From Bdellovibrionota bacterium (GTDB taxonomy: Bacteria > Bdellovibrionota > UBA1018 > CAUJDS01), in contig CAUJDS010000060.1 of assembly GCA_963169695.1 (NCBI GenBank), positions 128,780 to 192,779 of the forward strand: a DNA stretch of 64,000 nt. The letters are read 5' to 3'. Below, piece by piece: positions 1 to 64,000 of this stretch. The position numbers were made by a program, and so were the translations under genes. The notes beneath the pieces are model-generated. The model saw only the letters and a list, made by a program, of their open reading frames with translations, did not search any database and had not been told where the DNA came from. Position 1 is the first letter of the stretch, and every line of letters starts with the position of its first letter.

Positions 1-1686
1 CAAGGTGGTGAGTTGCTCAGATCGTTCAACACTTTGAAACATCGCCACGATGAGCGAATAGGCTCCATCCGAGTTAGGCGTGACAGGGGGGAGATTGATG
101 AAGCCATAAATTCCCTTCATATTTCTGCGGTGCTCAGCAAAGTAAGCCGAAAACGCTGTGAAACCTGGGTAGTCCTTCAAGGTGTCTGGATTCTTGGGAT
201 CGAAAGCTAGATTGGCTGCGTGGCCAGTTGTATTGGCAACACCGTCCACCAGAAAATAAAGGCAAAGTGCTGCTCCGACAAAACGCAGCCGCACGGGATG
301 AAGGCCTTCTCGGAAGAGCCAGCTACGGCTTCCCTTATAGGGAAGTTTATCGAGCGTCTGTAACGCTTCTCTGGCCTTCACTACTTCTTGCTCAATTCGC
401 TGCAAGCTCTCAACATGGCCAGCAGCGCGTAGCGCATCTCCGTGTTTAGCGAGGGATTTTTGGAGGGTTTGGATAACTTCTTGGGGGCTTGGCGAAAATT
501 GGCCGATCTCCGCTATTTTGACTTCCAGGCGCTGGCTTAAGGCTTTGGCGACTTGAGGATCGAGAATATTAGGAGTGGACTTGCCAAGTTCCTCAATGAG
601 GCCCGTGATCCCAGTCTCTTGCGCGAGTTGCTGCAGGCGTGGCTCCAGCCATGTCGCGTTCTCAGGATTTGCGGCGAGGTAGGCTCTGCTTAATTCCTGA
701 AAACTCTCGTCTAAGGCTCGGGCCAGTCCTTTGTCTTGTAGGGCACGAAGGACTGCCGGATCTTTCGACAAAAGTGATCGTCGAATTTTCTGCAGCGACT
801 CCGCCATAACACCGTGAGTATCCATAAAAGCCGCAACGGCTTTGTATTCGTTTCGAAGGCCCGCATAACCTTGTATTCCGGCCGAATTCAATTGGGTTAT
901 GGCTTCATCTAGGTGGGGGCGAATTTTTTGGATGTTCTCTACGAGGTTGCCTCCCTTGGTATCGCGGAGGAGCTTCCACTGCCGGCGAGTTTCGAAGATT
1001 TTGCCGTAGCCAAAGGACTTGTTCTTCCAAACCTTCTTCAGTCCTTTGTAAGCGAGGTAGCCTTCAATGGCACCAATCCCCACTCCAGCGGCGTGTTCCG
1101 TCGTACTGAATTCGCTTTGTTTTTCGCCACGAGAAGCATGCTTATTGGCATTGAAGTCGGCCTCTTCGTAGCGAGAGAGGAGGGCGTTGTAGAGGAGGAG
1201 GTTCTTGAGGTGCTCCATTTCAGAGGCGAGCTTTTCTTTTTGTTCGGTCTCAGTTGCATTCATCCATTGGAGGCGAAGGTCTTCGAGGAGCGCGACATTT
1301 TCCTTTTCCCAAACTTTTCGAAGTGCGGTCCAATAAGCTACACGCGCTTCAAAGAGTTTGGACTGCGCAGAATAGATCCAGAAATCTTTCGGACTGAAGG
1401 TTGCACTCAGAAAATCACCGAGCAAGTCGCTTGAACCGATTGGTCTCACGTCCTTCTGGTCAGCTCGTTTTATTTCGTCCTGATAAATCAGAAACGCGGT
1501 TCGAAGCTGGGAGGATCGTGTCTCGAGTTGGGTGGCAAGGCGGTCGCCTGCGCGTTCGGTACCTTGGGTGAGGAGGAGTTCGAAGAGACGGTGGTCTTCG
1601 AGGCTCGCCGTTTGGGCGAAGGCTCCAGAAGCAGAGATCAAAAGAGCAAGGGATGCAAAGAGCCGCGTCGTTTGTGTGTAAATCAT
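1..1686 (-). CDS. Large exported protein of unknown function (C-terminus beyond window)
   Basis: An open frame runs without a stop from an ATG at 1686 down to the left edge (562 codons), so the gene is truncated by the window. The first 25 residues form a classical signal peptide ending in SGAFAQ, so the product is exported. The mature part is mostly helical and charged, with a short hydrophobic Gly-rich segment around residue 200 (GVGIGAIEGYLAY) and a second hydrophobic stretch near residue 490. I recognise no family. It is divergent from the next large exported protein, with about 280 bases between them. Several other big exported helical proteins occur in this window and this may be one of the same general class. 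Existence of the gene is firm; function is unknown. Confidence 0.85.
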   Translation of the reverse strand, partial: MIYTQTTRLFASLALLISASGAFAQTASLEDHRLFELLLTQGTERAGDRLATQLETRSSQLRTAFLIYQDEIKRADQKDVRPIGSSDLLGDFLSATFSPKDFWIYSAQSKLFEARVAYWTALRKVWEKENVALLEDLRLQWMNATETEQKEKLASEMEHLKNLLLYNALLSRYEEADFNANKHASRGEKQSEFSTTEHAAGVGIGAIEGYLAYKGLKKVWKNKSFGYGKIFETRRQWKLLRDTKGGNLVENIQKIRPHLDEAITQLNSAGIQGYAGLRNEYKAVAAFMDTHGVMAESLQKIRRSLLSKDPAVLRALQDKGLARALDESFQELSRAYLAANPENATWLEPRLQQLAQETGITGLIEELGKSTPNILDPQVAKALSQRLEVKIAEIGQFSPSPQEVIQTLQKSLAKHGDALRAAGHVESLQRIEQEVVKAREALQTLDKLPYKGSRSWLFREGLHPVRLRFVGAALCLYFLVDGVANTTGHAANLAFDPKNPDTLKDYPGFTAFSAYFAEHRRNMKGIYGFINLPPVTPNSDGAYSLIVAMFQSVERSEQLTTL

Positions 1687-1969
1687 ACAAAAAAACTCCA
1701 CTATATTTAACATTACGCGTTGAATTTTTCAAGCCTTGTGAGCGAAACTGTGACTAACTTTCTTGCATGAAGCATGGGTGTGCGGTCCATTAAAAATGAA
1801 TTAAATATTAGGTATTTAAACGCGCCCTAGCCTGGAGGAGTTGCCAATATTACATAATATTAGTTTAGCGGCTGTTAATACTATACAAAAGCACTCAACT
1901 ACATTAGAATGCCGAGGCTCGTGGTTTTTTAACACCAGTAATAGAAAGGCTTCAGGTAAGAGGAAGGTC

Positions 1970-4900
1970 GTGCGTACGCAGAATATCCTGACCGCATTCA
2001 TCTTAGGATCATTTTTTGCGCTGCTGGCTGGACGGCAGGCGTGGTCCCAAGACTGGGACAAGCTCGATCGTCATGCCTTGGAAGTGGAGTACGAGAAGTC
2101 CGCTTCGCAAGGAGACTTGGGAGCTACCTTAGGTACCTGGGGGTTCTACCTTGATCGCGCGGGATCGTCTCTAGCTTCGGATGCTTATGAGCGGCTTCTT
2201 TTTCATCCCTCTTCTGCGGTTCATTCAGGACATCGAAGTTCTGCGCTTAGTTATTTCGCCAAGAAACACGATGCGCGCGTTCTCCGTCGCTACCTGCAAG
2301 CTCAAGACGGTATTGCCAGTGATTCGTATCGCAAGACTGATGCGGTTGAAGCCAATGGCCGAGACGCGAGTCCGGAGTACACCCAAATTTTGCGCGAGCT
2401 CTCTGACCACGAAACCTACCCTTTTCTCTTGGAGAAGGTCCTCACTCAAATGGTAGATCGCGGTTTGGGGAGTGAGGCTTACCCCAAGCTCAATGAGTTA
2501 CTCCTCAATCAGACGGCGGGCCTGGATTCCATGCGCTCCTATGTGGTGATGCAACACTATCCACACCTCTCTTCGGCAGCCCTTGGATCGGTATTGAAAG
2601 AAGACTTGGCACCGACCGCAGACATGCAATGGTACGATCTCTTTGCAGTCAAAGCCAAAATTGCCGAACAGATTATTCGACAGGGTGGTCGCTCGGATCT
2701 GGTGGAAGCGTTGCTGGATTCCGTGAGGAAACTTCAATTCTGGCCCATTGTCCCTGATACTTTTTCTGTCCAGGGCAAGAATGTTTGGGTTCATTTGATC
2801 CGAGCCTTGGCTTTGAGTCTTGCAAAAGTTCAGCCCGGCGATGTTGCACCGACAATCCTTCAGAATGCAGGGACATTGCTTGGAACGCGACTCACCGAAT
2901 TTTTCTCAGCCTTGGGCGAAGCCGGTCTGGATTCTGCATGGGTGCGCGGATCTGCTGGTACGTTGGCGATGGAATCTAGTCAGGACGTGTTGAACGGTGT
3001 GATGGTTTCTTCCAATGCAAAGAGCGTCATTATCCGCCAATTGGGCGAATCGGTGGCGCTAGTCCCTTACCTGGATGAGCGATTGCTTTGGGCTCTTATG
3101 AATCAGGGCCTTTTTCATCATCCCAAGCGGATCATGAATGCTGGGTATTGTGACCTCAAAGGTTGTGACGAAGGTTTAGGCGCGGCACCGCAAATCTCGA
3201 GACAGACCTTCAAAGAATGGATACAGCCGCTGCGTTGCTATCGCGACCCTGACGTAGAAAATCTCACGCAGGTCTTTTTGAAAACGGGAGTACGAAAGGA
3301 ACAAGTCCTTGGCGTGCTGGAGGTCGTTCTTAGAACCCAGACTGCTATCTGTCTTGGGGAGCCCACTCGAGAATCCATTGCTGAATTTCTTTTGGCAATG
3401 AAGGTGGTGCCCGTTTCTAGCGTCCCAGGCTCGAAGGTCCCGTCGATTCCCACGCTTGAAGATGCCTATTCAATGATGGGCGATTATTTTGCGGTTAAGG
3501 AAGATGTCACGGTTGAAGACGTACCCAATGGGAGGATCTTTGGTGGAGGTGGGGAAGGCATTCCTTTTCCAAGGTTCGCTGCCAATTTTGCAGATCACTA
3601 CGAATCGCGAACGATGGAGCACGGAAAATGGGGCGGTTATCTTCCGATTACCCGAATTAAAAAAGCCGTTCTAAGAGCCAACGATCTCCGCGGACCTGCG
3701 CGTCTGCTGATTGCTTTGCAACGTCGTGCCGTGGATACCATGGCGCAAGCAAGTCGAGCCTATATGGAATTGGGACTTTTGACGGCATCCGACCTTGAAA
3801 AGCTTCGGATTGAAGATCGGTCCTTGCCGGAGCCTTGTGCGGACGATACCGCGTTGGATGCTCTTCGCTTCTATTCGGTCACAAGTAGTGATGCTGTCTC
3901 CAACTGCGTGGTGGCTTCGTCTATACAAGACTATGAGGCTACTCGTGCCTTTGAGACTCAGAATGTGGAGGCGAAGCGTGATTTTGCGAAGGTTCTTCAA
4001 CAGGAGATCTTCACGAAGCTTGTTCGCCATTATCAAAGGTGGCTTGAGCCTTTGGCGTTAAGCGATCGTGGTCAGAAGTGGCAGAAAGTGGCTCAGTATG
4101 GCGCGCTGGCTGCGGGGGTAGCTCGAGAGACATGGAGTGCCTCGGTTGAAAAGGTACCATTGATTTTGGAAGACTTGCGTTCGCTGGACCTTTTTGGAGA
4201 CGCTGAAGCAGGATCGGAGCAAACTCGCCGAGTGTGGGACCTCATTGCATCTTCGTATTTTAGAAAGGCGGGACAAAGCCTTTCGGGCGACGAGTTAGTC
4301 CAATCAATTGTTCAAGAAGCAAGTCCGGCACTTCAGCCCATTCTCCACGATAGGCTTGTCGAAAAACTTACGCTCTTACGAGAAGGAATCGTCACTCGAC
4401 TGGAGGCCAACCAACTCAATCAAATCATGGAGCGCGAAGGAGACAATGATTCGCTTCTTCTGCAAATGAGTGACTCCTTAGAAGATCAGGCACTGCAAGG
4501 TCAGGTCGGAACCATGCGCTCGATCCGAATGAATTACCTTCTCCACAAAGCCGAGACAGAATTTGGACAGAGTTTGATTTTGAGCGCGGGTGAAATGGTA
4601 TTGCTTACCGCGGTCACAGCGGGAGTAGGTACGCTAGTCAAAGGAAGTCTCTGGATTGCAGGTGCTGCAGATGGAGCCGCTGCGGTGGCTCGAGTGGGGC
4701 GAGTTGCAAGGGCATTGCAATTTGCCCAACGGTTTCGGGCATCGGTAGGTTCAGCATGGGCGGGACTTGAGTCTTCAACAATCCTGCAAGGAGCCGAGTT
4801 GGTACCGACCGCACTGCGAACCACCCTGAAATTGGCAAGTGGCACGGCTCGATTTGGCGGGCGTCTCCTAGTTCACGGAGTGGGAAGATCAGGGTTGATT

Positions 4901-5680
4901 GCGGGATCTGGAGTCTTCACTTTTTTTGCTAATGAACGATCCAATCTCGAAAGGATGCAATCCGAGGCTGCCGTTCGATACGAGGCTCCGATTTGGGCGG
5001 AACGCGAAGCAATCTGGAATCGACTTTGGCAGCACCACTCTTCTGGATCTAAGGAACCTCAGCGATTTTGGATCACTCCCGCGCAGCGATGGGAGTTAGA
5101 TACTAGCATCGATTCAGCCATCAATGCTCAGTGGGCATTGACGGCAGCGACGTGCTTTCTGCCTTTTGATTTGAAATTACTAAGTACTGCAGGATTAACT
5201 GCTTCATCGGCTGGAGCCGCCATTTTGCGAACACCGCTTTGGATTCGAGATTTTGGATTGCCGATGGGCTTGCGTATGGGATTTCGATCTATGCTCCCAG
5301 CCGCATTAGAGATGCAAGGCTTTCGAGGCTTTGCTATAGCCGAAAATCTTCTCTACACCACTTCGGCAGGAGCGAGTGTCTTTGGAATCCCGGGTACCGC
5401 TTTCCCTGGAATTGCAGGAAGCGTTCAGGCCAAAGTCGAACAATTGGAACAAGACCTCGCGCGAGGCGCAGTGTCTCGGTATTCTTTGCAGGGCGGATTA
5501 TTGGTGGCGCTTGCCGAGGCAAGGCAACTGGGACTTACCCTCGAGCAGCTTCTTATTGCAAAAAGTCAGGGAGAAAAGCAGCTTCAGGCAATTACGGCAT
5601 TACAGCTTGAGAAATTGAAATTACTTCTGGGTGCTACTGCTAAAAATATCGCAATACTCGAAAGCCAGCGTCAGAAATAA
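1970..5680 (+). CDS. Large exported protein of unknown function, 1236 aa
   Basis: The frame is open from 1841, but a TTG there abuts its GGAGGAG. A GTG at 1970, preceded by an AAGAGGAAGG ribosome-binding site, gives a textbook signal peptide (MRTQNILTAFILG through AWSQ), so I choose it. The long N-terminal part (to about residue 850) is helical and could be repeat-rich. From about residue 870 there are several hydrophobic Gly/Ala-rich stretches (VLLTAVTAGVGTLVKG and others), suggesting membrane insertion or a buried hydrophobic domain. The C-terminus is Gln/Leu-rich and probably coiled-coil. No known domain is recognised. It converges with the next gene, overlapping it by ten bases. Existence is certain; start and function are uncertain. 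Confidence 0.85.
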   Translation: MRTQNILTAFILGSFFALLAGRQAWSQDWDKLDRHALEVEYEKSASQGDLGATLGTWGFYLDRAGSSLASDAYERLLFHPSSAVHSGHRSSALSYFAKKHDARVLRRYLQAQDGIASDSYRKTDAVEANGRDASPEYTQILRELSDHETYPFLLEKVLTQMVDRGLGSEAYPKLNELLLNQTAGLDSMRSYVVMQHYPHLSSAALGSVLKEDLAPTADMQWYDLFAVKAKIAEQIIRQGGRSDLVEALLDSVRKLQFWPIVPDTFSVQGKNVWVHLIRALALSLAKVQPGDVAPTILQNAGTLLGTRLTEFFSALGEAGLDSAWVRGSAGTLAMESSQDVLNGVMVSSNAKSVIIRQLGESVALVPYLDERLLWALMNQGLFHHPKRIMNAGYCDLKGCDEGLGAAPQISRQTFKEWIQPLRCYRDPDVENLTQVFLKTGVRKEQVLGVLEVVLRTQTAICLGEPTRESIAEFLLAMKVVPVSSVPGSKVPSIPTLEDAYSMMGDYFAVKEDVTVEDVPNGRIFGGGGEGIPFPRFAANFADHYESRTMEHGKWGGYLPITRIKKAVLRANDLRGPARLLIALQRRAVDTMAQASRAYMELGLLTASDLEKLRIEDRSLPEPCADDTALDALRFYSVTSSDAVSNCVVASSIQDYEATRAFETQNVEAKRDFAKVLQQEIFTKLVRHYQRWLEPLALSDRGQKWQKVAQYGALAAGVARETWSASVEKVPLILEDLRSLDLFGDAEAGSEQTRRVWDLIASSYFRKAGQSLSGDELVQSIVQEASPALQPILHDRLVEKLTLLREGIVTRLEANQLNQIMEREGDNDSLLLQMSDSLEDQALQGQVGTMRSIRMNYLLHKAETEFGQSLILSAGEMVLLTAVTAGVGTLVKGSLWIAGAADGAAAVARVGRVARALQFAQRFRASVGSAWAGLESSTILQGAELVPTALRTTLKLASGTARFGGRLLVHGVGRSGLIAGSGVFTFFANERSNLERMQSEAAVRYEAPIWAEREAIWNRLWQHHSSGSKEPQRFWITPAQRWELDTSIDSAINAQWALTAATCFLPFDLKLLSTAGLTASSAGAAILRTPLWIRDFGLPMGLRMGFRSMLPAALEMQGFRGFAIAENLLYTTSAGASVFGIPGTAFPGIAGSVQAKVEQLEQDLARGAVSRYSLQGGLLVALAEARQLGLTLEQLLIAKSQGEKQLQAITALQLEKLKLLLGATAKNIAILESQRQK

Positions 5681-6369
5681 AGTTTAGCACCTAAGCCAAA
5701 ACCCGTATCGCTGGATCCCATTGCGCCTGCCATTCTACTGTGGCTGTAGTATTTTCCGAATATTCGAAAGAATTGATATTCCAGAAAAGCGCCACCTTCC
5801 CACTCGGATCCAGAGTATTCCAGCCCCGAAGCATTGGGAGTGGAAGCAAGAATCTTCATCCAGCTGCCGTCTATTCCAAAAGCCTTCGCCAAATAGATTG
5901 AAAGGCTGACTCCAGCCAAAGGATTTCGATATCCAACCGTACCCTGTTTGGTTCGGAGGCCACCATGAAGTGTGATGTTGGTGGATTGGTCATGGTAACC
6001 AAATACGCGCAGTCGAAAAACTCCTTGCCAGTAATCATCCGGAGCTTTGGTTTGACCTTTGACTTCAAGGCCGAAGATGGAGTTGTAGGCGATGATGGAG
6101 AGATCTCCTCCTGTGTATTTTGAACCAGGAGTTTGGCTTCCATTGAGGAAAGTGCTGCTGACAATAAATTCGTAGGGACTGGGTGAATGCAAGGCGAGCC
6201 AAAGGTCCATCAAGCGCATCTTATTCTTGGTCTCTAACCACTCAGCAAGGGTCCAGCGTGTTTTGACTTTCTCTTCCTGTTTCTTGACGACAAAGGTGAA
6301 GACCTCGTCCGCCTGTGAAGAGGTACCCAAGGACAAAAAAACCATCAATGCGATTAGGACTGCTTTCAT
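5671..6369 (-). CDS. Exported outer-membrane barrel-like protein, 232 aa
   Basis: The N-terminus is a signal peptide (MKAVLIALMVFLSLG, cleavage after SSQA). The rest alternates polar and aromatic residues in short strands (FEWEGGAFLEY-like patterns near the C-terminus) and ends in Phe (GLGAKLYF), as outer-membrane beta-barrel proteins do. It has a good GGGGGG ribosome-binding site just before ATG 6369. The 3' end overlaps the convergent 1236-residue exported gene by ten bases. The upstream gene diverges after only about 35 bases, so the two promoters must overlap. Family not recognised; the barrel call is inferred from pattern and the terminal aromatic. Confidence 0.75.
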   Translation of the reverse strand: MKAVLIALMVFLSLGTSSQADEVFTFVVKKQEEKVKTRWTLAEWLETKNKMRLMDLWLALHSPSPYEFIVSSTFLNGSQTPGSKYTGGDLSIIAYNSIFGLEVKGQTKAPDDYWQGVFRLRVFGYHDQSTNITLHGGLRTKQGTVGYRNPLAGVSLSIYLAKAFGIDGSWMKILASTPNASGLEYSGSEWEGGAFLEYQFFRIFGKYYSHSRMAGAMGSSDTGFGLGAKLYF

Positions 6370-6403
6370 TACGATCCCCCCGGAGGTGAGGTTTTATGAT
6401 AAC

Positions 6404-6850
6404 GTGAGTTTCATGCGAGAGCAGCTAGAATCCACTCCTTTTCAGTTTGAGGTTCAACCCCATAAGCAGTGGGAGTTTGAAATGACGCTCGTGATGCGAG
6501 ATGGGCTCGATGCGCGTTGGTTGGAGTTTGTGCGAGGAATGACACCTGGCCGTGACCACTGGCTCAGGCTCCCACCTTATCCAATGGCAGACGGAGCTCA
6601 CCATTGGGCGATGGTTTGGAAAATTCGAACGGGAGAGAGTCGCTTGCTCCTTGCTCACCCAGAACAGCGAGAGTGGGTCCTCACTGTGGCGTTGACTGAA
6701 AAGGATTGGCGCACGCTGCAAGAACGAATTTTGGAGAAAAAAAACTTGGAATTTCGAGAGCTTTTTTCGGTTCGGGCACCGAGTAATGCTCATATTAAGT
6801 TGAATTTCGAAGACGGGTCTTCCGACCCAAAGCATCAAGAGAACAACTAA
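6404..6850 (+). CDS. Hypothetical cytoplasmic protein, about 148 aa
   Basis: No family recognised. The frame is open further upstream into the antisense of the barrel gene, so the start is chosen near the GGAGGTGAGG at 6382-6391: GTG 6404 fits its spacing, ATG 6413 is the alternative. The product is rich in Trp and charged residues, with no signal peptide or membrane segment (motifs such as WRTLQERILEKKNLEFREL). It may be a PilZ-like or other small beta-rich domain, but I cannot show this. It ends 16 bases before the following exported protein and is probably co-transcribed with it. Confidence 0.6.
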   Translation: MSFMREQLESTPFQFEVQPHKQWEFEMTLVMRDGLDARWLEFVRGMTPGRDHWLRLPPYPMADGAHHWAMVWKIRTGESRLLLAHPEQREWVLTVALTEKDWRTLQERILEKKNLEFRELFSVRAPSNAHIKLNFEDGSSDPKHQENN

Positions 6851-6866
6851 GAAGACGAGGAAGGCA

Positions 6867-8279
6867 ATGGACCAGCTTCGAATCGTCATTGGATTTATCA
6901 TCTTATCGGCTTTTCCGGCAGAAAGTTTCGCAGGCAGAGACGAGCTCAGAACTTGTATTCAACTAGCACTTGGGGGCGGAAGAGAGTCTACGCGGGGCCC
7001 TGCGAGGCGAGTATCTCAAATGCTCAAGTCCCTTCCAAAAATACGAATTGCTTTGAGCAATTCAAGTGGAATGGGACACGTGGCAGCAGGTTTGGCGATT
7101 GTAGAGAACCTCAAGGACCTCGGGTATGCCGGAACCATTGAAGTGGTCTATCATTCTAAGGATGGTGAGGTATTTGGAAAAATTGAATCTAAGATACGAA
7201 GCCTCTCCCCCCATTACTGGAAGGGCACAGATCCAAAATTAAAGTGGATCGATCTCTCCAATGGAAATGAATTGGATGAGACACCCTTGACCTTATTGGG
7301 AGGGGTCGATTCGGAATTGAGAAGCTTTGGAAATGGAATCTACCTTCCTGGGTTTTTTGACAAGGAAGGAGAGACAGCCTCGGATCGTTCCATGAACCTA
7401 CATACGAGTATCGCACTGGTGCTTCAGCCATTTCTTTGGAAAAATCCAGTCACGGTAGTGAGTAAAGAAAGTGGTCGTCGAGTTTATCCAGCACTTGTTG
7501 CCGAACGTTTGCGAACTCGGCCTACGATGACGCCCTCTACACTCTTGACGAAAATTCCAGAGAATCTTCAAAGTGCCCTTCGAGAAAGAGATCGCTGGAA
7601 GCTTGGGTACCTGTATGGGGTTCACGGTTTTGACGTACCCAAAGAAGCGGCGACAGTTTTGGCAAAGTGGGTTGAAGCTTTGTTTCGTCGTCAGGCTTTG
7701 GACCCGGACCCTAAGCCCATTCTTTTGATTAGCGTCAATCCCTTGGAAGACCTGCTCAAGGAAACTCCCTTGAAGGCTTCGATTCAGAAAGGTCTCGTCA
7801 TTGCTGACACCCGGAGCGGCGTTCTTCCGCAGGTAAAGGCGCGGGGTGTTTTAGTTTATTCATTGGGTCAGGTTGATCGAGATGTCACTGAGGCATTGAT
7901 GGTTGAAAGCGACCTCCCCGTCCTTATTGAGGGGGTGAACAGTCTGAATCAGGCTGCTGAGCTAGCGAAGCCCTTTCTGCTCACAACTGGAACCAGCACG
8001 GATATTTCTAAGTACTTCGATGCGTATCTCAAGGGCAGGACGAAACTAGAGCCTGGTATGCCAAGGCGTTACGACTTTCATAGCCTGGACGTTGGCTACC
8101 TCACGATAGCTGAAATAGAAGAGCTTTTGTCTGATTTCGAGAATCCAAACTCCCTGTGGAGCCAGCGGATACGCGAGGCGGCGATGAATTTTCGAATGTC
8201 CGATCGCGTAGTGAAGGGACTTAACCTTGTGGCAGACGAGGTCTTATCTCAATTGCCATCAAAGCCGCCGCACCCTTGA
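6867..8279 (+). CDS. Exported glycosyltransferase-like protein, 470 aa
   Basis: ATG 6867 follows a strong GAGGAAGG site. Residues 1-22 are a signal peptide ending in AESFAG. Around residue 65 is a Rossmann-like opening strand and Gly-rich turn (IALSNSSGMGHVAAGLAIVE) and near residue 350 a second (LPVLIEGVNSLNQAAELAKP), the spacing expected for the two Rossmann halves of a GT-B fold that would bind a nucleotide sugar. This is structural inference, not a family match. A GT-B enzyme with a cleavable signal peptide is unusual, because nucleotide sugars are cytoplasmic; in a predator the protein might act inside another cell. The upstream hypothetical gene is probably in the same transcript. Confidence 0.7.
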   Translation: MDQLRIVIGFIILSAFPAESFAGRDELRTCIQLALGGGRESTRGPARRVSQMLKSLPKIRIALSNSSGMGHVAAGLAIVENLKDLGYAGTIEVVYHSKDGEVFGKIESKIRSLSPHYWKGTDPKLKWIDLSNGNELDETPLTLLGGVDSELRSFGNGIYLPGFFDKEGETASDRSMNLHTSIALVLQPFLWKNPVTVVSKESGRRVYPALVAERLRTRPTMTPSTLLTKIPENLQSALRERDRWKLGYLYGVHGFDVPKEAATVLAKWVEALFRRQALDPDPKPILLISVNPLEDLLKETPLKASIQKGLVIADTRSGVLPQVKARGVLVYSLGQVDRDVTEALMVESDLPVLIEGVNSLNQAAELAKPFLLTTGTSTDISKYFDAYLKGRTKLEPGMPRRYDFHSLDVGYLTIAEIEELLSDFENPNSLWSQRIREAAMNFRMSDRVVKGLNLVADEVLSQLPSKPPHP

Positions 8280-8293
8280 CAGTTGATGGATCC

Positions 8294-8317
8294 ACATATA
8301 AGCATTCGTTTATATGT
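8294..8317. promoter_or_regulatory. Candidate ArsR operator: perfect 8-bp inverted repeat
   Basis: Arms ACATATAA (8294-8301) and TTATATGT (8310-8317) are perfect reverse complements separated by 8 bases. AT-rich imperfect dyads of this size are typical operators of the ArsR/SmtB family. The dyad overlaps the first codon of the arsR-like frame, so the gene is either transcribed leaderless or starts at a later codon. Autoregulation of the arsR-feoAB unit is inferred. Confidence 0.6.
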
Positions 8318-8679
8318 TTTATGCCTCAGACCAGGTACTAGGGAAACGGGTTCAGAAGCGGTTAGAAACCGACCATTTGTCAAAGAAGCGATTCTTTCTT
8401 TTAGCCGAGACTTTTCAGGCATTAGGGGATTCCTCTCGAATTCAGATTGTCTGGGCGCTTTCGCATGGTGAGCTTTCGGTAGGAACCTTGGCAGAGATCC
8501 TAGAAATGAGTCAGCCGGCGGTCAGTCACCATTTACGCACGTTGCGAAATTTGCGACTGGTCCGGGTTCGGCGAGAGGGTCGCGCGTCGTTCTATGCCTT
8601 GGACGATATTCATATTGAACATCTCTTGGGCGAGGGGCTTGAGCATGTCAAGGACCTGATGGATCGAGGAATGGGATAG
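8314..8679 (+). CDS. ArsR/SmtB-family metal-sensing repressor with alpha5 zinc-type site
   Basis: A winged-helix repressor of 121 residues: helix-turn-helix TLAEILEMSQPAVSHHLRTL (about 58-77) and wing VRVRREGRASFYAL. The C-terminal helix carries D98, H100, H111 and D114, that is D-x-H-x10-H-x2-D, matching the alpha5 metal site known from SmtB and CzrA (zinc or cobalt sensors). The alpha3N cysteines of the cadmium/lead type are absent (ELSVG where CadC has ELCVC). It is followed after one base by feoA, so it most likely controls the feo operon. ATG 8314 lies inside the operator and has no ribosome-binding site; a downstream start such as TTG 8377 would still keep the DNA-binding core. Family is sure, exact metal is inferred. 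Confidence 0.85.
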   Translation: MFYASDQVLGKRVQKRLETDHLSKKRFFLLAETFQALGDSSRIQIVWALSHGELSVGTLAEILEMSQPAVSHHLRTLRNLRLVRVRREGRASFYALDDIHIEHLLGEGLEHVKDLMDRGMG

Positions 8680-8680
8680 T

Positions 8681-8929
8681 ATGACGATGCGATTGAATGA
8701 GTTGCTTAAGGGCGGGCGTGGAAGAGTCATAGGTCATGCCGACGAGAGTGTTCTTTCTCAACGATTGCTTGAGATGGGATTTATTTATGGGACCAAGGTG
8801 GAAGTGTTACATGAGGGGCCCTTTGGAAAAGATCCAATGGCAGTAAGGGTACGAGGATCCGTTGTTGCCATTCGGCGTGACGAAGCAAAAATGATTGAAA
8901 TCGAAATAGAAGGAAAGTCGAATCGATGA
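8681..8929 (+). CDS. feoA: FeoA, ferrous iron transport accessory protein
   Basis: 82 residues with the FeoA SH3-like fold signature: MRLNELLKGGRGRVIG, then LSQRLLEMGFIYGTKVEVL, then MAVRVRGSVVAIRRDEAKMI. FeoA proteins are small cytoplasmic partners of the FeoB permease and are thought to modulate its transport or GTPase activity. The gene starts right after arsR and its last four bases overlap feoB (ATGA), so the three are one translational unit. Confidence 0.93.
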   Translation: MTMRLNELLKGGRGRVIGHADESVLSQRLLEMGFIYGTKVEVLHEGPFGKDPMAVRVRGSVVAIRRDEAKMIEIEIEGKSNR

Positions 8930-10818
8930 GTGAGGATTCGTTTCTTGTCATTGCGCTCGCAGGAAATCCCAACTGCGGTAAGACTGCACTTTTTAATTCT
9001 CTGACAGGTAGTCATCAGAAAGTAGCCAACTATCCTGGAATTACGGTCGAGAGAAAATCGGGTCGGCTGACGACTCCTCGAGGTCATGAGGTCCAGGTCG
9101 TCGATCTCCCAGGGATGATTAGCCTCGATGCCCGGTCTCCGGATGAGGAAGTCTCGAAGGAAGCACTTTTTGGAACGATGAACGGAGAGCCGCAGCCAGA
9201 TTTAGTTGTGGCAGTTGCTGATGCAACCAATCTTGAGCGAGGACTTGCGCTCGTTTTGGAGCTTAAGTCGTTAAAGACTCCCATTGTTTTGGCCCTCAAT
9301 ATGATGGACCTAGCGGAGAAGCGAGGACTCCTGCTCAACCTTGATGTTTTGTCGCAAGAACTTGGGGTGGAAGTGCTTCCTACGGTAGCGACTCGGCAAG
9401 GCGGAAACGCTGGTTTGATTGCAGCAATCGATCATTTTGTGGAACTTCCTCCAGATCGTCGTGGTTCGAAATCGCCCGTTGAATGGAAAGTGTGGACTGC
9501 GGATCAAGTTCAGGATCGATTTCGACGGGTGGACGAAATCCTCAGGCTTGCAACAACAAAGCCTTTGACGCCGGCGACTTGGACAGAGCGTTTGGATCGG
9601 GTCTTGCTTCACCCAGTAGCGGGTCTAGCCATTCTTGCTTCAACCATGCTTATGATCTTTCAGGCAGTGTTTCAGTGGGCGGCGCCTCTTCAAGACGGCA
9701 TCGAGTCTGGAATTGCGCGACTGAGTCAGTTTTTCTTAACGGTATTGCCGGCCGGTGCTTTGAGAGATCTTCTTTTGGAAGGAGTTCTTGCGGGTGTTGG
9801 AGGGGTGCTGGTTTTCTTGCCGCAAATTCTTATTCTCTTTGCTTTTGTTCTGCTACTTGAAGATGTGGGTTACATGGCAAGGGCGGTCTTTCTTTTGGAT
9901 CGACTCATGGGAAGTGTGGGGTTGCATGGGCGTTCCTTTGTTCCACTTCTTTCTTCCTTTGCATGCGCAATTCCAGGTGTAATGGCAACGAGGACGATCG
10001 AGAATAAACGAGATCGAATCCTTACTATCTTAGTAGCGCCTTTGATGACGTGTTCGGCGCGAATTCCAGTTTATGTCATGCTCATCGCTGCTTTTATTCC
10101 AAGTGAGAGGGTAGTGGGCCCTTTTTCAGTTCAGGGCTTGGTCTTATTTGGCCTTTATCTCATGGGAATTGTTTTTGCATTTTTCTTTGCGACACTTTTT
10201 AAGCGAACGGTTTTGCGTGGACCCAATCCAGCATTGATTTTAGAAATGCCTACTTACAAGTGGCCACACCTCAAGAACCTACGTCAGGGCTTGGTACAGC
10301 GAACCGTGATATTTCTCAAAAGAGCTGGAACGCTCATTCTTTCTTTGAGCCTATTGCTTTGGTTTCTATCTTCCTATCCTAAAGTAGAATCCAATCAGGT
10401 AAGTGAACCGCCGATTTATTACAGTTACGCAGGCCAACTGGGCCGCTTCCTTGCACCAGCATTGGCGCCCTTGGGTTTTGACTGGCGAATTTCGGTTGCA
10501 TTGGTGCCTGGATTTGCGGCAAGAGAGGTCATGGTTAGTGGGCTAGCAACGGTTTTTTCGGTAGAAGCAAGTGATGAAGCTGCACAAAGTACTTCTTTGG
10601 GTAGCAAATTGGCGAGTTCTTGGAGCCTGGCTACGGCCTTAAGTTTATTGCTTTGGTATGTTTTTGCTCCACAGTGTCTATCGACCTTTGCGGTGATACG
10701 GCGCGAGACGGGATCTTGGAAATGGACTGCTTTTTCATTTGGTTATCTTTTGGTGACTGCCTATTTGGTGTCTTTCTTGGGGTATCGGTTGTTTGTCTCT
10801 TTGGGGTGGGGCGCGTGA
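8926..10818 (+). CDS. feoB: FeoB, ferrous iron transporter
   Basis: 630 residues. The N-terminal G domain shows G1 GNPNCGKT, G2 PGITVERK, G3 DLPGMISL and G4 NMMD. After about residue 230 come the hydrophobic Gate-type segments (for example GVLVFLPQILILFAFVLLLED, split here as GVLVFLPQIL and ILFAFVLLLED) with the conserved GYMAR, PLLSSFACAIPG and APLMTCSARIPVY motifs that carry the pore cysteines. It is shorter than the E. coli protein (about 770 residues), mostly in the C-terminal part. Uptake of Fe2+ across the inner membrane is the known role. It overlaps feoA by four bases and a small membrane protein gene by four bases. Confidence 0.95.
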   Translation: MSEDSFLVIALAGNPNCGKTALFNSLTGSHQKVANYPGITVERKSGRLTTPRGHEVQVVDLPGMISLDARSPDEEVSKEALFGTMNGEPQPDLVVAVADATNLERGLALVLELKSLKTPIVLALNMMDLAEKRGLLLNLDVLSQELGVEVLPTVATRQGGNAGLIAAIDHFVELPPDRRGSKSPVEWKVWTADQVQDRFRRVDEILRLATTKPLTPATWTERLDRVLLHPVAGLAILASTMLMIFQAVFQWAAPLQDGIESGIARLSQFFLTVLPAGALRDLLLEGVLAGVGGVLVFLPQILILFAFVLLLEDVGYMARAVFLLDRLMGSVGLHGRSFVPLLSSFACAIPGVMATRTIENKRDRILTILVAPLMTCSARIPVYVMLIAAFIPSERVVGPFSVQGLVLFGLYLMGIVFAFFFATLFKRTVLRGPNPALILEMPTYKWPHLKNLRQGLVQRTVIFLKRAGTLILSLSLLLWFLSSYPKVESNQVSEPPIYYSYAGQLGRFLAPALAPLGFDWRISVALVPGFAAREVMVSGLATVFSVEASDEAAQSTSLGSKLASSWSLATALSLLLWYVFAPQCLSTFAVIRRETGSWKWTAFSFGYLLVTAYLVSFLGYRLFVSLGWGA

Positions 10819-10985
10819 ACTATCAGGATTGGGCCGCCATCGCGTTAGTTTTTTGCTTCTTCTTATTGATTTGGGGCAGAAGTTTTTCAAAAAATATTTT
10901 GGAATCCCTTTCCTTTAAATTATTGAAGCGCGGTCATATTCGCTGGGCAATGAGACTGAGAAGGTGGCATGAGAGATCGCTTTGA
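10815..10985 (+). CDS. Small single-pass membrane protein coupled to feoB, 56 aa
   Basis: A GTG at 10815 overlaps the feoB stop as GTGA and is preceded by the G-rich TGGGGTGGGG. The frame gives 56 residues: a short N-terminus (MNYQDW), one membrane helix (AAIALVFCFFLLIWG) and a strongly basic C-terminal tail (RGHIRWAMRLRRWHERSL). It ends at 10985, overlapping the first codons of kamA. It is not FeoC and lacks the Cys cluster of the FeoB-associated Cys-rich proteins, having a single Cys within the helix. The tight coupling on both sides supports a real gene; a role in the Feo complex is a guess from position. Confidence 0.6.
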   Translation: MNYQDWAAIALVFCFFLLIWGRSFSKNILESLSFKLLKRGHIRWAMRLRRWHERSL

Positions 10986-12120
10986 GCCCATGAATCGCCA
11001 CGCTCTTTGGAAGGATGTCCCATCGGTTGATTGGAACTCTTGGACCTGGCAGCAGCAGAATCGTGTGCGCACAGTTGAAGAACTAGAAAAGCTGTTTGTC
11101 CTTTCAGAATCTGAGCGCAGCGCTGTAGCAGCAACGCTGGACGAGTTTCGAATGGCCATCACCCCTTACTATGCGTCTCTGATTGATCCCATGCGTGAAG
11201 ACTGTCCCATTCGAATGCAAGCGGTACCGGTCGCCAAAGAGATGGAGGTATTGCCTTCGGAGTATGTGGATCCTTTGGGCGAAGATCCACGTATGCCAGT
11301 CCCAGGATTGATTCACAAATATCCCGACCGGGCGCTACTCTATGCAACCCATCACTGCCCCGTTTATTGCCGACATTGCACAAGGAAGCGAATTGTTTCT
11401 AATCCAGAAACGGCTCCACCATGGAGTCAGTTGCAGGCAGCGTTTGATTACATTCGAAGGACACCAGAGATTCGGGATGTATTGGTATCTGGAGGAGATC
11501 CACTGTCTTTGTCGGATGAGCGATTGGAAGCGATTTTTAGGGAGTTGCGTTCGATACCCCATGTGGAGATTCTCAGACTTTCCACGCGAAACCTTGTTAC
11601 CCTGCCTCAACGTGTGACGCCAAATCTGGTGCGTCGCTTGCGACCCTACCTGCCTATTTATGTGCAGACTCACTTCAATCATCCCAGAGAATGCACGCAA
11701 GAAGCCTATGATGCGGCGGCATTGTTTGCGGATGCTGGATTTGTCATCAATAATCAAATGGTATTGCTGAAGGACCTCAATGATCGTGTAGAGATCGTTC
11801 AGGATTTGAATTTTAAGTTGCTTCAAATGCGCATTCAGCCCTATTACATCCATCACTGTGACATGGCGCAAGGAATTGGACACTTTCGAACCAAAATAGA
11901 TGATGGCATTGCGCTGCTAGAAAAACTTCGAGGTTGGAACAGTGGCCTGGCGATTCCGCATTATGTGGTAGACTTGTCTCCTGGAGGCGGCAAAGTTGCA
12001 TTGGTTCCTAACTATGTGGAGCATCGTGAGGGTGGGCAGTGGACGTTTCGAAATTATCGGGGTGAAAAATACCACCTTGAGGAACCTGCCGAAGCTTCTC
12101 GTCTTACTCCTGTTGAATAG
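10969..12120 (+). CDS. kamA: Lysine 2,3-aminomutase (KamA), radical SAM
   Basis: 383 residues. The radical SAM motif CPVYCRHC (C130, C134, C137) binds the 4Fe-4S cluster, VLVSGGDPLSLSD follows as in the family, and the PLP-lysine motif is DLSPGGGKVALVPNY. The two acidic residues that recognise the lysine side chain in KamA are present (CDMAQG and VVDLSPG), which separates it from EpmB, so free L-lysine to beta-lysine is the likely reaction. The neighbour is not a beta-lysine acetyltransferase, so the pathway is open. ATG 10969 has AAGGTGG upstream; ATG 10990 is an alternative. The gene follows the feo unit without a gap, fitting an iron-demanding enzyme. Confidence 0.9.
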   Translation: MRDRFEPMNRHALWKDVPSVDWNSWTWQQQNRVRTVEELEKLFVLSESERSAVAATLDEFRMAITPYYASLIDPMREDCPIRMQAVPVAKEMEVLPSEYVDPLGEDPRMPVPGLIHKYPDRALLYATHHCPVYCRHCTRKRIVSNPETAPPWSQLQAAFDYIRRTPEIRDVLVSGGDPLSLSDERLEAIFRELRSIPHVEILRLSTRNLVTLPQRVTPNLVRRLRPYLPIYVQTHFNHPRECTQEAYDAAALFADAGFVINNQMVLLKDLNDRVEIVQDLNFKLLQMRIQPYYIHHCDMAQGIGHFRTKIDDGIALLEKLRGWNSGLAIPHYVVDLSPGGGKVALVPNYVEHREGGQWTFRNYRGEKYHLEEPAEASRLTPVE

Positions 12121-12541
12121 CTGCTCAACGCTACCTCATACCGATCATCGAAATTTTAAGTTTCCAAAGGAAGCCTATCTGGGGATTCCGAGCCGAGCTT
12201 TCGAAAAATTGGGAGCCGTTCGAAGTCGTGTCAATTTCATGACGCTCAACGAGCAAGATGACGATGACGACACTAAACTTTGTAAGAACTATTACAACAA
12301 GTCCGTGAAGGAGCTGGTAGAGAGCGCCAAGAAAAACGGCGGCGACGCGGTCATTGAGGTCCGTTCGATTACCTTCCATATTGATGGATCCAACCAGGTA
12401 TTTAAGGAGCCGCAGTGTTTTGATGATGGCGCGGAAGGCCAGGTTCTGACCAGAGGGATAGCCATTCGTTGGAAACCCCTTCCGCCAGAAAAGGCCCCAG
12501 TGGCTAAAAAAGTGGCAATTCCTACCGCTACAAAGCCTTGA
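12077..12541 (+). CDS. Small lipoprotein of unknown function, 154 aa
   Basis: TTG 12077, inside the end of kamA, is preceded by GGTGA at good distance and begins a lipoprotein signal (MRNLPKLLVLLLLNSC) with the lipid-bearing Cys at residue 16. The mature part has LCKNYYNKSVKELVESAKKN followed by GGDAVIEVRS and a late QVLTRGIAIRW strand, reminiscent of YbjQ/RcsF-like small alpha-beta domains; this is a weak resemblance. It overlaps kamA by 44 bases, so translation is coupled to it. A run of five Asp follows residue 55. Confidence 0.75.
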   Translation: MRNLPKLLVLLLLNSCSTLPHTDHRNFKFPKEAYLGIPSRAFEKLGAVRSRVNFMTLNEQDDDDDTKLCKNYYNKSVKELVESAKKNGGDAVIEVRSITFHIDGSNQVFKEPQCFDDGAEGQVLTRGIAIRWKPLPPEKAPVAKKVAIPTATKP

Positions 12542-12629
12542 TTTCAAACTAGATTCATTCCTTGTGGGAAGATTTTTTTCTTCAAGGGGTAGGCCTCCCA
12601 GGACGATAAGCCTGTGAAGGGGTGATGCT

Positions 12630-14552
12630 ATGGGCCGTGAGGTCCTCAAAATCTTTGATCGCTATTTCTTGCTCGATCGCATTGCTCAAGGTGGCATGGC
12701 GGAAATTTTTCGTTCGCGCTTAGCTAGTGCGGATGGTGGCAGTCGATTTGTGGTGATTAAGCGGATTCAGGCGGGCTTCGATGAGAACAAAGATTTTCTA
12801 AAAATGTTTCGCTCTGAGATCAAAGTCATGTTGGGATTCAATCACCCCAATATTGTACAACTCTATGACTTTGGAGAGGTTCAATCTCAACCCTTTATTG
12901 CGATGGAATTGATCGATGGCAGAAACCTTCGGCAACTGATCGTTAAGTTTACGGAGCAGGGACAGAGTTTTCCAATTGAACTGGCTGTCAGCATTATTGA
13001 ACATGCCGCTGCCGGACTTCACTACGCTCATTGCTTTAAAGACAAAATGACGGGTGAGCCGATGAATATTATTCACCGCGACGTGAGCCCTCAGAATATC
13101 ATTGTGTCCTATGATGGCAACGTAAAGCTCATCGATTTTGGAATCGCAAAAGCTTCCAATAGCGTGGACTCTACCCGAGTTGGAATTATCAAAGGAAAGC
13201 CAAGCTACCTTTCTCCCGAGCAGGTCAGCGGTCGTCCCGTCGATCGGCGCTCAGATCTCTTTTCTTTGGGCACCGTTTTTTGGGAAACCCTCACAGGTCG
13301 TAAGCTCTTTTCGAAAGAGGGCGAGAATGAATTTGCCGTATTAAAGCTGATCGAGAATTGTCAAAAACACATTCAGCCGCCTTCCAAATACAATGGCGCA
13401 ATCCCGGAGGAGTTGGATCGAATCGTAATGAGGGCCCTGACGAAAGAGCCGGAGCGGCGTTTTCAGACTGCGGAGGAAATGCAGCGAGCGCTTAAGAAAT
13501 TCTTGAATACGATTGCGCCGGAGTTCTCTGCCTCGGATTTATCCTTTGCAGTGAAGAATGCTTTTAAGAGTCAAATCATCGAAGACCGTCGTTGGCTGAA
13601 AAAATTGAATGAGAAAGCTGAGCAACTCTTGCTCACTCAGCGCAATGATCCGGCACTTTATCTAACGGCTCCTAACAAGGACGGTAAGCCTCAAGAGCGG
13701 GAAGATCCCACTTTTATTCAGAAGAAAAAGGTGGATCACCTTGACGATACAGGATCGAGCAATCGACTCGACCTCAGTGTGATGAATGAAGCAAAGGTGG
13801 AAGTGGATGGCAGCATCCATACGCAGTCAGGAAATTCCCTTCGAAGAACAAGAACAGCAGTTGCAAGGCCGAGGCCGGTTCAAAAGAAGTCTCTTCCTTT
13901 GGGGAGTCTCTTTGTTTGGGGACTTAGTTTCTTGGTTGTTATCGCGGTGACCACCGGGGATTCTCGTATACTCTTTGACCTGAAGAATAGGGTGTTTCGT
14001 TATCAATCCGAAACAGCAGTTACGCGCGATCCAAGTTCCACTTCAGTAGCCAAGGAAGCGGTTGTTGCTACTTCAATTGTGCTCAATCTTGTCCTCCCGG
14101 ATGGTCCAGGAAGAACCGAAATTCGAGTTAACGGAGTCACGCTTCCTCTCGAAAACCCCCGTGCAAGGGTTCCATTGGGCAAGGCCTTTCAGATAACGGT
14201 CGTGCGAGATCGATTTGTTTCTTACAAAAAGGAAATGATCTTGGATCCAAAGGAATATGCCGGGTTGAAGGAATGGTCATTTCAGGTACCGTTAGAGCCT
14301 GTCGAGTTTGGCTATTTGACTCTCTATACGACTCCGTCTGCTCAGGCCTACGTCATTCCTTTGGACAATAGGAATCGACCCAAGTCGAACGAAACGTGGA
14401 TGCTGAACACTCCGATCGAAAATTATAGGATACCCAGCGGACGCTACCGCCTGGATCTCAAAAACACGGTTCTTGGCATGGAAAAATCTTTTTCCATTGA
14501 AGTCAAAAATGGGCGTAAAATCAAAAAAGACATTCGCTTGAATATCAAATAA
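12630..14552 (+). CDS. Membrane Ser/Thr protein kinase, PknB type, 640 aa
   Basis: A complete kinase domain occupies residues 12-290: glycine loop IAQGGMAEIF, catalytic Lys in VVIKRI (K44), catalytic loop HRDVSPQN (149-156), DFGIAK (169-174) and SPEQ in the activation segment, so it should be active. HRDVSPQN is the form common in myxobacterial and Bdellovibrio-type kinases. One membrane helix lies near residues 418-440 (LFVWGLSFLVVIAV), followed by an extracytoplasmic beta-rich domain with PEGA-like repeats (GYLTLYTTPSAQAYV). GGGGTGATGCT before ATG 12630 serves as ribosome-binding site. It likely senses an envelope signal. The convergent response regulator ends 18 bases away. Confidence 0.92.
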   Translation: MGREVLKIFDRYFLLDRIAQGGMAEIFRSRLASADGGSRFVVIKRIQAGFDENKDFLKMFRSEIKVMLGFNHPNIVQLYDFGEVQSQPFIAMELIDGRNLRQLIVKFTEQGQSFPIELAVSIIEHAAAGLHYAHCFKDKMTGEPMNIIHRDVSPQNIIVSYDGNVKLIDFGIAKASNSVDSTRVGIIKGKPSYLSPEQVSGRPVDRRSDLFSLGTVFWETLTGRKLFSKEGENEFAVLKLIENCQKHIQPPSKYNGAIPEELDRIVMRALTKEPERRFQTAEEMQRALKKFLNTIAPEFSASDLSFAVKNAFKSQIIEDRRWLKKLNEKAEQLLLTQRNDPALYLTAPNKDGKPQEREDPTFIQKKKVDHLDDTGSSNRLDLSVMNEAKVEVDGSIHTQSGNSLRRTRTAVARPRPVQKKSLPLGSLFVWGLSFLVVIAVTTGDSRILFDLKNRVFRYQSETAVTRDPSSTSVAKEAVVATSIVLNLVLPDGPGRTEIRVNGVTLPLENPRARVPLGKAFQITVVRDRFVSYKKEMILDPKEYAGLKEWSFQVPLEPVEFGYLTLYTTPSAQAYVIPLDNRNRPKSNETWMLNTPIENYRIPSGRYRLDLKNTVLGMEKSFSIEVKNGRKIKKDIRLNIK

Positions 14553-14569
14553 TCTAAAACGCCTTGATT

Positions 14570-15247
14570 TTATTTTTCGAACTTATAGCCAACACCATAG
14601 ACCGATATGATGAATTTGGTGAGGCCAGGGACTTTGCGTCGCAACGCGCGAATATGAACATCAATGGTGCGGTCTTTTGCTTCTTCTGAGTCATCACCCC
14701 ATACACTTTTGAGTATTTTCTCTCGCGAGACAACTTCCCCGGCATTTTGAGCAAGAAAGCGCAAAATATCAAATTCGGTAAGCGTGAGTTGGCACTTTTT
14801 TCCTTCGAAGAGAACTTCCCGCTTAGAAGGATCAATGCGAAGGTCCCCCACTTGCACCGGTTTTGCAGACGTCTCAGCACTTTTTCGGAGGCGAGTTCGA
14901 ATCCGAGCTACCAATTCCTTATAGTCAAAGGGCTTTGGAATATAGTCGTCTGCCCCAGTTGTTAGGCCCTGAGTGATGTCATTGACGGTATTTTTTGCGG
15001 AAAGAAAGATTACAGGAATGTGTTTGGTTTTGTCGTCCTTCTTGAGAAGACTACAAGTATCGTATCCGCTGAGGATAGGCAGCATGATGTCGAGAAGGAT
15101 GAGGTCTGGTGACTTATTGCGAGCATAGTCGATGCCGATGACGCCGTTTTCAGCGGTAAATACTTCGAATTCCTTTCCAAGCATGATCTCCAAAAAGCGA
15201 CGTGTATCCGAATTGTCTTCAATGATTAGGATTCTTGGTCTTTCCAT
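14570..15247 (-). CDS. OmpR/PhoB-family response regulator
   Basis: 225 residues. The receiver domain has the acidic pocket (IIEDN), phosphoacceptor D53 in LILLDIMLP, and the KPF lysine near 105. The C-terminal winged helix is complete (LTLTEFDILRFLAQNAGEVV, then DRTIDVHIRALRRKV and SVYGVGYKF). No histidine kinase lies beside it in this window, so it is an orphan here. It is nine bases downstream of a STAS-like gene and probably co-transcribed with it. Confidence 0.93.
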   Translation of the reverse strand: MERPRILIIEDNSDTRRFLEIMLGKEFEVFTAENGVIGIDYARNKSPDLILLDIMLPILSGYDTCSLLKKDDKTKHIPVIFLSAKNTVNDITQGLTTGADDYIPKPFDYKELVARIRTRLRKSAETSAKPVQVGDLRIDPSKREVLFEGKKCQLTLTEFDILRFLAQNAGEVVSREKILKSVWGDDSEEAKDRTIDVHIRALRRKVPGLTKFIISVYGVGYKFEK

Positions 15248-15255
15248 AGCGGGTA

Positions 15256-15732
15256 TTAATTATCTCCCAAAAAGGCTTGGAGGTTTTTTTCGAGGTGGCT
15301 GACTCGATCTTGGAGTTCACCGCCTTTGGCTTTCAGTTCTTTGGCGCGACTTTCGTCTTCTCGAAGTGTTTGCATGGCATTCTGAAGGCGCTGCTTGCGT
15401 TCTTGAAGGGACCCTAGTTTTTCGCGGAGCTTGCCCAATTCCTCGAGGGTCTCGAGAAGGCTTTCTATGGACTTTGCGTCCGACAGGTGATCTTGGGTCA
15501 AAAAGAAGACGGACTTTTGCTTTTCCTGAAATCCCTTTTTCAAGGCCTCGAGTCGAGGGAGGATCTTCTCGCTGTCGTAGGTGGATGTCGTGAGGTCGAT
15601 GATGAGGGGAGATTTGCCTTTTTCGAGTAAAGAATCCACTCCAACCGTGAGCACGCTTACGTCTCGAAGTGTCAATGCTTCTTCGGCCTGAAGGATGTGC
15701 GCGTTTTTTCTATGGTGAAGAGCAAGCCTCAC
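15256..15732 (-). CDS. STAS-like protein with C-terminal coiled coil, 158 aa
   Basis: The first 90 residues pattern like a STAS domain of the anti-sigma antagonist type: an opening strand, TLRDVSVLTVGVDSLLEKG helix, then SPLIIDLTTSTYDSEKIL, where the IDL strand and following Ser/Thr loop match the phosphorylation site region. Residues 95-155 are a charged heptad-like coiled coil (LEELGKLREKLGSLQERKQR). Coupling of STAS to coiled coil suggests a partner-switch or scaffolding role. It sits upstream of the response regulator and near a SpoIIE-type phosphatase, the usual class of STAS regulator. Domain call is by pattern only. Confidence 0.65.
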   Translation of the reverse strand: MRLALHHRKNAHILQAEEALTLRDVSVLTVGVDSLLEKGKSPLIIDLTTSTYDSEKILPRLEALKKGFQEKQKSVFFLTQDHLSDAKSIESLLETLEELGKLREKLGSLQERKQRLQNAMQTLREDESRAKELKAKGGELQDRVSHLEKNLQAFLGDN

Positions 15733-15799
15733 TCTGAATTCTCCTCAAGAGTATGAACTTTCCTTCAGATAGTATAGGACGAAAATCTCCCGTGCGCTA

Positions 15800-16453
15800 T
15801 TAGGCAGCACGTTTAAAGTGAGTCGAAACGAATTCTTCGGTGATTTCTTCTTCGTATTCTTCCCAATGAGGGTGGGCTTCCAGGAAGGTCTTGACTAGCT
15901 GCTCATCAAATTGCCGGCCCGAGAAGGTTTTTAGCTCCTTGTAGGCAATTTCTACGGGGAGGCCTTTGCGATAGGGGCGCGTCGTAGTCATGGCATCAAA
16001 GGTATCTGCAATGACAATGATCCTAGAAACAAGAGGGATCGTGTCTCCCTTGATGCCATGGGGGTAGCCCAATCCATCGATTCGTTCGTGGTGGGACTGA
16101 ATTCCAGGCAAAATTTCCTTAAAATGGTTCAGTCGAGCCAAGGGCTTTACGATTTCGACGCTTCGGGCAGGATGCTCCCGCATAATCGCTTCTTCTTCGG
16201 GCGTGAGCCGTCCGGGTTTCAGGAGGATGGTATCTGGAATCGACAGCTTTCCGAGGTCATGAAAGATACTTGCGAATTCGACGTTCTGAACTTCAGATGC
16301 AGAAAGCCCGGCTGCTTCCGCCAATGATTTGGCGATTCTAGCGACACGATAACAATGGCCGTAGGTATACGGATCGCGCTCTCTCAAGGCTTGCATCAAC
16401 GTCTGAATAAATACGTAGACCCAATCTGGCGTCACTAACTTAGGCTGAGTCAA
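15800..16453 (-). CDS. HD-GYP domain protein, probable cyclic-di-GMP phosphodiesterase
   Basis: 217 residues that are almost entirely one HD-GYP domain: H33 (YGHCYRVARIA), HD at 65-66 in FHDLGKL, the HPARS motif, HHE 121-123 and GYP 129-131 (HHERIDGLGYPHG), then DTFDAMTTTRPYRKG. All metal ligands and the GYP are intact, so hydrolysis of cyclic-di-GMP is expected. There is no receiver or other sensor domain. Upstream it shares a short divergent region, with a palindrome at 16523, with an outer-membrane protein gene. Confidence 0.92.
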   Translation of the reverse strand: MTQPKLVTPDWVYVFIQTLMQALRERDPYTYGHCYRVARIAKSLAEAAGLSASEVQNVEFASIFHDLGKLSIPDTILLKPGRLTPEEEAIMREHPARSVEIVKPLARLNHFKEILPGIQSHHERIDGLGYPHGIKGDTIPLVSRIIVIADTFDAMTTTRPYRKGLPVEIAYKELKTFSGRQFDEQLVKTFLEAHPHWEEYEEEITEEFVSTHFKRAA

Positions 16454-16522
16454 AAAACCCCCGTATGAACTGACCTATCGGAAGATGAATCCAATAAATC
16501 AACGTCCCGCAATCAACATAAG

Positions 16523-16539
16523 TATACCTAATTAGTATA
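16523..16539. promoter_or_regulatory. 17-bp TATAC...GTATA dyad with TATACT -10 in HD-GYP/outer-membrane gene divergence
   Basis: The sequence TATACCTAATTAGTATA has 5-bp outer arms and, with the flanking AG and CT, 7-bp arms AGTATAC/GTATACT. It contains or touches a TATACT (16536-16541) that would serve as a -10 box for the rightward gene. A 14-of-17 match lies at 43280-43296. It could be an operator, or simply two similar promoters. Confidence 0.45.
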
Positions 16540-16601
16540 CTATTACGCGTTAGGTTTTGTCCAACTTGGACCGATAGAACACTAGAAGGGACCCGAAGGT
16601 A

Positions 16602-17684
16602 TTGAAATTCCTGACCTTTTTTGTATTGTTAAGTGCGCTTTTCAGCCCCTTGGTTGAAGCGCGGGACGGAATACCGGGCTCACGGTATTTGAGTCTAAGG
16701 GGTGCCGCCATGGGGGACGCCTTTATTCCACTTGCTGAGGACGGCGGGAGTGCGATTTTTTACAATCCGGCATTGATCGCTGGAGTGCACGGTGTTCACT
16801 TTGAGCCACTCAATCTGTCGCTGGTCTCGAATCAAAATTTTTGGAGTGTCGCGGATCTGTCGTTCTACAAAGTTTATGGATTGCAGGGTTACGCCGATAC
16901 CCTTAGCAGCAATCCAGACAAAGCCCCAAGTGTCTCGGCGTCGTATCTCCCGGTTTTCTATATGAAGTACTTCGCATTTGGGGTGCTAACGCAAATCGAT
17001 CTTTGGTCGAGTTATCATGCCTCTCGGATCTACTCGAAGTCCACGTATCAAATCATTCCTGCGGCGGCTTTTGCCATTCCGCTTGCTCGTGGAATTGTAA
17101 AGCTAGGTTACTCATTGCAATGGGTTCAGGACAGTAGCGGGGCTAATGACGCTTCTGCAGCAAGCACTGATTTGGCCTATACGAGTGGACTCAATCAAGG
17201 ATCTGCCCTTTCTCACAATGCGTCCTTTGCTTTGACTTTGCCTGTTCAGTACAATCCTTCTTTTCATATTGTCGCAAGAAATATTTTGGGGACAACCTAT
17301 GGATCTACGACGCTCTATAAGTTCTCCTCTAATCCCGTGGGTACTCCCGAAAACGAGTCGACAAGTTTTGATGCTGCCATCGGAATATCACCCAAATTGG
17401 GTCGAGGTGGATTTGCCAACTTAGTATTTGAAATGCGGGACCTCACAGCTCGGTCGGGATTTTCGCCTTGGCGTCGAGGCGCTTTGGGTGTGGAGCTCAA
17501 TTTTGGTGGAATGGTCGCGATACGGGCTGGATTGAATGGACTCTATTATCCTTCTCTGGGGCTGGGATTTACGCAGAAGCAGTCTGAATTCAGCTTTGTT
17601 TGGTACAGTAAAGAAATTGGGACAGCCAACAACCCAGGTAGGGACATTCGTCTCGGCTTACAGTTTCGATTGAGGGTATTCTGA
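16602..17684 (+). CDS. Outer-membrane beta-barrel protein, PorV/FadL-like, 360 aa
   Basis: Starts at TTG 16602 with GAAGG four bases before. A signal peptide (MKFLTFFVLLSALFSPLVEA) is followed by GIPGSRYLSLRGAAMGDAFI and FYNPAL, the N-terminal pattern of PorV/UPF0164-type barrels (gene products that resemble FadL). The remainder consists of alternating strands and ends in Phe (RLGLQFRLRVF). Predicted location is the outer membrane; substrate unknown. The stop is followed immediately by the start of a phosphatase gene, so the pair is one transcript. Confidence 0.8.
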   Translation: MKFLTFFVLLSALFSPLVEARDGIPGSRYLSLRGAAMGDAFIPLAEDGGSAIFYNPALIAGVHGVHFEPLNLSLVSNQNFWSVADLSFYKVYGLQGYADTLSSNPDKAPSVSASYLPVFYMKYFAFGVLTQIDLWSSYHASRIYSKSTYQIIPAAAFAIPLARGIVKLGYSLQWVQDSSGANDASAASTDLAYTSGLNQGSALSHNASFALTLPVQYNPSFHIVARNILGTTYGSTTLYKFSSNPVGTPENESTSFDAAIGISPKLGRGGFANLVFEMRDLTARSGFSPWRRGALGVELNFGGMVAIRAGLNGLYYPSLGLGFTQKQSEFSFVWYSKEIGTANNPGRDIRLGLQFRLRVF

Positions 17685-18845
17685 ATGAATCGTTCTATGA
17701 GGATTTTGATTTTGGTTACATCTCCGCAGCAACGTGCGGAACTGCAGAAACGCTTAGAAAGCCTGATGCAAATCTACCTTCCAGAACTGCCCATTCGATT
17801 CTACTTTCAAGAGGGCGTTGAGAGCGACTGGTGCTTTGTGGCGTCGGATTGGCCAGCTTTTAAAAAGACGGTGAAGCGACTACGTGGGCGCTCGCATTAC
17901 ATTACTCATGTGGTTTCGGATCGAGATGAGGTTCCGAGTGAGTTTCTTACGGGAGAAATAGATGGTGTCACTTCAGAGCCCTATTCCGATATGGAATTGC
18001 TGACACAGCTCAAAGCATTTCAAACCGCGATGCAGTGGCAAGAGTTGAGCCGAGTTCATCAAGACATGGAGACATCGCTAGGAGAGTTGCAAAAAGACCT
18101 AGCCATCGCAGAGCGCCTCCAGCAAAAGCGATTTCCTTCAAGGCTACCTGAAGTGAAGGGATTTGATGTCGTATCCAGGTACCTGGTAGGTCAGCGATCC
18201 GGTGGGGATCACTTTGACCTCATCAAAGGAAAGGATCATAACGGTTTTTCGTTCTATCTCACAGATGCTTCTAGTTACGGACTTTCGAGCTTTGTTATGG
18301 GAGCAATGATGCGGGTTGCGGCGACGGTAGCGGATGGACACACTATTCAAAGTGCGGAGGTTCTGGAACGTGTATCAAGAGAATTGATCGGAGGACTTGG
18401 TGAGGAAGATCACCTTTCGGTCCTCTATGGAATTTATCGTGCGCAGGATCGCACGTTGAATTACGTCAGCTTGGGTTCCAGTTTACTCTACGTCATTCGG
18501 TCGGATGGAAAGCTGGATCGTCTGCCGACACAAGGGAAGCCCTTGCAGACATCAAGTGGTTGGACCGATGTGGCAGGTGAGGAAGTTCAATTCTTTCCTG
18601 AAGACCGACTTTTAATTGTGTCGGATGGAATATTGGAGGGACTGGGATCACGAGCTCGGTTTGAGAAATGGGTTCAGGCCAATGCGGAGCTGCCGCCTAA
18701 GAAAATGGTGACCGAGATTTTATTTGGAATCAAAGAAAGACTAGAAGACGAGGGATTTCCGCCTCAGGATTGCTCAATTATGATTTTGGGTATGCGATCC
18801 AATGTGCTTCCACTGCGGAAGACAAAGCTAAGACGAGTAGGATAA
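17685..18845 (+). CDS. SpoIIE/RsbU-type PP2C phosphatase with degenerate N-terminal receiver
   Basis: 386 residues. The N-terminal 110 residues resemble a receiver fold (MRILILVTSPQQRAEL opening, SEPYSDMELLTQLKAF near the end) but lack a clear phosphoacceptor Asp. A linker coiled coil (ELQKDLAIAERLQQKRFPS) precedes a PPM/SpoIIE domain with GGDHFD, TDASSYG, VSDGILEG and a final QDCSIMIL, corresponding to the metal-binding motifs of the family. It likely dephosphorylates a STAS-type partner; one candidate is the STAS-like protein at 15256-15732. It is directly joined to the outer-membrane protein gene. Confidence 0.85.
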   Translation: MNRSMRILILVTSPQQRAELQKRLESLMQIYLPELPIRFYFQEGVESDWCFVASDWPAFKKTVKRLRGRSHYITHVVSDRDEVPSEFLTGEIDGVTSEPYSDMELLTQLKAFQTAMQWQELSRVHQDMETSLGELQKDLAIAERLQQKRFPSRLPEVKGFDVVSRYLVGQRSGGDHFDLIKGKDHNGFSFYLTDASSYGLSSFVMGAMMRVAATVADGHTIQSAEVLERVSRELIGGLGEEDHLSVLYGIYRAQDRTLNYVSLGSSLLYVIRSDGKLDRLPTQGKPLQTSSGWTDVAGEEVQFFPEDRLLIVSDGILEGLGSRARFEKWVQANAELPPKKMVTEILFGIKERLEDEGFPPQDCSIMILGMRSNVLPLRKTKLRRVG

Positions 18846-18989
18846 GGACTTCGAGGACGCTCAGGCTAGAATGAGCGGACCACGGGCCTTGAACATTTGC
18901 TTAAGCCACTGCTTAAATTTTCGCATACCTACATTAGTACGACTTTCGAACATAAACGCAAGGTTATAATATCTTATAAATGAGATCAG

Positions 18990-20147
18990 TTAATCAAAAG
19001 CCTGGCGAAGGTCGTCTATCAAATCGTCGCCATCCTCAATTCCGACGCTCAACCTTACTAATCCGTCTCGAATTCCCAAGGACTCCCGGATAGCTTGAGG
19101 CACACTCGCGTGAGTCATAATGGCTGGGTGTTCTATGAGGGACTCAACACCGCCGAGGCTTTCTGCCAGGGCAAAAAGCTGAACACGCTCCAGAAAGCGG
19201 CGCGCTTCCGTGAGTCCGCCTTTCATGACAAACGTAATCATTCCGCTGAATCCGGTCATTTGTTTTCGGGCGATTTCGTGTTGAGGGTGGCTCTTCAGTC
19301 CTGGATAGATGACGCGTTCAACCTTGGAGTGTCCTTCTAGGAAGGACGCCACTTTCATGGCGTTCTGTTGATGGCGGTCCATGCGGACATGAAGGGTCTT
19401 CAGTCCTCGCATAACAAGGAAGGAATCCAACGGACCCGGTACCGCTCCTGCGGAATTCTGAAGAAACTTCAATTGCTCAAAGGTTGTCTGATCATTGAGC
19501 GCAAGGACGCCGCCCACCACATCGCTGTGCCCGTTCATGTACTTCGTCACGCTATGAAGGACGATGTCTGCTCCCCAACGGATGGGTTGCTGAAAGTAGG
19601 GACTAGCAAAGGTATTGTCGACAACACTCTTGGCTCCCTGCTTCTTTGCCAATTGGCAGAGGCGTTCAAGGTCGAGGACTTTGAGCATAGGATTGGTAGG
19701 AGTTTCGATCCAAAGAAGCTTTGTTGTCGGCCGAAAAGCTTTCTGTGCCTTATCCAAATCCAGAAGGTCCACAAACGTAAAGGTGATGCCATAGTTGCTC
19801 AGTACGCGCTCAAAGAGGCGATAGGTGCCTCCATAAACGTCGTCGCAACAAACAACGTGGTCACCCGATTTGAGCAGCTTCAATGTTGTATCAATCGCGG
19901 CCAGTCCAGACGCAAAAGCAAGTCCGTGTTTGGCTCCTTCTAGTGAAGCAACGCAGGCTTCATAGGCTTGTCGAGTAGGGTTGTCGGTCCGCGAATATTC
20001 AAATCCCTTGTGCTGACCGGGTGAAGCTTGAACATAGGTACTGGTTTGATAGATCGGTACCATGACCGCACCCGTTGTGGGATCGGGGGACTGTCCCGCA
20101 TGTATCGCTCGCGTTCCAAACCCTTTTCCTTCGTAGCTGATACTCAT
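18990..20147 (-). CDS. Cystathionine gamma-lyase / gamma-synthase family PLP enzyme
   Basis: 385 residues of the Cys/Met metabolism PLP family: YSRTDNPTRQAYEACVASLE, DDVYGGTYRL, ETPTNPML, DNTFASPYFQQP and the PLP lysine in SVTKYMNGHSDVVGG. Sequence alone does not separate lyase from gamma-synthase; coupling by ATGA to cystathionine beta-synthase upstream argues for gamma-lyase, completing homocysteine to cysteine conversion. The region downstream (18846-18989) carries no strong terminator. Confidence 0.9.
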   Translation of the reverse strand: MSISYEGKGFGTRAIHAGQSPDPTTGAVMVPIYQTSTYVQASPGQHKGFEYSRTDNPTRQAYEACVASLEGAKHGLAFASGLAAIDTTLKLLKSGDHVVCCDDVYGGTYRLFERVLSNYGITFTFVDLLDLDKAQKAFRPTTKLLWIETPTNPMLKVLDLERLCQLAKKQGAKSVVDNTFASPYFQQPIRWGADIVLHSVTKYMNGHSDVVGGVLALNDQTTFEQLKFLQNSAGAVPGPLDSFLVMRGLKTLHVRMDRHQQNAMKVASFLEGHSKVERVIYPGLKSHPQHEIARKQMTGFSGMITFVMKGGLTEARRFLERVQLFALAESLGGVESLIEHPAIMTHASVPQAIRESLGIRDGLVRLSVGIEDGDDLIDDLRQAFD

Positions 20148-21550
20148 TTTCGAGATCCCAAATAGCCCAGGAGGTCGATCTTGGTGATGATTCCAAGGAG
20201 TTCGTCCTTGCCTCGCTCCGAAACGACCAATGGAATGCGTCCGTGGGTGACAAGATCCATGACTTTTTCGACAGGATCTTCAGGCGTAACAAATTCAATT
20301 TCTGCAACCATGTGGTTGGTCAGCGGATCCGAAGACTTGGCCTTTCCTTCGTAGAGTGCGGCGAGAAGATTTTCTTCTGTAACCACTCCTTTGATCCAGC
20401 CCTGATCGTCACGTACCGGAAGTTGGCTGATGCCTTTTTCTTTCATCTTTTCGATAGCCGATGCAATCGTGTCTCTTGGTTTTGCCACCATGACGGAACC
20501 AGGCTGCAAGCGCAGAAAATGTAGCAGGTCTTGTACGCTTCCTCGTGATGATCGATCCAAAAATCCGGCTTCAACCATCCAATCATCGTCATAGACCTTC
20601 GAAAGGTATCGGTTGCCACTGTCTGGCAAAAGGACGAGGACTTTCTTTCCGCGCATTTTCTCGCCCTGAGCTTTGATCCAACGCTTGGCACCCACAACGG
20701 CAGCACCACTTGATACACCGGAGTAAATACCTTCTTTGGTGAGGAGGTCACGAGTCATCAAGAAGGATTCTTTGTCGTCAACTTGGACCATGTCATCAAT
20801 GACGGAAAAATCGTAATTCTTTGGCAAAAAGTCTTCGCCGATTCCTTCAAGCTTGTAGACCTTGGCACCTTTGGTTTTTCCAGTTTTGTACATGTCATAG
20901 ACGATGGATCCCATGGGATCCACGGCAACGACTTGCGTGCCAGGCTTCTTTTCACGCAAGTAGCGAGCGACGCCGCAAATGGTTCCACCTGTCCCAATGC
21001 CGGCAACAAAGGCATCGATGGATGGCATTTGGTGAAAAATCTCCGGGCCCGTCCAGCTGTAATGGCATTCCCGGTTTTTGAGGTTGTTGTATTGCCCAAT
21101 GTAGATGGAATTAGGAGTTTCTTCTCCAAGCCTCTTGGAGACAGAGTAGTAGCTGCGCGGATCTTCGGGTTCTACAGCGGTTGGGGTTACGACGACTTTG
21201 GCGCCGAAAGCACGTAGCGCGCGGATCTTCTCATTCGACATTTTATCCGGCAGAACAAAAATGCTTTTATAGCCTTTCACTGCTGCAGTAATGGCGAGTC
21301 CCATTCCGGTGTTGCCACTGGTGCCTTCGACAATCGTGCCGCCTGGCTTGATGAGCCCATTTTTCTCCGCATCCTCAATGATGTAATAGCCGAGTCGATC
21401 CTTGACGGAACCTCCTGGGTTCATAAATTCGAGCTTGGCGTAAACTTCTGCCTGAACATCACTGCAAACGTGATTGAGTCGAACAATGGGTGTATTGCCG
21501 ATGGACTCAAGAACGTTACCTACCACCTTGGATGAATTGGGATTAAACAT
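20144..21550 (-). CDS. cbs: Cystathionine beta-synthase with C-terminal CBS pair
   Basis: 468 residues from ATG 21550; a longer frame to 21622 has no family residues. The catalytic core shows NPGGSVKDR (PLP Lys), EGTSGNTG and GIGTGGTICG, typical of fold-type II beta-synthases. Residues from about 345 form a Bateman pair of CBS domains (MVAKPRDTIASAIEKM, then FVTPEDPVEKVMDLV) that may bind an adenosyl ligand. The enzyme joins serine and homocysteine. It overlaps the gamma-lyase gene by four bases. No ribosome-binding site is obvious. A 180-bp repeat element separates it from gshA. Confidence 0.92.
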   Translation of the reverse strand: MFNPNSSKVVGNVLESIGNTPIVRLNHVCSDVQAEVYAKLEFMNPGGSVKDRLGYYIIEDAEKNGLIKPGGTIVEGTSGNTGMGLAITAAVKGYKSIFVLPDKMSNEKIRALRAFGAKVVVTPTAVEPEDPRSYYSVSKRLGEETPNSIYIGQYNNLKNRECHYSWTGPEIFHQMPSIDAFVAGIGTGGTICGVARYLREKKPGTQVVAVDPMGSIVYDMYKTGKTKGAKVYKLEGIGEDFLPKNYDFSVIDDMVQVDDKESFLMTRDLLTKEGIYSGVSSGAAVVGAKRWIKAQGEKMRGKKVLVLLPDSGNRYLSKVYDDDWMVEAGFLDRSSRGSVQDLLHFLRLQPGSVMVAKPRDTIASAIEKMKEKGISQLPVRDDQGWIKGVVTEENLLAALYEGKAKSSDPLTNHMVAEIEFVTPEDPVEKVMDLVTHGRIPLVVSERGKDELLGIITKIDLLGYLGSRK

Positions 21551-21656
21551 ATGGCTCGAAAGTATAGGAGGTTGTCCGTGTTTGTCATGCGATTTTACTG
21601 AAAGAAACGCGCCGCGTAGCATTGACCTTCGGCGTTAGTAGGCAGAAAGCAATTTT

Positions 21657-21834
21657 AGGTCCCCGCAATTCTCGTTGAAGAATCAAACCCGCCTTGCTGG
21701 GGTTGCACTAGTCCTATTCGAGGCGTTGATGTTCGGTAGCTTAGAGGAAGACGGCTATGCGTAGCAAGTTGGGTAGGCATTTGGGAAATGGACGCAACGA
21801 GTTTGAGGAAATTCAACGATAACTACGGAGCCCC
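21657..21834. mobile_element. Short non-autonomous element (MITE-like) related to the HNH unit at 29838
   Basis: Inverted ends CCCCGCAATTCTCGTTGAA (21661-21679) and TTCAACGATAACTACGGAG (21812-21830, plus CCCC) match the ends of the 1.55-kb HNH element. Just inside, TCAAACCCGCCTTGCTGGGG (21682-21701) matches the subterminal repeat of that element, and GCAACGAGTTTGAGGAAATT near the right end also resembles its right side. CAATTTTAG before and CAATTCTAA after may be a decayed target duplication. It holds no frame and abuts the gshA stop codon. Confidence 0.6.
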
Positions 21835-21840
21835 ACAATT

Positions 21841-23130
21841 CTAAAGACCGCTTTCCGCAATCTCCATTCCTGCCGCCAATGCGGAAAGCCGGGCAATAGA
21901 TCCGTAGACCAATTCAAAAAGGTGTTTGCGGTACGGCGTCTCGCTGCTACTGGGAGCATCGGCCAACATCAGCTGCTGCAAATCGGAAGTGCATAGTCGC
22001 TTGAGCAACATGCCTTTTGAGTTGAGGTTGTCGAGCTTGCCGCGATCCTCGTGGGTCCGAAGGAATCCCCCCAGAAGTTCACATCCGACCAAATAAATAA
22101 CGGGTTCGGCTACTTTGCCTTCGCTCGTGAGTGAAGTGGGAATTCCTTCCTGAACGATGACGCTGTCGATCGACGACTTGTTTTTTCCTACGCTCATTTT
22201 GTTTTTTTCGCGACGATTGAGTTGCAGTAGTTCTTCTCCGCTAGTGGCTTGCATGATTCCCATGCCATAGGTGCCTTGATTGCTTTTGATAAAAAGGGTC
22301 GGAGTCTCTTCAACCTGTCGCTGAGTGTATTGCTCACGGAGTTTGGCAATCATTTGGTCGACCCGAGAAGCAACGAGGTCCATTCCTTGATCTTCATTGA
22401 AGTTGACTGGAGAAACTGCCTCAGAGTCAACCGTCAGCATCCAAGGATCGACGGATATGATCTGAGCAAATGCTTTGGCGAGTCGATTGTAGTGGTCAAA
22501 ATGGGTACTTTTCTTTCGTGTATGCCAACCTAACTTCTTGCTAGGCAGGATAGGTTGGGTAACTTCGTCCAAAAATGTAGGATATCCGCTAGAAAAATCA
22601 TTATTCAAAAGGATGAAATCCGGCACAAAATTGCCAATGCTCAATTTGCCGTTTTTATTTTCTAAGGGATGGGCATGGAATTTCACCCCAGAAATCGATT
22701 CTAACTCAGCGCCTTCGCTTTCTTCTGGCCACCCTATTTGGGTGTCAATTTTGGATTCGAGAAGCAGCCTTTGGAGGGTGAGCAGGTTTTCGTTGTAGAA
22801 TAGATTGCGCGTATTTTTTTCTGGTATGAGGATGCATTTTCCAAAGGAAGGTAGTCCTTGGCGATCCGCAAAGCGGTTGACCCAATTTCGAATGATCGTA
22901 GGCGCAACGGCCATGTCCTTTGCGCAAATATTGTTAAATCCAGCCGGATAAAGGTTGCAATCGACCGGTGCGATCTTAAAGCCCGCGTCCCTGATATCAA
23001 TGGAACAATAAAATGGAGATGGACTCGCTTTGGATTTTGAAGCGAACCAATCTTGTAGTTCAGTTCTTTTTTCAAAAATTCGTTCGCCAAGTTCGAGTCG
23101 AGCATGGATGGGGGTTGGGACGGGTTTCAT
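21841..23130 (-). CDS. gshA: Glutamate-cysteine ligase, GshA of the Acidithiobacillus type
   Basis: 429 residues matching the unusual glutamate-cysteine ligase family first defined from Acidithiobacillus ferrooxidans (TIGR02049), not the E. coli or plant types. Features: CSIDIRDAGFKIAPVDCNLY, PAGFNNIC, ESKIDTQIGWPEE and an ATP-grasp-like FIKSNQGTYGMGI. It makes gamma-glutamylcysteine, the first step of glutathione synthesis; no gshB lies in the window. The start ATG is one base after the TPR gene stop, so it is the last gene of the ArsA operon. Confidence 0.85.
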   Translation of the reverse strand: MKPVPTPIHARLELGERIFEKRTELQDWFASKSKASPSPFYCSIDIRDAGFKIAPVDCNLYPAGFNNICAKDMAVAPTIIRNWVNRFADRQGLPSFGKCILIPEKNTRNLFYNENLLTLQRLLLESKIDTQIGWPEESEGAELESISGVKFHAHPLENKNGKLSIGNFVPDFILLNNDFSSGYPTFLDEVTQPILPSKKLGWHTRKKSTHFDHYNRLAKAFAQIISVDPWMLTVDSEAVSPVNFNEDQGMDLVASRVDQMIAKLREQYTQRQVEETPTLFIKSNQGTYGMGIMQATSGEELLQLNRREKNKMSVGKNKSSIDSVIVQEGIPTSLTSEGKVAEPVIYLVGCELLGGFLRTHEDRGKLDNLNSKGMLLKRLCTSDLQQLMLADAPSSSETPYRKHLFELVYGSIARLSALAAGMEIAESGL

Positions 23131-23131
23131 T

Positions 23132-24127
23132 TTAATTCCACTTTCGTTCTATCTCGTTGTGAAGCTTTTCGAATTCGCTTCGATAAGCAGCGTCCAGGTC
23201 CTTGCGATCTTCCCAGGTTGCGAGGAGCGTAAGAGCCCTGTCCTTCGTTGACCTGCATTGCGCTTGAATAACAACACCTAGCTCTTCTTGGTAGCGTTGA
23301 AGTTCTAAGGAAGTCCTCTTGCCCTCAGGTGGGGGGAGATGGTTGCATGCTTCTTGGTAATTGACCATGGCTTCAGCAATCCCCTGTGCCGATTGTTGGA
23401 ACCAATTCCTCTCGTCTTTCTCTAGTGCGCCCTGGAGTAGGTGATTGATGGATTCCAAGTGGCAAATCCCACGTCTTTGGTACTGATCGCGGGTTTGCTC
23501 TTCATTGAGCGGTTCTTGAGTAGGTAGCTTACCGCATTGAAAGGTAGCCAGTTGAATCTGAAGCCATCGTGTTTCCGAGCGCAGCTCGGTCGCAAGGGGG
23601 CCTGGCGATAACTTCTTTATTTCATGCTCCAATGAACGGAGCGCACTTTGGGTATCCTTGCTACGCCTTCGATTCCACGATGCACTTCCTTTGAGAAGCA
23701 GGCTGCGAACTCGCTCTTCTTGAGAGAGCGGTTTGAGCTTCAGCAATTCATGCGAAATAAGATAGGCTTCTTGCGGTTTTCCGGTGGCAAGGTAGGAACA
23801 ACCTAAAAGCAGCCTTGCTTCTCTACCTTGGGCTGAATGGAGTCTTCGCGTGGAGAAATATTTTAGGGGTTCGATGGCTGCTTCAGGTTGGTGGAGCTCA
23901 AAATAGGATCGCCCCAGTTCAAACTGGGCATCGACAAAATGCTTCGTCGCGGGAAAATCCTTGGTAAGTTTCAGAAAAGATTCAGATGCCTCTTTCCAAT
24001 TCGAAGTCTGGCTTGCTTTCAGACCCTTATCCCAAAGAACGGTTGCCGGATCAGGGGAAGGCTGATTTTCAATCGGAGTTTGGGCCATGAGAACTTGGAT
24101 GAGTGCGATTAAGCTGATCAGCCACAT
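23132..24127 (-). CDS. Exported TPR-repeat protein, 331 aa
   Basis: ATG 24127 has GGGAGGACC at good distance and starts a signal peptide (MWLISLIALIQVLMAQ). Tetratricopeptide-type helices follow: WDKGLKASQTSNWKEASESF, then DAQFELGRSYFELHQPEAAI and ARLLLGCSYLATGKPQEAYL, resembling YbgF/BamD-like periplasmic repeats. Later helices are less regular. It overlaps the 3' end of the ArsA gene by 59 bases and directly precedes gshA. Role unknown; likely a periplasmic scaffold. Confidence 0.8.
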   Translation of the reverse strand: MWLISLIALIQVLMAQTPIENQPSPDPATVLWDKGLKASQTSNWKEASESFLKLTKDFPATKHFVDAQFELGRSYFELHQPEAAIEPLKYFSTRRLHSAQGREARLLLGCSYLATGKPQEAYLISHELLKLKPLSQEERVRSLLLKGSASWNRRRSKDTQSALRSLEHEIKKLSPGPLATELRSETRWLQIQLATFQCGKLPTQEPLNEEQTRDQYQRRGICHLESINHLLQGALEKDERNWFQQSAQGIAEAMVNYQEACNHLPPPEGKRTSLELQRYQEELGVVIQAQCRSTKDRALTLLATWEDRKDLDAAYRSEFEKLHNEIERKWN

Positions 24128-25160
24128 GCTGAAGGTCCTCCCTAGTGACCACGTCTCGAGTAAGTTCTGGCAGCGAGTGAATCGGCGGAGCATGCTCCCC
24201 TAGTCGGCTGCGAAGTTCAAGTGAAGCTTGAAGTCCCTGACGTTGCTGTGATTCTAGAATGGCTATGCCTTTTTGGGTAGCGGCATCTGCGGAGTGAGTG
24301 CCGTGCTGAAAGTCCAAATGATCAAGGGTTCGATTGAGGAGGATGCCATCTAAGTAGTATCCCTTCGATCGAAGGTGAGAGACAAATGCCTCGGCCTCTG
24401 GAAGCGTCGATGCAGATGGTACGGTGACCAATAAAAATCCCAATCGATCGGATTCTAGCAATGCATTCATGCGTTTGATGCGTGCTTCGAATCCTTCTTG
24501 CAAATGGAAGACACCCGACAGAAAGGCGACAAGGTCGGTGACAAAGTGCTTTCCAGTCAATTGAGCAAGGATGTCGAGAACGATCTGAAGGCCCTTTCCC
24601 ATCCAATTCTTTGCCGGCTTAGCCACCCATTGAAAAAGTTTCTCTTCAAAGACCTTTCCTAAGACCCTGGGAGCATTCAGAAAATGAAGGGTATTGCGAC
24701 TGGGAGGGGTATCCAAAATAACGCAATCATAAGCTGGGTCGTCCACTAGGATCAAAAGGCGCTGCATGGCCATATAATCATGCGCTCCCGAGAATTGGCG
24801 GCTCATCATCGTAAAAATAGGATTACTCAAGAGTTTTTCGGCTTGTTCCTTTGAGGGCGAAAGGGAGTGAATCAGAGACTCCAGGGTTTTTTCTGGGTCG
24901 GGTACCACGGCGAAGTACCCACCTCCAGGTGGAAGGGGTGGTTGAATCGTCGCGGTGAGATCGATCGGGCTATCTCCTAATTGCGAAAGCCCTAGTGCGC
25001 TGCGAAGCCTTCTAGCGGGATCTACGGTTATGACTAAACTTTTCTTACCTAATCTCGCCGCTTGAAGTGCCAAGGCCGCGCTGAGTGTTGTTTTTCCCAC
25101 TCCGCCTGTTCCACACGTAACGATTACGCGGCGCTTGGACAGCAGTTCTTCAAGGTTCAT
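24069..25160 (-). CDS. ArsA/Get3-family ATPase (first of a tandem pair), 363 aa
   Basis: P-loop CGTGGVGKTT at residues 16-25 with the deviant-Walker signature lysine position Gly-shifted, then ITVDPARRL (A-motif Asp) and DTPPS in the switch II region. The family couples ATP hydrolysis to metalloid export or to handling of membrane proteins. There is no arsB or ars regulator nearby, so an arsenic role is unlikely. It overlaps its paralogue by ATGA and lies in a four-gene operon with a TPR protein and gshA. Confidence 0.88.
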   Translation of the reverse strand: MNLEELLSKRRVIVTCGTGGVGKTTLSAALALQAARLGKKSLVITVDPARRLRSALGLSQLGDSPIDLTATIQPPLPPGGGYFAVVPDPEKTLESLIHSLSPSKEQAEKLLSNPIFTMMSRQFSGAHDYMAMQRLLILVDDPAYDCVILDTPPSRNTLHFLNAPRVLGKVFEEKLFQWVAKPAKNWMGKGLQIVLDILAQLTGKHFVTDLVAFLSGVFHLQEGFEARIKRMNALLESDRLGFLLVTVPSASTLPEAEAFVSHLRSKGYYLDGILLNRTLDHLDFQHGTHSADAATQKGIAILESQQRQGLQASLELRSRLGEHAPPIHSLPELTRDVVTREDLQHVADQLNRTHPSSHGPNSD

Positions 25161-25969
25161 AGAGCCACCTTGCCATCGACGCTCTCCTCAAAAAGTCTGC
25201 CAATGCGACTTTCCCACTCTAATGGTCTCAAGAGTTCTTGCTGACGATAGCGCTTTGCCTCGGCATGAACCGCTGGATCATTAGTAACCAACGGAAAATC
25301 CTTTGCCGGATGGAGTGTCGCTAAGTCCAATCCAGGCATACAACGATTCATCCACGTTTCGACCGGGCACTTTGGAAAAAATTTCTTAAGGTGGTCGCGA
25401 AGTTCTACGGCTTCCTGGAGGGGGCCTTCCTCAGGAATAGTTACGATCAAATGGGTGATCTTCTCTGGAGAAGAAAAGTACGCGTGCATTTCTTCCACGT
25501 CGCGATGGAGCGATCCCGCCTTGAAAAGTTTCGAAAAAGAATCCAAACTCTGAAAAAGCGCCAACCCAAATCCCGTCGATGGCATGTCACATACGACGCG
25601 GTCAAAATGAAGCCGCTCGTGCCAGATTTTTCCAAGCATCGCGAGTTCTTTCACTCCGGGCGCTGCTTTGGCGAGGGCCTCAATAGCTTTATTACCGAGC
25701 AAAGCTTTGGCCATCTTTGGAATAGGTACTTTCAATTCAATATACTCTTGAAATGCCAAAAAACTCTGGCAATTGAAGTGACTCAATCGCGGCCTCATTT
25801 TCCTCGGCGCTATTTGATCCGGGGGCTGGAGCGGATCCTCAAAACACATCCAAAGCGTCTCGAGGTCCTCACTTGCAAAACGCTCAGCCAAGGCCCGGGA
25901 GACGGTGGTCTTTCCGACGCCGCCTTTTCCCTGAACAAAAATATGGGTGGTAATGGGTAAGGGGTTCAT
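25157..25969 (-). CDS. ArsA/Get3-family ATPase (second of the tandem pair), 270 aa
   Basis: Deviant Walker A GKGGVGKTT at residues 14-22 with the signature lysine, followed by a shortened Asp motif (CFEDPLQPP) and switch II CDMPSTGFG. It is about 90 residues shorter than its neighbour. Tandem ArsA pairs of unequal length recur, to my knowledge, in Bdellovibrio and Myxococcus-type genomes, where the two chains may form a heterodimer. It is the first gene of the operon; the divergent 150 bases to lpoB must hold its promoter. Confidence 0.87.
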   Translation of the reverse strand: MNPLPITTHIFVQGKGGVGKTTVSRALAERFASEDLETLWMCFEDPLQPPDQIAPRKMRPRLSHFNCQSFLAFQEYIELKVPIPKMAKALLGNKAIEALAKAAPGVKELAMLGKIWHERLHFDRVVCDMPSTGFGLALFQSLDSFSKLFKAGSLHRDVEEMHAYFSSPEKITHLIVTIPEEGPLQEAVELRDHLKKFFPKCPVETWMNRCMPGLDLATLHPAKDFPLVTNDPAVHAEAKRYRQQELLRPLEWESRIGRLFEESVDGKVAL

Positions 25970-26119
25970 TCTGGAATCGGTCCTCGTTTTCGATGGTTCA
26001 GCTTAGCCTAACTTAACCAGATGCAAAATACTAAAGCTAACCCATGCGGTCATTACCGGGACCTCAATCACAAAAGAATTCCATTGGTCAAATGACAGAA
26101 GAAACGGTATTTTTGCAAA

Positions 26120-26728
26120 ATGAAAATTCAAGCGTTGAAATTCGTAGTCCTCGGAATCGTTGTGGGTATGGGCGCAGTGAGCTGTGGACCCAAGGTATTC
26201 ACCAAGGGCGAATACGACGATCCCAATCGAGTTGAACTCTTAGATGACCAATTCAATGAAGCGGATATGCAGCAACTTGCTGACTCGGTGGTTGGGGCAG
26301 TAACTCAGTGCGAATCTGTCAAGAACGCTGCTGCACCGGGTCCCCTCGTTATTGTTCAAAAGATAGAAAATCGTACCGAGGAACATCTTGATACGGTGTC
26401 ATTGACGAACAAATTCCGTACGGCCTTGGCTCGATCCAAGAAGGTGCGATTCATAGACAAAGCTGGCCGGAAGGAATTGGAAGAAGAATATCAGTACAAC
26501 GAAGGCGGCAATGTAGCCCAAGAACATCGTAAGAAGCGTGGGAAGCAAGTCGGCGCTGACTACGTATTTGGCGGCGAGCTGAGTACGCATATTCAAGAGG
26601 TGGGTGATCGGAAGTTGATTTTTTATAAATTGACCATCCAGATGACCAATCTGGAGACCTCAGTCATTGATTGCACGGAAGAAAAAGAGATTCGAAAAAT
26701 ATTTAAGAAAAAACGCCTGGGCATTTAA
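26120..26728 (+). CDS. lpoB: LpoB-family outer-membrane lipoprotein
   Basis: A lipoprotein signal ends at GAVSC (Cys 22). The mature domain matches the LpoB family: GPLVIVQKIENRTEEHLDT, TNKFRTALARSKKVRFID, and GADYVFGGELST. In E. coli LpoB activates the peptidoglycan synthase PBP1b from the outer membrane. The following gene belongs to COG3014, which is a known partner in such loci. Function in this organism is inferred from family. Confidence 0.88.
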   Translation: MKIQALKFVVLGIVVGMGAVSCGPKVFTKGEYDDPNRVELLDDQFNEADMQQLADSVVGAVTQCESVKNAAAPGPLVIVQKIENRTEEHLDTVSLTNKFRTALARSKKVRFIDKAGRKELEEEYQYNEGGNVAQEHRKKRGKQVGADYVFGGELSTHIQEVGDRKLIFYKLTIQMTNLETSVIDCTEEKEIRKIFKKKRLGI

Positions 26729-27862
26729 TTGGTGAAACCCCTCCTTGCATTGGTCCTACTATTGGCTGCTGCGGGATGCGCATCAGGGCGGCTTGCCTAT
26801 CGAGATGCCGATAACGACTTTAAGCAAGGCCGCTTTGAACAAGCTCAAGCAACGCTCGAAAAAGGATTGAAGGCCGAAGAAGAAGGTCGGGATCAGCTTC
26901 TCTTCCTTTTAGATTTAGGAATGGTTACTCATGTTGCTGGGAATTATGAAGCGAGCAATCGCTATTTCTTAGAGGCCGAAAAAGCCGCGGATTTGAAGGA
27001 CTACACCAGCCTTGCCGCAGAAGGTGCTACTTTACTCACTTCTGACCAGATCAAACATTACCAAGGTGAGAATTTTGAGAAAGTATTGATCAATGCTTTT
27101 TTGGCGATCAACTATGCGGTGCAAGGAAACCTAGAAGATGCTTTGGTGGAGGCAAGAAAGGTCAATCGCAAGTTGACCCGAATGATCGACGAAGGAAAGC
27201 GCCAGTATGAATTGAGTGCCTTTGCCACATATTTTGCATCGATACTTCAGGAAGCGAGAGGTGAGTGGGATGATGCCCGTATTTCGAATGCTCTCGCCCT
27301 CAAGCTGAGACCCGAGGAATCGCTTCCGGCGCCGCTACGCAAACCTCAAACTGAAATTGTGGTGGTTTTTGAAAACGGGCTGGGTCCCGTCAAAGTTCCA
27401 CATCCGAGTTGGTATCAGATTCCTCAGTTTGTCCCACGGTACAATCCCGTGGTTCGAGCCGATGTCTATTTGAATGGCGAAAAGCGCGGGCCTACTGTAG
27501 TGCTCGACAATATTGAGTCGCAAGCCATTCAAAACCTGCGCGACAAATACGGTGGGCTCATTGCCAAAAAAATCGCCGGAATCGTGGCCAAAGAAGTGAT
27601 TGGCGACCAAGTTGGAAAAGCAACGAAAAGTCCCGAACTGGGATTGCTGACAAAATTGGCTTTTTACTTGTCTGATCAGGCTGACACAAGGTCGTGGCTT
27701 CTCCTGCCTAAGGAACTGCAGCTTGCCCGCTTTTCTGTGAGCCCGGGGGAGTATGAAGTGAAGATCGAGACGCTTGGCGATGGGAGCCCCGTGCCTGCCA
27801 AGAAAGTCAAAGTTGCCAGAGGACAAAAAGTATTTGTGGCATTTCGATACCTGCCTCGTTAG
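26729..27862 (+). CDS. COG3014-type lipoprotein, 377 aa
   Basis: The frame starts directly after the lpoB stop (TTG 26729 or GTG 26732). A lipoprotein signal ends LLAAAGC (Cys 17). N-terminal helices are TPR-like (FKQGRFEQAQATLEKGLKAE), then comes NYAVQGNLEDALVEARKVNR and a C-terminal beta-rich domain with VVVFENGLGPVKVPHPS. This arrangement matches the COG3014 lipoproteins seen with LpoB and YcfL in gammaproteobacteria. Likely function is in envelope or peptidoglycan assembly; not shown. Confidence 0.82.
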   Translation: MVKPLLALVLLLAAAGCASGRLAYRDADNDFKQGRFEQAQATLEKGLKAEEEGRDQLLFLLDLGMVTHVAGNYEASNRYFLEAEKAADLKDYTSLAAEGATLLTSDQIKHYQGENFEKVLINAFLAINYAVQGNLEDALVEARKVNRKLTRMIDEGKRQYELSAFATYFASILQEARGEWDDARISNALALKLRPEESLPAPLRKPQTEIVVVFENGLGPVKVPHPSWYQIPQFVPRYNPVVRADVYLNGEKRGPTVVLDNIESQAIQNLRDKYGGLIAKKIAGIVAKEVIGDQVGKATKSPELGLLTKLAFYLSDQADTRSWLLLPKELQLARFSVSPGEYEVKIETLGDGSPVPAKKVKVARGQKVFVAFRYLPR

Positions 27863-27864
27863 GG

Positions 27865-28953
27865 CTATTTTTTAGTATTGGGAGGGATGCGGTTGAAATT
27901 CCAAGTGTCGCGACTAAATACAAGCTTGAGGCATTCAGCAATCTCATGTCTCAGGGTGGACTTTGAAGTAGGCCTACGCTCGGGTTCTGAAAAGCGTTCA
28001 AAAGTTTTAGGTTCAATGTGAACTGAAGGTTCATGCGGTGCAGGAGAAATGGAACCGGTCATAAAATCTTCGACTATCTTCAAAGATGCCTTCGCTCCTA
28101 CGCCAAGGTACACTTCCCTAATTCGCTGAATGAGATGTCTATTTTCTCTTTGATCTTTTGGGTCAATCTTAGCGAGACCTGCTAGCGCTTCTTCGGCGCG
28201 CTGAGTTGCCACTCTCCAAGCAGTACCGGCCGTGCGCTCCGCCTCATCGAGAAAGCTAGCAAACAAATACCTATGAGTCTCGGCTGCCAATTTCTCTGGC
28301 TTATGTCCTTTTACATTTCCAGAAAGATAGGGGTAAGCGCCCTGGCTCCATAGCAAGAAGACCTCTTGAGCGCTTCGAGTATTTCCTCGCTCAAGAAATG
28401 CATTCAGCATTGCGGTAAGGAATTCCATCCGAACTTCAGCGATCCCTGGGAAGTACTTATTTGGGTAAGAGGACCATCTTTGGACGGATCGAAAACTATC
28501 TGCTATTTTTTCGAGTGTTGAGTAAGGAGTATTGGCGTCTGCCAGTGAGGCTATTTCCTGGGTGGTAAGTGCTCCGAGTAATTCTGGCAATAGTCCCAAG
28601 TCTTCTACTACATGCCATTCAGGTTGAATGATCGATTGAAATATTGCCTCACCGATAGGTAACCCAGAATTTTTAAAGTTCAGAATTTGATTTTGAGTAA
28701 GCGAGAGAAGGTAGTTGTCCCACTCGGCTCGCAAGGCTGTATTGGTCTTCCATTCTCTTTGGAGCTGCTGGATGGCTTTTTTTCTATCGTCACCATGGAG
28801 ATCTTTCAAGCGATCCATGGTGGCTCTTGGTCTAGAAGTACCGTCTCCCTCTACTAATGGGAGGACATCAGAAGCAGCCTGGACCTCGTCCGACCACGAT
28901 ACGGGCGAGAAAAAGCCAGAGGTGATGAGCAATAAGATTGGAAGACAGGGCAT
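27865..28953 (-). CDS. Exported protein of unknown function, 362 aa
   Basis: The open frame reaches 29055 inside trmB, but ATG 28953 gives a clean signal peptide (MPCLPILLLITSGFFSPVSW then SDEV). A GAGGAAGAGG lies 18 bases upstream, somewhat far. The mature protein is helical throughout (ALTTQEIASLADANTPYSTL), without cysteines or a known family. It follows trmB after 13 bases and converges with the COG3014 gene two bases away. Confidence 0.75.
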   Translation of the reverse strand: MPCLPILLLITSGFFSPVSWSDEVQAASDVLPLVEGDGTSRPRATMDRLKDLHGDDRKKAIQQLQREWKTNTALRAEWDNYLLSLTQNQILNFKNSGLPIGEAIFQSIIQPEWHVVEDLGLLPELLGALTTQEIASLADANTPYSTLEKIADSFRSVQRWSSYPNKYFPGIAEVRMEFLTAMLNAFLERGNTRSAQEVFLLWSQGAYPYLSGNVKGHKPEKLAAETHRYLFASFLDEAERTAGTAWRVATQRAEEALAGLAKIDPKDQRENRHLIQRIREVYLGVGAKASLKIVEDFMTGSISPAPHEPSVHIEPKTFERFSEPERRPTSKSTLRHEIAECLKLVFSRDTWNFNRIPPNTKK

Positions 28954-28966
28954 AGCTAAGAAAAGT

Positions 28967-29743
28967 TTAAACCTCTTCCTCGCTGCGATGTATCGGCAAC
29001 TTCTGCAGATGGAGTTCATGGATAGGAAGGCCTTGCTTGATAAAGAGCTTTTCAAAAAGAGTAACCTCTGGGGTGTCGAGTTGGAAGGGCAAGGGATGAT
29101 TTTTATGCTTATCAGTGGTGCGGTGAGTGACCGTCCATTGCTTTGTCAATTCACTGACGGCCGCATCGACTGCGCGAAAGTAATCGGCATGGTCCGTTCG
29201 AAATTCGTATTTGCTTCCGGCCGGAAGAAGTCTGGCGCAAAGTTCAAACCAGCTTTGTGAGAGAAGGCGGTTTTCTCGGTGGCTATTCTTGGGCCAGGGA
29301 TCCGGAAAGTAGGTGTCGATTCGGTGGATCTCGCCCTCGGCAAATAGCTGCGGCAACCTCGCCGCATCCGCCCGGATAAAAAACACGTTCTTCAATCCAA
29401 AGCGAATGGCCTTCTGATAAGCGCGGTAGATTTGCTTGTACTTCCAATCAATACCGATGAATGCGGTCTGTGGATCACGAAGCGCTCGATCAATAACGAT
29501 ATGCCCGCCGTTGCAACCAATCTCCACCCAGATAGAGCGAGGTGCGGCCTTCATTCCCTGTTGTAGAAAAACCTCCGACCAACGCCCTCGGTAAGACTCT
29601 GCGTTTCGATTCATGCTGACGAGTCCCTGCCCAGTTTGGAGGATGTCATGGAGCTTATACGCGTAGGGATTCCGCGGCAGGGAGGGGAGCTGTGGGGGTT
29701 GATGAGACGTATCTCCGGTGAGCATGGGTTGGATATCTAACAT
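28967..29743 (-). CDS. trmB: tRNA (guanine-N7)-methyltransferase TrmB
   Basis: 258 residues with the family signatures: SAM-binding VEIGCNGGHIVIDRAL, FIGIDWKYKQIYRAYQKA, and the diagnostic DTYFPDPWPKNSHRENRL (catalytic PDPWPK), then EFRTDHADYF. It makes m7G46 in tRNA. The N-terminus is about 20 residues longer than needed for the fold. The gene lies next to the left boundary of the HNH mobile unit, which begins about 95 bases upstream of the start. Confidence 0.92.
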   Translation of the reverse strand: MLDIQPMLTGDTSHQPPQLPSLPRNPYAYKLHDILQTGQGLVSMNRNAESYRGRWSEVFLQQGMKAAPRSIWVEIGCNGGHIVIDRALRDPQTAFIGIDWKYKQIYRAYQKAIRFGLKNVFFIRADAARLPQLFAEGEIHRIDTYFPDPWPKNSHRENRLLSQSWFELCARLLPAGSKYEFRTDHADYFRAVDAAVSELTKQWTVTHRTTDKHKNHPLPFQLDTPEVTLFEKLFIKQGLPIHELHLQKLPIHRSEEEV

Positions 29744-29826
29744 AAATAGGTGAGTATTTAGAACAAAATCCTAGGGTTAAGGCCCGATGCAGGCAAGACA
29801 AAAACCAGGCCCAACGCCCAATGGGA

Positions 29827-29837
29827 GGATTGTCCGG
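29827..29837 (+). repeat. Flanking direct repeat, left copy
   Basis: GGATTGTCCGG here and GGATTGCCCGG at 31389-31399 differ at one of 11 positions and bound the inverted-repeat element exactly. A target-site duplication is the simplest reading. Confidence 0.55.
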
Positions 29838-29915
29838 TCTCCGCAATGAACGTTGAAAATAATGCGGTATGAGGAAAGCCCTTGAAGTTGGCGGAAGGTG
29901 TCATCTAAGAGATCT

Positions 29916-29993
29916 CAGCCCCAGCAAGGCGGGTTTGAAGCTAGGAAGTCCTTATGGGATGGCAGGAAGAAGACTCAGCGAGGGGGGAGGGCG
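29916..29993 (+). repeat. Subterminal inverted repeat, left arm
   Basis: 78 bases pair with 31212-31289 on the other strand with about nine mismatches. Shared blocks include CAGCCCCAG, AAGGCGGGTTTGAAGCTAGG and TCAGCGAGGGGGGAGGG. Transcripts crossing the element could form a very long stem. Confidence 0.85.
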
Positions 29994-30182
29994 ATAAGGC
30001 AAGGAGGTCTTCAGTCAGGGCGTGTGAATACTTGTTAGACCGAGTCCCTTTCTGCGCGCGAAATGGAAAGTAATTTTTCATCATCTTATCTGTAATTCAG
30101 AATTCTTTCTCAAATCTTCGGTCGGTTTTGCTTGACCGAGTTTTTCTACAAAAGTGTATTTTTCATTGAGCAAGTCCAAACA

Positions 30183-31093
30183 ATGCGTAACATCCCATTA
30201 CACGCGCAATACGCCTCTCAAGCGTCAAGGAATAAAAATATTAGCACCGAACAATCGCCTTCTAGCCTCAAAGGATTGTCGGATTCTCAGTTGCAGCTTC
30301 GAATCCGAGAGCTTGCCAAAGCTGAGCAGCGATTGACTTTACAAGTGCTGCTTCACCTCAAAGAAATCTCCGATCGCAAGCTCCACGCAAAGCTTGGATA
30401 CGCTTCCTTGTGGGAATACACTGTGAAAGAACTAGGCTATTGCGAAGCTTCTGCTTCCTCTCGTATTGCGGCCATGCGATTGATGGTGAGTGTCCCAGAA
30501 GCTAGGACTCAGATAGAAAACGGGAAGCTCACGCTCTCTCAGGCGGCAAGGATTCAGCAGTTTATTCGCAAGGAGAATCTATCTCCTTCAAAGCCGATGA
30601 AGAAACTCTGCAAATGCTAGAAAGGCTCCGGGAGCTACGTGGCAACTTAGGAGCCTTGGAGTTATTTAAGCTAAGCCTCAGAACCACTTTGGATAAACTC
30701 GATCCACTCCGAAAGAAGCAGAAGGTAAAAAGTAGCAAACCAGATCTGTCCCTTTTTGCGCAGAAACTCAAGGATGATTGCCTCGTTTCTGATAGGAATT
30801 TATATCCAACTTCTCCGAAGCCTTCACGCTTTATCCCGCAATGGATCCAGATCGAAGTAGCCAAGCGTAGCAAAGGCCAGTGCGAGTACCATAGTCCTTT
30901 AAACGGCAAACGATGCGAGAGTCGCTACCGAGTTCAATACGACCACATTGTGCCGATTGCTCGTGGAGGAGTAGGGACTTTAGAAAACATTCAACACCTA
31001 TGCGGACTTCACAATCGTACTAAGGGAGTGCAGATGGAGGCCGCATACTTCGGGGCAGGGCTTGCCGTTGTGCAACAAGAAAGAAGAAGCTAA
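30183..31093 (+). pseudogene. HNH endonuclease of the Bdellovibrio type, frameshifted
   Basis: The first frame (ATG 30183 to stop near 30620) carries the N-terminal helical region: LSDSQLQLRIRELAKAEQRL, KLGYASLWEYTVKELGY, IAAMRLMVSVPEA, ENGKLTLSQAARIQQFIRKE. The second frame continues as ESISFKADEETLQMLERL and contains the HNH core CEYHSPLNGKRCES, then YDHIVPIARGGVGTLENIQH and LCGLHNRTKG. The shift is one base near 30575; either a base was lost or a -1 slip is needed. This architecture matches the HNH proteins I know to be numerous in Bdellovibrio. The C-terminus after HNRTKG is shortened and lacks the usual final helix. It is the only gene inside the inverted-repeat element. Confidence 0.8.
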
Positions 31094-31211
31094 TTTAAGT
31101 ACTTAGAATGAGTTCGCGCACGAAGAAGGGAAATGTTTTGATTGGCTAACAGGCAACTGTAAAATGCATAAATGTTTTGTAATAAATCTGTAATAAGGCA
31201 CTTACTTTCTG

Positions 31212-31289
31212 CACCCTCCCCCCTCGCTGATTCTTCTTCCTGTCATCCCGCATAGGCCTCCTAGCTTCAAACCCGCCTTACTGGGGCTG
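31212..31289 (-). repeat. Subterminal inverted repeat, right arm
   Basis: Reverse complement partner of 29916-29993, same length. The sequence CAAACCCGCCTTACTGGGG in this arm recurs in nearly the same form in the short element next to gshA. Confidence 0.85.
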
Positions 31290-31388
31290 GGTGGCACTCC
31301 GGGCTTCTTTCCGTTTTGCCAAAATTAGCCCTTTTTTACTAAATAGTGCGACGAGCTAGAAGCCCTTCAACGATTACTACGGGGTCCC

Positions 31389-31399
31389 GGATTGCCCGG
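31389..31399 (+). repeat. Flanking direct repeat, right copy
   Basis: GGATTGCCCGG, partner of 29827-29837. It lies only nine bases before the stop codon of the giant exported protein gene, so the element sits between that gene and trmB without breaking either. Confidence 0.55.
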
Positions 31400-31407
31400 A
31401 TTCTCTG

Positions 31408-34400
31408 CTAGTCCTCTCCATCCTTCAAACTCTCCAACAAAGCTCCCTTACAGGGATTGGAGCCCTTTGCCTTCTTTGCGGAAAGGACATTGTAGGGAAT
31501 AATTCTATCAATTCTCTGCTTGTCCTTTCCGTCGGCGAACAACGCTCCATCGTCAACATAAAGACCAGGCGAATTTCCGCGCTCGTTCTTTAAGAGCGTA
31601 TATAAGTGATAGATGTCATCCTGAATCACAAGACGGGGTAAGGGTCCCGTTTCAACCGGGGAGTGGGCGGAGATCCATGCCAGGATTTTTAGGTCGGATT
31701 CGGTGACGACGATAGGTGTCTTCTGAGCGTGCAAGTAAACGCTCGGATTAGCTGCATTCGCCCAGCCTTGAATGAGTTTTCCGAGCGGGCGGTTTTGGAG
31801 AAAGTAGGTGCGCTCCTTGGGTGATAGTACTTTGTGGCGGATTGCAAGGCGTTCAATTTCTCGAAGGACATCGGGCCGCATCTTAGTCGCATCGACGTGG
31901 CGTAGGCCCCAATTGAGGAGAAAATGCAGGTAGGCGTCGCGACCCAAGATTGACGGATGGCGGCTGGCAAGAGCGAGCCACTCTTGATGAGTCCACGGAT
32001 GATCGTAGGCAAGAGAGAGGATCTCTCTCCAGATTCCCAACTCGTTTGAAAAGGAGTAGTCAGTGAATTGAGGGCCACGAAGGGATTTTAAGAACTTCTC
32101 CAAGTCGGGGCGTTCCCAATTCTTGCGGGGTTCTTGAAACAAGGCGACGATGCGATCATCGAGCGCGCTCTTGCCTTTTGTAAACCTAACGCCATCAACC
32201 TCGACGGATCTGGCGTCAAAATGCAGTTCTAAGGTTCTCTTCTTTTCTCCGCCCGCTTCGATTACAAGATTCACGATTCCCGACTTTCCGGGGATTCGAG
32301 AAGAGACGTCCGTCGTTTGAAGACTTCTTAAGGCTTTCTGGGCAACGACATAGTTCTCCTTGGCTGCGGTAGGAATGCGTCGAAGCAACTCTTGTCCTTC
32401 TTCGAGCGGCAAATGACCTTGAACGGTTTCGGCGGTGACGCGTCCAATCCATGTTCGTTGCATTTCGGGGTTGAAGACCGGACTATCGAAGACGGCTTCT
32501 AAAAACCCTCGGTCCACCGGCTCAAGGCGGAGAAGGGTGTGGATTTCCGCCGCCGGCACGACTCCTGACCGTATAAAGGGTTGAAGTTCGGGGAGGGTGC
32601 CAGCTATCTTTCGATAGCTCTTAGCGATCTCGGCTGCCATTTCAGAACTAGCAGCATGGGCTAGGATCTGCCTATTGAGGGCAGGATCTTCGATGGTCAT
32701 TGCCAAATGAAGCAATTGCCGTTTGGTACCGCGGTGAAGGATTTCTGTCATCAGCTTCTGATCGAGTTCGCTGTCGAGGGCCTCAATCGTACCGTAGGTA
32801 GGGATAAGTTCGTCGGATGGGATTTCGTGCGCATGAGCTTGAAGGTAATCCATCCACGATTGCGGAAGGACCGTGGATTTGTACTCAGATTGTAGAAGAT
32901 CGGGATAGAGCTCGGTTACCTCGAAGCCAAGAATATGATTGGCCAAATCGTTTGGTAGGCCCGATCCATTTCGCCCTTGTCCACTTTTCTTTCCGCGTTT
33001 CTTTCCGCGAACGCGAAGGGTTTCCTGAAGGTACCTGATGTAATTCGCGTCTTCATGTCGAAGAAAATCAAGAGCGGGTGCTCGATCTTGAGAGTAAGGA
33101 AGTTCAATCGTTCTTCGAGCGGCTTGCACCAGTTCTTCTTTTAATTCAGGTTGTTGTTTTAGAATCTCGTTAAACTGCCTTTCGCTGAGCGAAGATTCAT
33201 CCGGAATGGTGCTTAAGAGCTCTCGATAGTACGAGCTCCTTTCCTGAAAACCGGGAGCGGCCTCTTTAGGCTCCGGAACAAACCATCGCCGCAACTTGGC
33301 CACGATCGCGGAGAAGACCAATCGTGGGTAAGAGGTCTGCAGAACGTATTCGCCAAAGGTTCGTTGTTGAAACTTCTGCATGGCCTTTAAGGAGGTCGGC
33401 GAAAGATCCGTGCTGTGAATAATCTGTTGAGCCGCTAAAAGCGACTTCTTGGCAAATCGGACGGAGGGTTTGAATTCCACTTTCTTACCTGAGATTTCCT
33501 GAAGAGCGACTCGCCATTCATCCAAGAATTCGGGTGCGTTGGTGGCTCGTCGACCTTTGAACGCTTTTTGAAGGGCCGGTAAGACGGATTTGGTTAAGGC
33601 TTCCTGGGAATGTCCTTCGTTAGAAGTACGCACAAGGCCGAGGAAGGCTTTGGCCATATCGCCATCCTCAATGCGGGGGATGCCCACCAATCCTGGATCC
33701 ATGCGGCGAGTGATCCCAGCGAAAACACCACGGAGATCATCGAGTTCTTTGGGGTCAAGCCGGACAGGCTGCGCGAGGTCAATCCGATGGACGAGGAGAA
33801 TCTTCGGATTGAAGCGGTCGCGAGTGATGAGCCAGTTGCCCTTGTGGCCGTCGGCGTCCGCCAGGCCTTTCTCAAAGAGCGCTCGAATCTCTGCGCGATA
33901 CATGGCTTGGTATGCGCGTACGAGTTCTTTTTGCGTAGGGCGCGGCGATTGATTGCGAATATCTCGAGCTATGGGAGTCAGAAGAATGCGGATGGGATTG
34001 GCTCCGCCCTCGGAGTAGTTTAGAACCTTCGCTTCCCGGACCGCCATCGATCGGACCTTCAAATCCCTTTCAAATCCGTCGTAGACCGCGCGCGAGGTTT
34101 CACTCTCTGCACCTAACGTTCGAAGCACTTCGCGATCGTGTTGAAGATTGGCTTCGGCTTGCATGGAGTCCGCCAGGAGTTCCGTGGCTTCTTCAATGCC
34201 ATCGGCCATGCGATTCACAGATACGGGGTCGACGGCGTATTCGTGCTTGGCTAGGCTCTGGCGGATTTCATGAACGGTGGCCTTTAGGTCGCCGCGTTCA
34301 AACTGGGCTTCGAGATCGGGATCATCGCGCACCATTCGCGCGGCGTAAGACTGACCGTTTCTCAGTTTCACTTCGAGAGTGACATTCATCGATCCAGAGC

Positions 34401-37400
34401 CCAGAGGCGGTGTCTTGACTTCGACCACTTCCTCAATCTCACTGCCGAGCGCTTTTTCCAGGTACTTCAAGGCGCGCTTTCGGGCGGGGACATCGACTTG
34501 GTCGTTGGCTTTTTGAAGGCTCATGCGATCAGTGCGATCAGGGACGATAGAAGGATCACCCGAGATCATCTGGGTGATCTTTGCCCAAAGGCCACCTTTG
34601 GCATCGACGATTCGTCGAACTACTTGAATCAATGGACTGCCGCTTTTTGTCGTTTCGGCCTTCTTCTGGGAATGCCGGATGGCCCCCAGGGCCCGAGCCA
34701 AGAACAAATGCGCGCGGGGAGCGGAGGGTAATCGATCCAGTGCCTTGAGGTAGGCATTGAGGACAAGCTTGGCGTAGCCCTCCGACGATTTTGGAATACC
34801 CTCGAGGAGGGTTGCCAATATGGCCGCACGGCCCTTGGTATTATCGGGATGCCATAGGCCCATCGGATCGTGAGGACTAATCAAATCGAGAATAAGGCTT
34901 TCGCGTGCGAGGCTTGGGAGGCGGTCTAACTCAGGAAGAAAGTCCCAGTGAGGACTCGTTTCCAAACCCAGAAGGTAGCGAAGGGCAAGGATTCGGTGCC
35001 GAGTAACTTTTGCCGAACTTTTTCCATCCTCATAACTCAGACCACTACCAAGCAAGGTACTTCGAAATCCTTGAATCATCTTATAGAGCCCGCCCTTTTC
35101 CGTGTCTGGAAAAACGGTGTCCTCCAAAGTTTCAATCTGACGAACACTGAGTTGGAAGGCGTTGGCGACGGAGTCGACTTTTGCATATTGGGTTTCGGGG
35201 TGCTCTTTAAAAACGGCCTTCAACGCCGCTGCGGCACGATCGGGATCGTATCCACGCTGGTGCAAGTCGGGGAGGACGAGCTCTTCCCAGATCCTTTCAC
35301 TTTGAGAAAGGGAGCCACTGGCGCGCTGAGCGATGTCGAGACGGCGATCGTAATCGAAACTGGAATTCTGTAGGATCTCCGTTATTAACTTGTCCTGCTC
35401 AAGTTCGGGCCAATCCCGTTTATTTCTAAGCAGAGCTACGCGCTCTTCCAGTGAGAGGTGACTGAGGTAGGGCCGTGCTTGTTCAAAAGTGATTTCATGA
35501 CAAAACTGACCTTGGTAGCAGGCAATCATGTCCTTGATATCGCGGACAAAGGTGTCCGCAGATACCGCCTGTCTTCTGTGGTCCCAATAGTCTTTGAACA
35601 ACTTCGTGTGGTCTTCATGCGATTCTTTAAGGCTCTGATAGGCTGATTGACTGAACGCTCGGAGAGACCTGTCGTCCCGAAGTGCTTCTTGTAGGAGATC
35701 TTCACCCAGGGTAGTTACGAGACGTTCCTCGCCTTGGGGTGAGAGGCCTAGCTTTTTCACATGCCGAATTTTTTCGGCGGCCGGAACAGCCAGGGACCGA
35801 AAAAGCTCCGCAGTTTGGTCCCCCTCCAGAAGCCAGTGGACGTGATAAGCAAGGGAGTTGTCTTTATTCAAAATCTTAGCGGCCAGGATTTTTCGCTCGT
35901 CGAGTGAGAGATTGCGCAGGGCAAGTCGTCGCAAGGTCGGGGATCCATCCCAGTAACTCATCGATATTTCAATCATAGCTAGACGTTCTTCTCGAATACG
36001 TCGCTTTAGAACTGCCGGAATTTTCGCTTCCGGGTAAGTCTTAAAGAGGGCATCTGCTTTTTTTTCTTCATCGGATCTCAAAACCAGGGCTACCAAGACG
36101 TCTTCGATGCTTTCGTGGTCACGACGGTAAGAGTTTGAAAGTCGATTTAGGGTAAGGCGCCATAGCTTCAGAAACTCATCTGAAGGAAGTTCGGCCCATT
36201 TCTTGAGCTCTTTTTCGTAGCTCAATTTCAAGCCTCCTTGCAGTCTTGAGGAGAGAGAAGGATCAGCTGCTGTGGCTCGAATAAAGTCCTTTGCGTTTTG
36301 GATAGCATCGAGCCGTCCAACGGAAGTTGCGGGTTCGCGTCCTTGTAGAGCCGCTAAGTGCTTAGCCTCTTGGGTTCTCAGTGCTTCTAAATAAGGGTCT
36401 TTACTGGAAGTCATCTTCGGATCTGTGACAATTACAGCTAAGGCCTTGATGTCCAGGACCTTCGCCATTTCTGAAGGTTCTAAAAACAAATGGGGTTCGG
36501 CACCAAAGGCGGCAAAGTCGGCGGCATTATGTTCAATCCGCTTGGTCGCATAGCTATTTTCCTTCACCCATTCTCGAATTGCGCTTCGATGGTGCTGAAC
36601 CAGGCCGCGCACGGTTTCTGCTTTTTTGGCGTTCCATGGGGACATGTCCTGCACCAGATAGAGATGACCAGCGGAGTTGAGCGCGTCGATAAGGACCCGC
36701 GCATCCTTTTTGGCGACGCGGGCCCATTCATTGAAGGAACGCGCTTTGTGTTGAACGACAGCTCCGATGGTATTCGGGGTGAACAACTTTGAAAGATGGT
36801 GAAGGTTTTGAAAGACTTGGTGGGCAGGGAGGCCCTGAGCGATGGTTAGAACTGCATGCTCCGGTGCCGTTTGAAACAGCTTAGGAACATCAGCATTGGC
36901 GAGTAGCGCCTGAAGTTGGCGTTGGTTGCGTTGAACGAAGAGGTTTTTCACTTCTTCTTGAATCTTTTGGGGATCAAAGCCCGGTATAGCGGTCACAGAA
37001 TCCTTCAGGAGAGAATAGAGAACGTCTTTGGCCTGAACGGTTTGGATAATGGCTTCGTTGGGGGTTTTGGCTCCCTTAGGGAGATGTCGGCTCACCGACC
37101 GTTTCAGCATTTCGACAAACTGAGCTTTGATTTCTTGCTTCGCTTGCCGATTTACTTCTTTGAGGTATTCGCTCTGAGTGGAAGTAAAAGTTGTGTTTTT
37201 AATTTCAGGCAGGCCTATCGCGCCGGACCTGGGCTCATGACTCAATCGTGTTTTCACGCGTCGATGGATTTCGGTATCAAAATTTTTCCAAAAGGTATCG
37301 ACGACCTTCTTCTTGGCTTCGTCGATTTGTCGACGTACTTCGGTATCCATTTCCGGGCTGTTGGCCCATCGATGATAGTTTGCATAGTATTGCGAAATGT

Positions 37401-38172
37401 ATTTCGATAGCTCGCCAATGCGTTGATAACCCACGGTAGTTAGGGTCTCGGGGCCCTTGGGCATCCATTCCTTGTGGCGCTTGGCCCATTCTGTTGTGAC
37501 TTCGATGGTGTGAGCTCGATCGAGTCCCGCAGGGTGTGTGTGACTGAAGTACTCACGATTCCCAGGCAATGTCTTGAAGAGTTCCATAAAAGGCTGCTGA
37601 GACTCCCCCGCACGTAAACCGTGCAACGTGGCGTAGATGTCACAGTAGTGCTCCATGGGAACAGAAAACTCTCGAGTGACAGCCGCGATCGCCTCTTCGG
37701 TGGATAGAACAGGATTCTTTTTAGCGGCCTCGCGCGCCTGCATTGCGGTTGCGGCTCGTTGCATCTGAGTGGCATCTAGCACTTCGTGCCCATATTCGTG
37801 TCGTAGGATGCTGTTCAAGGCATTATCGCTCTTAACGTATTGTTCGATGAGGAAAGGATTGTAATGGATCACTACCCCCGATGACTTTCGTCGCGTCGTG
37901 GTATCAATCGCCGCTAGGTGATTTTCCGAAACACGCACTTCCACCTTGTCGGGACTCATTCCGGAGACTTCACAAAAGCGTTGCCGAATCCACTCGCTAA
38001 GAGCTTCAAACTCCCTTTGCTGGAAGGCGCCGAGTTGCTGCGAGAGAGGCTTGGTTGGTTCAGTCGGAGTTGCAGACGCATGAGAAAGGGGTGCGGGTGT
38101 GGAGGGTGGACGCGCTTCAGTTGATTCTGGGGGTGCAAAAATGAGCGCAATAATAAGCAAAACTCGCAACAT
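31408..38172 (-). CDS. Giant exported protein (2254 aa) with metalloprotease motif and ABC1-kinase-like region
   Basis: ATG 38172 starts a signal peptide (MLRVLLIIALIFAPPESTEA). Residues 100-190 carry a zincin motif, HEYGH at 125-129, and a downstream MEHYCDIYA (E174, D178) that resembles the third-ligand helix of M48-type proteases. Residues 200-1240 are long helical repeats without clear family. Residues about 1250-1500 look like an ABC1/AarF kinase: LGSGSMNVTLEVKLRNGQSY near 1257, then GLADADGHKGNWLI at about 1436-1449 (like the ADPHPGNILV loop) and LVHRIDLAQPVRL (like LIDFG). The expected ATP lysine is replaced (AARMV), so it may be inactive. The C-terminal 700 residues are again helical. 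A kinase-like domain behind a signal peptide suggests delivery into another cell, an inference. Length and motifs are clear; function is not. Confidence 0.85.
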   Translation of the reverse strand: MLRVLLIIALIFAPPESTEARPPSTPAPLSHASATPTEPTKPLSQQLGAFQQREFEALSEWIRQRFCEVSGMSPDKVEVRVSENHLAAIDTTTRRKSSGVVIHYNPFLIEQYVKSDNALNSILRHEYGHEVLDATQMQRAATAMQAREAAKKNPVLSTEEAIAAVTREFSVPMEHYCDIYATLHGLRAGESQQPFMELFKTLPGNREYFSHTHPAGLDRAHTIEVTTEWAKRHKEWMPKGPETLTTVGYQRIGELSKYISQYYANYHRWANSPEMDTEVRRQIDEAKKKVVDTFWKNFDTEIHRRVKTRLSHEPRSGAIGLPEIKNTTFTSTQSEYLKEVNRQAKQEIKAQFVEMLKRSVSRHLPKGAKTPNEAIIQTVQAKDVLYSLLKDSVTAIPGFDPQKIQEEVKNLFVQRNQRQLQALLANADVPKLFQTAPEHAVLTIAQGLPAHQVFQNLHHLSKLFTPNTIGAVVQHKARSFNEWARVAKKDARVLIDALNSAGHLYLVQDMSPWNAKKAETVRGLVQHHRSAIREWVKENSYATKRIEHNAADFAAFGAEPHLFLEPSEMAKVLDIKALAVIVTDPKMTSSKDPYLEALRTQEAKHLAALQGREPATSVGRLDAIQNAKDFIRATAADPSLSSRLQGGLKLSYEKELKKWAELPSDEFLKLWRLTLNRLSNSYRRDHESIEDVLVALVLRSDEEKKADALFKTYPEAKIPAVLKRRIREERLAMIEISMSYWDGSPTLRRLALRNLSLDERKILAAKILNKDNSLAYHVHWLLEGDQTAELFRSLAVPAAEKIRHVKKLGLSPQGEERLVTTLGEDLLQEALRDDRSLRAFSQSAYQSLKESHEDHTKLFKDYWDHRRQAVSADTFVRDIKDMIACYQGQFCHEITFEQARPYLSHLSLEERVALLRNKRDWPELEQDKLITEILQNSSFDYDRRLDIAQRASGSLSQSERIWEELVLPDLHQRGYDPDRAAAALKAVFKEHPETQYAKVDSVANAFQLSVRQIETLEDTVFPDTEKGGLYKMIQGFRSTLLGSGLSYEDGKSSAKVTRHRILALRYLLGLETSPHWDFLPELDRLPSLARESLILDLISPHDPMGLWHPDNTKGRAAILATLLEGIPKSSEGYAKLVLNAYLKALDRLPSAPRAHLFLARALGAIRHSQKKAETTKSGSPLIQVVRRIVDAKGGLWAKITQMISGDPSIVPDRTDRMSLQKANDQVDVPARKRALKYLEKALGSEIEEVVEVKTPPLGSGSMNVTLEVKLRNGQSYAARMVRDDPDLEAQFERGDLKATVHEIRQSLAKHEYAVDPVSVNRMADGIEEATELLADSMQAEANLQHDREVLRTLGAESETSRAVYDGFERDLKVRSMAVREAKVLNYSEGGANPIRILLTPIARDIRNQSPRPTQKELVRAYQAMYRAEIRALFEKGLADADGHKGNWLITRDRFNPKILLVHRIDLAQPVRLDPKELDDLRGVFAGITRRMDPGLVGIPRIEDGDMAKAFLGLVRTSNEGHSQEALTKSVLPALQKAFKGRRATNAPEFLDEWRVALQEISGKKVEFKPSVRFAKKSLLAAQQIIHSTDLSPTSLKAMQKFQQRTFGEYVLQTSYPRLVFSAIVAKLRRWFVPEPKEAAPGFQERSSYYRELLSTIPDESSLSERQFNEILKQQPELKEELVQAARRTIELPYSQDRAPALDFLRHEDANYIRYLQETLRVRGKKRGKKSGQGRNGSGLPNDLANHILGFEVTELYPDLLQSEYKSTVLPQSWMDYLQAHAHEIPSDELIPTYGTIEALDSELDQKLMTEILHRGTKRQLLHLAMTIEDPALNRQILAHAASSEMAAEIAKSYRKIAGTLPELQPFIRSGVVPAAEIHTLLRLEPVDRGFLEAVFDSPVFNPEMQRTWIGRVTAETVQGHLPLEEGQELLRRIPTAAKENYVVAQKALRSLQTTDVSSRIPGKSGIVNLVIEAGGEKKRTLELHFDARSVEVDGVRFTKGKSALDDRIVALFQEPRKNWERPDLEKFLKSLRGPQFTDYSFSNELGIWREILSLAYDHPWTHQEWLALASRHPSILGRDAYLHFLLNWGLRHVDATKMRPDVLREIERLAIRHKVLSPKERTYFLQNRPLGKLIQGWANAANPSVYLHAQKTPIVVTESDLKILAWISAHSPVETGPLPRLVIQDDIYHLYTLLKNERGNSPGLYVDDGALFADGKDKQRIDRIIPYNVLSAKKAKGSNPCKGALLESLKDGED

Positions 38173-38250
38173 ATCAAAGACGTATCGGAGTTTTTGCTCG
38201 GAATTTCAACTAGTGTTGTTTGAAAAATCGGGAGTGAATGCAACCTCTAA

Positions 38251-38291
38251 AAACAAAAACAGGGGCCCCCGCATCCAAGGAGGCCCCTGTT
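38251..38291 (-). terminator. Rho-independent terminator of the flagellin gene
   Basis: Arms AACAGGGGCC and GGCCCCTGTT (38258-38267 and 38282-38291) form a perfect 10-bp stem; read leftward it is followed by a T-rich run (AAACAAAAA on the given strand). It lies about 55 bases after the flagellin stop. Confidence 0.85.
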
Positions 38292-38344
38292 AATAAATCG
38301 GAGAATGATTAACCTGCGAATATCAGTCGCTTAACTCAGAGGGA

Positions 38345-39181
38345 TTAACCCTGAAGAAGTCGAAGCGCTGCTTGCGGGTTGGAGTTGGCTTGTCCCAACA
38401 CCGCAATATTTGCTTGGGTCAAGATGTTCTGCTTGACCAACTCGCTGGTTTCTTCAGCCATGTCCGTGTCACGGATTCGGCTGTTGGCTGCTCTCAAGTT
38501 CTCACGGTAGATGTTCAAGTTCTGAATCGTGGATTGCAAACGATTCTGAAGAGCTCCGAGAGCCGAGCGATTTTCGTTCACTCGGTTGAGGGCTAAGTCT
38601 ATTTTTTCTAAATTTAGCTGAGAAGATTCCTTGGACGTCGTAGTGACATCAGCGATTCCAAGGGCTTCTGTCGTGACAACTTGTTCAGCAGCATTGAAGG
38701 TCAGACGATCCTGATCAGGTCGGTTATTGATACCAACTTGAATATCTAGCGCACCACCTTCTCCGTTCAGAAGCTTGGTTCCGTTGTATTCAGTGAGCTG
38801 AGCAATGCGGTCCACTTCACTTTTGAGATGCTGAATTTCTTTGTCAACGAAGCCGCGCTCGATGTTTCCGACTGTATCTGAAGCAGACTGGATCGAGAGC
38901 TCGCGCAAACGAATCAGAATGTTGCTGATTTCGTTGGTCGCGCCTTCCGCCGTCTGAATCAAACTGATACCGTCGTTTGAATTTCTTTCTGCTTGGCGCA
39001 AGCTTCGTGAACTAGCGACTAATTTTTCACTGATGGCCAATCCAGCAGCGTCGTCACTAGCGCGGTTGATTCGATTGCCCGATGCTAAACGTTCCAAAGA
39101 AACGTTTTGCAGGTCTTTATTATTCATCAAGGATCTCTGGGCAGAAATCGCTTGTGTGTTTGTTTTAATTCGCAGACTCAT
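38345..39181 (-). CDS. fliC: Flagellin
   Basis: 278 residues with both conserved flagellin ends: N-terminal SLRIKTNTQAISAQRSLMNN, RLASGNRINRASDDAAGLAI and C-terminal RIRDTDMAEETSELVKQNIL, QANIAVLGQANSNPQAALRL. The central surface region is short, as in compact flagellins. GGAGG lies seven bases before ATG 39181. A sigma-28 promoter at 39267-39293 and a terminator downstream make it a single-gene transcript. Secreted by the flagellar type III system and polymerised in the filament. Confidence 0.95.
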   Translation of the reverse strand: MSLRIKTNTQAISAQRSLMNNKDLQNVSLERLASGNRINRASDDAAGLAISEKLVASSRSLRQAERNSNDGISLIQTAEGATNEISNILIRLRELSIQSASDTVGNIERGFVDKEIQHLKSEVDRIAQLTEYNGTKLLNGEGGALDIQVGINNRPDQDRLTFNAAEQVVTTEALGIADVTTTSKESSQLNLEKIDLALNRVNENRSALGALQNRLQSTIQNLNIYRENLRAANSRIRDTDMAEETSELVKQNILTQANIAVLGQANSNPQAALRLLQG

Positions 39182-39266
39182 TTCATCCTCCTAGGGTCTC
39201 AATTTTTCCTCCTTGATCTGAAACTCTGTTTCCAGCTAGGCATTCCATACCTACCTGTCACAACAC

Positions 39267-39293
39267 CTATCGGAGGCGCTTCGTTGGACTTTA
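39267..39293 (-). promoter_or_regulatory. Sigma-28 (FliA) promoter of flagellin
   Basis: Read leftward: TAAAGTCC, 11 bases, then TCCGATAG, against the FliA consensus TAAAGTTT-N11-GCCGATAA. Spacing is exact and the core TAAA and CCGATA match. It lies about 86 bases before the flagellin start. Confidence 0.8.
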
Positions 39294-39347
39294 AAAAAAG
39301 TGATTGATTTCCAACACTTATACATGATTGAAATAGTCGGAGAATAA

Positions 39348-39389
39348 ATTTCAAATCGTAATTTGAAATAATTCCAATTATTTGGAATT
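39348..39389. promoter_or_regulatory. Two adjoining perfect AT-rich dyads, candidate tandem operator
   Basis: ATTTCAAAT (39348-39356) pairs with ATTTGAAAT (39361-39369) across CGTA, and AATTCCAA (39370-39377) pairs with TTGGAATT (39382-39389) across four bases. The two sit edge to edge in the 400-base gap between flagellin and a lipoprotein gene. The rest of this gap is AT-rich and, apart from the sigma-28 promoter, shows nothing else. No T-tract follows, so this is more likely an operator than a terminator. Confidence 0.5.
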
Positions 39390-39582
39390 TAACGATCAGG
39401 TATTTGGTTCCGCCAAATTATTTTCGAAGCCGGTAAATTTTTCTGATTTTTTTGACTCGGATTTGCGACGTGGATCTGAATTTAAATAAAATAAATTTAA
39501 AATTGGTCTGAAAGCGATTTAGTAATGGACTGTTTGCATCAGATACAAGTAGAAAAAACCTCTCACGATGAGGAAAGCCCCA

Positions 39583-40149
39583 ATGAATTTTTTTGGTAGA
39601 TCCATCCTTCGACTCACACTGCTTAGCTCGCTGGCTTTTTTGACTGCCTGTCAACCCAGCCTTTTAAAATCGCTGAAGTCCAACACGGTTTCGCATTTGA
39701 TGGATTCAGTTTCTCCTGATTTTCTGACGGCAGGTTATTGGTTGAGCAATTCCGATTTGGATGACGACCAATGGATGGTTCTTGGAATCAGTGAGCAGAG
39801 GACAGTTTCCGTTATTGCTTCGACCATGGACGAGAGTCACTTTGCGAACGCGTCGCTTCAAAACAATCCTCATTGGGTATTTCTGAGTAGTAACCACGCC
39901 ATTGCGGAAGTGGAGGGAATGCTTCTCTCCGAGTACGTGATCAATCCTCCTTCTTATCGAGCAGAAATGGTCATTGATCCAGATGCTCAGTGGCTTTCTA
40001 TTTATTGGCTAACTGATAGTGCACCGGCTGGACCGACGATGGAAGACACCACACAAATGATGCGCTTTCGACGAATCAGTCAAACCCAGGTAATCACCAT
40101 CCTTCAAAAGTTAGTGCGAGCGCTTCAAAAGCGGCAGGGAATGTTCTAG
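39583..40149 (+). CDS. Small lipoprotein of unknown function, 188 aa
   Basis: ATG 39583 follows GAGGAAAG at a good distance; an in-frame ATG at 39568 lacks one. A lipoprotein signal ends at FLTAC (Cys near residue 23). The mature domain includes GYWLSNSDLDDDQWMVLGIS, EVEGMLLSEYVINPPSYRAE and SIYWLTDSAPAGP, probably beta-rich. No family recognised. Downstream, 40150-40418 contains no clear gene. Confidence 0.75.
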   Translation: MNFFGRSILRLTLLSSLAFLTACQPSLLKSLKSNTVSHLMDSVSPDFLTAGYWLSNSDLDDDQWMVLGISEQRTVSVIASTMDESHFANASLQNNPHWVFLSSNHAIAEVEGMLLSEYVINPPSYRAEMVIDPDAQWLSIYWLTDSAPAGPTMEDTTQMMRFRRISQTQVITILQKLVRALQKRQGMF

Positions 40150-40418
40150 GTGGCTATGCGTTTCGATTTAAAAAAGTCCTTCCGACAGAGCCATGCTTTG
40201 ACATCAATTGATTCGTGTCCGTGGGCATTCTTAAAGCTTCTATCGATATTGCTAACCAATTGGATGCACTTGGCGTGAGTCAATTCTCTTTGAAATCGCA
40301 CAAAGTGAGGTAGCGTTGCACGTCTGACTAGAACGACATGGATCCCTATTTAGTTAAGTCCAAAACAGGATACATCCAAGTTTGGTCAGGCTTGTCAAAC
40401 GAGGCCAGCCGCTATTCA

Positions 40419-40769
40419 TTAATGATGGTCGTCGCAGCCATGCTCGCAAGCATCAGCCTCTAGGGGCTTTCCGGCCTTCTTGCAGAGTTCAAAAAGCCGG
40501 TCAAAATGGTACATCCCAGTCCGGTGCTTGTCGCTCCAGTCAAATTGGATTGCGTAATTTCCTACAAGCTCTACGGTTGTAGGGTGAACGTCTTTGGGTA
40601 CGCTAGATTCCTGCAGCGTGACTTCTCCCGTAAGCTCATTGACGCATCCTGCACAAGGGCATTGAAGGCGCAACGTGCGATAGGGAATCAAATAGCGCTC
40701 CCCGGAGTGCCACTCGATGAAAGCTTCATGGTCATTGGCGGGCTCAATTCGGCTTGGAACAGCGTGCAT
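40419..40769 (-). CDS. DUF971 domain protein, 116 aa
   Basis: Matches the DUF971 (gamma-butyrobetaine hydroxylase N-terminal-like) fold: RYLIPYRTLRLQCPCAGCVN with its CxxC-type metal cysteines, ELTGEVTL, VELVGNYAIQFDWSDKHRTG and MYHFDRLFEL. Stand-alone DUF971 proteins are widespread and often sit near Mrp/ApbC iron-sulfur carriers, so a role with metal or Fe-S is possible. The C-terminus is His/Cys-rich (ADACEHGCDDHH), an extra metal-binding tail. It diverges from mlaE. Confidence 0.85.
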   Translation of the reverse strand: MHAVPSRIEPANDHEAFIEWHSGERYLIPYRTLRLQCPCAGCVNELTGEVTLQESSVPKDVHPTTVELVGNYAIQFDWSDKHRTGMYHFDRLFELCKKAGKPLEADACEHGCDDHH

Positions 40770-40887
40770 ATCGGCGGAGCCTATATCAGATCAGGCAAGG
40801 ATTCAATTGGGGAAGTCGGGGCCGATAAAATTCCCTTGATTGATGGAGGTTGTCTTCCTTGCGATTTTGTTTTTAACTGAGGCAGTC

Positions 40888-41667
40888 GTGACATTAATCA
40901 ATTGGTTGCATCAGGGTGTATCGAAGCTTGGTAGTTTTACTCTTTTTGTGGGGAGGATCATCAGTGCTTCACGAAATTTGTGGAAGCGTCGAGACCTTTT
41001 CTTCAGGCATTGCGAATACATTGGCGTGAGTTCCACTGGGGTCATTGTCATCGCGGGCACCTTTATTGGCGCCGTCATGGGTTTTCAGCTCTATGTGGCC
41101 CTACATTTGTTCGGCGCGGAAGCGATCCTTGGCGGTAGTGTCGGTGCAGCGTTGCTCCGAGAGTTGGCCCCCGTCTTTGGAGCGATTATGGTGACTGGTC
41201 GAGCGGGTGCTGCAATGGCGGCCGAAGTGGCGAGTATGCGGATCACGGAGCAAATTGATGCGCTAGAGGTTATGGCGGTCGATCCTATTGAGTACTTGGT
41301 TGCTCCGCGGGTTTTGGCAGGCGTCTTGATGATGCCCATCCTTTCGGCTTTCTTTGGTGGAGTGGGGTCACTTTCGGGCGCGGCCGTCGGTTGTGGAATT
41401 ATGGGATTGAGCTCCGCCACCTACTGGGAAGTCTATGCCCTCTATGTAGATTTCTTGGATATTACTCACTTGATCATCAAGAGCTTGGTCTTCGGATTTT
41501 TGCTGACGGCGATTGGGTGTTATTGCGGATACAACGCGCAGGGAGGAGCTAGGGCAGTAGGCTTGGCGACTCGCACAACTGTGGTTGCCAGTGTTTTGGC
41601 AATCTTACTTTCAGATTATTTGATTACGACCTTTTTGCCCGTGGTGAGTTATCCGCTGAAGTTGTAG
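40888..41667 (+). CDS. mlaE: MlaE-family lipid transport permease
   Basis: GTG 40888 has GAGG five bases upstream; the open frame from 40840 adds only non-family residues. About 259 residues in five membrane helices, with the MlaE signatures GTFIGAVMGFQ, LLRELAPVFGAIMVTGRAGA, AAEVASMRITEQIDALEVMA and VAPRVLAGVLMMPIL. The family is the inner-membrane permease of phospholipid transporters. The following gene encodes the MCE (MlaD) component after 29 bases. The ATPase MlaF is not adjacent. Confidence 0.92.
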   Translation: MTLINWLHQGVSKLGSFTLFVGRIISASRNLWKRRDLFFRHCEYIGVSSTGVIVIAGTFIGAVMGFQLYVALHLFGAEAILGGSVGAALLRELAPVFGAIMVTGRAGAAMAAEVASMRITEQIDALEVMAVDPIEYLVAPRVLAGVLMMPILSAFFGGVGSLSGAAVGCGIMGLSSATYWEVYALYVDFLDITHLIIKSLVFGFLLTAIGCYCGYNAQGGARAVGLATRTTVVASVLAILLSDYLITTFLPVVSYPLKL

Positions 41668-41696
41668 TTTTTTATTTTTAGAAAGCGTTGGAGCTT

Positions 41697-43217
41697 ATGA
41701 AGGAAGAAAATATTTGGTCCATTCGATTCAAGGTTGGGATTTTCACCATCCTAGGAATTTTGCTCATTGGGGCGATTTCTGTTTACGTCAATGATCGCCC
41801 TTTTTGGTGGAGGCCTTGTCAGTTGATTCACATCCATGTGCCGGATGCAACGGGCCTCAAGACCAAGTCCCCTATTCGATCATTGGGATTGCAGATTGGC
41901 TTCCTGAAATACGTTCAGCTCTATGAAGAAAACGTGAAGCTTGCGATTTGCTTGACCGCGCCTGTGCAGGTCCTACCTGAGACGCGTGCCTACATTCGTG
42001 GCGAGGGCTTTTTGGGTGATAAGTTTGTCGAACTCAAGCCCGTTCGGTACATCGGCGACCGCAATGAAAGCGGTATTGTTGAACAACCAGCCGCGCAGGT
42101 GACCCCAGGTCCCACTCGAGAAGAGCGGCGAGAGATTCGACGGCGCGAAAGGCATCAGCAGAGCGATGCGCCACGAGAATCAAAAGACCAGAGTAGGCTA
42201 TCCCTTCCGCTTCCACCTTTGCTTTTTGCAATGGGTTGGGTGCAGTACGCCCGAGGACAAACAACATCGAAAGAAGTACCTGTCGAAAAATCTGGCCAGG
42301 ACATTGGGCACTTGGTCGAGCAAGTGGACGGATTGGTGGATGAGCTCAAAGACATCACCAAGACCCTCAACTACGCGATCAAGCCGGAAGAACTTCGCGA
42401 TACCCTTCGCAAACTCAATGTAACTTTAGAACATGCGCAAAAGGCTTTGTCTCCTGAGGGCGGTATGACCTCTACTGCACAACGCACACTTGCCAAGTTG
42501 GAGGATGCGATCGAGCAAATGCGCGATCAAATGACTCGCATCAATCAGGGTAAGGGTTCTGTCGGAATGCTGCTAAACGACCCAAGTTATGCAGAAGAAT
42601 TGCGAGAAGCGCTTCGCAATATCAATACCATGTTGGGCAAGGTGAGTGGTCTGAGAATTCAGGTAACACTTTTGACGGAGTACATTCCGGCCTACAGTGG
42701 CACTCGCGCTGGAGCATTGATCGGAATTTGGCCGCAGGAAGACCGCTACTACCTCTTGGGAGCTTCGGTTGATCCGCGAGGAAAAACTACTACCAAGACC
42801 ATCACGGTGACTTCTGGCACATCAACCACTTCGTCCAAAGTAGTCGAAGAGGAGTCAGGCGCGATCCTGATTACCGGAATGCTTGGCAAAGTGCTCTGGA
42901 AGCGACTGGACCTCAGCGCCGGATTTCTCCACGGTGATGGAGCTATTGCGGTAGGTTGGAATTTGGGTTCAGAAGGAACAGAAGACCGTCTCCAATTGAT
43001 TACTCAAGGTTATGCCAGCACTTCGTCAAGTACGACCAAGGTGGATGGCCGAGTTTTATTGCGCTGGTTTCCTTCCAATAGTCCTTACCTCAGCACGATC
43101 TATATAGATGGAGGGCTGGACTCGATCCGAAAGGTAAACGGCAAAGTCGCTTACTCCTTTGGCGCCGGGCTCTCCTTTGACGACAAAGACATCAAGATGC
43201 TGTTTTCTTTTTTATAA
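41697..43217 (+). CDS. MCE/MlaD-family lipid-binding protein, 506 aa
   Basis: ATG 41697 with GGAG just upstream; TTG 41688 is an alternative. One N-terminal membrane helix (FKVGIFTILGILLIGAISVY) and an MCE domain (HVPDATGLKTKSPIRSLGLQ, GEGFLGDKFVELKP). A charged low-complexity linker (REERREIRRRERHQQ) precedes long helices (EQVDGLVDELKDITKTLNYA) and a C-terminal part that may be a beta barrel (AYSFGAGLSFDDKDIKMLFS). It resembles MlaD or PqiB-type proteins that bridge the periplasm, here possibly with its own outer-membrane barrel domain. Confidence 0.87.
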   Translation: MKEENIWSIRFKVGIFTILGILLIGAISVYVNDRPFWWRPCQLIHIHVPDATGLKTKSPIRSLGLQIGFLKYVQLYEENVKLAICLTAPVQVLPETRAYIRGEGFLGDKFVELKPVRYIGDRNESGIVEQPAAQVTPGPTREERREIRRRERHQQSDAPRESKDQSRLSLPLPPLLFAMGWVQYARGQTTSKEVPVEKSGQDIGHLVEQVDGLVDELKDITKTLNYAIKPEELRDTLRKLNVTLEHAQKALSPEGGMTSTAQRTLAKLEDAIEQMRDQMTRINQGKGSVGMLLNDPSYAEELREALRNINTMLGKVSGLRIQVTLLTEYIPAYSGTRAGALIGIWPQEDRYYLLGASVDPRGKTTTKTITVTSGTSTTSSKVVEEESGAILITGMLGKVLWKRLDLSAGFLHGDGAIAVGWNLGSEGTEDRLQLITQGYASTSSSTTKVDGRVLLRWFPSNSPYLSTIYIDGGLDSIRKVNGKVAYSFGAGLSFDDKDIKMLFSFL

Positions 43218-43279
43218 GTCGTATCAAAAAAGCTATTTAATTTAGCTGGTTACGAAACCCATCGACTGGTAGTTATTAA

Positions 43280-43296
43280 TATACTAAAATAGTATA
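43280..43296. promoter_or_regulatory. TATACTA-AAA-TAGTATA dyad with TATACT -10 box
   Basis: Perfect 7-bp arms around AAA. TATACT at 43293-43298 lies 25 bases before ATG 43323 and would act as a -10 box. The dyad matches the one at 16523-16539 at 14 of 17 positions. Confidence 0.5.
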
Positions 43297-43322
43297 CTAA
43301 TAATCTCGCAGGAGGGGTTCGT

Positions 43323-43625
43323 ATGTTGACTGCCTGGATTTTTCTTGTTCTTCAATCGTCTGTAGCTATGGCTGAGGGTGCACCCAAGGCTCTTACTCGT
43401 CATTCCATTCCGTCTGCGCTGACCTTGGCATCGGGACCGGGTATGCTTTATTGGTCCCCTAAAAAGTCTGAGACCTATCGACAGCCTTCCAGTCAGGACA
43501 CCAAGCTACGAGCAACCCTCTGGCCGAGCCGTATACAATATGTCAGTCAGCCAAAGACTCCCTATGGCACCTACCGCGTAGAGCAGTACTCCCTTTGGGA
43601 GCCCAAAGGGCGTTTGGCCGAGTAA
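43323..43625 (+). CDS. Small exported protein of unknown function, 100 aa
   Basis: GGAGGGG at 43311-43317 precedes ATG 43323. A signal peptide (MLTAWIFLVLQSSVAMA) is followed by about 83 residues ending in GTYRVEQYSLWEPKGRLAE, possibly an SH3-like beta fold. No family recognised. Its own promoter dyad lies 27 bases upstream, so it is probably expressed apart from the mlaE operon. It converges with the next gene. Confidence 0.7.
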   Translation: MLTAWIFLVLQSSVAMAEGAPKALTRHSIPSALTLASGPGMLYWSPKKSETYRQPSSQDTKLRATLWPSRIQYVSQPKTPYGTYRVEQYSLWEPKGRLAE

Positions 43626-43636
43626 GTTCTCAGGAG

Positions 43637-45670
43637 TTATTTGTCGTGGCCTCCAGCTGGAGTTTCTATACTAAACGGCACTTTAGATTCATTGATGCGC
43701 TTCTCTAGGCTGGGGAAGCTGGAAGTGGACGCTTTCTCACGAGGCACATTTTCGAGTTGAAAAAGATTTGAGCGTGAGGTGAGCACAAAAGCTCGGTCCT
43801 CATTCCATAAGTCCGATTCCCATCCAGTGATTCTAGGAAAACCAGGGCGTGGCGGGTGCTGATGGAATGCCAAAAAATTTTTTCCAAATTGTCCGATCGA
43901 AACCTGCAATAGGCTTGTCCGCACTCCTCGAATCACCGTGAATTCAATTGCGACTTCACTCAACCTTGTGATCATCCCAGAAGGGTGCTTGCAGGTGAGA
44001 TCGGCATGGGATCGATAGACCGTACTATAATAGCCACGTTCGGACCATTTTTTTACTTCCACTGGCGGATAAGATTCTAGCGAAAATCCTGGAGATATTT
44101 TTGTAGGATTTGCCGCAGCTGCTGTGCAAACACTTCCATCTTCCTTTTTGAAATAAATGTCGAGTTGATCTGGAAGTAAGGTCTCAGGATCGACTCTCAA
44201 TAAAACATGCGAATGGCCGGTGTCACGATAGGGCTGGTTGGGCATTGCGGGGTCACTCGACAACTGCCAAAACTTCGGACCTTTGGAGTCATTGATCACG
44301 GAATTGTCGATCGCTTCGTATTGAGTCGACGGAAATCCAAATCCCCACCATTCTCGGAGGTATTCTAAGTTCATCTCCTCGACTGCTGATGCTGCGATAC
44401 CATAGCGCTGTATCAGTAAGTACCTTGCATCGAGCGATAACTTTCGGATTCGCGGCTTCCAAATCTCAGTTGCTTTTGGAGTCTGAAACACATTGATTGG
44501 CAAATCCGCCAACCATAGAAAAAGCTCCTTGTCGTCCGTTCGATCCACGGACTCCAAGAGCTGCAAATAAAGCTCTTCCCAGATTGGCACTGCAGCGAGA
44601 GTCACACCTTGATCCACAAAGAACTGAGTGAGCTTCGCTTGAATTTGAGCATCCAGCGCCTTTTCTGTTTCAAGCTGGATAATAGCTTTTCTTAGGGTTT
44701 GGAGCGCATCCTCAAGGGAGTCAAAGTGCAGATGGGCCTCGTACCTTATGATTAGTGATTTGTTCTCTTCCAGCTCTAATTCTGTATGATCCGCGCCGGT
44801 AAGGTAGGGCCTTTCCGTTGGAGTCGGCTTATCAAAATCTAGGCTTCCTCCGAGTTGACATCCTATGCCCAAATTGGCGAATCCCTGAAAGTCCAATCCA
44901 ATCCTTCTGCTGAGAGAGCGAGCGTACCCAGTGCAATTGAAGCTAAACAATCCGTATTCTTCAGACTTGGTGACATGCCTAAGATTGAGGATCTTCTGAA
45001 TAAGGATCGCTTCAGGTTCTTCAGAGAGAATGGGAAGTGATTCAAAGTTGGCGGCTCTCAGGTTCTCGTTGGACATTTCGAATAGGGTAGCACCTTGAGT
45101 TTCCGTGATGGAGAAGTGATCCACCGTCAATTGGTGATGTACTGCAGGATTGAGAAGCATGTTTACGGGCAGCATTGCAAGTTCTGGAGAGAGGCTGGCG
45201 TAACCACTGGGAGGCGAAATCCCCTGACTCGCCAGGTGGATCCTTGTCGTAAATCGGCGGTGAGGATTGGAGAGTGTGCAGTTCAAGACTTTTCCTGCGG
45301 TATTGATGGTGTCATTGCAGGTAGCTGGGAGATTCAAGACGCTTTCGCCCAGAGAATCCAGCCCATCTTTTGGCGAATAGAAGAGTTGGCAGAATCCCAA
45401 GGGAGTCCGAAGGATTCGATGCGAGAGTCGGCTATCTACCACGGCCTCGCCCAGTCGATAGGTTTGCCTCGGAAGGTAGAGGAGTGCACTGACAAATCCC
45501 GACTCCTCACAGTCGGGGAGTTTGCCGGTGACGGGGTCGCCGATGATTTCGACGACTTCGGGACGGAGGGAATGAAGGTCAACCTCTTGCGCCCACGTCA
45601 CCCCCACGTTCAAAAGAACAACGAGAAGTAAAGTCGTGTATTTTATACTAAAACTATTTATACCGACCAT
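43637..45670 (-). CDS. Large exported protein of unknown function, 677 aa
   Basis: ATG 45670 begins a signal peptide (YTTLLLVVLLNVGVTWAQ). A segment with FSFNCTGYARSLSRRIGLDF near residue 245 recalls the Asn-Cys motif of DUF4105-like permuted papain proteases, a weak match. The central part is helical (LETEKALDAQIQAKLTQFFV), and the C-terminal half appears beta-rich. Eight or more cysteines are spread through the mature part, fitting a disulfide-bonded exported protein. No firm family. Confidence 0.78.
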   Translation of the reverse strand: MVGINSFSIKYTTLLLVVLLNVGVTWAQEVDLHSLRPEVVEIIGDPVTGKLPDCEESGFVSALLYLPRQTYRLGEAVVDSRLSHRILRTPLGFCQLFYSPKDGLDSLGESVLNLPATCNDTINTAGKVLNCTLSNPHRRFTTRIHLASQGISPPSGYASLSPELAMLPVNMLLNPAVHHQLTVDHFSITETQGATLFEMSNENLRAANFESLPILSEEPEAILIQKILNLRHVTKSEEYGLFSFNCTGYARSLSRRIGLDFQGFANLGIGCQLGGSLDFDKPTPTERPYLTGADHTELELEENKSLIIRYEAHLHFDSLEDALQTLRKAIIQLETEKALDAQIQAKLTQFFVDQGVTLAAVPIWEELYLQLLESVDRTDDKELFLWLADLPINVFQTPKATEIWKPRIRKLSLDARYLLIQRYGIAASAVEEMNLEYLREWWGFGFPSTQYEAIDNSVINDSKGPKFWQLSSDPAMPNQPYRDTGHSHVLLRVDPETLLPDQLDIYFKKEDGSVCTAAAANPTKISPGFSLESYPPVEVKKWSERGYYSTVYRSHADLTCKHPSGMITRLSEVAIEFTVIRGVRTSLLQVSIGQFGKNFLAFHQHPPRPGFPRITGWESDLWNEDRAFVLTSRSNLFQLENVPREKASTSSFPSLEKRINESKVPFSIETPAGGHDK

Positions 45671-45818
45671 TACCCTGAAAATCCTTTAAATGGCTCGAAC
45701 TCCCAACAAAGAAGAGAGCTATACCTCAGATTTTAGATTCTTGCCACGGCGCGGGTTGGGGTTGCTATTCTTCACTTCAAGCCGGGTACGACACGGAGGT
45801 TGGTAAATTGCGCCAGAA

Positions 45819-46052
45819 TCACTTGGCCTTCTTTGATGGCTTTAGCTTTTTCTTAGGGGAGTCTTCCCGCATTTCACTAAGGTCCCCGTCCCATTCCGTC
45901 TGTCCCATGAGGCTGGCCATGCCGCGCAGTTGATGGAGCTGTATGGACTCACTCAATGCGACATTGACGGCTTCGGAGTAGGTCTTGACGCGAAGGATCC
46001 GGACTGCTTTTTCTAGCAGTTCTTCATTGAGCACAAGATTTGTACGTTTCAT
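45819..46052 (-). CDS. VapB-type antitoxin without a toxin partner
   Basis: From ATG 46052 the 77 residues read MKRTNLVLNEELLEKAVRIL, KTYSEAVNVALSESIQLHQL, the ribbon-helix-helix of the VapB/DUF2191 family, with a C-terminal tail that would bind a PIN-domain VapC. Downstream (45671-45818) there is no vapC; only a short fragment in another frame (QFTNLRVVPGLK) recalls a PIN C-terminus. It is probably an orphan left after toxin loss, or acts on a toxin elsewhere. Confidence 0.75.
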   Translation of the reverse strand: MKRTNLVLNEELLEKAVRILRVKTYSEAVNVALSESIQLHQLRGMASLMGQTEWDGDLSEMREDSPKKKLKPSKKAK

Positions 46053-46206
46053 TTGTATAGTGTGCCTTGCAAGAATCCGCACGTCTAGGAGCCACGTGCA
46101 TGACCCTAGCAACTTTAGTGCTCCTGCCCTCAAGGAGTTGACCTGCGACGAAGCGCAGGTCTTGCTTACCACAATATTTAAAGCCAGGAGAACACAGACA
46201 GAGGAA

Positions 46207-46500
46207 ATGAGTACGTTAAAAAACGATATTCAAATTTTTAAACAAAATGGCGCCAAGAAGGATGAAGATCGCCAGACATTCAAAGAAAGATTGTCGAGCC
46301 TTGAGTCAAAAAAGATCGAGTCTACTTCTAATGAGAGTCTTTTTTTAGACCGCTCAGCATTGACGGCCGCTAAAGAGCGAGATAGTTGCCCCGAAACCAT
46401 TCCAGCGTCCGATGATATTGTAAAAGCTCGAGAGAATACGGTTTTCTTCAAAAAAATCTCCGATGCTGAGTTAGCAGAGATTAAAAAATTGCTTGAGTAG
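46207..46500 (+). CDS. Small Lys/Glu-rich hypothetical protein, 97 aa
   Basis: ATG 46207 has AGAGGAA just before it, closer than ideal; upstream TTG codons are possible. The product is highly charged (MSTLKNDIQIFKQNGAKKDE to SDAELAEIKKLLE), with no signal or membrane segment and a likely helical end. A 17-bp perfect hairpin follows the stop, supporting a real transcript. An antisense frame across this stretch looks less protein-like. Confidence 0.5.
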   Translation: MSTLKNDIQIFKQNGAKKDEDRQTFKERLSSLESKKIESTSNESLFLDRSALTAAKERDSCPETIPASDDIVKARENTVFFKKISDAELAEIKKLLE

Positions 46501-46514
46501 CTTGATAAGGGCAA

Positions 46515-46556
46515 AATTTCCGGAGCGGAGGAAAAAATGCCTCCGCTCCGGAAATT
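46515..46556. terminator. Perfect 17-bp hairpin after the small charged gene
   Basis: AATTTCCGGAGCGGAGG and CCTCCGCTCCGGAAATT pair fully around an 8-base A-rich loop. There is no T-tract on either side, so it may be a Rho-assisted terminator or RNA stabiliser rather than a simple intrinsic terminator. Confidence 0.5.
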
Positions 46557-46730
46557 GGGTTGCCACTTTTTCGGTTTGCTCCATTTTAGCAATTTTATAA
46601 CAGCTTCATTAAGATACCTGACTCTACCTTCCAGTTGTCGCTCAATGTTATTGCAGTAAAGCGTATCTGATCTTTTGGATAATAGATTAGCGTTAGCCAT
46701 TTCACTGAATCCCATTTAAAATTCTAATTT

Positions 46731-49643
46731 ATGGGTAGCGCGCGGCGATTTCATTTCATTTTGCTTTTGATTTTCGGCCTCAGTCTGAGTTTGTCCTGGC
46801 AGGCCCAGGCCAATGTTCTCGAATGTCTCTTAGGTAGTTTTGGTGAGCCTTCTCACCTTCCTGCGGCAGGAAGTGAGGCAGCCGCTGGATCCTTGGACTC
46901 AGCAATGGAACAGTTGCAGAAAAACCGAAAACGCTGGGTAGAATCGAATCTGGTTGGTAAAGACCAGCTCAATAGCAAATTCAGAAGCGATTCACGCTTA
47001 CTTTGGAATGAACAGCGCAGACAGTCTAGCGGCACTGTTGGTCATGATTTGACGAAATCAAGCCACAGTAAGGAATGGAACGAATGGCAAAGATATTCCG
47101 AAGTCGTTTTAGCCCTGCGAGAGAAGGTTGCGGAGAGAGGGCGGAAGCGCAATTGGCTTGGCCTAAAGTCCGCTAACTTGCGCCGACTTGAGAAGTTGGA
47201 AGCTCAGCTTCCTCAAAGAAAAGAAGCCCTTCGCAGAATTTTGGAAGAGGCACACTCGATAGAGGCTTGGCATGCGGCGATGGTGCTCAAGCCATTTCGG
47301 CCGCAGGAGACGCTGCTCCAACACCTGACTGACACGGCATCGTTAGCAGTCGAGATCCTAGAAGCTCGCAGTCACACAACAGCAAGAGATCCAACCGCAG
47401 TGGTGCAAAGCCAACTAGCCGGCTTGTTCAAAATCAATCCGGCGTGGGGCAATTTACTCATGACAGAGCTCTCTGTCACTCATCCCGATTGGGTCGGCAT
47501 TTTACAAAAATTGAGTAAGACCCTGACTGAGAAGGATCGCACCATTCAAGCGAAGGGAAGAGCTCTGGACCAGGCTCGCTTGGAGCTAGAAAAATTTATT
47601 AGCCAGAAGGACTTGGAACGGCGTCAATTGGAAGGTGCCCTTCGTACTGCGGTTGCCCAGGAAAGCGACGAAGCCAAAGCGGCCATAGAAGCTCAGCTCA
47701 AGGCTAACGAAGCTGCCGCGAAAAAAAGCCTAGAAAACCTACCGTACAGCAGCAACGCAGCCGAAATCGCGAAATTGAGAGCGCAGGCGAACGAATTATC
47801 CCAATCACTGAAGAACCAAAAGAGAGGGAGCCGACTCCGAGTTGCGGCGCTCACTGGAGTCGGAGCCTTGATTGCTGCTGGGGTGATTTATCAAGTCCAG
47901 GCGGACCAACAAGAAATCCTGCAGCACGAAAAGGCTCGAGATGCCTGGCGAGCTAAGTACGCCAAGGTTGCCCAAGAATTAGAGTGGAGAGAAAGTAGCT
48001 TGGAGGGCAAGCGTCGGGACTTGGAAAATGCTCAAACGCAGTTGCAGAATAGCAAGAGTCAGTCCGCCTTGGATCAAGAGAAAATAAAGAGGCAGTCCCT
48101 AGAACTCGCCGTTCTCCAGCAAAGACAAAGTACATTGCTCGCGGAAAAGGCTCAGAATGACCTCGCCAGGCAAGCACTTGAATCCAAAAATCTCCGCCGT
48201 GCGCAGATGTCCGAATCGGAGGTACGGGTTTTGGGTCGGCTGATGACGGACCAACCTCAATCAGGCAAAGAACTCCTTGGGCTTGCGCTTGATCAAAGTA
48301 TTCGAGCGTATTTGGCGAGGCCGCAGGCTCAATCCACCGAGGAGGATGTGCTGAATACTGAGAGTCTCGAGGCAAAGCTTCATCCTTACTTTGCGCTTTC
48401 GGATTCGGACCCCTGGAAGCTCAAGGCCAAAATGGAAGAGGTAATCCTGAAACAGACTGGGGCCAAGGAGCTTATTTATAACAAAGACTTCTCGAGTCCG
48501 TTGGATCCTATTCGTGAAGCAAAGACGCAATGCTACGCATCGACGAGTCTCTTCGAGATGATCCGCATGGCCCACCCACTGATGGTTGCTGGTGAAGACC
48601 CCGTCGTCATCCTTACGAATGGACATATTCTCAGCGGAGTCATACGTACTCCGCCCGGTGGACAGATAGCGGATGCCGAGCTTTTTGGCGTGGAGCACAC
48701 GGCTGCTGGCCGAGGAGAGATTCAATACGGCAAGGTCAGGGAACTTGGTAGTATACAAGAGCCGGTACTGGTGCTGCGCTCAGAAGACTTTCTTGCCCTA
48801 GAAGGTCTGAGAGAGGTTTTACTCACTCAGGAGGCGGAGCGATTTCAAGTCGGCGCATTCGAACGCGTTGCGAAGCAATATGGCTTAGACCCCAAACCTA
48901 TTTTAGAAAAAATTGAAGCTATTCGAAGAGCAATTGTTGTTTCTGGATTACAGAATGGGAAGCAAGGACATTCGACTTGTGGCTTTGGTGAGGCCAAGGT
49001 TCCATCTGGAGATTTGCGGCGGCAAGTGGTGGAGGTATTGTCGCGGAGGCCATCTGCAGCAAGTGTAGCGGGTACAAAAGAACCAAGTTCGTCTCAATAT
49101 TCGTCTCAAAATTCGTATCATGAATGGCAAGCAACTCAGGCTGAAGTCCTTGTGCCTCAATTGATTCCTATCCCAAGATCTGTGACGGTCGAGGCTATTT
49201 TGCAATTGGAACAATCTGATGTGAGGACAAAATTCTCAGACTCACTCAGTGGCAAGGTAAGAGAGCATAGCCTTCAAGAACTCTCTGAAGCAAGTGAGGC
49301 GGATTTAATGAAGCTGCTCGCTGTGGCGCAGCGGTATGTAGAATCAAGGCAACCTGTCGAATCGGAGAACGATAATTTTGAAGAAAGCCTCACTTTTTTC
49401 GCACCCTTTCTGCCTCCTGCCGACAGTGTTCTTCTTCAGAAGGGGACAGAACTGAAACTGACCCGTCAGAGTGGAAATCGCTACCAGATGCAAATTGGAG
49501 TCGATGCTGATTTGACGCTCAAGCCTGGTGAAAGGTGGTTTCAAAAGCAGTCATCGGACGGGGCTTCGACTAACCCGAACGAATTCATCATCAAAAAAGG
49601 AACAGAAAAAGAATTCAATGCCGAATTGAAACAGAGGAAGTAG
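46731..49643 (+). CDS. Large exported coiled-coil protein, 970 aa, with a possible Cys-His domain
   Basis: ATG 46731 has no evident ribosome-binding site (leaderless is possible). Signal peptide FHFILLLIFGLSLSLSWQ then AQA. Residues 130-360 are coiled coil (LARLEKL and ALDQARLELEKFISQKDLE patterns), followed by one hydrophobic helix (VAALTGVGALIAAGVIYQVQ near 380) and more coiled coil (SLEGKRRDLENAQTQLQNSK). From residue 600, TQCYASTSLFEMIRMAHPLM then VVILTNGHILSGVIRT has spaced Cys and His that could be a papain-like site; unproven. The C-terminal part is beta-rich. It resembles the other large exported proteins here in style. Confidence 0.8.
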   Translation: MGSARRFHFILLLIFGLSLSLSWQAQANVLECLLGSFGEPSHLPAAGSEAAAGSLDSAMEQLQKNRKRWVESNLVGKDQLNSKFRSDSRLLWNEQRRQSSGTVGHDLTKSSHSKEWNEWQRYSEVVLALREKVAERGRKRNWLGLKSANLRRLEKLEAQLPQRKEALRRILEEAHSIEAWHAAMVLKPFRPQETLLQHLTDTASLAVEILEARSHTTARDPTAVVQSQLAGLFKINPAWGNLLMTELSVTHPDWVGILQKLSKTLTEKDRTIQAKGRALDQARLELEKFISQKDLERRQLEGALRTAVAQESDEAKAAIEAQLKANEAAAKKSLENLPYSSNAAEIAKLRAQANELSQSLKNQKRGSRLRVAALTGVGALIAAGVIYQVQADQQEILQHEKARDAWRAKYAKVAQELEWRESSLEGKRRDLENAQTQLQNSKSQSALDQEKIKRQSLELAVLQQRQSTLLAEKAQNDLARQALESKNLRRAQMSESEVRVLGRLMTDQPQSGKELLGLALDQSIRAYLARPQAQSTEEDVLNTESLEAKLHPYFALSDSDPWKLKAKMEEVILKQTGAKELIYNKDFSSPLDPIREAKTQCYASTSLFEMIRMAHPLMVAGEDPVVILTNGHILSGVIRTPPGGQIADAELFGVEHTAAGRGEIQYGKVRELGSIQEPVLVLRSEDFLALEGLREVLLTQEAERFQVGAFERVAKQYGLDPKPILEKIEAIRRAIVVSGLQNGKQGHSTCGFGEAKVPSGDLRRQVVEVLSRRPSAASVAGTKEPSSSQYSSQNSYHEWQATQAEVLVPQLIPIPRSVTVEAILQLEQSDVRTKFSDSLSGKVREHSLQELSEASEADLMKLLAVAQRYVESRQPVESENDNFEESLTFFAPFLPPADSVLLQKGTELKLTRQSGNRYQMQIGVDADLTLKPGERWFQKQSSDGASTNPNEFIIKKGTEKEFNAELKQRK

Positions 49644-49664
49644 TGTTCAAGCGATGGGCTTCCG

Positions 49665-50495
49665 CTACTCAGATAGGGTTGCTAACGCTAACAGCTCCTG
49701 CGCGTTTAGCGCAAAATGGGAGGCTTCTAAGTCTTCCCGCATATGGGCAGGATCGGTAGTGCCAGTGAGAGGTGCCATTCCACTTTGCAGCGCAAATTGA
49801 AAGACCAATTGCGCTGGAGTGCAACCCAATCGCCCGAGGATTTCTTGGAACTTTGGATTTTGAAAAACCTCTGGATTAGCAGTTAGCAATGAAAAACCTT
49901 GGTAGGTGATCTGGTGGTTACTGCAAAATTCTCGAATCTCTCTATCCCAGCCCATTCGTGCAAAGCAGCGATTCTGGACAAAGGTAGGTTGGACCTCTGC
50001 TCCGCCGCAAAGTTCGACCAGTTGCTCGAGGCGAACATTGCTGATGCCGAGGTGCTTTGTCTTTTGCTGGCGATGGAGGTCCTCCATGGCTCGCCAAACC
50101 TCCCAATCGTGTTCCGCCAATACGCGAGGATGGGTGGGGCCGTGCAAGACGTACGAGTCCAGGTAGTTCGTGTGGAGGTGCTCAAGCGAACTTGCAAAGG
50201 ATTGCTGGACTTGGTCCTCAGGCTTGGCCTGCGGATCGTAGGGCAGTCGATGATCCTGGCCACCAAGGGACGTAAATTTGGTCTGAAGAAAGAGGTCTTC
50301 GCGTCGAAGGAGCTGACTATCCCAGGCCTTTTTCAGGGCCTGGCCTACTCCCGCTTCAAAATAGTGCTTACGCTGATTGGCGGTATCGATGGCTCTGAAG
50401 CCAGCATCCAGCGCGTCCTCCACACAGCGTGAAGTATCTTCTTCCTTCCAGGCGGTTCCGTAGAAAAAAAGCGGTGCTTTCTCAGTGCTTTTGAT
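49665..50495 (-). CDS. Aldo/keto reductase with no canonical start codon
   Basis: The family residues start upstream of the first usable codon: LFFYGTAWKEE, DAGFRAIDTANQRKHYFEAG, LQTKF, DSYVLHGP, HLGISNVRLEQL. Asp, Tyr, Lys and His of the catalytic tetrad are present. In frame, the only ATG/GTG/TTG before the conserved body is GTG 50423, which lies downstream of GTAWK. The frame opens after a TGA and contains ATC at 50495; this would be the start if initiation there is allowed, overlapping the aldolase gene stop. An A7 run at 50464-50470 could hide a frameshift. NADPH-dependent carbonyl reduction is the likely activity. Confidence 0.75.
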   Translation of the reverse strand: MKSTEKAPLFFYGTAWKEEDTSRCVEDALDAGFRAIDTANQRKHYFEAGVGQALKKAWDSQLLRREDLFLQTKFTSLGGQDHRLPYDPQAKPEDQVQQSFASSLEHLHTNYLDSYVLHGPTHPRVLAEHDWEVWRAMEDLHRQQKTKHLGISNVRLEQLVELCGGAEVQPTFVQNRCFARMGWDREIREFCSNHQITYQGFSLLTANPEVFQNPKFQEILGRLGCTPAQLVFQFALQSGMAPLTGTTDPAHMREDLEASHFALNAQELLALATLSE

Positions 50496-51411
50496 TGCTC
50501 ACCCAGTGGTCGTAGAGTTCTTTGTAGGTCTTGGCGATTTGGAGGGCAGCTTCATTGTTTGAGATCCTGCCTTCCTTGACGGCCTTCAAAGGCTCCCAGA
50601 AAATGGTCCGACCGACTGCAAATCCACTAAAGCCCTTAGACTTAGCGCCAACAGCAAGCCAGTCTTTGACCTTTGCTGTATTGGCTCCACGTCCGAGAAT
50701 CACGTTCGATACCGTGTCACGTCCGCCAATCATGGTCTGGCGAGCAATTGCTTCTGCATCTTCGACGCGGTCAACGCCTTCGATCTTCCAAATATCGGGT
50801 TCGACCCCAGCTTTTTGGATTTCGGCAATGGCTTGGATCATCAGTTTGGGTCGAAGTTCTTGCTCAAAGCGATTCTCGTCCTGGCCTACGCTTGCCAGTT
50901 GCGCAGCAGTGGCGGGGACCAAGACTTCAAATAGAAATTTATGATTCGTGCTGTGACAAAATTCAGACAATCGCTTGAGTCGAGCCAGTTGGCGCTGGTT
51001 CATTTCTTTATTGTCGTCTGGATTGTAGCGAACCAAGACTTTGACGAATGCAGGATTCAGATCTGAGATGCGCTTGCCAAAATCTTCGCCGTACTCAAAA
51101 TCAAATTCATCTTGGCCAGATTTCTCAGCGGGATTGGCAAAGAGGATTCCGTTTTTCTTGGCATCTTCTAGGATGGCGGTACCAAATTGCTCGTCAACCA
51201 AGATACCCGAGGTTGCTTTGGAGACGCCCATGTCCAATGCTTTTTTGAATCCATCGTAAATGATCCCTTTGTAGGAGGCGATGAGCTTGGTTTCTTCTTC
51301 GTTGGGTTGTCGGCCTTTGATGCCGAAAAGCTTTTGAGCAAAAGATCCACGATGGTCAAATGCGAGAATAAATAGTTTCTTGGAATAACCTAAATTCGAT
51401 GGAAGTCCCAT
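50482..51411 (-). CDS. DUF2090/IolC-type aldolase-like protein, 309 aa
   Basis: TIM-barrel protein of the DUF2090 type found at the C-terminus of 5-dehydro-2-deoxygluconokinase fusions: LFILAFDHRGSFAQKLFG at the start, VSKATSGILVDEQFG, LFEVLVPATAAQLASVGQDE, EPDIWKIEGVDRVEDAEAIA, and NVILGRGANTAKV. The family is thought to cleave a phosphorylated keto-deoxy sugar. It stands alone here, without the kinase domain. The aldo/keto reductase gene overlaps its 3' end, so the two may share a sugar pathway. Confidence 0.8.
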   Translation of the reverse strand: MGLPSNLGYSKKLFILAFDHRGSFAQKLFGIKGRQPNEEETKLIASYKGIIYDGFKKALDMGVSKATSGILVDEQFGTAILEDAKKNGILFANPAEKSGQDEFDFEYGEDFGKRISDLNPAFVKVLVRYNPDDNKEMNQRQLARLKRLSEFCHSTNHKFLFEVLVPATAAQLASVGQDENRFEQELRPKLMIQAIAEIQKAGVEPDIWKIEGVDRVEDAEAIARQTMIGGRDTVSNVILGRGANTAKVKDWLAVGAKSKGFSGFAVGRTIFWEPLKAVKEGRISNNEAALQIAKTYKELYDHWVSNQKH

Positions 51412-51446
51412 AATTCTGTTCTGCCTCTCTTTGCGTACCTTTGGGG

Positions 51447-52283
51447 TTAGCAGATTTTTGGTGGTATGAGAAGCCTATGCCTTAAAGAGGGGAGGTGTTT
51501 TCGGACGCGTTGAAGTTTCAGCTGCGACAATTCTGCAATCACCAGACCCTTGCCGCTCTTTTTTTCGGCCAGAATCTCTCCCCAAGGAGAGACTATTCGA
51601 CTATGGCCGTAGGTTTTTCTCCCAGACTCGTGAGTTCCGGATTGAGCCGGCGCAATCACAAAGCATTGATTTTCGATGGCTCGGGCTCGCGTCAGGGCGT
51701 CCCAATGCGCGCGTCCAGTTGGGAAGGTAAAGGCCGAGGGAATAGAAAGGATCGTTGCCCCTTTGGCGCTGTAGGCTCGATACAACTCAGGAAATCTCAA
51801 GTCATAGCAGATGCTCATGCCTAACTTGCCCAATGGCGTCGAAGCGAGCCGACCCGTCTTGCCTGGTGTAAATTGCTCGGACTCGCGGTAGCTTCGGTCA
51901 CCCAGGACATGGACATCGAAGAGATGAATTTTGCTATATTCGGCTTGAATCTTCCCATTTTGGTCGATCAAGACCGAAGTGTTGTGCAACTTCTTCGTTC
52001 CACGGACCTTGCGCGGGAGGCTCCCAAGAAGGACCCAGATACGATGGTGTTTGGCGGCTGCACGGATCAATTGCAGAGCGTTGTCCGCATCAGCCATTGC
52101 AAAACGGGTCGCGGCTTTTTTGTCGTCCGAAATAAGGAGTGCGTTTTCTGGAAAGGCAACGAGATCACAGCTTCGACCGGCGGCCTCTTCCATTCGATCC
52201 ATAATTTCAGCTAAGTTTGTGGAAGGGTCTCGAGTAGAAGTCATTTGAACGACTCCGACGCATGGCGTTTTGACTTGCTTCAT
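51447..52283 (-). CDS. Nit1-type carbon-nitrogen hydrolase (deaminated glutathione amidase)
   Basis: 278 residues with the nitrilase triad: Glu in LVAFPENALL, Lys in EYSKIHLFDVHV and Cys in MSICYDLRFPELYR. FDVHVLGDRSYRESEQFTPG matches the Nit1/NitFhit branch, whose known substrate is deaminated glutathione (a repair activity). This is consistent with glutathione synthesis in the window (gshA), though not adjacent. Start ATG 52283 lies 39 bases from the divergent exported protein gene. Confidence 0.88.
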   Translation of the reverse strand: MKQVKTPCVGVVQMTSTRDPSTNLAEIMDRMEEAAGRSCDLVAFPENALLISDDKKAATRFAMADADNALQLIRAAAKHHRIWVLLGSLPRKVRGTKKLHNTSVLIDQNGKIQAEYSKIHLFDVHVLGDRSYRESEQFTPGKTGRLASTPLGKLGMSICYDLRFPELYRAYSAKGATILSIPSAFTFPTGRAHWDALTRARAIENQCFVIAPAQSGTHESGRKTYGHSRIVSPWGEILAEKKSGKGLVIAELSQLKLQRVRKHLPSLRHRLLIPPKIC

Positions 52284-52321
52284 TGGCGTGATACGACCTC
52301 TCTTAGGGGGGGGTTTAACTT

Positions 52322-54304
52322 TTGGGGGCTAAAGCTGCAAGTCTATTGGGAAGGCTCGTTTTACTAACGGGTCTGGTGGGTGTCTTCACAGTGGCTTCTG
52401 TTCTGGCGCAAGAGGGAAATCAGTCGCCAGATGATCGAATCAAAAATCCCTATTCGTACAATGAGTGGAAGCGGGCACTCGACGTGGCGATGGAAGGGGC
52501 ATTAGCCGCTAAAATGCCTTTTGAGTCCTATCTCTTCAGTCATCCAGAGGCCGAGTCCGATCTTTATCGAGCGGGCCTTGCTTTCGCGAGAGATGCGATG
52601 CTTCCGCTCAAAGCCTTTCGAGAGAACCTGCGCAAAATACAAGTGTGGCGGAGATTTGACCCTGAGGCGGTCAGTGATCTTTTCGCGGAACCTCAAGCTA
52701 TTCCTGATTTCAATATACTGACCTCGCACGAGGCGGTTCAAGATCCCATGCAGGTGCTTTCCGTTCGTAGGATCGAGGCGCTGCTGCTTTATTCTGCGGC
52801 CGATTCCATCCGTATGCAGACGCTGGCCTATTATGGATCGGGCCGAGTTCATTTTATATTGGATCAAAAGGGGTTTCCGATTTTCCAGGAGCGGTGGATT
52901 CCAGGTGTGGTGGAGGCGACCACCCAAGGGGCCGAGGCTCAGATGGCTCATTATGTTCAATTGAAGGTGCTTGGGCCAATTCAGACTAAGCAAGACGTAG
53001 GACTCCTTCAAAGTCGCTTTGATCGATGGCTACCTTTTGCGGATCGCTATCGAATGGAGGGATCTCAGGTACTGCTGGATCAAAGTGAAGTTCATCCGCT
53101 GCTACTTCGTCATCCTGCAGTGGCACTAGGAAAGTGGTTTTCGATCAAGGATGCCATGCCGGTGGAGGTTGAGTTCTGCCCGCTTCTAGCAGAATTGCGT
53201 CCAGAGTTTGGAAAAACAACTGCGGACAAAAAGCCTCGACTGAGAGCCAAGGAGGCGGAGATCAATCAATTCTTGAAATCCTTTTATGCTCAAGAGCAGG
53301 CAAGCGAGAGTGAAAATGAAGTTCCGTTTGCGCGTCCAGGGGAAGAAGAAAGTACTGCCAAACAAGACCAGGCTTCTTCGGAGAGTGAACCAGCCTACGG
53401 GATTGAGCAGAAATTCCTTCGCAAGCGGACGCTTCTTAGGCTTGAGACGGAATGGAACTTAGGGGATCTCGCCACGTTGGCACAAACCAAGCCAGAAATG
53501 ATCTTGCCTCAGCTTCGAGTGGCTATCCAGAGTGATTTGCCTGATGAAGTGAAGACTTCGCTTCTGGAAGTGCTTGAAGTGATGGATTGGTCAAAGGCCA
53601 AGGAATCGAGCATCAATGACCTAGGAAGAGCGATCTATGATCAATTGATCACGCATCGGCCTGAAGGTGAAAAGCCGGTGTCGGTAGCTTGGGTGACCAA
53701 GGCCTATGATGCGTATGTTCGGCTTCAACTTCAGCAGAAGGATACGGATTCCTTTGCGTTCAAAGTGGCTTTTGATTTTCTCTACCTTCAATTTGATAGT
53801 GAGCATTCTAAGAGCCCAACCTACCCCAAGGCACCCGCTGAGTTGGGTAGCCGAATCTTTGCGACGCTGAGGGACCGAGCCAAGACGGATTTTTCGAAAC
53901 TACGGGCGTCTTTCTCAGAAGTGCTCTTCTCTGAGAACCTCCATTCACGCTACCTCGCCATTCGCATGTATGAAACGCTTGGAGTGGGAGATGTGGGTAT
54001 TCAGTTTCATCTCTTGAGTTTCTTAGAAGACCCTGCCTGGCAAGCCAAAGCCGCATATGGTGGAGACCTGCCTAGTCGGGCATGGTTTCAGGAAGCAATT
54101 AGGGATTCGGCCTTGCGAGTTTTGCGGCAATACGGATTGCGCAATGCCAACAATCGAGAAAAGCTCAAAACCATCATCGAGAACAATCCAAAGTTGCGTG
54201 GCAAGATCTTCGACTATTTTCCGGACGAGGTGAGACTTGTGCTTGGCGATAAGCCTAAGCCTGCATCGGGTTCGGGGAGCGATGCATGTGCAAGTGCCTT
54301 TTGA
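52322..54304 (+). CDS. Large exported protein of unknown function, 660 aa
   Basis: Starts at TTG 52322 with a G-rich AGGGGGGGG about eight bases upstream; TTG 52346 would also give the signal peptide (LVLLTGLVGVFTVASVLAQE). The mature protein is helical and charged, with an acidic stretch around residue 330 (QASESENEVPFARPGEEEST). A HEAT-like helical organisation is possible. No family recognised. It precedes hisS by 42 bases on the same strand. Confidence 0.78.
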   Translation: MGAKAASLLGRLVLLTGLVGVFTVASVLAQEGNQSPDDRIKNPYSYNEWKRALDVAMEGALAAKMPFESYLFSHPEAESDLYRAGLAFARDAMLPLKAFRENLRKIQVWRRFDPEAVSDLFAEPQAIPDFNILTSHEAVQDPMQVLSVRRIEALLLYSAADSIRMQTLAYYGSGRVHFILDQKGFPIFQERWIPGVVEATTQGAEAQMAHYVQLKVLGPIQTKQDVGLLQSRFDRWLPFADRYRMEGSQVLLDQSEVHPLLLRHPAVALGKWFSIKDAMPVEVEFCPLLAELRPEFGKTTADKKPRLRAKEAEINQFLKSFYAQEQASESENEVPFARPGEEESTAKQDQASSESEPAYGIEQKFLRKRTLLRLETEWNLGDLATLAQTKPEMILPQLRVAIQSDLPDEVKTSLLEVLEVMDWSKAKESSINDLGRAIYDQLITHRPEGEKPVSVAWVTKAYDAYVRLQLQQKDTDSFAFKVAFDFLYLQFDSEHSKSPTYPKAPAELGSRIFATLRDRAKTDFSKLRASFSEVLFSENLHSRYLAIRMYETLGVGDVGIQFHLLSFLEDPAWQAKAAYGGDLPSRAWFQEAIRDSALRVLRQYGLRNANNREKLKTIIENNPKLRGKIFDYFPDEVRLVLGDKPKPASGSGSDACASAF

Positions 54305-54346
54305 GGTGGTAGCCGCCAATCAGACCCTGTGCTAAAACAAGAACCC

Positions 54347-55639
54347 ATGGCACTGAGCACACAGCCTTATAAAGGCACACGCGATTTTTTTCCCAAAGAA
54401 ATGCGGCGCTTTCGTTGGATGTTTCAACAAATGCGTCACGTTGTTGAAGGGTACGGCTTTGAAGAATACGACGGTCCCATGCTGGAGCCCTTTGAGCTCT
54501 ATGCTGCAAAGACAGGCGAGGAGATCGTCAATCAGCAGCTCTATTGGATGATGGATCGCGGTGAGCGGAAATTAGCCGTTCGTCCCGAGATGACTCCGAC
54601 CCTAGCGCGAATGGTGGCTCAGCGAGTGATGGAACTGCCCAAACCGGTCCGGTGGTACAGCATTCCCAATCTTTGGCGCTACGAGCGACCCCAGCGAGGG
54701 CGTTTGCGAGAGCATTGGCAGCTCAATGCGGATATTTTGGGCGGCGATACGCTTTTGGCTGATGTCGAAATCCTCTGTGTGGCGGTCGATCTCATTCGCA
54801 AGTTTGGACCGGATGGTCAGATCGTGGTGAAGCTCAATCATCGCGGATTGACGGATCATTTTTTTACGAAAGTTTTGGGATTGAATGCGGACTTGGCTGT
54901 TCAGGTGATTAAGGTCCTCGATGCGCGTACCAAGATGGGTGAGGACGCCTTTGGACAGGCGCTTCAAAAATTAGGGCTTGGACCCGAGCAAGAAAAAGCG
55001 ATCCTTGCTTTCTTTGCAATGGACCTGACCGCGATGGCGGAGAAGCATGACTGCGAAGCTGTTCGGCACTTGGTGAAGGTATTGGAATTGCTTAAAAAGC
55101 GAGGCTTCGACAAAACCATGCGCTTCGATCCAGGCATCATGCGGGGCATGGATTATTATACGGGGCTTGTGTTTGAGATCTACGATACTTCTCCCGAGAA
55201 TCAGCGCGCCATGTTTGGCGGCGGACGTTATGACAATTTGATTGGACTCTTTGGCAATCAAAAGCTTTCGGGTATCGGATTTGGAATGGGAGACGTTACC
55301 GTTCATCACTACCTCGAAACGCATGGCTTGCTTCCAGCGCTTCCTTCTGGAATCGACGTCTTTGTCACGCTTCCTTCTGAAGCGTTGTTTTTGGACGCAG
55401 AGCGAATTGCTGCTGATTTGCGTGCACAAGGGCTTAGGGTTGCGACGCCGTTGGAAGTGGGCGGCTTTGGCCAACAGCTCAAGATGGCTGCAAAGCACGA
55501 GGCACGATTCGCTGTTTTGCTAGGGGAGGCTGAACGCGCCAGAAATGCTGTGATGCTGAAAGACCTAACGTCAGGAAATCAGATCGAGGTACTTACCTCA
55601 GATTTAGCTAAGAAAATAAAGGAGAGCCTCTCATCATGA
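54347..55639 (+). CDS. hisS: Histidyl-tRNA synthetase
   Basis: 430 residues. Class II motifs: YKGTRDFFPKEMRRFRWMF at the N-terminus, motif 2 WRYERPQRGRLREHWQLNAD, His-specific GIMRGMDYYTGLVFE and motif 3 GGGRYDNLIGLFG with GIGFGMGD. The anticodon-binding domain fills the last 100 residues. ATG 54347 aligns with the family; TTG/GTG at 54329 adds six residues. The gene overlaps dut by ATGA. Confidence 0.95.
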   Translation: MALSTQPYKGTRDFFPKEMRRFRWMFQQMRHVVEGYGFEEYDGPMLEPFELYAAKTGEEIVNQQLYWMMDRGERKLAVRPEMTPTLARMVAQRVMELPKPVRWYSIPNLWRYERPQRGRLREHWQLNADILGGDTLLADVEILCVAVDLIRKFGPDGQIVVKLNHRGLTDHFFTKVLGLNADLAVQVIKVLDARTKMGEDAFGQALQKLGLGPEQEKAILAFFAMDLTAMAEKHDCEAVRHLVKVLELLKKRGFDKTMRFDPGIMRGMDYYTGLVFEIYDTSPENQRAMFGGGRYDNLIGLFGNQKLSGIGFGMGDVTVHHYLETHGLLPALPSGIDVFVTLPSEALFLDAERIAADLRAQGLRVATPLEVGGFGQQLKMAAKHEARFAVLLGEAERARNAVMLKDLTSGNQIEVLTSDLAKKIKESLSS

Positions 55640-56064
55640 ATCCCGAATCGATATCCGTTCAAAAGATCGTAGCTCATGCCATTTTGCCAACTCGCGCGCA
55701 CCCCGAAGACGCGGGCATGGACCTCTATGCATCCGAAGATGTGCTCTTGGGTCCTGGGGGCGGTCTGCTTGCTAACACGGGCATCGCGATGGCTATTCCG
55801 CAAGGCTACGTTGGAATGATTGCTGATCGATCCTCTCTTGGGAAGAAGGGCATTAAGACAGCTGGTGGAATCATTGATGCTGGCTATCGGGGTGAGATCA
55901 AAGTCATCCTAAGAAACCTGACGCCCGAAGAAGTACTCCTCAAGCGCGGCGAAAGGATTGCTCAGCTTCTGATTCTTCCAATTGCAACCCCTCGAGTTCT
56001 GGAAGTGCAGCACTTGGATAGTACGGATCGAGGAGCTGGTGGATTTGGCAGCACGGGAGCTTAG
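55636..56064 (+). CDS. dut: dUTP diphosphatase
   Basis: 142 residues with all five trimeric dUTPase motifs: HPEDAGMDLYA, RSSLGKKGI, GGIIDAGYRGEIKVIL, RGERIAQLLILP and RGAGGFGSTG (the closing P-loop-like tail). It converts dUTP to dUMP. It is translated directly from the hisS stop and overlaps the convergent ferritin-like gene by four bases. Confidence 0.96.
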   Translation: MNPESISVQKIVAHAILPTRAHPEDAGMDLYASEDVLLGPGGGLLANTGIAMAIPQGYVGMIADRSSLGKKGIKTAGGIIDAGYRGEIKVILRNLTPEEVLLKRGERIAQLLILPIATPRVLEVQHLDSTDRGAGGFGSTGA

Positions 56065-56588
56065 GCCCTGGTTTCGACATCTGGGAAAAAGCGTTTGGCC
56101 AGCGCAATATGTTCCACTTCTTCCTTGGCAATCTGGCCAAATATTTCTGAAGAGATGGGATCTATTTGCTGGAGGAGTTGGCAGAAGCGCTCGCCTGCCT
56201 GACGCCCTCGCTCCTCCGCATGAGCCATGAAAACCGAAAAAGACCGAGCGTCCTGACATATTTCAAAGGAATACCAAAGGTGGTCGGATACGGGCCGGTC
56301 GGCAACCGCTTGTCCGATCGCCTCCATGCGCTTGAGGAGCCATTGCAGGTGTCGGCTCTCGGCATTAGCCAATCCTCGCCACGCTTCGCGCAATGAACGG
56401 GGAGCATCTTGGTAGACTTCGGCCGCGCGCTCAAAGGCGTGCAGCGCTTGTATCTCTGCAAAAGCAGCACTTCGAAGGCGATCACCAATGCCTTCGATGA
56501 GACGAATATCCCTCGCTTTTGGCGAAGTTTCGTTCAAGCTTGTCCTACGAAAAGGTCCCCAATCTGGAGCGGTCCAAAGTGAACTCAT
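56061..56588 (-). CDS. DUF455 ferritin-like protein, 175 aa
   Basis: ATG 56588 (the frame extends further without family residues). Helices with Glu and His ligand spacing typical of ferritin-like diiron proteins: FAEIQALHAFERAAEVY, NAESRHLQWLLKRMEAIGQA, MAHAEERGRQAGERFCQLL, QIAKEEVEHIALAKRFF. This matches the DUF455 family, related in fold to the tRNA hydroxylase MiaE. Function unknown. No ribosome-binding site is obvious. Confidence 0.82.
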   Translation of the reverse strand: MSSLWTAPDWGPFRRTSLNETSPKARDIRLIEGIGDRLRSAAFAEIQALHAFERAAEVYQDAPRSLREAWRGLANAESRHLQWLLKRMEAIGQAVADRPVSDHLWYSFEICQDARSFSVFMAHAEERGRQAGERFCQLLQQIDPISSEIFGQIAKEEVEHIALAKRFFPDVETRA

Positions 56589-56673
56589 GTTGGCCAACTT
56601 AGTGCACTCCGTCTCAAGAAGGAACCAGAAATCCTTGCTTGAAAAACCATTTTTTTCATGCTGAAAGGACAGA

Positions 56674-57426
56674 ATGAAGGTCGAATCCACACTGATCTCG
56701 GTTGAGAATTTATCTAAAGATTATGGATCGACTCCCGTCTTGAGTGACATCCATCTGGAAGTTGGGCAAGGGGAGTTGGTTGTCATTATTGGCCGTTCGG
56801 GATGTGGCAAGACCACCCTCCTGAGGTGCCTCAATGGGCTGGAGGCGTTTTCTTCCGGGAGCATTCGTGTGGGTTCGGTCTGTGCGGATGGCAATTCCAC
56901 GCCTGAAGTTGCTCGGACGCTGCGAAGCAGTTTTGGAATGGTGTTTCAGAGCTTCAATCTTTTTCCGCACCTGCGATTGATCGACAATATTACCAAAGCC
57001 CCGCGGGTGGTGCTTGGACTCTCACAAGAAGCGGCAGAGAAAACAGCAATGGAGTTGCTTCGCAAGGTGGGGCTGGAGAATTTGGCCCACCGTTATCCTT
57101 GTCAGCTTTCGGGTGGGCAACAACAGCGCGCCGCCATTGCTCGTGCGCTAGCAATGTCTCCCAAGGTGATGCTCTATGATGAGCCGACTTCCGCGTTGGA
57201 TCCCTGGTTGGTGGACGAAGTGTTTCAGGTCATGAAGGAACTGCATCGCGAAGGAATGACTCAGATCGTGGTGACTCACGAAATGCGATTTGCTCGCGCT
57301 ATCGCGGACAAGATGGTTTTTATGAATGAAGGAAAGATCTTGGAGTCGGCAACTCCCGAACGTCTATTTGAAGCGCCTGCCCACCGTGAAACGGAAATTT
57401 TTCTTCAGAGACTGGCCACGGCATGA
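56674..57426 (+). CDS. Polar amino-acid ABC transporter ATPase, GlnQ type
   Basis: 250 residues with Walker A GRSGCGKTT, LSGGQQQRAAIARALAMSP signature, Walker B VMLYDEPTSALDP and the switch His in VVTHEMRFARAIADKM. High similarity in motif set to GlnQ/HisP-type ATPases. It is joined by ATGA to the next gene, which supplies both the binding protein and the permease, so these two genes encode the whole importer. Confidence 0.94.
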   Translation: MKVESTLISVENLSKDYGSTPVLSDIHLEVGQGELVVIIGRSGCGKTTLLRCLNGLEAFSSGSIRVGSVCADGNSTPEVARTLRSSFGMVFQSFNLFPHLRLIDNITKAPRVVLGLSQEAAEKTAMELLRKVGLENLAHRYPCQLSGGQQQRAAIARALAMSPKVMLYDEPTSALDPWLVDEVFQVMKELHREGMTQIVVTHEMRFARAIADKMVFMNEGKILESATPERLFEAPAHRETEIFLQRLATA

Positions 57427-58937
57427 AACGAATCTCTTTTTTGGGTTGGGTGGCGGGACTTTGCCTGATAGCGCAATCGTATGCAGCGGAGCCTGCAACG
57501 TTGCGATGGGGTGGCGACTCTGAGGGTGGCGCGCCCTATGTCTTTCAGGACCCAGCCGATCCATCACGCATTACCGGATTTGAATATGACTTTGTAGAAG
57601 CATTGGCCAATCAGATGGGGCGCAAGGCCGAATTTGTGCAGAATCAGTGGGACGGGCTCATCCCGGGTCTCCAGCGGGGTAATTATGACCTGATCGTCAA
57701 TGGACTTGAGATCACAGATGATCGTAAGGAGCAGGTCGCGTTTTCGATTCCGTATTATGTGACCTTTGAGCAGTTGACGGTTCGGAAGGAAGAGTACGGC
57801 ATTCAGACTCTCAAGGACCTTCACGGCAAGGTTGCAGGTACCTTGAAGTATGCGGTTTCAGAGCGCATCCTTCAGGCCGAGCCAGCCATTAAGGTGAATA
57901 GCTATGAAGGCCAGATCAATGCCTACCAGGATCTCGAGGCGGGCAGGCTGGATGCGGTTTTGATGGACGCACCGATTGCACTCTATTACGGCACCCCCAA
58001 CTCCAAATTGAAGCATGTTGGACAGCCGATTGGACGGTTGGAATATGGCATAGCGATGAAGAAGTCGGATGGGGCGCTTCTTCAGGAGGTCAATCGAGGC
58101 ATCCGTGCACTTTTGGCGTCGGGTGAATTGCGGCGGATCTATCAGCGATGGGGTTTGTGGGACGCCATGGGTAGCACCGTCGTTGCGGACTACTTTCAAG
58201 ATGGCTCTATGGAGCGCGAGCAACCGGTGGCGTTTCTGTCTTACCTCAAGGCACTTGGATTGGAGCGGACGTGGCAGGACAAGGCCAGGCAGTACGTTTC
58301 TTACGTCCCTCTGCTTTGGGAAGGCGCGTTGACGACCTTACAGATTTCACTACTGGCGATGGCCCTGGCGGTTGTTTTTGGGCTTTTGATTACGCTGGTT
58401 CGCCTCTATGCGCCTACGCCTTTTTCGGCATTGGCAGTGGCGTATGTGGAAATCGTACGTGGAACGCCCCTGATCCTTCAGCTCTTCTTTATTTTTTATG
58501 GACTGCCTAGCGTCGGCATCAAGCTCTCGCCTTTGATGGCAGCAGTTCTAGGTTTGGGATTTAACTACGCGGCCTATGAGGCTGAGAATTATCGCGCTGG
58601 CATTCAGGCCATTCCTAAGAATCAAATGGATACGGCGCTTTCGTTGGGCATGTCCCGGATGCAGGCACTTTTTCACATCATCATCCCGCAGGCCACACGG
58701 GTGATTATTCCACCTGTGACGAACGATTTCATCTCGCTCCTCAAGGATTCGTCCCTGGTTTCGATTATTACGATGGTCGAATTAACCAAGGTTTACGGGC
58801 AGTTAGCTTCTACTTACTATGATTATTTCGGTATAGGGATCTTGGCGGCCATTTTGTATTTCTTGATTGGGATGCCGTTTGTGCAGCTATCTAAATGGGC
58901 GGAACGTACCTTGGCTGTGGATCGTCCCCAGGTCTGA
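57423..58937 (+). CDS. Fused amino-acid binding protein and permease, 504 aa
   Basis: Residues 1-21 are a signal peptide (ending SYAAE). Residues 25-245 form a type-3 solute-binding domain (TGFEYDFVEALANQMGRKAE, LIPGLQRGNYDLIVNGLEIT). Residues 285-500 are a GlnP-type permease with the EAA-loop (ENYRAGIQAIPKNQMDTALS and GMSRMQALFHIIIPQATRVI) and five membrane helices. Such SBP-permease fusions are known in Firmicutes and some predators. Substrate is probably an acidic or polar amino acid. Confidence 0.94.
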   Translation: MKRISFLGWVAGLCLIAQSYAAEPATLRWGGDSEGGAPYVFQDPADPSRITGFEYDFVEALANQMGRKAEFVQNQWDGLIPGLQRGNYDLIVNGLEITDDRKEQVAFSIPYYVTFEQLTVRKEEYGIQTLKDLHGKVAGTLKYAVSERILQAEPAIKVNSYEGQINAYQDLEAGRLDAVLMDAPIALYYGTPNSKLKHVGQPIGRLEYGIAMKKSDGALLQEVNRGIRALLASGELRRIYQRWGLWDAMGSTVVADYFQDGSMEREQPVAFLSYLKALGLERTWQDKARQYVSYVPLLWEGALTTLQISLLAMALAVVFGLLITLVRLYAPTPFSALAVAYVEIVRGTPLILQLFFIFYGLPSVGIKLSPLMAAVLGLGFNYAAYEAENYRAGIQAIPKNQMDTALSLGMSRMQALFHIIIPQATRVIIPPVTNDFISLLKDSSLVSIITMVELTKVYGQLASTYYDYFGIGILAAILYFLIGMPFVQLSKWAERTLAVDRPQV

Positions 58938-58954
58938 TTTTCGCTGCTGGATGG

Positions 58955-59242
58955 CTATTCTACTTTGGTAAGAGGAAGTGCTTTGGAGGCAGCCTGTGCC
59001 TGTAGGGCAGGACCTTCCAATTTTTCGGCGGTTGTTGATACGAGCGGAGTAGCGGTCGAGAGGTTGCGCGAGGTCTGAGACTCGGCTTTTTGATAAATCG
59101 ACATGCGATTGCCCGATTTGAACTGGCTCAAAGCAGCCAGCGCAAATGCGATAGCCACCACCAAGGTCCAAAGCGCTTGAGATTGCCCCGAAGTGGAGCG
59201 TTCTCTGGAGGATCGGTAGCCTCGGCGTTTGCGATTTTTCAA
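58955..59242 (-). CDS. Small single-pass membrane protein, 95 aa
   Basis: TTG 59242 has AAGGGGGAC four bases upstream. The N-terminus is very basic (MKNRKRRGYRSSRERS), followed by one membrane helix (ALWTLVVAIAFALAALSQF), then a Ser/Thr/Ala-rich periplasmic tail. This order suggests a cytoplasmic basic anchor. No family recognised. The following 314 bases (59243-59556) hold a TTGACA at 59449, an ATTACGCG motif and AT-rich sequence, probably the promoter of tRNA-Arg, and no gene. Confidence 0.6.
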   Translation of the reverse strand: MKNRKRRGYRSSRERSTSGQSQALWTLVVAIAFALAALSQFKSGNRMSIYQKAESQTSRNLSTATPLVSTTAEKLEGPALQAQAASKALPLTKVE

Positions 59243-59556
59243 AAAGTCCCCCTTGTCGACCCAGAATCTGAATGGAGGCTCGAAAAAAGCCTCAACTTTT
59301 TCTATCTTATCGGAAGTAAAAGGACTTTCACAATGTGTCTTTTTCGACAGCCCTCATTTTTTTTAGAGCCTATTTAATTTTTAAAAAATAGGCCTAAAAG
59401 CAGATCTATTTTATAAAAAATCGCTTACCTTCCAGGATTTCAAGTGTTTGACATTACGCGCTAATTTGATTTTTCAATGCTCGCCTAGCGATTTTCGGAT
59501 CGACGTCCTACCGATCCCCGTGATAACTCCGTTGGCGTTCGCACATTTCTTCATAC

Positions 59557-59633
59557 GCACCCGTAGCTCAGTTGGATAGAGTAGCTGGCTTCGAACAAGT
59601 TGGTCGGGAGTTCGAATCTCTCCGGGTGCACCA
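59557..59633 (+). tRNA. tRNA-Arg (anticodon UCG)
   Basis: 77 bases fold as a tRNA: acceptor GCACCCG/CGGGTGC, D arm GCTC/GAGT, anticodon loop CTTCGAA with TCG, T arm GGGAG-TTCGAAT-CTCTC, discriminator A and encoded CCA. The anticodon stem has one mismatch. TCG reads the CGA codon of arginine. A strong terminator follows five bases later. Confidence 0.9.
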
Positions 59634-59638
59634 TGAAC

Positions 59639-59680
59639 AAAAGGGCCTGAGTCGCATAGCGATTCGGGCCCTTTTGTTTT
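59639..59680 (+). terminator. Terminator of tRNA-Arg
   Basis: AAAAGGGCCTGAGTCGC, loop ATA, GCGATTCGGGCCCTTTT is a long near-perfect stem ending in T residues. A copy of this terminator, with the tRNA 3' end, recurs at 61811-61870. Confidence 0.88.
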
Positions 59681-59737
59681 GGTTCTTCTCAGTTGATGGT
59701 GGGTCACCGTCACAAAGCCAATAGTTGTTAGTCAACG

Positions 59738-59822
59738 CACATATCTGATATGTGGCATGCGCCAGTCATTTTCAGGATTGGAAATTTTTTCTTGATGAAA
59801 GTATAAACATTGTGTATACTTT
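59738..59822. promoter_or_regulatory. Two palindromes upstream of mazEF
   Basis: CACATATC-T-GATATGTG at 59738-59754 and AAAGTATA-N9-TATACTTT at 59798-59822 are both perfect dyads. The second overlaps a TATACT-like -10 box 25 bases before mazE. AbrB-type antitoxins repress their own operon through such dyads; this is the likely role. Confidence 0.5.
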
Positions 59823-59840
59823 GAATTGAGAGGTGTAATC

Positions 59841-60077
59841 ATGTCAGTAAAAATACAAAAATGGGGAAACTCGCTTGGGGTTCGAATACCAAAAACTGTG
59901 ATTGAAAAAGTAAACTTAGGTGAAAATTCAGAAGTCGAAATTGAGTCTAAAAATGGCACAATTGTGATTTTTCCTGCCAAGAAAGAATATTCACTAGATG
60001 TTCTCTTAGAGCAAATCACCAAAAGTAATTTACATTCAGAAGAAGAGTTCAAATCCGATGGCAATGAGGTTTGGTAA
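59841..60077 (+). CDS. mazE: MazE-type antitoxin
   Basis: ATG 59841 with GAGAGGTGTAATC upstream gives 78 residues: MSVKIQKWGNSLGVRIPKTV is the AbrB/MazE swapped-hairpin DNA-binding domain, VEIESKNGTIVIFPAKKEYS follows, and the acidic C-terminus would wrap around MazF. The last base overlaps the toxin start. AT-rich codon use differs from the chromosomal genes around it, fitting recent acquisition in the tRNA-Arg island. Confidence 0.92.
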   Translation: MSVKIQKWGNSLGVRIPKTVIEKVNLGENSEVEIESKNGTIVIFPAKKEYSLDVLLEQITKSNLHSEEEFKSDGNEVW

Positions 60078-60412
60078 TGAGCTATATACCGAGCCGAGGC
60101 GATATCATTTGGCTTAACTTTACACCACAGGCAGGTCACGAACAAATGGGTACTCGCCCTGCGCTCGTTCTCTCCCCAGAAAAATACAATAAAAAAACAG
60201 GCTTAGCCGTGTGCTGTCCGATAACTTCGAATGTAAAAGGATACCCTTTTGAGGTGAACATCACAGGAAAAAAAATAAGCGGTGTTGTTTTGTCAGACCA
60301 TCTAAAAAATCTCGATTGGAAGGTCAGAAAAGCCAAGTTTATTGAAAAAGCCTCAAAAGAAGTTGTAGAGCAATGTTCAATGAAAATTTCTGCTCTAATT
60401 ATTCAAGCGTAG
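60077..60412 (+). CDS. mazF: MazF-type mRNA interferase toxin
   Basis: 111 residues of the PemK/MazF family: PSRGDIIWLNFTPQAGHEQM, GTRPALVLSPEKYNKKTGLA, CPITSNVKGYPFEV, and VVLSDHLKNLDWKVRKAKFI. The RP and conserved Thr/Ser of the active pocket are present. ATG 60077 shares its first base with the antitoxin stop. It presumably cleaves mRNA at a short motif when freed from MazE. Confidence 0.92.
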   Translation: MSYIPSRGDIIWLNFTPQAGHEQMGTRPALVLSPEKYNKKTGLAVCCPITSNVKGYPFEVNITGKKISGVVLSDHLKNLDWKVRKAKFIEKASKEVVEQCSMKISALIIQA

Positions 60413-60491
60413 TTTACGCCAAAACCAGTCTGGAAGAAGTCCGTTTGAGCAGATCGGAAAAAAGAAATGAAAGTACAAGTGTGAGGCTAAA

Positions 60492-61169
60492 ATGGCGAAA
60501 AAGAAAGTAAACAAAAAATCTAAGCCCCCTAAGAAAGTTTCTAACATCAACACTTGGTTAGAAAGGGAAACTCCACATACACAGGCTGCTCTCGAAAACG
60601 CATCACGCCACTTCGATGACAGGGATGGGCTTACAGTAAATACTTTGGAAGCTATTTATGGCCAGGAGAGCAGCTTTGGGAAAAATCGCAGAGCACGTGG
60701 AATATCTGGAGCTGCAGGTGACTTTCAATTGGAGCAAGCGACCGCTAAAAGAATGGGACTTGCCGTTGGCGAGAAAAATGACGAAAGATTCGATGTCGAC
60801 AATGCTTCGGCTGCTGCAGCAAAGTATCTGAAAACACAAGACAAAATTTTTGTCAAAAAGACAACCCTTTCAGAAAATCTTTCGACGAGTCCCGTGAAGG
60901 ATTCTGAGGAGCGCAAGAAATTTGTTATCGCGGCATTCAATGCAGGCGAAGGCAGGATTGCCAAGGCTCAGTCTTTAGAGGAGGCTGACGGGCGAAATCC
61001 GACTTTATGGAAGGATGTTAAAAAATATCTTGAATCTGCTGGTGCCACTGCGGACAAATCAAAAGAAATTCAAGAATATGTTGAAAATATTTTGAAGTAT
61101 GAGTTTGAGTTTTTCAAAAAAATCCAAGGCAGACAAAAATGCAAAAGCAGGGATACCAAGGAAGGTTAA
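60492..61169 (+). CDS. SLT-type transglycosylase, probable toxin, with frameshift-linked tail
   Basis: ATG 60492 after GTGAGGC. The lytic transglycosylase core is LEAIYGQESSFGKN (catalytic Glu), ARGISGAAGDFQLEQATAKR, DVDNASAAAAKYLK and FVIAAFNAGEGRIAKAQ. There is no signal peptide and the N-terminus is Lys-rich, unusual for a cell-wall enzyme and more like a delivered effector. At an A7 run (61116-61122) a one-base slip would extend it in another frame to a stop at 61234-61236, adding a tail with GGHWVTLDGRHIFIEEK. That stop is two bases before the next gene start. It could be a broken gene, a sequencing error or programmed frameshifting. Confidence 0.8.
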   Translation: MAKKKVNKKSKPPKKVSNINTWLERETPHTQAALENASRHFDDRDGLTVNTLEAIYGQESSFGKNRRARGISGAAGDFQLEQATAKRMGLAVGEKNDERFDVDNASAAAAKYLKTQDKIFVKKTTLSENLSTSPVKDSEERKKFVIAAFNAGEGRIAKAQSLEEADGRNPTLWKDVKKYLESAGATADKSKEIQEYVENILKYEFEFFKKIQGRQKCKSRDTKEG

Positions 61170-61238
61170 AAAACTTCCCGTTGGAGGTCACTGGGTCACG
61201 TTGGACGGCCGACACATCTTTATTGAAGAGAAATAAAC

Positions 61239-61703
61239 ATGAATTATATAATGTTGATCTCAACTTGGCTTATCGTAATAAGTTTCTCGGCGCAAGTTCA
61301 TGGAACCAATTCTGAGAAGCCTATTTCACTTCAAATTGAAAATCTCGCTCACTTGAGGAACTCCTCGAAAGCTTCCGCCATACGGCAAAGTTTGGTAGCT
61401 ATACTCAAACCTAGTCCAAATTATCCTCGGTCGTTGGAGTCATTAAAAGAAATCAAACAATACGATTCCTTATTTCAACGACCTTTCGTGCTATTGGAGG
61501 CCGAGCCCAACAAATTCGGTGGTTTTTTTGCATTGATTGTTTTTAAAAACCACCCCAAAGTATTTAGGCTTTGGGTTTATGAAGTCGATAAAAACGTATT
61601 TGAGCTTCGTATGATGACTTCACTGCAGGTGAAATTGAACAAAATAATTATGAGTGAACTTGATGATAAGAGAATTATCCCCTTCTGGGTGTCATCCTCA
61701 TAA
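61239..61703 (+). CDS. Exported protein, candidate immunity partner of the transglycosylase
   Basis: 154 residues with a signal peptide (MNYIMLISTWLIVISFSAQ, then VHG). The rest is an alpha/beta domain (RPFVLLEAEPNKFGGFFALI, KVFRLWVYEVDKNVFELRMM) with no family that I recognise. It starts two bases after the extended transglycosylase frame. A secreted protein paired with a peptidoglycan hydrolase would be placed correctly to protect the producer's own wall; this is an inference from position. Confidence 0.65.
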   Translation: MNYIMLISTWLIVISFSAQVHGTNSEKPISLQIENLAHLRNSSKASAIRQSLVAILKPSPNYPRSLESLKEIKQYDSLFQRPFVLLEAEPNKFGGFFALIVFKNHPKVFRLWVYEVDKNVFELRMMTSLQVKLNKIIMSELDDKRIIPFWVSSS

Positions 61704-61810
61704 TGGTAGTCAATGTAGAAGACACAGAAAAATTGAGTGCTATGAATACCTTCTTGAGCGGTTACAGCCTTAAGAATAAGAAAGGCACGCAGTTCGAAAC
61801 TCCTCAAGCT

Positions 61811-61863
61811 GGGCGCACCATGAACAAAGAGGCCTGAGTCGCATAGCGATTCGGGCCTTTTGC
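61811..61863 (+). repeat. Second copy of tRNA-Arg 3' end plus terminator (attachment-site-like)
   Basis: About 52 bases match 59624-59676 with few changes: GGGYGCACCATGAACAAA, GGCCTGAGTCGCATAGCGAT and TCGGGCC. Just upstream, CAGTTCGAAAC (61790-61800) resembles the T arm. This is how an element integrating at a tRNA 3' end leaves its second boundary. Confidence 0.8.
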
Positions 61864-61903
61864 TTTTTGTCCTAGAGAGGTTCGAACGAGAATTTTCGGC
61901 GGC

Positions 61904-61960
61904 GTTGAGTCCGACTTCACGGAGGACTCAACGGGGTAAGTCACGTCGGAAGCGTGACTT
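61904..61960. other. Two consecutive strong hairpins, noncoding
   Basis: GTTGAGTCC/GGACTCAAC (61904-61912 and 61924-61932) and AAGTCACG/CGTGACTT (61938-61945 and 61953-61960) form perfect 9-bp and 8-bp stems five bases apart. The loops GACTTCACGGA and TCGGAAG are not T-rich. No gene spans them; the region 61704-62146 otherwise shows only attachment-like repeats. Confidence 0.55.
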
Positions 61961-62009
61961 AGAAAATAGTCCATGCCAAGCCTTAGAGCAGGAGCGAGAA
62001 GGCGCAGGC

Positions 62010-62029
62010 CGAATTTCTCCGGGTGCATC
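62010..62029 (+). repeat. Third partial copy of the tRNA-Arg 3' end
   Basis: GAATTTCTCCGGGTGCA (62011-62027) matches the tRNA at 59614-59630 in 16 of 17 positions. With 61811-61863 it suggests two successive integrations, or one integration and a partial duplication. Confidence 0.6.
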
Positions 62030-62115
62030 AAATTTCTCATTTTGAGATTTTTATAAAGCCCATTGAATTTAGATACTTAGGCGAAAGTGGCCGAGTGCCT
62101 ATTCAGAAAACTTGT

Positions 62116-62139
62116 TTTTCCAAGGTTTTTCATGGAAAA
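62116..62139. promoter_or_regulatory. Dyad overlapping the relB start region
   Basis: TTTTCCA (62116-62122) and TGGAAAA (62133-62139) are perfect 7-bp arms with a 10-base spacer. RelB-type antitoxins bind such sites to repress their operon; the alternative start ATG 62132 lies within it. Confidence 0.4.
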
Positions 62140-62146
62140 TAAAGTT

Positions 62147-62362
62147 ATGGAAAAACAAGCCACTCTGTCCACGAGCATTGATTCTGATCTTAAAAAAGCG
62201 TTAGCGGCATTTTGTAAAAAGCGAGGTCTTAAAATTCAAAGCGTAGTAGAAAATGCCATTCGCGAGCAACTCGAAGACGAAATTGATCTGGCAGACTATG
62301 ACCTACGAAAAGGAGAAGAAGAGATTTCACTCGCTTTGGTTATTAAGAAAATTAAAAAATGA
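62147..62362 (+). CDS. RelB/ParD-type antitoxin
   Basis: From ATG 62147 (71 residues; ATG 62132 is possible): MEKQATLSTSIDSDLKKALA, FCKKRGLKIQSVVENAIREQ is a ribbon-helix-helix, followed by an acidic tail (LEDEIDLADYDLRKGEEE). The stop overlaps the toxin start by ATGA. AT-rich codons, like the mazEF genes, suggest transfer. Confidence 0.85.
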   Translation: MEKQATLSTSIDSDLKKALAAFCKKRGLKIQSVVENAIREQLEDEIDLADYDLRKGEEEISLALVIKKIKK

Positions 62363-62631
62363 GTTTGAGAGTTTACCAGGTTGTTTTTAAAAAGAGCGCG
62401 GCAAAAGAGCTGCAAGGTTTACCTCAAAGAATTCAGCAGAGAATTTTAGACGCTGTTCAGCTTCTTTCTTTAAATCCTTATACTGAATTACTTCAGATAA
62501 AAAAGATGAAAGGTGCAGATTCGCTTTATCAAGTGCGCATTCAAAATTATAGAGTCATTTACCTGATCGAAAACCAAATAATTAAAATCACGATAATCAA
62601 AATTGGTCACCGCAAAGAAGTTTACGACTAG
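62359..62631 (+). CDS. RelE/ParE-type toxin
   Basis: 90 residues of the RelE/ParE fold: YQVVFKKSAAKELQGLPQRI, then LQIKKMKGADSLYQVRIQNY and RVIYLIENQIIKITIIKIGH with the terminal HRKEVYD, whose basic and aromatic residues are typical of the catalytic region. Whether it targets ribosome-bound mRNA or gyrase cannot be told. It forms a pair with the upstream antitoxin. Downstream there is 350 bases without a gene. Confidence 0.88.
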   Translation: MSLRVYQVVFKKSAAKELQGLPQRIQQRILDAVQLLSLNPYTELLQIKKMKGADSLYQVRIQNYRVIYLIENQIIKITIIKIGHRKEVYD

Positions 62632-62981
62632 GCGAAGACGTGCAAGGCAATAGTGGAAGGAGGCTGGGAGTTGCGGAGCTGTCGGATATTGCGAAGGCAG
62701 TGGCATTTTTTGGCCATGCCTGCAGCTAGCTATATTACTAGTGTCGTACTTGCCGTCGATGGAGGATACCTGGCTCAAGGTGGGCTAGGTTAGTAGAGCG
62801 GAGACTATTAGCCGATCTGATAATTAGAGCGAATTGGACTTCGAACGAGTATCCAACTGACGCTATCCCCTTCGGGTAAGTACGTGGGACCCTTACAATG
62901 AAAGGGATAGCGGCAGCTTGGATTTGCGGTGGAGAGGTATTTCCCTCCGTTTTTTTTATCAGTTTGAGGACGGTTCTAATT
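62632..62981. other. Noncoding region with nested hairpin
   Basis: No frame with protein-like composition. GCTATCCC (62862-62869) pairs with GGGATAGC (62904-62911), and inside it GTAAG pairs with CTTAC, giving a nested stem. A GGAGAGG/CCCTCC stem followed by T8 near 62930-62959 may terminate the relBE transcript. The HPF promoter is not here; that operon comes from the right. Confidence 0.4.
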
Positions 62982-63356
62982 TTAAATGGCTCTTCTTCGT
63001 TGCTCAAACTCTTGACGCGAGATCCTTCGAGCCTGAGCTCGGTTTTTCACTCGCCTTCGATCACCAAAGCGATTGAGTCGTTCAAGCATATGATCGATGA
63101 CCTCCGCGAGCGCCACATAACTGTTAGCATTCGCCTTTTGTACGGTAATTCCATGATACCTACCTCCGGATACATGGAGCTTCACCTTAAAGTAGTCTGG
63201 GCCTGGTTGAGTTGGAGAGTTTTCCATTTCTAAGGTGACTTGAATTTTGCTCTCAGCCAAATTAGGAAACTTCTCTCGCAAGGCTTCCACTCGCGATGTG
63301 ACCGCGTCTCTAGCTAATTCAGACTTTTCTATGCTTTTAAATTTGATAAGAATCAT
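62982..63356 (-). CDS. hpf: Ribosome hibernation-promoting factor (HPF/RaiA family)
   Basis: 124 residues matching the S30EA/HPF fold: ILIKFKSIEKSELARDAVTS, LAESKIQVTLEMENSPTQPG, PDYFKVKLHVSGGRYHGITV, NSYVALAEVIDHMLERLNRF. It is of the short type, without the long-HPF dimerisation domain, and ends in a basic tail (RRISRQEFEQRRRAI). HPF binds the decoding centre of stalled ribosomes in stationary phase. The start overlaps the stop of the upstream eRF1-like gene (ATGA). Confidence 0.85.
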   Translation of the reverse strand: MILIKFKSIEKSELARDAVTSRVEALREKFPNLAESKIQVTLEMENSPTQPGPDYFKVKLHVSGGRYHGITVQKANANSYVALAEVIDHMLERLNRFGDRRRVKNRAQARRISRQEFEQRRRAI

Positions 63357-64000
63357 AGTACCTGTCCTTTATTTTGGGTTGATAGAGTTTTTTCTGCATC
63401 GGGTCTCGGGCCATCCAAAATTGCCAAAATCGGACCGCCCTTTGGTATTTCATCCCTAGATGCAACAATCACTTCTCCCCCGTGACTTAGGACGATCTGT
63501 GCTAAGTCGTCCAGGAGGTCGTCGTCTTCGTGGTCGAGATCGAAAGGATGAATTTCAATGCTTCCTGTTTTAGGGTCAATTTTTCCAAAGATGTTCAGTT
63601 CATCCGTCACGAGTAGCTTCCGAACCCTTCCCTGTACAGCGGCCTTCGATATTTCAAAAAGGTCCTTTCGAACCTTTCTAGATTCTTCAGCAACGCGAAA
63701 GTCGAACAAGTACCTTTCGAGGTGATCTTTCGCTTCAGCTTTCATGATTTTTCTTATTGATGAACAGATAACGCTGACGCTGTGTTCGCTGAATATATGA
63801 ATGACCGGCGTTTTGATTGCGTTCGTATACCTCAGTCGTCGACTCATCTTTGCCACCAGAGATTTTTCTCCCGACAAAAAAAGTTTCGGCTTAGTATTTC
63901 TGGTCAATTGAGAAAGCCATAGATTTAGCCAAGCAATAGTTTCTTTCTCTTTTGCTAGTCTTGCATTGAAGTCACTTAAATTGAGTCTATCGGTATAGGA
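63353..64000 (-). CDS. Probable bacterial eRF1-like (baeRF) protein, N-terminus beyond window
   Basis: The frame is open to the right edge (216 codons inside the window). Visible signatures are LERYLFDFRVAEESRKVRKD, AVQGRVRKLLVTDELNIFGK and QIVLSHGGEVIVASRDEIP, followed by GGPILAIL, the pattern of the central and C-terminal domains of the bacterial archaeo-eukaryotic release factor family (eRF1/Pelota-like). A family member, Balon, is reported as a hibernation factor that binds ribosomes. Coupling to hpf by ATGA supports a ribosome role. The family call is from memory of motifs and is not certain. Confidence 0.6.
   Translation of the reverse strand, partial: SYTDRLNLSDFNARLAKEKETIAWLNLWLSQLTRNTKPKLFLSGEKSLVAKMSRRLRYTNAIKTPVIHIFSEHSVSVICSSIRKIMKAEAKDHLERYLFDFRVAEESRKVRKDLFEISKAAVQGRVRKLLVTDELNIFGKIDPKTGSIEIHPFDLDHEDDDLLDDLAQIVLSHGGEVIVASRDEIPKGGPILAILDGPRPDAEKTLSTQNKGQVL

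Follow-up and report, generated by a model that had tools for sequence, protein, structure and literature searches.

The unit in the window

The window, the whole 64,000-nt stretch of Bdellovibrionota DNA that was analysed, holds a mobile unit of 1553 bp at 29836–31388, whose termini are fixed by terminal inverted repeats (TIRs) and a 9-bp direct repeat. The TIRs are about 22 bp long. The left one, GGTCTCCGCAATGAACGTTGAA, starts at 29836 (29836–29857, forward strand) and is common to loci L031, L032, L044 and L047; the right one, GGGACCCCGTAGTAATCGTTGAA, is read inwards from 31388 (31366–31388, reverse strand) and recurs at other copies. Directly outside them lie the two copies of the target-site duplication, GGATTGTCC (29827–29835) and GGATTGCCC (31389–31397), for which the best reading is a 9-bp repeat matching at 8/9 positions (P=2.5e-4 on its own). 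Inwards, each TIR is followed by an outer segment and a subterminal arm. The left outer segment (the ‘a’ end, 29858–29915, forward strand) spans from TIR to arm and also adjoins arms at C63, C11, C8 and C75, and at C31 with its inner 22 bp only; the right one is the ‘b’ end (31290–31365, reverse strand). The arms themselves occupy 29916–29991 (forward) and 31214–31289 (reverse), are 76 nt long each and 88% complementary. A chance origin is rejected, since the genome has about 40 arms whereas shuffling the window gives an expectation of 0.00 for their 20-nt core. The termini recur at other copies of the unit and elsewhere have no match at up to two mismatches.

Between the arms, on the forward strand, a non-coding 5′ leader (29992–30216) precedes an HNH gene of the type called T1 here. 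This gene is dead. Compared with the intact copies L051 and L052, 159 bp are missing after 30216, a deletion that cuts the 3′ end of the leader and removes the start codon, and a further 151 bp are missing after 30578, which causes a frameshift. What is left is a first part with the DUF222-like N-terminal region (30217–30578) and, out of frame with it, a second part (30579–31093) that keeps the HNH motif (PF01844, E=8.4e-5); as open reading frames the remnant appears as two overlapping ORFs, 30132–30620 and 30614–31093. The original prediction had described inverted ends, arms 88% alike, a direct repeat at the boundary and HNH as the only gene of the unit. All of this stands, but the sizes of the repeats are replaced by those given above, and the deleted start codon and the frameshift of the window gene had been missed. 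The possibility that the arms form structured RNA or hairpins was considered and rejected, as folding z-scores are near zero or positive and the unit has no Rfam match. Just beyond the right duplication begins a 23-nt direct repeat (31400–31422 and 31511–31533, 87%), which lies where a 2254-aa ORF ends; this ORF has a HEYGH metalloprotease-like motif.

A second unit of the window, overlooked in the original prediction, lies at 21658–21834, upstream of a cysteine-synthase-like gene. This gene-free deletion derivative of 177 bp still has both TIRs and the b end but, of the arms, only the outer portion of one. It is flanked by the direct repeat GCAATTTTA (21649–21657) and ACAATTCTA (21835–21843), matching at 7/9 positions.

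A family of units in one genome

The source assembly (2.79 Mb in 82 contigs, 95.6% complete, and fragmented, in places at the unit repeats) contains about 40 arms at some 24 loci with unrelated flanks, and many inverted arm pairs are spaced 1.5–1.6 kb apart. Sixteen full-length HNH genes are present, six of type T1 and ten of type T2, and none of the 16 is interrupted by a stop codon. Pairwise dN/dS lies between 0.08 and 0.18 at dS of 0.3–1.1 (median 0.13 for T2 and 0.11 for T1): these genes are under purifying selection. By nucleotide profile, an arm flanks 15/16 of the genes on at least one side and ten on both sides, one partially; the sole arm-less gene lies at the start of a contig. Full units without exception contain HNH and no other gene, and nearly all identifiable copies have HNH or its remains. 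An uninterrupted chassis free of HNH remains was not found in the genome, the 177-bp unit being a deletion derivative with part of one arm only.

Beyond the arms, the outer segment at which a copy ends is of one of several types, and the a and b types terminate in TIRs. A third type, in which CCTTTTTGGCCCGAAGTGCGTCACAG adjoins the arm, ends the copies at L033, L037 and L056, and thus the chassis has several end variants. Palindromes of two kinds were also noted. The leaders of T2 HNH genes contain TCGTCGTACWGTACGACGA (L034:2064–2082, L035:904–922, L037:2450–2468 and L158:1955–1973), possibly an operator or a nuclease site, and palindromes of the GGTGCCAGGCACC type adjoin two insertion sites (the left flank of L034 and the 5′ flank of L044), possibly as a REP-like target.

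Transposition and the search for a mobilising enzyme

Four copies have direct repeats exactly at their ends: the two units of the window (29836 and 21658), L034, whose left terminus is mostly deleted (CAGGCACCTT/CAGACACTTT, 8/10), and L047 (CAGTTTTAGA/TAGTTTTAAT, 7/10). The matches range from 7/10 to 8/9, with P of 2.5e-4 to 5.8e-3 each and a joint P<5e-6 over the four loci, and flanking direct repeats are present wherever both ends can be located. These repeats indicate that the units transposed with duplications of about 9–10 bp; mismatches, and lengths that vary between 9 and 10 bp, agree with insertions of some age. With its ends, duplications, dispersal and deletion derivatives, the chassis behaves like a transposon, and so the mobile nature that had been proposed for the unit is borne out by ends at about 24 loci and direct repeats at four copies. 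Members of the IS4 family typically duplicate about 10 bp (PMC2266710).

Which enzyme, then, moves these units? Transposases of the DDE, HUH, serine and tyrosine kinds were looked for inside the units and none is encoded in any copy, as the original prediction had stated for the window unit. A pattern search for the TIRs allowing up to three mismatches returned the units and one unconvincing, unrelated-looking site, and no partner insertion sequence with the same ends. The one DDE family searched for, DDE_Tnp_1, which covers the IS4 family, is absent from the 95.6%-complete source assembly. A search of viral contigs found no arms, and a search of phages and plasmids no relatives of the HNH gene.

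Two HNH lineages share one chassis

T1 and T2 proteins are only about 25% identical. The phylogeny of the HNH family was reconstructed from 116 proteins and, more carefully, from 40, and in both trees T2 sits beside HNH genes from genomes G002, G032 and G009, and T1 beside HNH genes from G008, G002 (L106) and G016. A tree constrained to unite the two types is worse by 97 log-likelihood units (AU p~1e-114), although the long branches call for some caution. Judged by these trees, a single origin of T1 and T2 is rejected; they are not one clade.

The arms do not follow this division. Their comparison gives no signal of HNH type (T1–T1 0.243, T2–T2 0.241, T1–T2 0.236), and arms within one unit are no closer than arms of different units (0.242 vs 0.241), so that co-evolution of the arms with the HNH type or within a unit is rejected. 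Since both lineages use the same arms, the ends appear to belong to a chassis that is independent of the HNH type, and the nuclease gives the impression of a selfish gene that rides on the transposon. In some T2 units a stretch known from the 3′ side of T1 genes sits inverted on the 5′ side, which suggests that cassettes and ends have been reshuffled.

The HNH family in other genomes

The gene reaches much further than the ends. In the class, the HNH family occurs in 35/58 genomes, the source genome included, with up to 49 matches per genome, and in a sample of the phylum it occurs in 144/291 genomes. The arm was found in none of the 57 other genomes of the class, so the search of related genomes that had been proposed yielded its roughly 40 arms from the source genome alone. 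A nucleotide profile of the arm matched the flanks of 0/60 HNH genes of other genomes, and a search for inverted repeats around such genes returned weak pairs and short palindromes only. What the copies have in common in the other genomes examined is the gene, a leader of 150–550 nt and a short 3′ stretch. A scan of genome contigs returned one relative only, L087, from an Oligoflexia MAG. Among 21 members of the family, HNH is matched in 21 and DUF222 weakly in two (best E=6.7e-5). In genome G009, palindromes such as ACTCGCGCCGGCGCGAGT lie where the HNH leader begins and recur inside the same gene, where its N-terminal part gives way to the HNH part (L121 and L122).

Genus g73, which we take to be Bdellovibrio, carries between 0 and 19 copies across 24 genomes. 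The family had been called abundant in Bdellovibrio, which this range of copy numbers bears out, but the genome that presumably matches B. bacteriovorus HD100 (G118) has none. One insertion in the genus can be compared with empty alleles (L178 in G099 vs G115 and G118; L201 vs L202 and L203): the HNH insertion replaced about 60 bp between two flanking genes, and neither TIRs nor a duplication were found at it against the empty alleles. This points to a way of moving of the HNH gene that is independent of TIRs, as expected of homing-type genes. At another site of the genus, L195, other insertions are present as well. Phylum-wide, patchy and under purifying selection, the HNH gene behaves as a selfish gene in its own right. 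A literature search that paired this HNH family with mobile elements or with inverted repeats in Bdellovibrio returned no paper.

How the units may move and what the HNH gene may do

The explanation that we favour, to which we would give an even chance, takes the window unit for a defunct member of a non-autonomous transposon family that resembles a mobile insertion cassette (MIC). The family would be moved in trans, and DUF222-like HNH genes would have entered it and stayed intact through a selfish or retention function. The chassis, with its 22-bp TIRs and subterminal arms of about 76 bp, would be what the transposase recognises, and joining of the ends to staggered nicks in the target would leave the duplications of about 9–10 bp. 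We infer that a separate element, missing or lost from the assembly, provides the transposase in trans; no such gene was found in the assembly. The sole cargo would be an HNH gene whose N-terminus resembles DUF222. Its family probably travels through the phylum on its own, free of these ends, and at least two separate lineages, T1 and T2, would have settled inside the chassis, the shared arms allowing cassettes and outer ends to reshuffle between copies. Why is the gene kept functional? Presumably because it helps the element to persist: the HNH protein most likely cuts element-free alleles or donor sites, and repair would then copy the element in, a homing or retention role comparable to that of TnpB in IS200/605 elements. 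Some results count against this reading. A cassette mobilised in trans might show copies free of HNH or with other cargo, yet nearly all carry HNH; the duplications are imperfect (7/10 to 8/9), and the transposase acting in trans was not found.

Could the HNH gene instead encode a homing endonuclease and live as a hyperparasite on a MITE-like repeat? It would cut HNH-free copies between the arms and be copied in by recombination, transposition of the chassis and spread of HNH being separate processes. One chassis that hosts two HNH lineages, T2 genes that carry inverted T1-flank sequence, and a related genus in which HNH moves without TIRs all speak for this. An uninterrupted HNH-free chassis was however not found in the source genome, where the 177-bp unit is a deletion derivative with part of one arm. 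We regard this alternative as possible, though doubtful.

It is unlikely, in our judgement, that mobilisation is the work of the HNH protein itself, which would bind arms or TIRs and make staggered nicks, so that the unit would be an IS-like element with an HNH enzyme. Such a role would agree with HNH being strongly conserved, the only gene in full units and intact in 16/16 full-length copies, and with the failure to find a transposase with matching ends. Against it, two non-sister lineages of about 25% identity use the same ends with no type-specific differences in the arms, relatives in the 57 other genomes of the class occur without the ends, and the HNH insertion in genus g73 leaves no duplication. 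The known HNH enzymes hydrolyse DNA; none is known to join strands. That HNH is a transposase or an essential part of one, with two divergent lineages acting on the same TIRs and arms to give 9–10-bp duplications, is improbable and less likely than mobilisation in trans; if true, this would add a previously undescribed class of transposition enzymes. The original prediction had offered two options. The HNH-only element of a new kind is disfavoured: the family is widespread without these ends, an outcome fixed beforehand as speaking against it, and two separate lineages share the ends. HNH as cargo moved by an enzyme encoded elsewhere is favoured by the finding of two lineages in one chassis, but no such enzyme came to light. 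It is very improbable that arms and TIRs are ordinary dispersed repeats promoting homologous recombination and the units old gene duplications rather than transposons: the copies are old (dS 0.3–1.1) and their outer ends vary, but the termini are sharp, inverted and recurrent, with direct repeats at the exact ends at four loci, and the flanks are unrelated at about 24 loci.

Comparison with known systems

Under the trans-mobilised reading that we favour, close parallels in organisation are the MICs, units whose inverted repeats enclose a gene other than a transposase, which encode no transposase themselves and which duplicate the target site (PMC3913671); MIC231 of Bacillus cereus is moved in trans by the transposase of IS231A (PMC3913671). 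Like MIC231 and the qnrD mic, window-type units have TIRs, no internal transposase and a target-site duplication (at four loci, imperfect). Unlike them, they have no partner insertion sequence that could be found, their cargo is a nuclease in two lineages, and they possess long subterminal arms.

The TnpB-only and IscB-only units of the IS200/605 group are alike in being non-autonomous with a nuclease as sole gene, and IscB has an HNH domain. In contrast to IscB, neither RuvC nor guide-RNA features were detected for the HNH protein of the window family: the NCBIfam IscB model scores 31.7 vs a cut-off of 175, at the HNH end only, and the window unit lacks an Rfam match. TIRs and target duplications also set the present units apart from IS200/605 elements. 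TnpB acts as a gene drive for its IS200/605 insertion sequence and favours its persistence (PMC11870625), and the HNH units are an independent parallel to TnpB- and IscB-only elements. Here a single genome has a transposase-less transposon chassis in which two separate HNH lineages have settled and been kept functional. With it, the route by which a sequence-specific nuclease ends up as the only gene of a mobile element can be tested.

Other HNH repeats and transposons share single features. In Mycobacterium tuberculosis, REP13E12 is a genomic repeat family of multi-copy DUF222-HNH genes (PMC10589994); it too is a multi-copy HNH family, and two members here match DUF222 weakly, but its sequence similarity to the window family is remote only. 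The eukaryotic KolobokP is a transposon with a His-Me finger homing endonuclease, for which two ways of spreading were proposed (PMC9587614). It resembles the present units as a transposon carrying a homing-type nuclease and differs in encoding its own DDD/E transposase and in having terminal direct repeats. The HNH family itself is among the commoner mobile genes of the phylum. It shares with free-standing HNH homing endonucleases a single mobile gene, a patchy distribution between species and, in genus g73, insertion free of duplications, whereas the window-type gene lies inside a TIR-bounded unit with 9–10-bp duplications.
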